Source: a virus. From it: a stretch of DNA of 24,512 bases. The stretch covers positions 1 through 24,512 of the IMG/VR virus record IMGVR_UViG_3300009537_000167, one strand, 5' to 3'. Of this stretch, positions 1 through 24,512 are shown in pieces (position 1 is the stretch's first letter; each line of letters opens with the position of its first letter). The notes under the pieces were generated by a model, which saw nothing but the letters and a program-made list of their open reading frames with translations, made no database searches and was not told the origin of the DNA. Position numbers and translations under genes: made by a program.

Positions 1-299
1 TTCGCGCCAGCCCCGGCAGTGTCATCGGTGTTGGTGATATCCACGCCCCACACGTTGCCCCCGGGGATGTTGGTGGCGTCTACTGTCGCACTGCGGGCAA
101 ACTCCATGTCGAGCGGCATCGTGACGCTGGTTGTGCCGATGCCGAGGCGTTTGTTGGTGTTGTCCCAAAATAGGTTGGAGTTGTCCTGAGATAAAACAGG
201 ACCAGCCCCAATGAAGAGAACAGACCCCTCTGTTCCCCCAACTACCGGATCTCCTATATCTAATACATTTGTCGCGCCTGTCTGCCAGACCGGAGACAT
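1..299 (-). CDS. Tail fibre-like protein, N-terminal part (runs off the window edge)
   Basis: An open frame begins with ATG at 299 and continues to the left edge without a stop, giving about 99 residues. The start overlaps the stop of the preceding gene as TGATG. The translation contains LFIGAGPVLSQDNSNLFWD followed by NKRLGIGTT. This pattern (LSQDN, FWD, N-RLGIGTT) is seen in many phage tail fibre and appendage proteins, where it precedes repeated beta-structured segments. The fibre at 7393-8712 carries a related IGIGTTDP segment. Position after the large internal virion-like genes corresponds to T7 fibre gene 17. The fibre assignment rests on the motif and on gene order. The receptor-binding end lies outside the window. 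Confidence 0.72.
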   Translation of the reverse strand, partial: MSPVWQTGATNVLDIGDPVVGGTEGSVLFIGAGPVLSQDNSNLFWDNTNKRLGIGTTSVTMPLDMEFARSATVDATNIPGGNVWGVDITNTDDTAGAGA

Positions 300-571
300 C
301 AGCTATCCCACTCTTGGAATCGAATATCAACTGTCCCGGATGCGGCGATAATGTAGATCGCGCCTCGCCAGTTATCCTGCTGTCCTGAATTAAAGTGTGT
401 CGCGCTAGGGCGTAGCGGGAATCCATTCGCCGTCGTCACTGACGAATCGAACCCCCAGTAACAGGTAACAGACGAGGTATTATCCAGATTGAATCCTTTC
501 CGCTTAGAATTAGCGGGAATGATTTCTTGGGCGGACGTCGTGGCTGTGAAAGTGTTGTATTGGTTGGCCAT
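299..571 (-). CDS. Small beta-rich virion-associated protein (90 aa)
   Basis: This 90-residue protein has no signal peptide or membrane segment. The layout is a run like IIPANSKRKGFNLDNTSS, then aromatic and Gly-rich strands, ending in IIAASGTVDIRFQEWDS. This arrangement (conserved NxxRKGF...N start, GxIYIIAASGTVDIR end) is seen in many small phage proteins next to fibre or neck genes and suggests a compact beta fold. Its ATG overlaps the stop of the 1116-residue gene as TAATG, and its stop overlaps the next fibre gene, so it is probably made by translational coupling. The ribosome site is weak. A fibre-attachment or head-decoration role is inferred from position only. Confidence 0.7.
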   Translation of the reverse strand: MANQYNTFTATTSAQEIIPANSKRKGFNLDNTSSVTCYWGFDSSVTTANGFPLRPSATHFNSGQQDNWRGAIYIIAASGTVDIRFQEWDS

Positions 572-3500
572 TATTTTATCCCATGCTTCTTAAAAGCTCT
601 TTGGATTTTATCGGCTAATCTTTTTTTCTCCCTTGCTTTTTCTTCTTCTGATATCCCGCTATGCGCTACTATTTTCTCTGTGTTCCTTATTGCATCCTGT
701 ATATCCCTCTCTGATGTTGTTACTTTCCAGTACATCTGCTCTTCAAAACTTATCGGAAAAGCCTTGAAGCCAAATATAGTATCTGCGATTGTCCAACCAA
801 GACTCCTTACTGCGTTTTTTGGCGGTGGTCCTGGTCTTCTCTTAATTGCAGCAACCATCTTGTCAAATGAATAGCCTCCTCTCAAAGGTGATTCTCTGAC
901 TTTGACTCCTGGTGCAAAAGAAGGAAGTAATGCCTTCGCCAGGAAATCTGCCGTGTCTGCGAAATCAATATACCATGGCTCAAGTGGTTTTCTGATTGGT
1001 TTTTGAGTGAACAGACTTCTATTTGCTCCGGCTTCAAATAACGCGAGGAGTGGACCACTGGGAGGTAACACATTCGGCAATCCAAAAAAACCGCCTGATT
1101 CCCCGATGTCACCCCACGGCAGGATGTAAGACAAATCCAAAATCATCGGTAAACCTTCAGCATCTTTCACGGGCAACACAAGACCTGTCCCACGAAAAGA
1201 CTTCTTTAGGAATCGCATTTGATCGTCATCGAAGTCATGAACTTTTTTAGATTGATCCTCAATCGCGTTGAAAATGGCTTTATACTTGTAAAGCTTTGCC
1301 GGGTTCTTTACTGCTACCTCGGCAATTCTAGGTAGAGCCTTGGCTGTAAAAGTAATGAAGGGCGCACCAAAAGGAACTTCCCTCAATGCTCTTGTGGCAG
1401 GCGCTAGCTTTCTGTAATTGAAAAGCCACTTCTCTGCCTCAGCAGCTGCCTGCGCAATAGAAGTACCGCGTTCACGCTCGGCTATAAATTTGGCCGTCTT
1501 GAATAACATCTCTTCCGATTGGTATGTGTTCCCTAATTTCTCAACGACATCGCCACTAAACTTTGCCAACTTCGACACGACATCACCCCGCGTATTTTCG
1601 ACAGATGGCAAAAATCTACGTATTTCATTTTCAACGAACCCGGTCCTAAGTAAACTTGTTGTTTTTATTTCGTCAAAATACTTGCCTTTTTCTATTAGTT
1701 GTCTTGCTGCTTTCGTTAAAAGTCTTGGTTGCTGTAAAAAATCAACACCACTTAAGTCCAAGAGAATTGCGTTTGACATCATGTTTCTGAAGTGAGTGGA
1801 AGGATTCAGAATTACTTTCCCGAACTTCCAAGCACTCATGAACTTAAACCAATTCTTAGCAAGAGGAGTGAGCGGCCTTGTCATGTATAAGATCTCTCTT
1901 GCTACATCATCCCTTACCATCATCCCTGATATTTTGCCGAGAGTTTTTGTTTCCGGCAATTGCGTAAATTTAATTCCAGTGGGGGCTGCAGTCCTGAATT
2001 CTTCTGGGGATAATGCCCATTGTTTATTTTTAGAAACGATATCGAAAAACTTGGCAAATTCTACGTCCCTTGTGAGCTGTGTCGCGCCTTTTGCGAAAGG
2101 ATAAGAAGCTGTCTGTATCTCTCCGAGCGCTTTCCTTAATTCATCAGGGACATCTCCTCTCTGTAGGAATCTTTTACCTTCTATTTTCCTGGCCCTGGCA
2201 GCAAGCGCAGGAACACGCTTCGATATCTTGTCAAGGAATGATCTGAATTCAGAGGGGGACAGACTGTTCAAGGCCGCCAATTGACTTTCTGGTAATTCAA
2301 CAAGGGACTCCAGGGAAACACCCCTTTTTGCTATCTCCCGCCCCATTCCGGATTCAAATATATCATAGAGGCGGGGCAGATATCCCTTGCCGCCCTCGGT
2401 GTAGTGCTGAACAATGCGTTTAGATATTTCGCCACTCTTAGTTTGAAGCTCTCTTATTATCTGTTTCTGCCCTGGGAACTTCCCGGATATATTGACGATT
2501 GACCTGATCAATGGTTTTAGGCCAACAATGCCAATATCTTGAATATCATCCACTTCGTCCAGGATATTCTTGACTAGGTTAAATCGCTGTTTCCCAACAG
2601 TTCCCTCAGCCTTGTCTACCAAATTCATGATCTTCCCTTTTGTCCTCATGGGAAGTTTTTTTGATTGTTCGAGGGCATCAAATATACCCTGAAAATTCTT
2701 CCTGGTATCAAACCCTTTAAGTGAGAACTTGTTTGATATGGCGATTAGGTTCTCCGCTAATTTCTTGTCGCCTCTTATAGAAACGTCCTGCGCCATCTTC
2801 ATAAGCGTCTTTTTGAATGGTGCGGCGCCAACCTTCTCTAATTTCTGTATTTTCTCTTGAATACCAAATTGTTGATTCCTTAGATCGGCCAATTGTCTAC
2901 GGGTTAATTTTGTGCGAAATGTATCCTTTAGGTATCCGAGGTGTTTCGCTTCTTTTTCTAAAGCTCCGAATATTTCCTGTGTCCTCTCTGCTGCTCCCCT
3001 CAATTCAGGGTCAGAAGAAATACTCCCTCTCGCTATCTGGGCAATTCTTTTGTCTTGGCCTGCGGTAAATTTGTCCCGTATGAATCGGCCATGTTCGACG
3101 GCCTTTTCTGTTGTTGCTCCGATTCTGGCATCCATGGCATCTAATTCCTGGATAAATTCCTTGGGCGCACCACCAGCACGCTGAAAGAATCTGGCACCTG
3201 GAAGATTTTTTATTTTTGATACGACTGTCTTCATAGCTCTCCCAGCAACTTCGGTCTGGCTGGCCTTTCCAATTAAACCACCAACGCCAAACAGTAGCGG
3301 CGTGATTGGATCGGTTAAAACATCAATGGAAAATTCGGCGGCCCTTTTAGGTAAATTTATCGAGGTCGATGCTTTTATTGTGGGTTGTACTCCTGGCAAC
3401 AAGGTTTCGCCTAGGGTTGCCAGTTTCGAGGGAGGAGTTTTGGCAACCAATTTTGAAGCTGATAAGATGTATTTTTCTATAGGAAAACCAGGGGTGACAG

Positions 3501-3921
3501 AAGAAATTGAATCTATCGCCTTGGCAACTTCATCACTGAGCGGTTCTTCTTCTATTGGCTGTAACTGGAATCCTTTCTTCGGTCTAAATTTTTCAGCTAT
3601 CTTCTGGAGAGATGACTTTATCTCAATATCCCCTTTAAACTCCGGGATACTTTCTAGAACGTCTCGTCCTGTTAATTCTTGACCAGTCCTGAATCCTTCG
3701 ATAGCACCACGGGTTATACCCCTGAGGGCCGCACCCGCAGCGAATGGCTCGGTTCCCATCGGAACTTTTTGCAATTCTTCAACAAGCCCTTTCAGGGCGC
3801 CTCTTTCCGCCCCTCTAGTTTTACGAAATAAATCAACGCCTTTTTTGATTAACGATCGCTCATCTTTTATCGGCTCCAACTTAAACTTTGTTTTTTTAAT
3901 TGGCTCTAATTTGAAGGCCAT
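571..3921 (-). CDS. Very large internal virion / DNA ejection-like protein (1116 aa)
   Basis: This is the largest protein in the window. It follows two Gln/Ala-rich proteins and precedes fibre genes, the position of T7 gp16. It is Lys-rich and mostly predicted helical. Near the N-terminus the hexapeptide FKLEPI occurs at residues 3-8 and 13-18 and a variant FQLQPI at 118-123. Around residues 690-720 there is a segment ending NPSTHFRNMMSNAILL, and around 850 GAPFITFTAKALPRI. Similar NP-x-RN and PF-TF-x-KA-PR motifs occur in long phage structural or polyvalent proteins. No transglycosylase motif was recognised, unlike T7 gp16. The start has AGGA eight bases upstream of ATG. The ejection-protein role is inferred from size, composition and order. 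Confidence 0.68.
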   Translation of the reverse strand: MAFKLEPIKKTKFKLEPIKDERSLIKKGVDLFRKTRGAERGALKGLVEELQKVPMGTEPFAAGAALRGITRGAIEGFRTGQELTGRDVLESIPEFKGDIEIKSSLQKIAEKFRPKKGFQLQPIEEEPLSDEVAKAIDSISSVTPGFPIEKYILSASKLVAKTPPSKLATLGETLLPGVQPTIKASTSINLPKRAAEFSIDVLTDPITPLLFGVGGLIGKASQTEVAGRAMKTVVSKIKNLPGARFFQRAGGAPKEFIQELDAMDARIGATTEKAVEHGRFIRDKFTAGQDKRIAQIARGSISSDPELRGAAERTQEIFGALEKEAKHLGYLKDTFRTKLTRRQLADLRNQQFGIQEKIQKLEKVGAAPFKKTLMKMAQDVSIRGDKKLAENLIAISNKFSLKGFDTRKNFQGIFDALEQSKKLPMRTKGKIMNLVDKAEGTVGKQRFNLVKNILDEVDDIQDIGIVGLKPLIRSIVNISGKFPGQKQIIRELQTKSGEISKRIVQHYTEGGKGYLPRLYDIFESGMGREIAKRGVSLESLVELPESQLAALNSLSPSEFRSFLDKISKRVPALAARARKIEGKRFLQRGDVPDELRKALGEIQTASYPFAKGATQLTRDVEFAKFFDIVSKNKQWALSPEEFRTAAPTGIKFTQLPETKTLGKISGMMVRDDVAREILYMTRPLTPLAKNWFKFMSAWKFGKVILNPSTHFRNMMSNAILLDLSGVDFLQQPRLLTKAARQLIEKGKYFDEIKTTSLLRTGFVENEIRRFLPSVENTRGDVVSKLAKFSGDVVEKLGNTYQSEEMLFKTAKFIAERERGTSIAQAAAEAEKWLFNYRKLAPATRALREVPFGAPFITFTAKALPRIAEVAVKNPAKLYKYKAIFNAIEDQSKKVHDFDDDQMRFLKKSFRGTGLVLPVKDAEGLPMILDLSYILPWGDIGESGGFFGLPNVLPPSGPLLALFEAGANRSLFTQKPIRKPLEPWYIDFADTADFLAKALLPSFAPGVKVRESPLRGGYSFDKMVAAIKRRPGPPPKNAVRSLGWTIADTIFGFKAFPISFEEQMYWKVTTSERDIQDAIRNTEKIVAHSGISEEEKAREKKRLADKIQRAFKKHGIK

Positions 3922-3922
3922 T

Positions 3923-4873
3923 TTATTGTCCTAGACTGGTAGCTAACGCCCGTTCTAAAGATGCCAATACCTCTGGAAATTCCGCGTATATTTGTGAAAA
4001 TTCAGCACGTATCTCTTCTATTGTCGCCTCTCCCTTTCTTAAAGCTTGCATGGCGGCAGAGAAGTCACCGAGAGCTTTTTTCCTTAATTCTCGCGGGATA
4101 TTTTCCTCTGGTTGTAATTGTTGCCCGCCTCCTGGTCTTGTTGCTGCATCGAATTGCGCCTTCGTCTCGATAATTTTCGCCATCTTATCTTCTCGGCTTA
4201 AAAATTTTGTATTTAAGTCAGTTTGCACGAATTGAACAGCACGCGCGAAATTCGGATCTCTTTCGAATTTATTGTCAAGTATAACCAATTCCTCTTTGGT
4301 CAATCCTTTTCTGCCGACTTCTACGAATTTATTAGTAATTCTATCTACTACGCTAGGAGTACCTCCCGCTGGGCCTCTCCTTAATGCTTCAGTCCTGGCT
4401 CTTTCTAAATTTAACTCCACCTCTCTTCTTTCGGTGTCTATTGGCTCTCTGAAAATATTTTGCGATGCCGCCTGCGCAATCCCACCTCCCGCTCGAAGCG
4501 CTGCCCCTTGGACTTGTCCCTGGAATTGCTGCCCGACTGTTGATTCTTGCCCAAATGCCTGTCCGGCCCCTACCATAGACGGAAGTTGCGCCTGTTGCGC
4601 AGTTGGTGCTTTCTGTAAAAGACCAGATAATTCGTTAATAGCACTCTGTCTTTGTCTTTGAGCAGAGATAGCTAATCCTTGATTCACAAGTCCTGACCCT
4701 AACTGAATAGCACTTAAGAGATTAGAGAAATCCTGTTGTTTCTTCTGGCGCCTCGCCTGTTCTTCCTGGAACGCTTGTTGCTGTGCCTGCGACCGACGCT
4801 GCGCCAAGAGCTGTGCTACCGACGCAATTGGGAATCTTTGTTGTACGCTGAAATCTGGTGTCCCGTTAGCCAT
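3923..4873 (-). CDS. Gln/Ala-rich internal virion-like protein (316 aa)
   Basis: This 316-residue protein is strikingly rich in Gln, Ala and Arg in its first half. A QRRSQAQQQAFQEEQARRQ stretch near residues 26-44 is almost certainly helical or coiled-coil. It continues with a Gly/Gln/Ala-rich linker (about residues 85-145) and a more charged helical C-terminal half. No catalytic motif is visible. It lies one base from the next gene and two from the previous one, between a glycine-zipper protein and the 1116-residue protein, corresponding to T7 gp15. GGAGGAGG-like sequence precedes the ATG. A role in the internal core or ejection conduit is inferred from composition and synteny. A tail or head-completion role is the alternative. 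Confidence 0.62.
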   Translation of the reverse strand: MANGTPDFSVQQRFPIASVAQLLAQRRSQAQQQAFQEEQARRQKKQQDFSNLLSAIQLGSGLVNQGLAISAQRQRQSAINELSGLLQKAPTAQQAQLPSMVGAGQAFGQESTVGQQFQGQVQGAALRAGGGIAQAASQNIFREPIDTERREVELNLERARTEALRRGPAGGTPSVVDRITNKFVEVGRKGLTKEELVILDNKFERDPNFARAVQFVQTDLNTKFLSREDKMAKIIETKAQFDAATRPGGGQQLQPEENIPRELRKKALGDFSAAMQALRKGEATIEEIRAEFSQIYAEFPEVLASLERALATSLGQ

Positions 4874-4875
4874 GA

Positions 4876-6171
4876 TTATTTTCCTCCTCCTGCTTCTCCA
4901 AGTGCACCTCTAAGTCCTCCGATAATAGCACCAGCGCCAGAACCTATTGGGCCTAGGATTGCTCCCGCTGCTCCACCCGTTGCGGCACCTGATAAAGCGC
5001 CGCCCTTACTTCCAGCCTGTGGAGCCTGGATATTTGTCGGAACACCTAATGCACCAAGTTCACGCGCTAAAGCTGCTTGTCGCTCAAAATCCTCAAAACT
5101 AAAACGACGTTGAAGACCCGCTTGTTGCAGCCCTTGTCGTTGGCCCAGGATACTAGCAATCGCTTGTTCCTCTGCCGATCTATCGGCTAGAGCCTGTTCG
5201 CCCAATCTGAATTCCACCTGCTGCTGAAGCCTGGATTTCTCACGGGCGAGGGCATCTCCGAATCCAGAAGATCGGAATAAGCCTGCAGTCTGAGCGCTTT
5301 CGCCTATTACAGGAGCGGCTTCTTGAAATGCCACATCCCTCTCCCTGCCTAACAATTCTGTTAGATCAGATAGTCTTTGGCTTCTTATAGCTTGTTGAGC
5401 CAACGCTGCCTGACGTCCCTGCTCCGCTACTCTCAAGGCTTCTTCTTCTAGTCTCCGTTGCCCAATCTCTCGGTCTAAATCGCCAACAGTTGTAGGGATG
5501 CGAACTGGTCCTGTAACCGGAAGAGGACCAATAGGTTGACCTGTAACCGGATCTGTGATGGAAGTTATGGGTTCTTGCAAGCCTGGAGGAGGTGGAATTG
5601 TTCCGCCAGGAGGAGGTTGCGTAACAGGTAGAGGTGCTGGCACAGGAGCAGGAGCAGGAGGCGCAAGCGCTTCCTCTCCTGGAGGAGCAGTAGCCTGCGC
5701 TCTCTCTTCAATTAAATCTAGAACACCAGTCCCTAGACTTTCCTCTGGTATTCTTCCGCTAGTGATATCTTCTAAAGAAGGAAGAATCCCTTCTGGAAGT
5801 TTTTCGATTTCATTCCGAGTAAAGGGGACTTTACCTCTTACGAAATCGCCTCCGCTTTTCGAGGACAACTCCGCGAACTTATTAAACCGCGGTAATCTCG
5901 CTAAAGTATTCGCAGCATTAGCCCCTCCGAACGATCTGATAATATTGACAGAATTATTAAACTGTTCTGCTAAGGGCTCAATCCTGTCCAAATAATCTGT
6001 AATAGAAAGTTCCCCTTCTTGCACCTTTTGTTTAAGCGCATCGAACAGATCTAACGTCCTATCCATCCCATTAAACGTCCCTACTGATGCCGCCCCTATA
6101 TCCGGCAGAGTAACATCTAAGACATTCTTACCAGTTGCTGTTTCTATTTCTTTGACAAAATCTCTTGCCAT
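4876..6171 (-). CDS. Internal virion-like protein with glycine-zipper C-terminus (431 aa)
   Basis: The protein has three parts. Residues 1-160 are mixed helical sequence. Residues 163-197 are a proline-rich linker containing PPAPAPVPAPLP and TIPPPPG. Residues 230-370 are a highly charged Ala/Gln/Arg/Glu helical region, probably coiled-coil. Residues 389-424 form a Gly/Ala/Ile zipper (ALSGAATGGAAGAILGPIG then SGAGAIIGGL) of the kind that packs in membranes. A C-terminal glycine zipper on a phage internal protein suggests membrane insertion during DNA ejection, as proposed for T7 gp14. The ATG is preceded by GGAGGGG. It is the first of three consecutive internal-virion-like genes. The function is inferred; the domain layout is read directly. 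Confidence 0.65.
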   Translation of the reverse strand: MARDFVKEIETATGKNVLDVTLPDIGAASVGTFNGMDRTLDLFDALKQKVQEGELSITDYLDRIEPLAEQFNNSVNIIRSFGGANAANTLARLPRFNKFAELSSKSGGDFVRGKVPFTRNEIEKLPEGILPSLEDITSGRIPEESLGTGVLDLIEERAQATAPPGEEALAPPAPAPVPAPLPVTQPPPGGTIPPPPGLQEPITSITDPVTGQPIGPLPVTGPVRIPTTVGDLDREIGQRRLEEEALRVAEQGRQAALAQQAIRSQRLSDLTELLGRERDVAFQEAAPVIGESAQTAGLFRSSGFGDALAREKSRLQQQVEFRLGEQALADRSAEEQAIASILGQRQGLQQAGLQRRFSFEDFERQAALARELGALGVPTNIQAPQAGSKGGALSGAATGGAAGAILGPIGSGAGAIIGGLRGALGEAGGGK

Positions 6172-6172
6172 C

Positions 6173-6667
6173 TTACCCCTCCAGGTCCTTGATTAATATC
6201 GTTGCGTATTTCTTCCACCCATCACCCATCAATCTCAAAAAAGGTTCATGATTCCGGCAAACCACGTTGGTTATGTGGGAACAAAAATACTTCTTAGCCT
6301 GCGCTTCAATTTTCGGGAAATTTTCTTTCGTAAACTTCCCGTCCCTATAACCAGGCGCCACATACCCCTGATTAACTGTATACGTCAACCTGTTGTCGAT
6401 ATCCTTAACAACATGCGCCAGGGCGTAGGCGGCTATTTCCCCTTCTTCGTCAAGAGCAAGCCAAAAATCTCCGCCACCCTTAAGAGTAGTTGCATTAGCT
6501 ATACTTTGGATCGTTTGGTTAAAAAAACCAATCGGATCTCCGTGTACTCCTGAGTCGTCGATAAAGTTTAAGATCGCGTGTTCGAGCTTAGGCTTTACCG
6601 CTATCGGGATTTCCCTCGTCAGTTTTAACTCTGGTATTTTGTTTTCCATTAGGGCTAAGTAACTCAA
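6173..6667 (-). CDS. GNAT-fold-like protein, T7 gp13-like position (164 aa)
   Basis: The central and C-terminal part has a GNAT-like layout: a strand (FWLALDEEGEIAAYALAHVV, about residues 68-87), a second strand with YVAPGYRDGK at the usual acetyl-CoA loop position, a helix, then NHEPFLRLMGDGWKKYATIL resembling the terminal GNAT helix and strand. The acetyl-CoA loop is degenerate (no clear RxxGxG), so it may be non-enzymatic. Phage T7 gp13, which precedes the internal core proteins, looks similar. The chosen start is TTG at 6667, which has AGGA six bases upstream; an in-frame ATG at 6649 has no good ribosome site. The 5' end overlaps a 57-codon gene by 80 bases. Acetyltransferase activity is not established. 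Confidence 0.62.
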   Translation of the reverse strand: MSYLALMENKIPELKLTREIPIAVKPKLEHAILNFIDDSGVHGDPIGFFNQTIQSIANATTLKGGGDFWLALDEEGEIAAYALAHVVKDIDNRLTYTVNQGYVAPGYRDGKFTKENFPKIEAQAKKYFCSHITNVVCRNHEPFLRLMGDGWKKYATILIKDLEG

Positions 6668-6761
6668 TTATTTTCCTGTTAATTTGTTGTAGCTTTGCCT
6701 GCCATATCTCAATTTGAGTTGTGGCCTCACCCTTTTGCTTGTACAACTCTTGTATTTCCAT
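6588..6761 (-). CDS. Small helical protein, 57 aa, overlapping the next gene
   Basis: ATG at 6761 overlaps the stop of the preceding gene (TAATG) and has GGAG eight bases upstream. The frame is open to TAA at 6588-6590. The translation begins MEIQELYKQKGEATTQIEIW and continues QAKLQQINRKIIELL. It is an amphipathic, coiled-coil-like helix with a short polar tail (residues 36-57) and no membrane segment. Small helical proteins of this type are common in phage structural clusters. Without it, 93 bases between the flanking genes would be empty, which this packed genome otherwise avoids. The last 80 bases overlap the GNAT-like gene in another frame. The function is unknown. Confidence 0.6.
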   Translation of the reverse strand: MEIQELYKQKGEATTQIEIWQAKLQQINRKIIELLSPNGKQNTRVKTDEGNPDSGKA

Positions 6762-7138
6762 TATTTCATCTCCGTTCCGTAGATTGTAAATGTCAAAGCG
6801 TTTGCCGTGTCGGTTCGTACCGCTATATTACCGTTGGTATTATTCAAATACAAAGGGCCAAATTTATCGTCACCGAAAAAGGCCGTGGTATTAGACAAGA
6901 GAATTCCGTCCCAAAATAACGCAGTTGTCTCATCGTAGGTAGTCCCATCGGAATCATGGAATATCCTGAATTTAGCGGAAGAACCGCTGGAATTGCAGAT
7001 AATGATATTCTCGACTCTAGTGACAGCATTCCCCGGAGGGGAGTAAATCGAAGCAGCTGTTGTATTGGCTGGCCTCAATTGGCCCAACTGCTTCCTTGCA
7101 CTTCCTGTGACTATCTCAACTTGTTGTGTTAATGGCAT
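6761..7138 (-). CDS. Beta-structured small virion-associated protein (125 aa)
   Basis: The protein starts MPLTQQVEIVTGSARKQLGQ and continues RPANTTAASIYSPPGN, then ENIIICNSSGSSAKFRIFHD, with DGTTYDETTALFWD and a closing LTFTIYGTEMK. Alternating hydrophobic residues and Asn/Ser/Thr/Gly turns indicate an all-beta fold. The core pattern (RPANTTA, CNSSG, RIFHDxDGTTYD, ALF.D) is one I recognise from uncharacterised tailed-phage proteins, usually beside fibre genes. Its start overlaps the previous stop and its stop overlaps the next start (TAATG at both ends), so it belongs to a translationally coupled chain. A fibre-accessory or adaptor role is likely but not demonstrated. Confidence 0.72.
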   Translation of the reverse strand: MPLTQQVEIVTGSARKQLGQLRPANTTAASIYSPPGNAVTRVENIIICNSSGSSAKFRIFHDSDGTTYDETTALFWDGILLSNTTAFFGDDKFGPLYLNNTNGNIAVRTDTANALTFTIYGTEMK

Positions 7139-7380
7139 TAAGTTATATCCACGTTAGTATCAACGTCTGCCGAGATCGCGGATGTTTGATTATCAACCGC
7201 ATTGCCAATCTCAGCGCGTTTCACTGTCTTAATAATAAAATCCTCTATCAACATTCTTTTTGAAAATTGAATCTTCGTTTCTTCTCCTATCTTCCTTGTA
7301 TCATAGTCGTACTCAGAAGCAATTGCATTAACAACACGGCTTACCTGCCCGTCTGGTATTGAAATGTTTATATTTGCCAT
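7138..7380 (-). CDS. Small conserved phage protein (80 aa)
   Basis: The sequence begins MANINISIPDGQVSRVVNAI and contains a central basic helical part with FSKRMLIEDFIIKTVKRAE (about residues 39-57), then an Asp/Asn-rich tail ending NVDIT. No enzymatic motif or membrane segment is visible. The strand-like start (ISIPDGQVSRVVNAI) followed by a helix is common in small uncharacterised proteins near phage fibre genes. The ATG is preceded by AAGGAGA at good spacing, and the stop overlaps the start of the next gene as TAATG. The coding call is firm because of the ribosome site and tight packing. The function is unknown; it may be a fibre chaperone or minor tail component. Confidence 0.7.
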   Translation of the reverse strand: MANINISIPDGQVSRVVNAIASEYDYDTRKIGEETKIQFSKRMLIEDFIIKTVKRAEIGNAVDNQTSAISADVDTNVDIT

Positions 7381-7392
7381 TACAAAATCTCC

Positions 7393-8712
7393 TTAGTTTG
7401 GAATCCTTAAAACCTTGAACCCTGATCCACCTGAATCCGCTGCTCCAACCGTGACCTGTTGAAGCGCAGCATTATCTTTGTCGTATAGCGACAAAGCTGT
7501 TTCTGTCGCTGACAAATCAGCGGGATCTTCAAATTGACCAGAGCGTACCCCTCCTGTTGTTATGGCGATAATGTCTGCAGATGGCGAGTAGAATCCGCTA
7601 TCAGGATCACTTATGAACGTTAAACTAGGAACAGTCACAGAGCCAGAAGCCAATTGTATAGCCGCTGATGTGATAATAACGCTACGCACACCAGCTGCAG
7701 CAAATCCTATTTGATTTGCGGCTTCAGAAAATATACCTGTATCCGGATCGCTAATGAACCTTATGGATGGGGTCGCTGCTGCCCCGTCTTTAAATTGAAC
7801 AGAAACATTGTCGAATCTAGCCGATTCCACGCCTCCTGCTGCTATTGAAAACTCATTTGCGGTAGCCCTGAAAAGACCAGTGTCCTCATCGGCCCCAAGA
7901 ACAATAGCAGGCGTGGCTGCTGACCCGTCTATTAAGACAGAAAGCCTGCTTGAAGTAAAATCATATTCAAGGGATCCTCCAAGTGAGAGTCCGACATTAT
8001 TCGCTCCGACGAGATAAAAACCGGAATCCACATCATTCAGGAAACTTATTGACGGCGCACCCACTAGGCCATCTCTAAATTGGACAGCAGACGTATCCCC
8101 GTTGCACTTCATAATGGTTTGATTAACGCCTCCGTCATTAACTTCCAAAAATATATCCTGATCCTGCGTTATATTTTGGATGTGAATATCTTCGGAAGCG
8201 CTACAAAATACAGAACCTACTTCGGCCCCCACGCTATGGAACTCAATTTTAGCGACAGTGGTGGCATCTTTCTCCATGACGAGAACAGTGTTAGAAGTTC
8301 CGTTGTCTAAATGAAGTATCCCGTCAGGGTCCGTCGTGCCAATGCCGATATCGCCACCGGATTCAATAGTCATGATAGTGCCAGTTCCGATAGCTGTTGT
8401 TCCTAGCTTCAGGACATCGCTGGCCCCGTCATCGACGCCAAGAGCAAACTGAGTCGTCCCGCTTAGATTCCACTTAAGAACTGGATCGCCATCAGTAGCG
8501 GTGTTATTGATAGTAACTTCCGTGGTCGCCTGATTGCTGCTGATTGTCATGGCTGCCGCAGCGGTAGCAGTTACGTTGCATATCTCCCAGTCTTCCGTTC
8601 CGTCATTCCTGTCATTTATGTAATCAACGATATCGTTGAAGTTGGTGTTGACCTGCGGCGCATCTGCTACTGTTCCATTTGAAAATGTATTTGTTACCGA
8701 TAATGTTGCCAT
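7393..8712 (-). CDS. Tail fibre protein with four tandem beta repeats (439 aa)
   Basis: Residues 1-40 contain NTFSNGTVADAPQVNTNFND, an N-terminus I recognise from phage fibre proteins, probably the virion-attachment end. Around 122-136 there is IGIGTTDPDGILHLD. From residue 220 to about 397 there are four repeats of 47-48 residues, starting PSISF (220), PAIVL (268), PSIRF (315) and PSLTF (362). Each has D-x-D-(S/T)-G-(F/I/L)-(Y/F) and three of the four end in a Gly-rich turn plus GG. The C-terminus reads GAADSGGSGFKVLRIPN. The layout fits a trimeric beta-structured fibre shaft. AGGAG lies seven bases before the ATG. It follows the nozzle gene directly. Receptor specificity cannot be read. Confidence 0.82.
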   Translation of the reverse strand: MATLSVTNTFSNGTVADAPQVNTNFNDIVDYINDRNDGTEDWEICNVTATAAAAMTISSNQATTEVTINNTATDGDPVLKWNLSGTTQFALGVDDGASDVLKLGTTAIGTGTIMTIESGGDIGIGTTDPDGILHLDNGTSNTVLVMEKDATTVAKIEFHSVGAEVGSVFCSASEDIHIQNITQDQDIFLEVNDGGVNQTIMKCNGDTSAVQFRDGLVGAPSISFLNDVDSGFYLVGANNVGLSLGGSLEYDFTSSRLSVLIDGSAATPAIVLGADEDTGLFRATANEFSIAAGGVESARFDNVSVQFKDGAAATPSIRFISDPDTGIFSEAANQIGFAAAGVRSVIITSAAIQLASGSVTVPSLTFISDPDSGFYSPSADIIAITTGGVRSGQFEDPADLSATETALSLYDKDNAALQQVTVGAADSGGSGFKVLRIPN

Positions 8713-8721
8713 GTTTTGCTC

Positions 8722-10266
8722 CTATTGTGAGGTAAACTCTTTCCTCCCGTAAATTTTTCCAGAAAAACTATACGAATTTATGCGGAAATCATTTCCTGGT
8801 TCTTCATTCTTAAAAGAGACTTGAATCACATTTCCCCTGATACTTTCAGAAAGTATATTGCCGATGAAATTTTGAGTTCCACCCCATCTACCAGTACCCC
8901 AGTTGAATTGTCCCCATATATCGCCGAACACCCCTAACCCAATATTCTCGCTAATCAAGCTCTCTTGGTAATCTGCGCCTACATTGACTTGAACTTGGCC
9001 GGAAGTTTTGGATTCTAATGCCACGTTCACATTGTCTACTTGCTTTATATTTTCAAGCGTACCGAGATTCATCCACTTACCTTTCCAAGAAGATTCTATC
9101 CCTGCGCCTCCGTTTGATGCATCCGTAAATGTAGAGCCCACATCTTTTTTGTATATCTTCCCGTCGTAATGTCCACCATAAAGAACGCCCGCCTGTGTCG
9201 CCGTTGCTACGTTAGCCGTATAACCAGTGGTGAACTGAACCCAACATTGATTGTCCACGTCCCATACAATGCATAGATCATGCGTAGTAGCAGAGCCGTT
9301 AGAAACGAACCAATAGATATGCTTAAAATCTTTCCCCCTATAAGGAACCCCGAAAATGCTGTTCCGTCGAGAAGAATTCAAGCCGCTCCAAAGATCGTCT
9401 ACATCATCTAACCTTGGCAGATCTCTTGAAGTAATTATTCGCGTTCCGTCTGTGACAGCCATCTTTCCGTCTGCTGTAATGAAATAACAGATACCGCCAA
9501 CCGTGACAATTGCACTTTTTCCCACTGCCCCTATATTCTTAAACAATGGAAAAACTGGGAACGGATGTTCCCTGGTAATTAACTGATGGATAGAATTTTC
9601 TTTGAAAAGAAGAACAATGTCGGAGTTAATAATAGAAGCACCTACCAAATTGTCATTATCTGAAGTCCACACGTCCTGGAATCCTGATCCGTCGCCAGAC
9701 CAATTTTCGGGGTCCCCTAGAACTGACCATTGCAAACGAGACGGGTTGGAAGTTGTATTCCCTATAAAAATCCTGTTGTTATGCTGGAATCCAAAATTTC
9801 CACTAGGTGGTGACCCCCCAAGGGCTGCCGCATTGCCAGAACCCGTCCATTTGAAAGGCGCGTCCGGTGCACCGCCGACAGAAATCACAATGTCGTTAAA
9901 AGTAAACATCTGCCAAATATTGTTTTGGCCCGCCGTAATCGTAATTGCTCCAGTAGCATCATCCATTGTGCCGTCAAGCGAATCGCTCTTAAAAAACTTC
10001 GCCCCAGCAACAGCTGTTAACCACTCGTCTCCATCAGCTTGTTTATAGTAGTGGATTCCAGAAACGGCAGTTGATCCTGAAACCATAGCCGAAGAATTAA
10101 ACGCGGTATCTCCTTGCCTCATACGAAATCCGCGACCCCTTGGAAGGACAATGATATTCTTGGCTTCTATCCCCTGATTATCATCAATGGTATCTGGTGG
10201 ACTAGTAGAATTCTGGCCACCAGAAAAATCACTGATGATTGGTAATTCTTGCCCTCTATAACCCAC
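8722..10266 (-). CDS. Tail nozzle / tail tubular protein B-like (T7 gp12 position)
   Basis: This 514-residue protein starts MGYRGQELPIISDFSGGQNS and continues with a segment defining the family, NIIVLPRGRGFRMRQGD (about residues 36-52), then a long series of short strands with W, G and D turns, suggesting a beta-propeller-like core. Internal signatures include NRIFIGNTTSNPSRLQWS and VGGICYFITADGKMAV. Proteins of this type in short-tailed phages form the nozzle at the tail tip. It follows the adaptor gene and overlaps it by 11 bases, exactly as gp11-gp12 neighbours do in T7-like phages. The nozzle assignment rests on order, size and propeller-like sequence; a stabilisation or hub role is the alternative. 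Confidence 0.72.
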   Translation of the reverse strand: MGYRGQELPIISDFSGGQNSTSPPDTIDDNQGIEAKNIIVLPRGRGFRMRQGDTAFNSSAMVSGSTAVSGIHYYKQADGDEWLTAVAGAKFFKSDSLDGTMDDATGAITITAGQNNIWQMFTFNDIVISVGGAPDAPFKWTGSGNAAALGGSPPSGNFGFQHNNRIFIGNTTSNPSRLQWSVLGDPENWSGDGSGFQDVWTSDNDNLVGASIINSDIVLLFKENSIHQLITREHPFPVFPLFKNIGAVGKSAIVTVGGICYFITADGKMAVTDGTRIITSRDLPRLDDVDDLWSGLNSSRRNSIFGVPYRGKDFKHIYWFVSNGSATTHDLCIVWDVDNQCWVQFTTGYTANVATATQAGVLYGGHYDGKIYKKDVGSTFTDASNGGAGIESSWKGKWMNLGTLENIKQVDNVNVALESKTSGQVQVNVGADYQESLISENIGLGVFGDIWGQFNWGTGRWGGTQNFIGNILSESIRGNVIQVSFKNEEPGNDFRINSYSFSGKIYGRKEFTSQ

Positions 10267-11182
10267 TGAATCGTCTCCCGAATGCTGGTGGGAAGATGGG
10301 GGGCCTTACACCAAAGTTACTGGAAGAAACCCTCAAATCCCACGGCACAATAACAGTAATGTCATCAGTTGTCGGCTTTAAACTCTTGATCATCTGGCTT
10401 AACATTCTTTCGTAATCCTGTATCGCCAGATTCCTCCTGGTATCATCTCTGAAATTCCAGCCAAAATAAGCTAACGCTCCATGCACTAATATCTGATGCC
10501 ACTTAGATGGAAAGATAGGGGTATCCGTGTCACTAGACAATTCCGTGACTGCCTTGTAATAGCGGATATGAATATTCTGAATTGAATCTGGCGTTGGATA
10601 GAACCCGCATCTCCAGTTATTACTCGAATCTAATCCCTGCAAGAAATACACATAGGGATCTCCTGTAGAAGTGGGGTCTGGTAAAACACGATCAAACTCT
10701 CGCACATCCACATAAGTAAGCTTTGAATCAGAGATTGCTTGCCGCATATCTAGTATGCGATCAATATTTGATGGGAGAGAATAGAAAACCTTTCTTAAGA
10801 GGTAGGTTCCACCAGAGAGGTTGGTTGAGGAGACGTACGGATCAGCCAGTGTAGCAGAAGTGGCACCAGCGGTATGAGCAGAAATATCATACCAATCGTC
10901 AGTCGCCGCGAATTGAATTTGATAGTCGTTTGCAACAGAGACGGCTGGCGCTGACGAAAAAGTAAGCGCCGTATCCCCGGAATTAACTGACACTGTTCCC
11001 GTTGTAATTTCCGCGACCGTCTGAACAACATCATGAGTTAAAAGCCACGGCCAATTTGCCTCTGATGCAACGCGCTTATAAGTTTCATTTATCCATGAAT
11101 TATATCTATTTGTTTGGTTTTCTAAAGCCGATGAAATTCCTATTTGTTCAGATATCCTACTCCGTATTGTTTGTAGATCCAT
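10256..11182 (-). CDS. Head-tail adaptor / tail tubular protein A-like (T7 gp11 position)
   Basis: This 308-residue protein starts with a helical segment (MDLQTIRSRISEQIGI) and a conserved-looking NSWINETYKRVASEANWPWL near residues 28-47, followed by a beta insertion (about 55-120). The C-terminal half has RCGFYPTPDSIQNIHIRYYK and PSKWHQILVHGALAYFGW. This helix, beta insertion, helix layout with a P-W-H..L..GA signature is characteristic of gp11-type gatekeeper adaptors that join portal to nozzle. It overlaps the preceding zinc-finger gene by 26 bases and the following nozzle gene by 11. AGAGG lies nine bases before the ATG. Confidence 0.78.
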   Translation of the reverse strand: MDLQTIRSRISEQIGISSALENQTNRYNSWINETYKRVASEANWPWLLTHDVVQTVAEITTGTVSVNSGDTALTFSSAPAVSVANDYQIQFAATDDWYDISAHTAGATSATLADPYVSSTNLSGGTYLLRKVFYSLPSNIDRILDMRQAISDSKLTYVDVREFDRVLPDPTSTGDPYVYFLQGLDSSNNWRCGFYPTPDSIQNIHIRYYKAVTELSSDTDTPIFPSKWHQILVHGALAYFGWNFRDDTRRNLAIQDYERMLSQMIKSLKPTTDDITVIVPWDLRVSSSNFGVRPPIFPPAFGRRFSGL

Positions 11183-11771
11183 TTTTCATACCTCTTCCGT
11201 GCTTTTTTTGAACGTGCATCCGCAAAGCTCTTGGCTTTTCGGAAATGTAGTCGCACTCCACACAGTACAGGTTGGTCGAGGGGCCTTTCTCCTCTTTCTT
11301 TTCTATGTCATCAACTTTCACCCACGATTCTGCCACTGCTTCACTATGCGGTTTTTCTGTAAGAGGCCGTACCGGCTGATTCTCCATTGGTAAATCCACG
11401 AAACCATAACCAAATCTCTCTGAAAATATCGACTCTAAACGATCTGGCGATAAAACGTTAGACCTAGAATCTCCAACAATCTCGGCATTGACCGCCCTTT
11501 GTGGGGATGGGAGATTCTTCGGATGGGCTTGCAAGATATAATGATCAATAAGTTTTAACCTATCATCGCTCTCTCTTTCATCTGTAAAAAAAACAAATGC
11601 CCCATCTCCAGTTGCTGATTTCTTAACGCCTTGAAGGAGTTTCCCGCTCCCGTCAAAAAGCAATCCTTTGGGTAAGCCTCTTACCACAAAGATCTTATCC
11701 TGCCGCCCACTCTTAACTTCTTTGATAATAACTTTCTTGTCGATATATTCCGTTGCTATTGCTGTACTCAC
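11157..11771 (-). CDS. Protein with C-terminal C2H2 zinc finger (204 aa)
   Basis: The start is GTG at 11771, with a perfect AGGAGG six bases upstream. Residues 1-160 look like an all-beta then helical domain without a recognised family (it includes KIFVVRGLPKGLLFDGSGKL and GDGAFVFFTDERESDDRL). The C-terminus carries Cys170-x2-Cys173-x12-His186-x4-His191, a classic C2H2 spacing (LYCVECDYISEKPRALRMHV). Single C2H2 fingers occur in some phage proteins but are unusual between decoration-like and adaptor genes. It may bind nucleic acid or simply be zinc-stabilised in the virion. The last 26 bases overlap the adaptor gene, so the two are probably translated together. The function is unknown. Confidence 0.7.
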   Translation of the reverse strand: MSTAIATEYIDKKVIIKEVKSGRQDKIFVVRGLPKGLLFDGSGKLLQGVKKSATGDGAFVFFTDERESDDRLKLIDHYILQAHPKNLPSPQRAVNAEIVGDSRSNVLSPDRLESIFSERFGYGFVDLPMENQPVRPLTEKPHSEAVAESWVKVDDIEKKEEKGPSTNLYCVECDYISEKPRALRMHVQKKHGRGMKNGSTNNTE

Positions 11772-11785
11772 GTGTATCCTCCTGG

Positions 11786-11804
11786 GTCCTTATATAATAA
11801 GGAC
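11786..11804 (-). other. Perfect 8-bp hairpin in the short gap before a strong ribosome site
   Basis: On the coding strand, GTCCTTAT and ATAAGGAC are perfect inverse complements separated by three bases. The hairpin sits in the 45-base gap between the stop of the upstream small-protein gene and the AGGAGG of the zinc-finger gene. No T-run follows, so it is not a standard terminator. It could be an mRNA processing or stability element. Function is inferred only. Confidence 0.5.
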
Positions 11805-11816
11805 GATCCAATTATT

Positions 11817-12167
11817 TTATGTCGCTATTGCTAGAACAGTCGCACGCGCTGTTGCCTGCGTCGTGACTGCTCCATCAACTGTTAAATTTAAGGCCGTGTC
11901 TGCTGTCAATGGATAGCCAATTGGCCCCAAGTCAATGGAATAGACTCCAACAGCGTCAGCATCAGCCTCAAAGAGCCGAGTCCCGCCAACTCCGTCTTCT
12001 AGCGCAACTTCCCCGCCTCCACCAACGGCAGCCACTGTAACTGAAATGGTGGCCTTGGTAACTCTTAAGGTTTTATTGGTAATAGCGGCTATTACCGTCT
12101 GATTTTCGTCGCCCTCAAGAACCTCCGCTGTTCCTGTCGCATATTGATATCCATGTGTTCCTGCCAT
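11817..12167 (-). CDS. Small beta-rich virion-like protein, paralogue 2 (116 aa)
   Basis: This 116-residue protein is Ala/Val/Thr/Gly-rich with alternating hydrophobic strands and no charge clusters. It shares with its upstream neighbour the N-terminal frame MAG-xx-GYQ-xxxGTA, the central LEDG-xx-GT-x-L and the C-terminal GYPL-xx-T-x-LNLT-xx-GA. The two are clearly related and probably arose by tandem duplication. No enzymatic motif is present. Both follow the glycosylation genes and precede the zinc-finger protein. Phage proteins of this size and fold are often capsid decorations or minor tail components, which is an inference here. AGGAG lies seven bases before the ATG. Confidence 0.72.
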   Translation of the reverse strand: MAGTHGYQYATGTAEVLEGDENQTVIAAITNKTLRVTKATISVTVAAVGGGGEVALEDGVGGTRLFEADADAVGVYSIDLGPIGYPLTADTALNLTVDGAVTTQATARATVLAIAT

Positions 12168-12177
12168 ATTTTTCTCC

Positions 12178-12549
12178 TTAAACGATATATCCTATAGCGG
12201 TGCATCTGGCCGACGCGATCTGAGATGCTCCCTCTGAAGTAAGATTGAGTTTTGTATTTAATGACAATGGATACCCACCGTCACCAAAATCAAATTGAAA
12301 AACACCTAAAATCCCGTTGGTCGCACCCGCATGATACTTGGCAAGGACAGTCCCGTTTTCACCATCCTCCAAAAATATTCTTCCATTATCAGCTGGTATC
12401 CCACTCGACAATTCTGTTACAGCAACGAATCCACGGACCAAATATATCCTCTTCCCATCGCCAGGTGCCGCCAAGACTGCTTGATCAACCTGCCCTGCCT
12501 CGGCTTTCGCTGTCCCCACTGTCCATTGATACCCCATATATCCAGCCAT
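12178..12549 (-). CDS. Small beta-rich virion-like protein, paralogue 1 (123 aa)
   Basis: This 123-residue protein is the first copy of the tandem pair. It begins MAGYMGYQWTVGTAKAEAGQ and contains IFLEDGENGTVLAKYHAG and FGDGGYPLSLNTKLNLTSEG, matching the neighbouring gene at the same relative positions although overall identity is low. The fold appears all-beta. It starts one base after the stop of the CgeB-like glycosyltransferase, with GGGAG seven bases upstream of the ATG, so expression is probably coupled. Divergence between the copies suggests an old duplication. It could be a decoration or neck protein; nothing in the sequence is specific to either. Confidence 0.72.
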   Translation of the reverse strand: MAGYMGYQWTVGTAKAEAGQVDQAVLAAPGDGKRIYLVRGFVAVTELSSGIPADNGRIFLEDGENGTVLAKYHAGATNGILGVFQFDFGDGGYPLSLNTKLNLTSEGASQIASARCTAIGYIV

Positions 12550-12550
12550 A

Positions 12551-13432
12551 TTAAACTCCCACCAAACTTAACTTGTTTATCTCCTCCAATATCTTATCTA
12601 CTCTGTGGTCAATCGTATGATGCTTGATAACTTCATTATATCCCTGCTCTGCAATCTTCTGCCGCTCCTCGTCGTTTTCCAGGTAATACTTAGCCTTATC
12701 AACTGCCTCATCCAATGTTTTGTAGGTCGCTAAATGAACGCCATCCCGGAAGAGATCGCTCAGAGAAGAAACATCATCTGTCAAAAGAAACGATCCTGAT
12801 CCAAGCGCTTCAAAAACACGCATGTTTAAATCATCTTTCATGGCTATGTTGAAAACAATTTTAGATTCCGCATACTTTCTGGCCGCTTCTTCAAACAGTC
12901 TTTGACCGTAGAAAAAGTTGGGGAATTCCCTGAACATCCGATCCAGGGCGTCAATGCGGTTTCCAGAGTTAACATGCCCTACAAAGCAGATATCGTAACG
13001 TTTAGAAGCCAAATTAAATTTCGGGTAAGCTTCCGGTTCAAACGCATGAGGAAGCCACATAGGGTTACTCACTCCGTCATTCTTCATCTGTTCAACTGCT
13101 TTCTTTTGCGCACAAAAAACAATATCGGCTTCTTTCGCAGATTTGAGGCGATAGTCATATCCCAAATGAGTGTCGCTGGCCCAGTAGACTAGGGGATGAC
13201 CTGGTGGATACTTAGGGGTATAAGGTAGCAATCCTGTTAATCCGTCCTCGCCCCAATCTACAACAACGTGTGCGTCATATTGGCCATACGGATTCAGATC
13301 TCCCGTGGGTGCCAAATGATCTACTTCTAATAACTCCTTCTCTTGGCGGCGCTTGAGCGCCCTCCAAGTAAAGAGGGGATTCCCGTCATTCCTGCCCAAC
13401 CTTGACTCATAATACACAGCTATCCTCATCAT
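12551..13432 (-). CDS. CgeB-like (GT4-type) glycosyltransferase (293 aa)
   Basis: The protein has a two-domain GT-B layout. The N-terminal Rossmann half begins MMRIAVYYESR and includes VYWASDTHLGYDYRLK (about residues 82-97) and ADIVFCAQK (102-110). The C-terminal half has RYDICFVGHVNSGNRID (145-161) and the diagnostic NMRVFEALGSGSFLLTDD (203-220), equivalent to the donor-binding EA-x-GxG/AxxLLTD region of CgeB-type enzymes. It would transfer a sugar from a nucleotide donor; the acceptor is unknown. Its ATG overlaps the preceding stop as ATGATGA. It is the last of four chained glycosylation-type genes. Confidence 0.82.
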   Translation of the reverse strand: MMRIAVYYESRLGRNDGNPLFTWRALKRRQEKELLEVDHLAPTGDLNPYGQYDAHVVVDWGEDGLTGLLPYTPKYPPGHPLVYWASDTHLGYDYRLKSAKEADIVFCAQKKAVEQMKNDGVSNPMWLPHAFEPEAYPKFNLASKRYDICFVGHVNSGNRIDALDRMFREFPNFFYGQRLFEEAARKYAESKIVFNIAMKDDLNMRVFEALGSGSFLLTDDVSSLSDLFRDGVHLATYKTLDEAVDKAKYYLENDEERQKIAEQGYNEVIKHHTIDHRVDKILEEINKLSLVGV

Positions 13433-14052
13433 TGGGTCTCAACTTTTACCGCGTTCATTTTTACCATGTTGTTAAAATAGTCAAAATCCTGCTTTATCAT
13501 GTCCACTTGTTTTGGTGATCGGTATGTGTCGGTATAAATCGGTATATCCTTAAATTGTGAGGCATAGCCAATCCCGCCATCTATTCCGGAATAGTAGAAT
13601 TCCTTAACGCCGTTTAAATGCAGTAAATGAACCGCCGCGGTAGCGATTGTGTGTTTCGCGTAAAGATTGCCCGCTAAATGGATAGAGAAATTAGCGTTAA
13701 TGTTTTTCTTGTAGGTTCTAATCTTGCCAGGAAAGAATTTGTCGAAATCGTCAAATTTGAACATATTTATTATATCCATAGGCGCACATCGGTAGCCCAC
13801 CACTATCGGGTCTGGCAAGAAAATGATTCCCGCGTCATTCAAATGATTCCATGAGTACATTACTGACTCATAATGAGAATGGATATTCACATCACATGGG
13901 TATTTGTTCAGAACGGAATTTAATGAAATAATCCCAATGCCTTTGTTATCATTAATAAAATTGTCGACGAATTCAGCGGATGGACCGCTACCGATAATTA
14001 ACCACTTGTCTTTTTTAGGTATTGAAAATGGGCCACATTCAAGATAGTTCAT
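13429..14052 (-). CDS. Rossmann-like protein resembling GT42/MAF-type sugar enzymes (207 aa)
   Basis: Near the N-terminus a Rossmann-like strand and loop reads KWLIIGSGPSAEFVD (residues 16-30). The second conserved part is HLAGNLYAKHTIATAAVHLL (125-144) followed by LNGVKEFYYSGIDGG (146-160). The combination of a GSGPS loop with a later GN...A..AA.LL..LG...I...G.D block resembles GT42 sialyltransferase-like and MAF_flag10/DUF115-type proteins, which work on nonulosonic acids or polysaccharides. I would not name a substrate. It overlaps the genes on both sides by four bases (ATGA), so all four cassette proteins are probably made together. A non-catalytic sugar-binding role cannot be excluded. 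Confidence 0.62.
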   Translation of the reverse strand: MNYLECGPFSIPKKDKWLIIGSGPSAEFVDNFINDNKGIGIISLNSVLNKYPCDVNIHSHYESVMYSWNHLNDAGIIFLPDPIVVGYRCAPMDIINMFKFDDFDKFFPGKIRTYKKNINANFSIHLAGNLYAKHTIATAAVHLLHLNGVKEFYYSGIDGGIGYASQFKDIPIYTDTYRSPKQVDMIKQDFDYFNNMVKMNAVKVETQ

Positions 14053-15290
14053 TTCTGGAAGTTCCCAACGATGCTCACATTGTTGCCCGATTTTTTAATA
14101 TCAATTACCTTCATCCCCACAGCTAACATAAGATTCTTAAGACTTTCTGAATTATAGGCATGCTTGTGTTCCGGATTCATAATTATGCCGTCAATCTCGT
14201 CTTCATCAGGAACGGCAATAATCAATTTCCCGCCAGGCCTTAAAATCCTTTTCCATTCCCCTAGCGTTTTAAAAGGGTCCAAACAATGCTCCAGGATATG
14301 CCTCGATATGACCATATCCATCTTCTCGTCATCCAGCGGGATCTTTTTAGATACGTCTGCCTGAATATCGGCGATACTTTTCGTGGATGATAGATTCGGG
14401 ACATTATCACCATTTTTTATAATATCCACCCCGATAGAATTCTCGACAGTTTTTTTCCCTCCGCAGCCTAATTCAGCGATATGGACCTCTCCGTTTATCA
14501 TTGCCCTTATTGTATCTCCTTCAGAATCTGTCTGGTCATGCTTCACATCACCATACGCCAATCCAGATAGGCATTGAAAGAAATTCCTGAATCCATGTTT
14601 CTGTATCAAATATTTATTAGTTAGATCCGACATCTCCTGTGAGTTCCACCCACCCTTGACCGTGTGATCTCCCCGCACTCTATTACCCGTCACAAATGCG
14701 TGGTGAATGATAAATGAATCCGGTTGAATTAGGGACACATAGTTGGCCTTATTAAATCTGATAGATAAGTCAAAATCATCTCCACCTGGCAATGTCGTAT
14801 CTATCCCGCCGACTTCATCCAGATATTTTCTCCTTATCATAACGCAAAAATAAATCAAATAAGAAGCCTGCGTAAGACGACAAGGACTATTGGGATGATA
14901 AATAGATTGGGCGCCTGCCGCTACAGTTGTGACGGGTCCGACAGCGGCTACCTCTGGATTTCTAAATGGAGCCAATAGATTCTGATAGAAAAATGACGAC
15001 ACTTTTGGCAGGAATGTGTCGTCATTCTGGAAACATACAAACTTGGCGTCGCTATGCTTTAATCCTAGCTTAAGCCCCTTCTCCCATCCCAGGTTTTCCC
15101 CGGAATTAATAACTAGTATTTTATCCTGAAAATCACGAAAATCTTTTTCGCACGGTTGATTCCCATTATTAACAATAATAATGCGGCCAAAACCATCAAG
15201 GGTATGCGTGTTCATGATAGACTTGATGCACGGATTTAGGTACTCAGGATTATTCCAACTTGGAATTATTATGTCGAACATGTGGCTCAT
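14049..15290 (-). CDS. Bifunctional GT2 glycosyltransferase + SAM methyltransferase fusion (413 aa)
   Basis: Residues 1-210 are a GT2 domain. FDIIIPSWNNPEYL opens the fold, IIIVNNGN (37-44) and NSGENLGWEKGL (62-73) follow, then FQNDD (87-91) as the nucleotide-sugar/metal motif and GGDDFDLSIRF (169-179) as the catalytic-base region. Residues 265-413 are a class I methyltransferase. AELGCGG (272-278) is motif I, VISRHILEHCLDP (327-339) matches the Methyltransf_11 H-x-LEH block, and LRPGGKLIIAVPD (350-362) follows. The protein probably transfers a sugar and methylates it, or modifies two acceptors in sequence. ATGA overlaps exist at both ends. The domains are clear; the substrate is unknown. Confidence 0.85.
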   Translation of the reverse strand: MSHMFDIIIPSWNNPEYLNPCIKSIMNTHTLDGFGRIIIVNNGNQPCEKDFRDFQDKILVINSGENLGWEKGLKLGLKHSDAKFVCFQNDDTFLPKVSSFFYQNLLAPFRNPEVAAVGPVTTVAAGAQSIYHPNSPCRLTQASYLIYFCVMIRRKYLDEVGGIDTTLPGGDDFDLSIRFNKANYVSLIQPDSFIIHHAFVTGNRVRGDHTVKGGWNSQEMSDLTNKYLIQKHGFRNFFQCLSGLAYGDVKHDQTDSEGDTIRAMINGEVHIAELGCGGKKTVENSIGVDIIKNGDNVPNLSSTKSIADIQADVSKKIPLDDEKMDMVISRHILEHCLDPFKTLGEWKRILRPGGKLIIAVPDEDEIDGIIMNPEHKHAYNSESLKNLMLAVGMKVIDIKKSGNNVSIVGNFQK

Positions 15291-16075
15291 CCCAGTAATA
15301 CCTTGTGTTGATATTTTTCGTACTTCCCATTTTTCTTATCCGGGTTCATCCCTATTTCTTTCCAATAATTCTTCGCAAATTCTTCAGTGATAACCGGCGG
15401 ATGAGATAGGTGACCAAGTTTTGTAGATGTATCAACAAAAACCCTCGCATTGTGTTTTCTCGCTTTGTAACAAAATAGAATGTCCTCGCCAGTACCACAG
15501 GTAGATTTGAAATATGGTTTCCGCACTTTTCTAAAAACATCGACCTTGATCAGCACAGACCCAAATCCGACTGCGTCGCACTCAACCAGAGAGTCCTTCG
15601 GATAGTTCTTAACAACATTGTTCATGAAATAATCGACGTTGCTCACATTGTCCCAGCCTTCAACAGAAGCATAAATAACAGGATGATAAGGCGGATTCCT
15701 GGTAAATGCTAATGGGGCTACAATGTCAACGTCATGTTTCTGAAGTCTTAAAAATAAATCATCGGGGCAGATCATGTCGTCATCTATCATAAATAGATAA
15801 TCGAAATCCCCTTTAACTGCTTCTTCCGCTGCTTCTTCTCTCGCTACGGGAGTAAACATTCTTCCCAATGTAAAAAAGTAAAACTCAAATCTAGGATTCT
15901 CTTTTAGATATTTCCCTCGCTCCTCTAATTTCCCCATGCTAAACATATTAACCAGTCGGTTGGAATAAGCCTCCACGTGAGTATGCCCTTCATTTGGGAT
16001 TGATATTAATACCCGCTTCAATCCCTCTTCTTTTTCTTGCGCCGCAATCTGCTCTGGTTGCAATATCTCGCTCAT
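15287..16075 (-). CDS. GT-A family glycosyltransferase (262 aa)
   Basis: The N-terminal strand KRVLISIPNEGHTHVEAY (20-37) begins the nucleotide-binding fold. FDYLFMIDDDMICPDDL (91-107) holds the DxD motif at 98-100. VGFGSVLIKVDVFRKV (169-184) precedes the acceptor-side CGTGEDILFCYKARKH (193-208), with GED typical of GT2-like catalytic regions, and HLSHPP (222-227) supplies a late His often used in metal binding. No membrane segment is seen, so it is probably soluble. It opens the four-gene sugar cassette. AGGA lies nine bases before the ATG, and the start overlaps the end of a possible 67-codon gene as ATGA. Confidence 0.8.
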   Translation of the reverse strand: MSEILQPEQIAAQEKEEGLKRVLISIPNEGHTHVEAYSNRLVNMFSMGKLEERGKYLKENPRFEFYFFTLGRMFTPVAREEAAEEAVKGDFDYLFMIDDDMICPDDLFLRLQKHDVDIVAPLAFTRNPPYHPVIYASVEGWDNVSNVDYFMNNVVKNYPKDSLVECDAVGFGSVLIKVDVFRKVRKPYFKSTCGTGEDILFCYKARKHNARVFVDTSTKLGHLSHPPVITEEFAKNYWKEIGMNPDKKNGKYEKYQHKVLLG

Positions 16076-16275
16076 TTAATAATCCTAAGCCAAATCAATA
16101 TTAATTCCCACCATTTAAGATGCAACGGCTGCCTAACTCTATGGCCCGGATGTCTACTGAGGGAGGATTGTGACTCAGTCACAATCCCCCCGTCAGTATC
16201 ACATCGGTGGACTTCCAAAGGACAACTGAAAGGTCTTGAAACCTTTTTCGTTGGCCTAAGAAGTCCGAATTCCAT
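16072..16275 (-). CDS. Possible small bridging gene, 67 aa
   Basis: A 67-codon frame starts at ATG 16275, overlapping the preceding stop as TAATG, and ends at TGA 16072, overlapping the glycosyltransferase start as ATGA. The product begins MEFGLLRPTKKVSRPF, is basic, has Cys19 and Cys25, and ends with an amphipathic segment LKWWELILIWLRIIK. Coupled junctions at both ends are the rule in this operon and favour translation. Against it, the ribosome site is poor, no family is recognised, and a strong hairpin lies within it, which would also suit a non-coding regulatory spacer. I treat it as possible only. Confidence 0.33.
   Translation of the reverse strand: MEFGLLRPTKKVSRPFSCPLEVHRCDTDGGIVTESQSSLSRHPGHRVRQPLHLKWWELILIWLRIIK
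16161..16191 (-). other. Strong inverted repeat between head and glycosylation genes
   Basis: The two sides of a near-perfect inverted repeat centre on 16176. GGATTGTGACT (16165-16175) is the exact complement of AGTCACAATCC (16177-16187), and three more G-C pairs follow outside one mismatch (16161-16163 with 16189-16191). On the coding strand this gives a long stem with a very small loop. No T-run follows, so it is not a simple terminator. It could be an RNA processing site, a partial terminator or a dyad bound by a protein. Confidence 0.6.
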
Positions 16276-16712
16276 TATAGAGCCCGAACTATTCCCTGCA
16301 CATACGCTACCGCTGAGATCGTGTTGGTTGTAGCCGCACGAACATAACGATAGAGAAGTGTGGACATCGCTTGAGCTGTAACAGATGAGAAGAAAGTACC
16401 GGCAACTGCCCCAGGTTTCAAAACGTCTCCCCTGGTAATAGTGAGCGAGCTTCCCACATTGGAAATCTCGACGCTGGCAACATATCCCCATACTGTCGCA
16501 AGACCATATCCATTGATTGGAACATCTTGTTTGGCAATTCCCACGAATCCGGCCTGAAGTGCAGCTGTCGCAGGAACAACTGAAACTCCGTCTAACGAAG
16601 CCCCTGTTGCATGCGCAACGCCTTTCCCAGTTGTGATCGAGCCACCGCCATCAACATTCTTAAAAACAATATTGACGGATTCTGCTTCTCTTGCTAATTG
16701 CTGAATTTGCAT
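16275..16712 (-). CDS. Capsid-associated beta-rich protein (145 aa)
   Basis: The sequence starts MQIQQLAREAESVNIVFKNV and is then Gly/Ala/Val/Thr-rich with strand-forming runs such as SITTGKGVAHATGASLDGVS, NGYGLATVWGYVASVEIS and LTITRGDVLKPG. The last run resembles the capsid decoration or DUF2190-like pattern in which a small beta barrel carries a GD-x-L..G turn. It lies two short genes after the major capsid gene, where decoration or head-stabilising proteins are usual. AAAGGAG lies seven bases before the ATG. Its stop overlaps a possible small gene. The decoration role is inferred from position and fold, not shown. Confidence 0.65.
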   Translation of the reverse strand: MQIQQLAREAESVNIVFKNVDGGGSITTGKGVAHATGASLDGVSVVPATAALQAGFVGIAKQDVPINGYGLATVWGYVASVEISNVGSSLTITRGDVLKPGAVAGTFFSSVTAQAMSTLLYRYVRAATTNTISAVAYVQGIVRAL

Positions 16713-16790
16713 TGTTTTACTCCTTTGCTGTACCTTGGGCGGGGTTCATTGCCTTTGCAATTCAAATCGCCTCCGGGCCTCGGCAAGTAA

Positions 16791-17057
16791 TTAATATCCT
16801 CTAGCCCATATAACCAATCGGCCTGTTTGGTTAGCAGCGGACGCGAACGTAAACGTTCCCGTCGCAGCTGCGTAGTTGTCAACCGTGCAATCTTGGGGAC
16901 CATCAATAGACGTATGAATATCCCAATCAATCGCACTTTTGATACCAGAAGCCCACGTGTCATTATCATCAATATCGTTGGTTGAGAACGTTGCAACAAT
17001 ATGTCTCAAATTTCCGACATTATTAACTCTAACACTATCAGGTGTTTTAATAGCCAT
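16791..17057 (-). CDS. Small virion-like protein downstream of the HNH gene (88 aa)
   Basis: The start is ATG at 17057, fixed by a perfect AGGAGG five bases upstream (17063-17068); longer in-frame starts upstream lie inside the HNH gene and lack such a site. The product begins MAIKTPDSVRVNNVGNLRHI and contains NDTWASGIKSAIDWDIHTSI and a closing Gly/Ala/Thr-rich part ending GRLVIWARGY. It is probably a beta-rich virion protein related in style to other small decoration-like proteins here. The first 11 bases overlap the end of the HNH gene. A capsid or head-completion role is suggested by position only. Confidence 0.66.
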   Translation of the reverse strand: MAIKTPDSVRVNNVGNLRHIVATFSTNDIDDNDTWASGIKSAIDWDIHTSIDGPQDCTVDNYAAATGTFTFASAANQTGRLVIWARGY

Positions 17058-17634
17058 GATATCCTCCTTTAATTCTTTTAATACGAGGAAGTATTTTTCG
17101 GAAATCCCCTCTTTCCCAACGTTCTTTTGCTGTAATAGAATTATGATAAGAAGAATTTTTTGCAACAGAAAGATTTTTTGGATTGTCATCATGACGTAGT
17201 CCGTTTAAATGATGGACAATCTCACCTTTCTTTAATTTTCTCCCTATTAATTTTTCCGCAACTAAATCAGCCCTTTTAGCATATCCGCCATACCAGGCCC
17301 TGTGATGATCTGGTTTTCTGATGAAGACATAACCTTCTTTCATAACCATCCCGCCCTTCCAGCCTGGATTTTTATTACCCACCATTTTCCCGATAAGACC
17401 TCTTGATATACTTTCCTTATGGGAAGATGATAGTTTTTTGCCTTTATGTTTTTGAGCGATTTTTTTACGAACGTCTTTCCTAAGAGGAATTCCTTTCCTA
17501 GAAAACGGATGTTTCTTAAGGCCAAGACTTTTAATGATTTTCCTGGCTCCGTGAACCGTAATTCTAAGCCTTTTCGATATTCCTTCCTCTCCATAACCTT
17601 CCTTATATAACTCCTTGAACTTTTCTAGATTCAT
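17047..17634 (-). CDS. Free-standing HNH homing-type endonuclease (195 aa)
   Basis: ATG at 17634 is preferred because AGGAGG lies six bases upstream; an in-frame ATG at 17658 has no such site. Residues 6-38 look like a helix-turn-helix (KELYKEGYGEEGISKRLRIT). Residues 48-83 contain NUMOD3-like repeats (KKIAQKHKGKKLSSSHKESI). The HNH core is GEIVHHLNGLRHDDNPKNLS (137-156), with His141, His142 and Asn144 plus the NPKNL block typical of HNH_3 nucleases. The protein is strongly basic. It would nick or cut DNA at a related site and promote its own spread. It is inserted behind the major capsid gene, and its last codons read through the next gene's ribosome site. Confidence 0.85.
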   Translation of the reverse strand: MNLEKFKELYKEGYGEEGISKRLRITVHGARKIIKSLGLKKHPFSRKGIPLRKDVRKKIAQKHKGKKLSSSHKESISRGLIGKMVGNKNPGWKGGMVMKEGYVFIRKPDHHRAWYGGYAKRADLVAEKLIGRKLKKGEIVHHLNGLRHDDNPKNLSVAKNSSYHNSITAKERWERGDFRKILPRIKRIKGGYHGY

Positions 17635-17684
17635 ATACCACCTCCTTAAAGATGGCATATTCTAGCAGAGTTAAACAGGATAAC

Positions 17685-18644
17685 CTAGGCTGTAATACCT
17701 GTGAGCTTGCCGAGTTTGCGTCGGTTGTTGGTTGTCAACTCACCCGCGAAGAGAAGTTGAGCCACTTTCGCATCCTGGTTAGCCGGTTTCACGAACTCAG
17801 TCAGAACGAAGTTTGTTCGAGCTTGGCTGATGAACTCCAACGCGCCACTATTAATGAAGTACATAACTCCAGAAGTAGCAGCAGCATCAAATGTCACCGG
17901 CGAAGACTTAAACATCAAGTTCTCGAATGAACCATTCGCTGAGACTGAGCCCTGGAACCTTTGCTGAGGCTGAAGTGATCCCTCGTAGAACTCGAAAACC
18001 GAGCTCGTGGTGATGATCAGATCAGTTCCTCCGACCGGATTCCGCTGAGCTAGCGTATTCCAAAGAGTACGCATATCAGCTAATCCTTGAGCCGCAAAAC
18101 TTCCACTTGCGGTGGAAGTTGCCTGCCACCAAGAATTGTTGGTTGAATTGATATCACCAATGGTGCTTGTCGCATCAATAGTTGTAACCAATGAACCAAT
18201 ATCCTTAGAAGCTGGTGCGGCAGCAAAGAAGGCTTTGTTTATTTTGTCACGGATCGACAACTCAGCTTGACGCTGCTTCGCTGTCACAATCCTGTGAACA
18301 ATGCTTGATCCAACATTTTGCACACGCTCTTCCTTACCAGAAACGGAAACAGATGTAGAAGCCTGCTTCCACTGGTAGTTGGCCGACGTATGCCCTTCTT
18401 GAGGCGTGGTATCCAATTGTTCATAGCCATCATAAAACTGAGCCGTTGAATTCGACTCGCTCATGATTGGCATAACAATTGAAGCACCTCCGTCAACTGT
18501 CGTCCGATGCTTATCGTGCAAGAACGACAGAAGAACCATTTCATTGAAAACCGCGTCGGCTATTTGGCCTCGGCGTTTTTCCATTGTGGTCGTAAGTAAT
18601 GTGGTTACATTACCTGGACCCCAGGTAAATAATGTATCTGCCAT
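17685..18644 (-). CDS. Major capsid protein (HK97-like fold), 319 aa
   Basis: This protein follows the scaffold gene and has the expected size and composition for an HK97-fold shell protein. The N-terminal region (MADTLFTWGPGNVTTLLTTT) precedes a likely E-loop/P-domain part with VDGGASIVMPIMSESNST and YDGYEQLDTTPQEGHTSA (about residues 50-90). A long spine-like helix follows with HRIVTAKQRQAELSIRDKIN. The remainder is beta and helix mixed, with TDLIITTSSVFEFYEGS and a C-terminal LLFAGELTTNNRRKLGKLTG typical of this group. AAGGAG lies eight bases before the ATG. It forms the icosahedral head around the scaffold. I am confident because of gene order and sequence style. Confidence 0.86.
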   Translation of the reverse strand: MADTLFTWGPGNVTTLLTTTMEKRRGQIADAVFNEMVLLSFLHDKHRTTVDGGASIVMPIMSESNSTAQFYDGYEQLDTTPQEGHTSANYQWKQASTSVSVSGKEERVQNVGSSIVHRIVTAKQRQAELSIRDKINKAFFAAAPASKDIGSLVTTIDATSTIGDINSTNNSWWQATSTASGSFAAQGLADMRTLWNTLAQRNPVGGTDLIITTSSVFEFYEGSLQPQQRFQGSVSANGSFENLMFKSSPVTFDAAATSGVMYFINSGALEFISQARTNFVLTEFVKPANQDAKVAQLLFAGELTTNNRRKLGKLTGITA

Positions 18645-18646
18645 TG

Positions 18647-19591
18647 TTATCTCCTTACTTTAGATTTATCTTTAACTCTCACTACTTTGTTGCTTTTTTG
18701 CATTGCAAGTTCGGTGGCCATATTTCTGGCCTCTTCGTGAGAATCAACCCAGAGAATGTCACTTTCATTAGGAGCTGTTGGCGCCTGAGTGACGGCAGCT
18801 TTCTTTTGTTGGACTCTTGCCTGCGTTGCTTTCTGTACGCGGTTCGTCAACTTCTTGTCAACTTCTTCCATAATTTGGAATGCGTCGTTCAGCGTCTTTC
18901 CCTGAACGTCACACACTTCCCGTATGATAGGTTGCGCAATTCCGGCGTCATAATACTCCCAAAACTTCGGGTGCATCTGAGCGAAATCCTCAATCTGAGT
19001 TCGAGCTTGAAAACGAGCTTGCTCTTGCTGCAATTGAGCTAATTGCCGGCTGATTGTCGACTTTTCCCTACTGATACGGTCTTCCAACTTCCTCTCGATG
19101 AAAGAACTCAACTTCTTTGGATCGGAATAAATATCCTCCAATTCCTCAGCAGAAACCAATCCTTGCTGCGCTTGAGAACCGCGTTGCGGTTGAGCTTGGA
19201 CTGCTCCCTGCCTCCATTGGTTGTATTTATCCCACTCTCCAGAGCTGACAAACTCCTCAACCCACTTTGCTTTCTTTTCTGCATCCGACATAGCTTGGGA
19301 TCGCTTCGTAAAATATCGAAGCACTTCCTTCGCCCTCGGACGCATTTGTTCTGGCAGATCGTCGGGATTACCCGACCAAATTGGCTCTCCGGCCTTTGTC
19401 TTGTCAGGGACTGCTGCCTCGGGTCCTTCAGCCACCTTCGGCTGATCCTCTCCAGTCATTCCTGGCTGTTCTGTTGATACTTCTTCTTGGTCTTGGGCTG
19501 TTCCTGCATCCTCCGTCATAGGCAACTCCTGTTGAGTTGGAGATTCCTGTGTTTCCTGCGCAGGGGCCAATAAACTTTGATCGTCAGTCAT
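18647..19591 (-). CDS. Capsid scaffold protein (314 aa)
   Basis: The gene lies just before the major capsid gene, where scaffolds usually sit. Residues 1-85 are Glu/Gln/Pro/Thr-rich and probably disordered (MTDDQSLLAPAQETQESPTQ). A charged helical middle includes EDIYSDPKKLSSFIERKLED and ISREKSTISRQLAQLQQEQA, which looks like coiled-coil. A helical block with DFAQMHPKFWEYYDAG follows, and the C-terminus is basic (SNKVVRVKDKSKVRR), as in scaffolds that contact the shell by a basic tail. It would direct shell assembly and then leave. GAGG precedes the ATG. No protease is fused or adjacent. Confidence 0.78.
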   Translation of the reverse strand: MTDDQSLLAPAQETQESPTQQELPMTEDAGTAQDQEEVSTEQPGMTGEDQPKVAEGPEAAVPDKTKAGEPIWSGNPDDLPEQMRPRAKEVLRYFTKRSQAMSDAEKKAKWVEEFVSSGEWDKYNQWRQGAVQAQPQRGSQAQQGLVSAEELEDIYSDPKKLSSFIERKLEDRISREKSTISRQLAQLQQEQARFQARTQIEDFAQMHPKFWEYYDAGIAQPIIREVCDVQGKTLNDAFQIMEEVDKKLTNRVQKATQARVQQKKAAVTQAPTAPNESDILWVDSHEEARNMATELAMQKSNKVVRVKDKSKVRR

Positions 19592-19599
19592 TTCTCACC

Positions 19600-19866
19600 T
19601 CATGAGGGGGATGGCCGAACGGACATCATCGCCGATTCCATTGGTCCCCGATCCTCGATCTCATCTAAGTTAGTTTGAGGGTCCCCGTCAGCCTCAAACT
19701 TGAATACGTCAAGGGTTGAACCACCCTCGTCCATTTCATGTAAAACAAATTCTATGCGACCAGAATACGTCTCCCCAATCTTCCAGTCTGGAAAAACTTC
19801 GTTCACCCGCAACGGCGACCGCATCCGCACCTCGGCCATCTCTCCTACTAAATCTGCAAAAGGCAT
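19600..19866 (-). CDS. Small acidic protein between portal and scaffold (88 aa)
   Basis: This 88-residue protein starts MPFADLVGEMAEVRMRSPLR and contains the aromatic, Gly-turn stretch DWKIGETYSGRIEFVLHEMD, then an acidic tail (FKFEADGDPQTNLDEIEDRG). A small beta barrel is possible. No catalytic or metal motif is present. AAGGAGG lies immediately upstream of the ATG at good spacing, so the gene is surely translated. It sits between a zinc-ribbon protein and the scaffold. Its role is unknown; a minor head or regulatory role would fit the position. Confidence 0.66.
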   Translation of the reverse strand: MPFADLVGEMAEVRMRSPLRVNEVFPDWKIGETYSGRIEFVLHEMDEGGSTLDVFKFEADGDPQTNLDEIEDRGPMESAMMSVRPSPS

Positions 19867-19875
19867 ATCTCCTCC

Positions 19876-20154
19876 TTATCTCGCTCCGTGAACTCTGTCT
19901 CCGGCTTCACGTAAATTTAATCTTTTTAGTATCGCCGCCTTTTCCCCTTTCGTCGCATAGGGAATCGGTCTTCCTGTCCCTGGTTCCGTAATGTTCTCCT
20001 CAACTCTAACTCCTCCCTTGCTGCCCAAGTACGTATCGTAGGTGGCAGGTGGCTTAAGATTTCCACACTGGTCACAATTCTCCACCCGCTCCTTACCCGC
20101 GTAACCAACGCGGACAACATAGGCGTTTAAGTTTCCGCAGCCGCTACAAACCAC
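19876..20154 (-). CDS. Zinc-ribbon protein, GTG start (92 aa)
   Basis: The N-terminal 30 residues contain two CxxC pairs, Cys3-x2-Cys6 and Cys27-x2-Cys30 (VCSGCGNL and ENCDQCGNL), a classic four-cysteine zinc ribbon. The rest is basic with PPATYDTYLGSKGGVRVEEN and a C-terminal helical part (GEKAAILKRLNLREAGDRVH). The start is GTG at 20154, overlapping the end of the portal gene by 11 bases with AAGG nearby. Small zinc-ribbon proteins are common next to terminase or portal genes. It may bind nucleic acid during packaging or simply be structural; no more specific role can be read. Confidence 0.68.
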   Translation of the reverse strand: MVCSGCGNLNAYVVRVGYAGKERVENCDQCGNLKPPATYDTYLGSKGGVRVEENITEPGTGRPIPYATKGEKAAILKRLNLREAGDRVHGAR

Positions 20155-22015
20155 CTGGACCTTGGCCCCTATTGATCGCCGCCGTTAATGCATTCAAGAT
20201 CTCGCCCGTCTGGTTGCCCTGAATTTTGTCAGCCTCTAACTGCGACTCGACACCAAATTTAGCAGCATCAATTTCCCTGGCCTCTTGCAGTCTGGCCTCA
20301 GCCTCTTGTCTCTGCCTCGCCATAAGCTGCCGATGCTGCTCTATCGCGACTGACACTTCAGGCATGTCTAGCTCATCGACTAAAATCTGACCCAGGGCTC
20401 CAACCACTGGGCTCTGTGCATTGATCCCTAATTTCGGCAACGACTCCAACAATGATTGGATAATCGCTATCTTATTCTCTCGATCTAAAGGAATCGTCGA
20501 ACCAACTTTAACATCAATATCAAACTCGCCCTGAATATCTTCCCTGGTAAATGTGAAACCGTCGGGAGACGTGATCGCCCCCTCATTCTGCGCCGACGGA
20601 CGAGTAGCTAATTGCTGCATTACATCCTGTGGTTCATCTCCCGTCAACTTCACGTAAAACGGAACATCCGCAAATTGCATAAGCAACGAAATCATGTTCC
20701 GCGCAACGTCCTCTAGGAAATCTTCATACGTGTCCAACTGTTCACCACGACGATTATGGGCGCCCCTCTGAATCTGGAGCAACTCCCCTATCGTTCTGGT
20801 GGTCGTTTTCGCGCTAGCGCCGCGTTCGAGGGGAGACTGCCCCGAAACATTGATCATATCTTCCTTTACCCGCTCCTCCACTGCATATATGTCTGCTTGG
20901 ATAGGGGGGTACGCTATAGGTTGTATGCGCCCAAATTGATCAGATTCAACAATGTTCCCGGTTAAACCCAACGCTAAATTCTGCTTCTGTTCCTCAGATA
21001 GGGCCCCTCGCTGTACCTCAATCTGCCTGTTAAATCGCTTCAAATGATCCAACTGCATCGCACGGATCTTGATCAGCTCCATCACCTGCGGTTCGAATTG
21101 CCAGATATCCGGCACCGGGTACGGCCTGTCGTTCACAGGATTGAACCCCAAAAACGAGAAGGGAAATCCACTCAAATCGTACGGCCAGTCCTTCGGCTTC
21201 TCCAGCCACTTGTCCATCCCCTCCGCTATCGTCATTACTTTCTTCTGTGTGATATCCCATATCTCCCACATCCTGACCTTCTGTAACGACGGATCAGTGA
21301 TGTTTGAGTCCATATTCGGAGAAAAGCTCTGCGTCGCAGCCGGTTCCAATGCCCCATCCCCATGCTCTAAACTGTCCGGCGATACCATCACCGTCGGCTT
21401 GATATCTTCCCTGTTCGAAAACCTTGGATTCTTTTTTACATCTTCAAATGGCCTCAAAAACTCATGTGCAATCCAACGACAGTCATGAGGCGGATCTATC
21501 GCATCTACATTAAAAAGAACATTGTCCCACGGCACCCTATATCCAAAAAAGTCTTCATTCTCAATAAATTCAGTCACATGACCCGAACCATCTTCAATCG
21601 TCCCGAACTCACCCGTGTATCCAACCTTATACCAAGCATGACCCACCGTTTTTCCGTCCTGAAGGCACTTTTTGGACTCCCTTTTCATTCTTTTCTGGCG
21701 CCAAATGTAGTTGATTGCCAATTCTCGGATCTTGGCACTCAAAATCGTGCTGTCCTTCTTCGCATTTACCTCAAAATGGGGGTCCTTCAGCGATAAACTA
21801 GCAATCTCCGTCTTTACGTACGCAAACACTAAATTAATAGGAGGTATCGCTAACTTCGGGTCCACTGCAATCCGCTCCAAGTCAAACCGGCCCTCATATT
21901 CCTGCTCAAACTCACGCCACCGAAATGCATTCGCCCATCGCTCCCTTAAATTATGAGAAATCGCGATACGACTGTGCCAATCTCGAACTATCTCTTCTTC
22001 CGTTTTTTTAGCCAT
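20144..22015 (-). CDS. Portal protein (623 aa)
   Basis: This 623-residue protein lies between terminase and scaffold. It opens with helices (EEEIVRDWHSRIAISHNLRE), then LKDPHFEVNAKKDSTILSAK and IRELAINYIWRQKRMKRESK, a pattern I recognise from portals of short-tailed phages. The middle has WDNVLFNVDAIDPPHDCRWI and PFSFLGFNPVNDRPYPVPDI, matching the clip/wing region. Residues about 385-440 contain the helical stem with SGQSPLERGASAKTTTRTIG. The C-terminal part (QLMARQRQEAEARLQEAREI) is coiled-coil, like the barrel region of podoviral portals. It would form the dodecameric ring for DNA entry. GAGG precedes the ATG. The assignment is secure. Confidence 0.87.
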   Translation of the reverse strand: MAKKTEEEIVRDWHSRIAISHNLRERWANAFRWREFEQEYEGRFDLERIAVDPKLAIPPINLVFAYVKTEIASLSLKDPHFEVNAKKDSTILSAKIRELAINYIWRQKRMKRESKKCLQDGKTVGHAWYKVGYTGEFGTIEDGSGHVTEFIENEDFFGYRVPWDNVLFNVDAIDPPHDCRWIAHEFLRPFEDVKKNPRFSNREDIKPTVMVSPDSLEHGDGALEPAATQSFSPNMDSNITDPSLQKVRMWEIWDITQKKVMTIAEGMDKWLEKPKDWPYDLSGFPFSFLGFNPVNDRPYPVPDIWQFEPQVMELIKIRAMQLDHLKRFNRQIEVQRGALSEEQKQNLALGLTGNIVESDQFGRIQPIAYPPIQADIYAVEERVKEDMINVSGQSPLERGASAKTTTRTIGELLQIQRGAHNRRGEQLDTYEDFLEDVARNMISLLMQFADVPFYVKLTGDEPQDVMQQLATRPSAQNEGAITSPDGFTFTREDIQGEFDIDVKVGSTIPLDRENKIAIIQSLLESLPKLGINAQSPVVGALGQILVDELDMPEVSVAIEQHRQLMARQRQEAEARLQEAREIDAAKFGVESQLEADKIQGNQTGEILNALTAAINRGQGPGGL

Positions 22016-22018
22016 TGT

Positions 22019-22144
22019 TTACCTCAAATTTGCGCTGAGCCAGCGGCGATGCGGGTACGCTGACCCAGCAAAAAAATAACCGGCGATACGGTGCCCTTCC
22101 TCGACCCGCATCGCCGGTTTACCTTCGTCGTATTCTTTGTCCAC
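22019..22144 (-). CDS. Possible 41-aa open frame across the terminase-portal gap
   Basis: A frame open from GTG at 22144 (internal ATG at 22111) to TAA at 22019-22021 fills the space between terminase and portal and stops just before the portal start. The product contains MRVEEGHRIAGYFFAGSAYP and HRRWLSANLR. It has no strong ribosome site and covers a terminator-like hairpin, so the open frame may be chance. Listed as a competing reading of this spacer. Confidence 0.22.
   Translation of the reverse strand: MDKEYDEGKPAMRVEEGHRIAGYFFAGSAYPHRRWLSANLR
22033..22069. repeat. Pair of 12-bp near-direct repeats beside the hairpin
   Basis: On the plus strand, CGCTGAGCCAGC at 22033-22044 and CGCTGACCCAGC at 22058-22069 match at 11 of 12 positions, 25 bases apart. 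Between them lies CGGCGATGCGGGT (22044-22056), the exact inverse complement of 22104-22116 in the terminator arm. The unit resembles a protein-binding or structured-RNA element rather than chance sequence. Confidence 0.55.
22070..22119 (-). terminator. Rho-independent terminator-like hairpin between terminase and portal
   Basis: On the coding strand, AACCGGCGAT (22119-22110) pairs perfectly with ATCGCCGGTT (22087-22078), with three further G-C pairs after one mismatch. The 3' arm is followed by ATTTTTTT. This is the textbook form of an intrinsic terminator. It would reduce or stop transcription after the terminase genes, so the portal and head genes would need readthrough or their own promoter; I see no convincing promoter in the remaining 55 bases. 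Confidence 0.62.
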
Positions 22145-22154
22145 TTCCAGGAGC

Positions 22155-23009
22155 CTACCGAACTCCTGCTAAATCCTCAAAAAAACTCCCCATTCGCGTC
22201 AGCCTAGGACCCGCCGCCTTCTTGTGCCACCAAGACCACGTACCATCATCACTCGACTTATGCTGTATCTTCGACGGAGCGTTCCAGACATTCACTCCCT
22301 GACTCAACGCATCTATCAAATCGTCATGAACGTTCCTCGGAAACTCCAGTAACTCGTTCTCTAAATCTATCAACCCGTGCCGGTGCATGATACCACCCGC
22401 CTGGTACCGAGGGATCAAACCCCGTATCCGCATCGCCTTCTTCTCCCGCGTCGAGGGCTGGTACTCCTCTAATACAAAATGCTTGTTGCGCTTTAACATC
22501 TCAGAACGCAGTAACGTCAAAAGCATAACTTGAGCAGCAACAGACTCAATGTAAGTAACCCTAATGCTAGGATATACCACGTGTAATCGGAAAATCTCAT
22601 TGATTAACTCCTCCGTGTTCAACCGCAACTTCAATGCCTCCATCACATACACAATGTTGTCATCACAAATTCGCGTCAATACAATCCCCGACGGATCGTT
22701 GCTCTGCTTGAGCGTAAAAGCAGGATCAACAAATAATTGATCCACACCATGCTTCGGTAATTCGTCATACCGACGAACCCACTCCCGCTTGAACTCAATC
22801 GCATCATCGTCCACCGGATCGTTCAGCTGCTGCGCACTATAACTGAAACTTCCCTTCGCAACTTTTAACTCGTCTAAATATTCAAAATCACGGCCCCGCT
22901 TCTGCGCCTCCGCTAACGCCTCCGGAGTGCGGCTTACCTTGAACTTCTCAGGGAAAATAACTTCCCCGTTCTCTACCGCTCGACGAATGTAAACGTCAAA
23001 CCCGTTCAT
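22155..23009 (-). CDS. terL: Large terminase, nuclease half (284 aa)
   Basis: The product starts MNGFDVYIRRAVENGEVIFP, the linker and start of the nuclease domain in phage TerL proteins. The RNase H-like nuclease signatures are present: Asp95 and Asp105 in FVDPAFTLKQSNDPSGIVLT, Glu155 in VTYIESVAAQ, and Asp229/Asp230/Asp233 in HDDLIDALSQG. It lacks the ATPase domain, which is encoded by the upstream gene at 23223-23942. The ATG overlaps the preceding stop (ATGA) and has no good ribosome site, so translation probably depends on the upstream small gene. The two halves are in the same reading frame. Cutting of concatemeric DNA at packaging is the expected role. Confidence 0.85.
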   Translation of the reverse strand: MNGFDVYIRRAVENGEVIFPEKFKVSRTPEALAEAQKRGRDFEYLDELKVAKGSFSYSAQQLNDPVDDDAIEFKREWVRRYDELPKHGVDQLFVDPAFTLKQSNDPSGIVLTRICDDNIVYVMEALKLRLNTEELINEIFRLHVVYPSIRVTYIESVAAQVMLLTLLRSEMLKRNKHFVLEEYQPSTREKKAMRIRGLIPRYQAGGIMHRHGLIDLENELLEFPRNVHDDLIDALSQGVNVWNAPSKIQHKSSDDGTWSWWHKKAAGPRLTRMGSFFEDLAGVR

Positions 23010-23300
23010 GCCGCCGGTGCCGTATCACTCACACTATCACTGGGATAATTTAATCCCACGTACTCCCCGCCATCCCACTCACCACACCACTCGTGCCCAG
23101 GAATCATCGGATGGTGCGGAACTAAATTATCGTCCACCAACGGAGGATAGCGCTTGCAAAGTCCGTAGTTCTTACCCTCCATCTCTACCCTGTCCCAGTA
23201 GATACAATCTTGGCATACATCCTTAGGCAGCGACATAATCCCTCCACCTCAACCGATCTTCCGCCGTCTCAAACTTCTTCCCGTTCACACTCACACTCTC
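23001..23300. repeat. Short direct repeats bounding the insertion in the terminase gene
   Basis: The plus-strand octamer CCCGTTCA occurs at 23001-23008 and 23280-23287, exactly 279 bp (93 codons) apart, in the same phase, both encoding Asn-Gly. Next to it, CACTCACACT occurs at 23026-23035 and 23288-23297, extended to 12 of 13 matching bases. They bracket the four-cysteine gene and the terminal 20 or so codons of the ATPase half. The paired repeats look like the scars of an insertion or duplication inside a once-continuous TerL gene. Confidence 0.65.
23006..23236 (-). CDS. Small four-cysteine (WCGEW-type) protein between the terminase halves (76 aa)
   Basis: The protein has Cys8-x2-Cys11, Cys27 and Cys51, with the surrounding pattern CQDCIYWDRVE, GLCKRYPP and HEWCGEWDGG. 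This C..C..W....C.RYPP....WCGE(F/W) layout is one I recognise from small, probably metal-binding, phage-associated proteins of unknown role. It lies in a different frame from both terminase halves, overlaps the ATPase half by 14 bases, and overlaps the nuclease half start as ATGA. GGAGGG lies four to five bases before its ATG. Its stop may feed ribosomes to the nuclease half. It might act with the terminase, but that is inference from position. Confidence 0.74.
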   Translation of the reverse strand: MSLPKDVCQDCIYWDRVEMEGKNYGLCKRYPPLVDDNLVPHHPMIPGHEWCGEWDGGEYVGLNYPSDSVSDTAPAA

Positions 23301-23942
23301 GTTCTCAATTATATGCTGGTACAAATCACCCATCGCCCACCTAGTCCCAATCACTATCAACTCGCCCCACGGCTCCTTTAAATCTAACGTGTCCTTGTAA
23401 AAATCTATCACCTTGCGCATCTGGTCAGCGGTCCCTATATTCTCCCGGACAACTAAATCGTCCATGATAATGACATCGTAATGCTGCGAGGTCTGCGTCT
23501 TCTCGACTCCGGTAGTCGCAATCGTCGGCTCCGCATTCGGCTTGCGACGCTGCGCAATAACTATCTCGTCTTGGTTCCACCGCCTCGACTGGAACGGACC
23601 GAATATCACAGGTAAGTAACTCTTGTCCGTCAGATACTCCTGAATCTTCCATAGAAAATGTCGCGCGTTGTCCCATACCGCGTTCGCTATCAGTATCCGC
23701 ACGTTCGGGTCGATTAAGAGCTTCTGGATCGCATACCCAATAGTTACTACCGAGCTTTTTAAATGACCCCGCGGCACTAACAACAATTTCTTCTTCCCAC
23801 TCTGAGTCAAAAATTTCGCCATATCGTCGTGTAAGCCGCACCAATCGTCCATCCTTAAAACATCCCGACATAAAAAACAAAGATCTATCCGGCATTGGTG
23901 CGCCATGTCCGCCGCCTCTTCCTCCGTCAGCCGGTTACTCAT
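23223..23942 (-). CDS. terL: Large terminase, ATPase half (239 aa)
   Basis: The N-terminal half of a phage packaging motor. LLLVPRGHLKSSVVTI (53-68) is the TerL-type deviant Walker A, YDVIIMDDLVV (155-165) is Walker B with the catalytic acidic pair, and IVIGTRWAMGDLYQHIIE (196-213) is the coupling motif that ends this domain. The normal continuation into the nuclease domain is missing; after ENESVSVNG (213-221) come about 18 unrelated residues and a stop. The nuclease half is a separate gene in the same frame. GAGGA precedes the ATG, which overlaps the stop of a 40-codon gene as ATGA. Together the two halves would make a 500-residue motor. Confidence 0.86.
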   Translation of the reverse strand: MSNRLTEEEAADMAHQCRIDLCFLCRDVLRMDDWCGLHDDMAKFLTQSGKKKLLLVPRGHLKSSVVTIGYAIQKLLIDPNVRILIANAVWDNARHFLWKIQEYLTDKSYLPVIFGPFQSRRWNQDEIVIAQRRKPNAEPTIATTGVEKTQTSQHYDVIIMDDLVVRENIGTADQMRKVIDFYKDTLDLKEPWGELIVIGTRWAMGDLYQHIIENESVSVNGKKFETAEDRLRWRDYVAA

Positions 23943-24061
23943 GATGATTCCTCGTATCGACGACGCTTCTCAGCATCACACCCCAAAAACTTCCCGCCCA
24001 CGTCCCAATGCTCCACCAATAGCTCGCCACACCGCCAACACCTCCACCCACCCTCAATCAC
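23939..24061 (-). CDS. Micro-protein with CxxC motif upstream of terminase (40 aa)
   Basis: A frame begins at GTG 24061 (TTG 24067 is an alternative), overlapping the end of the preceding gene, and stops at TGA 23939, overlapping the terminase ATG as ATGA. The product is IEGGWRCWRCGELLVEHWDV followed by GGKFLGCDAEKRRRYEESS. Cys8-x2-Cys11 with His18 and Cys28 suggests one zinc site. The composition (W-R-C-x-R-C-G-E-L, basic tail) looks like real protein, and the terminase ribosome site lies in its last codons. The start codon is uncertain and no ATG exists in frame. The function is unknown; translational coupling to terminase is likely. Confidence 0.52.
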   Translation of the reverse strand: MIEGGWRCWRCGELLVEHWDVGGKFLGCDAEKRRRYEESS

Positions 24062-24257
24062 TATCAATAGAAAGCGTACATAAAAATTGGTAGTACCCCT
24101 GGTCCCAGTTCGGTAGCATGTGCCGCTCTATACACCAGTCCCGATACATCCCTCGATACCTCGCATCTAAATCAGCTATCCACATCCGCATCAATACGTC
24201 TCGCCGCTTCCGCTTCCGTAGCTCCTCCTCAACCCTCGTCGGCTTCCTTACTCCCAT
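24054..24257 (-). CDS. Small basic helical protein upstream of terminase (67 aa)
   Basis: This 67-residue protein begins MGVRKPTRVEEELRKRKRRD and continues VLMRMWIADLDARYRGMYRD, very basic and helical, ending in an aromatic part (NWDQGYYQFLCTLSIDSD). GGAG lies seven bases before the ATG. It stands where a small terminase subunit would be expected, but it is shorter than the usual TerS (T7 gp18 is about 89 residues) and has no clear helix-turn-helix signature. It overlaps the preceding frame by 29 bases. A DNA-binding packaging role is possible but unproven. Confidence 0.58.
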   Translation of the reverse strand: MGVRKPTRVEEELRKRKRRDVLMRMWIADLDARYRGMYRDWCIERHMLPNWDQGYYQFLCTLSIDSD

Positions 24258-24471
24258 TCACTCGCTCCCTCTCCCTCCGGAAATCCTCGTTCCCTCCACT
24301 CCCCCAGCAGTCCTCAATCAGACCCCAGCACAGCGGACAACGACGGCCACCAGTCGTAGGACCAGCCTTCAGCCGTATCCCTCGACTGTAACTGTCCACC
24401 CAGTTAGATCGCCAAATGTTCCGCTTAACCCCGTCCACCAAACCGCTGAAATAACTCTCACCGGCGCCCAT
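24229..24471 (-). CDS. Small cysteine-containing protein at the right edge (80 aa)
   Basis: The frame from ATG 24471 gives MGAGESYFSGLVDGVKRNIW, a middle with RRCPLCWGLIEDCWGSGG (Cys45-x2-Cys48, Cys55), and a charged Arg/Glu tail. The CPLC..LI motif resembles half of a zinc ribbon. There is no convincing ribosome site before this ATG, and an in-frame stop lies a short way upstream, so the true start may be internal. The end overlaps the next gene by 29 bases. The coding call rests on the motif and on the lack of another good frame. Confidence 0.42.
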   Translation of the reverse strand: MGAGESYFSGLVDGVKRNIWRSNWVDSYSRGIRLKAGPTTGGRRCPLCWGLIEDCWGSGGNEDFRRERERVNGSKEADEG

Positions 24472-24512
24472 TGAGCTTTTGGGAAAAGTGGTGATTGAGA
24501 AGCATTATCGTT

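Follow-up and report, generated by a model that had tools for sequence, protein, structure and literature searches.

The window analyzed here, a 24.5-kb linear virus record, encodes the large terminase subunit (TerL) on two separate ORFs with a small gene for a four-cysteine (Cys4) protein lodged between them (Table 1). The split is real: the TerL domains sit on two ORFs parted by in-frame stops and do not form the single polypeptide expected of a TerL. We consider it likely that a small phage gene interrupted a once continuous TerL gene, yielding a two-polypeptide TerL that would be start-stop coupled in translation and assembled non-covalently.

Architecture of the split terL locus

Table 1. 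Coordinates of the terL parts, the intervening gene, the repeats and the portal gene in the window
Feature	Coordinates	Strand	Remarks
terL part 1	23942-23223	minus	239 aa; ATPase core with PRGHLKSS (Walker-A-like), DVIIMDD (Walker B) and GTRW (coupling)
Cys4 gene	23236-23006	minus	76 codons; motifs CxxC, GLCKRYPP, WCGEW
terL part 2	23009-22155	minus	284 aa; residues 4-63 are the C-terminal part of the ATPase domain
Portal gene	22015-20144	minus	next ORF after the nuclease ORF
Stretch between the two TGAACGGG copies, right copy included	23001-23279	minus	279 bp
Left composite repeat, AGTGTGAGTGTGAACGGG	23280-23297	minus	decamer and octamer contiguous, 18 nt
Right interrupted copy: AGTGTGAGTG, 17 nt, TGAACGGG	23001-23035	minus	same 18 nt as left, split by 17 nt

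The first part of TerL is native up to about residue 215 and continues into a 24-residue tail (SVSVNGKKFETAEDRLRWRDYVAA) without counterpart in its relatives, the last 18 residues of the tail being the translation of the leader of the Cys4 gene; the ORF ends in ENESVSVNG-KKFETAEDRLRWRDYVAA and a stop. The second part opens with MNGFDVYIRRA, in a frame identical to that of the first, and from about residue 64 comprises the hinge and the RNase H-like nuclease. The Cys4 gene overlaps both parts, by 14 bp at the end of part 1 and by 4 bp (ATGA) at the start of part 2. These coordinates and sequences agree with the first-pass annotation, which had reported a foreign tail on the ATPase half after ENESVSVNG, the MNGFDVYIRRA start in the same frame, and an insert holding a complete four-cysteine gene with an AGGAGG-like site, seen here as GGAGG ahead of its ATG.

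As the contig is metagenomic and known from assembled sequence alone, an assembler might have joined a small gene of another phage into terL. Such a chimera is very improbable: the gene overlaps are exact on both sides, and the G+C content of the Cys4 gene (0.52) is near that of the terL parts (0.50 and 0.49).

In profile comparisons both parts match the TerL family phrog_38 (E 3.7e-29 for part 1, 3.1e-38 for part 2), and part 1 is 36-50% identical to continuous TerLs. The P-loop ATPase residues of part 1 (K62, D161/D162 and G199-T200-R201) are invariant or nearly so when aligned with 12 relatives, and those of the RNase H-like nuclease in part 2 (D95, E155, D229, D230 and D233) are invariant. 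The structural model of part 1 (pLDDT 85) matches PhiV-1 TerL with a VIA Z of 23.0 and T4 gp17 with 18.5-18.7; residues 65-247 of the part 2 model match D6E TerL (VIA Z 16.3) and residues 361-560 of T4 gp17 (15.2), the nuclease fold giving Z 13-16 against solved TerL nucleases. In the part 2 model, confidence sets in at about residue 67, with residues 1-66 mostly low; this is as expected if these residues depend on part 1, and could also result from an alignment as shallow as 13 sequences. In the new tail of part 1, a strand (218-220) and a helix (227-238) are predicted with falling confidence, and one might speculate that the tail covers the exposed edge of the sheet in the ATPase.

Position of the cut and relationship to continuous TerLs

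When the two halves are aligned to intact TerLs, no TerL residue is lost at the join: GTRWAMGDLYQHIIENE and FDVYIRRAVENGEVIFPEKF of the window match stretches that are uninterrupted in the relatives, as in the alignment of IIEN(E)/FDVYIRRAVENGEVIFPEKF with VLSAEREFYDVMVRQVVENGKIIFPKKF of the contig L017. Part 1 has 24 residues without counterpart beyond the point where its alignment ends, and part 2 has three (MNG) ahead of the point where its alignment begins. As SVSVNG is unmatched in the relatives, removal of one repeat and the insert, earlier said to restore a normal linker, gives a linker that exceeds that of most relatives by a few residues.

The cut comes about 12 residues past the GTRW motif, still within the ATPase domain, and the hinge is about 64 residues further on. 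In the profile alignment to PhiV-1 TerL (8dgc), it falls near residue 216, whereas the nuclease match starts at residue 295; in T4 gp17, the counterpart of part 2 residue 65 is residue 361, where the separate nuclease domain starts. Part 2 therefore opens with about 60 residues of ATPase domain, and the cut leaves the hinge whole. This moves the cut away from the motor-nuclease linker, where the first-pass annotation had placed it, to a point ahead of the closing segment of the ATPase domain. Its broader proposal of a small gene that invaded terL fits the two ORFs, the continuous relatives and the lossless join, with the invaded site revised.

Single-sequence and profile searches of IMG/VR recovered about 40 distinct contigs with TerL relatives. 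Wherever both domains lie in the contig and the standard code applies, TerL is one ORF. The nuclease match, where found, is always in an ORF of at least 411 codons (L023 excepted), the shortest of these ORFs being truncated by the contig end, and for most contigs the ATPase match lies in the same ORF. In distant contigs the ATPase half has no tblastn match (in L019 and L020 it is the nuclease half that has none), and the ORFs are full-length at about 480-560 codons. The TerLs of the podovirus-like contigs (L001, L007-L012, L016, L017 and L021) have the same domains and motifs as the window, and the TerL-portal neighbourhood of the window recurs in L001-L003; they differ in being encoded by one ORF of about 475-530 codons with no intervening gene, that of L017 being longer with an apparent intein. 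Such apparent inteins lie in the HDDL motif in L017 and at one site before CQxMN in L006 and L030. L023 was rejected as a second split case because TGA is read through in its TerL, apparently as glycine. Several in-frame TGA codons occur in its frame 1 terL, and one stands in for the glycine of Walker A (PPQH*KST), which looks like TGA=Gly recoding. H17 and H22, in each of which the ATPase match covers two features, were also rejected, as they combine an overlapping upstream gene with a continuous TerL.

In a maximum-likelihood tree of 13 TerLs, which has a midpoint root only and some long branches, the window nests among continuous TerLs, with L016, L018 and L022 outside it and L017, L021, L009 and others on its sister side. 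L017 and the window have in common a 17-residue extra segment past FPEKF, where VVENGKIIFPKKF of L017 resembles AVENGEVIFPEKF of the window. Since the relatives that can be judged are continuous and the window nests among them, the parsimonious reading is that the split state derives from a continuous TerL. The split allele is known from one contig, and no close relative has the same split; searches with the nuclease half alone or with the portal returned no close relatives in IMG/VR, and the ATPase had no prophage relatives in GTDB genomes.

Packaging genes are normally continuous, and the inserted gene may have inactivated terL, leaving a defective or recently mutated variant. The occurrence on a single contig would be in keeping with this, as would the mildly low ratio of part 2 to part 1 identity, which is 0.59-0.79 in pairs involving the window, whereas continuous pairs average 0.83 (SD 0.10), L016 pairs being similar. 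The latter points to possible mild relaxation or faster evolution of the nuclease part and fits relaxed constraint or adaptation alike. However, all three ORFs are intact, with tidy overlaps and neither frameshift nor internal stop, the catalytic residues are kept with nothing lost at the join, and the same kind of split is present in MW202554, a phage genome annotated as complete and circular (see below). We therefore regard inactivation as unlikely.

The Cys4 gene and the nature of the insert

The octamer TGAACGGG is found on the minus strand at 23287-23280 and 23008-23001, 279 bp apart and in the same codon phase, just as first described. By itself it was rejected as proof of insertion because octamer repeats are common here: about 60 occur within the same 1788 bp, and the probability of one at these two edges is about 0.03 in phase and 0.07 in any phase. 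The second repeat noted beside it, the decamer AGTGTGAGTG (23297-23288 and 23035-23026), is also present, but its copies are 262 bp apart in different codon phases and the right one stands 17 nt off the octamer. The joint presence of decamer and octamer at both edges has P 0.0003-0.0017 (three null models, the stretches having been picked post hoc). The description of the insertion as repeat-bounded, weak on the octamer, thus becomes suggestive with the decamer, the two together hinting at, without proving, a duplication that borders the inserted segment.

A length divisible by three and a repeat at each end could also mark a self-splicing element with an ORF, such as a small group I-like intron, that is spliced from the RNA to give a continuous TerL. 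There are precedents: group I introns split terL in Twort-like phages (PMC5618024) and Bastillevirinae (PMC11878797), and in Jug phages terL is split by introns averaging about 206 nt (PMC12363816). These genes resemble the window in having TerL ORF fragments separated by another ORF; they differ in that their RNA is spliced, whereas the window lacks a ribozyme signal. Rfam covariance models run on the insert gave no match at gathering and only two unrelated chance matches up to E 10, the 279-bp stretch with its flanks folds no better than shuffles (z -0.26), and 231 of the 279 nt are a protein gene of a conserved family, which leaves little space for a ribozyme core. Modeling of the insert as an intron, a check that the first-pass annotation had proposed, hence makes this reading improbable. 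The terL homolog UL15 of herpesviruses also has its coding sequence separated by unrelated genes (PMC3079670), but as spliced eukaryotic exons, with the intervening genes on the opposite strand. An intein or split intein was rejected, there being no room for splicing segments in the 24 extra residues past part 1 and the three ahead of part 2; Pfam reports no intein match at the split, a search that also misses the apparent intein of MW202554.

In T4 gene 60, ribosomes bypass a gap of about 50 nt, and a stop directly follows the take-off codon. Bypassing of the 279 nt in the window would likewise give a continuous TerL, and matching take-off and landing codons (TGAACGGG in the same phase) are available for it. 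Yet both the gap and the placement of the stop differ from those of gene 60, with 18 sense codons between the putative take-off and the stop, and no unusual structure emerges from the fold mentioned above; such bypassing is barely credible.

As judged by its conserved cysteines, the intervening gene encodes a member of a sparsely represented phage family of Cys4 proteins. The same four cysteines recur in proteins of the IMG/VR contigs L054, L055 and L056 (tblastn E 3e-6 to 2e-4 among candidates), and in L056 the gene lies between those for the head-maturation protease and the major capsid protein. The protein has a weak profile match to phrog_15838 (E 0.034), as do all family members tested; at the sensitivity used, the family was found neither in named phages nor in GTDB genomes. 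Its product is probably a small metal-binding protein that can occur in head-gene operons, and the gene would be an independent passenger or accessory gene. Another small Cys-rich ORF (20154-19876, minus; CSGCGN..CDQCGN), with a GTG start and without a clear family, directly follows the portal gene.

Four genes of the contig start within ATGA overlaps, at 15290, 14052, 13432 and, for the nuclease part, 23009. None of them has a Shine-Dalgarno sequence, whereas most other genes of the contig do. Because part 2 shares this arrangement with the three other genes, its translation is likely coupled to that of the Cys4 gene. The first of those genes (15290-14049, minus, 413 aa), in a run of ATGA-overlapping genes, matches phage methyltransferase families in its C-terminal part and looks glycosyltransferase-like by eye in its N-terminal part.

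A second split TerL and a putative two-polypeptide motor

MW202554 (Podoviridae sp. ctLwi270, Manatee Spring) has two CDSs annotated as 'terminase large subunit' with a 62-codon gene between them. Its first piece, which contains an apparent intein recognized by eye and unreported by Pfam, ends past the first nuclease helix; the second piece starts just ahead of VDPA, and the junction has a stop/start overlap, TGATG. Rfam has no match at this junction, and close relatives of the nuclease piece were not found in IMG/VR. Like the window, it distributes TerL over two ORFs with a small gene between and an overlapping stop and start; unlike the window, where the cut is inside the ATPase domain, it is cut just past the hinge, after the first nuclease helix, and its intervening gene is unrelated to Cys4. 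Since cut site and small gene both differ, the two splits are independent. Both spare the hinge, which is suggestive only, given that there are two cuts, and both avoid the point at which the linker of T4 gp17 was cut.

Thus, we propose that a small phage gene cut a continuous terL, creating a three-cistron stretch from which one mRNA would give three proteins by translational coupling across the 14-bp and ATGA overlaps. Parts 1 and 2 are predicted to associate non-covalently within the ATPase fold, the FDVYIRRA strand and the next segment of part 2 completing the ATPase domain, while the mechanically critical hinge would stay covalent within part 2. That the parts may package DNA in trans gains plausibility from MW202554, as a second independent split with a small intervening gene of its own. 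A T4 review reports that gp17 cut at the linker in the laboratory, a two-polypeptide TerL as in the window, kept its ATPase and nuclease activities and lost translocation (PMC3012670); the natural cut in the window is about 64 residues upstream of where this one maps. We tentatively raise the possibility of a naturally split motor, in which the end of the ATPase is supplied in trans by the hinge-nuclease polypeptide, cuts before or after the hinge are tolerated and cuts within it are not, and the Cys4 protein is perhaps a third subunit.

In the literature searched, outside which most subscription journals lie, we found no description of an unspliced two-polypeptide TerL. With its break within the ATPase domain, the form in the window adds a new type to the fragmented genes of phages, and the closest known arrangements are the intron- or intein-interrupted TerL genes and the spliced herpesvirus UL15. 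The covalent link between ATPase and nuclease in TerL is a central question for models of viral DNA packaging, and two natural splits that spare the hinge make its role directly testable and offer a ready-made split motor. Surveys that use full-length TerL as a marker gene may overlook such phages or count them twice.

Two further features of the window were noted. The gap between terL and the portal gene (22154-22016, minus), without a match in Rfam, contains two tandem hairpins, the first of them terminator-like (AACCGGCGAT..ATCGCCGGTT followed by TTTTTTT), and a mutually exclusive pairing of GGCGATGCGGGT with ACCCGCATCGCC; with a fold z of -3.15, it is attenuator-like. Further along, the major head protein gene is closely followed by a free-standing HNH endonuclease gene (17658-17047, minus).
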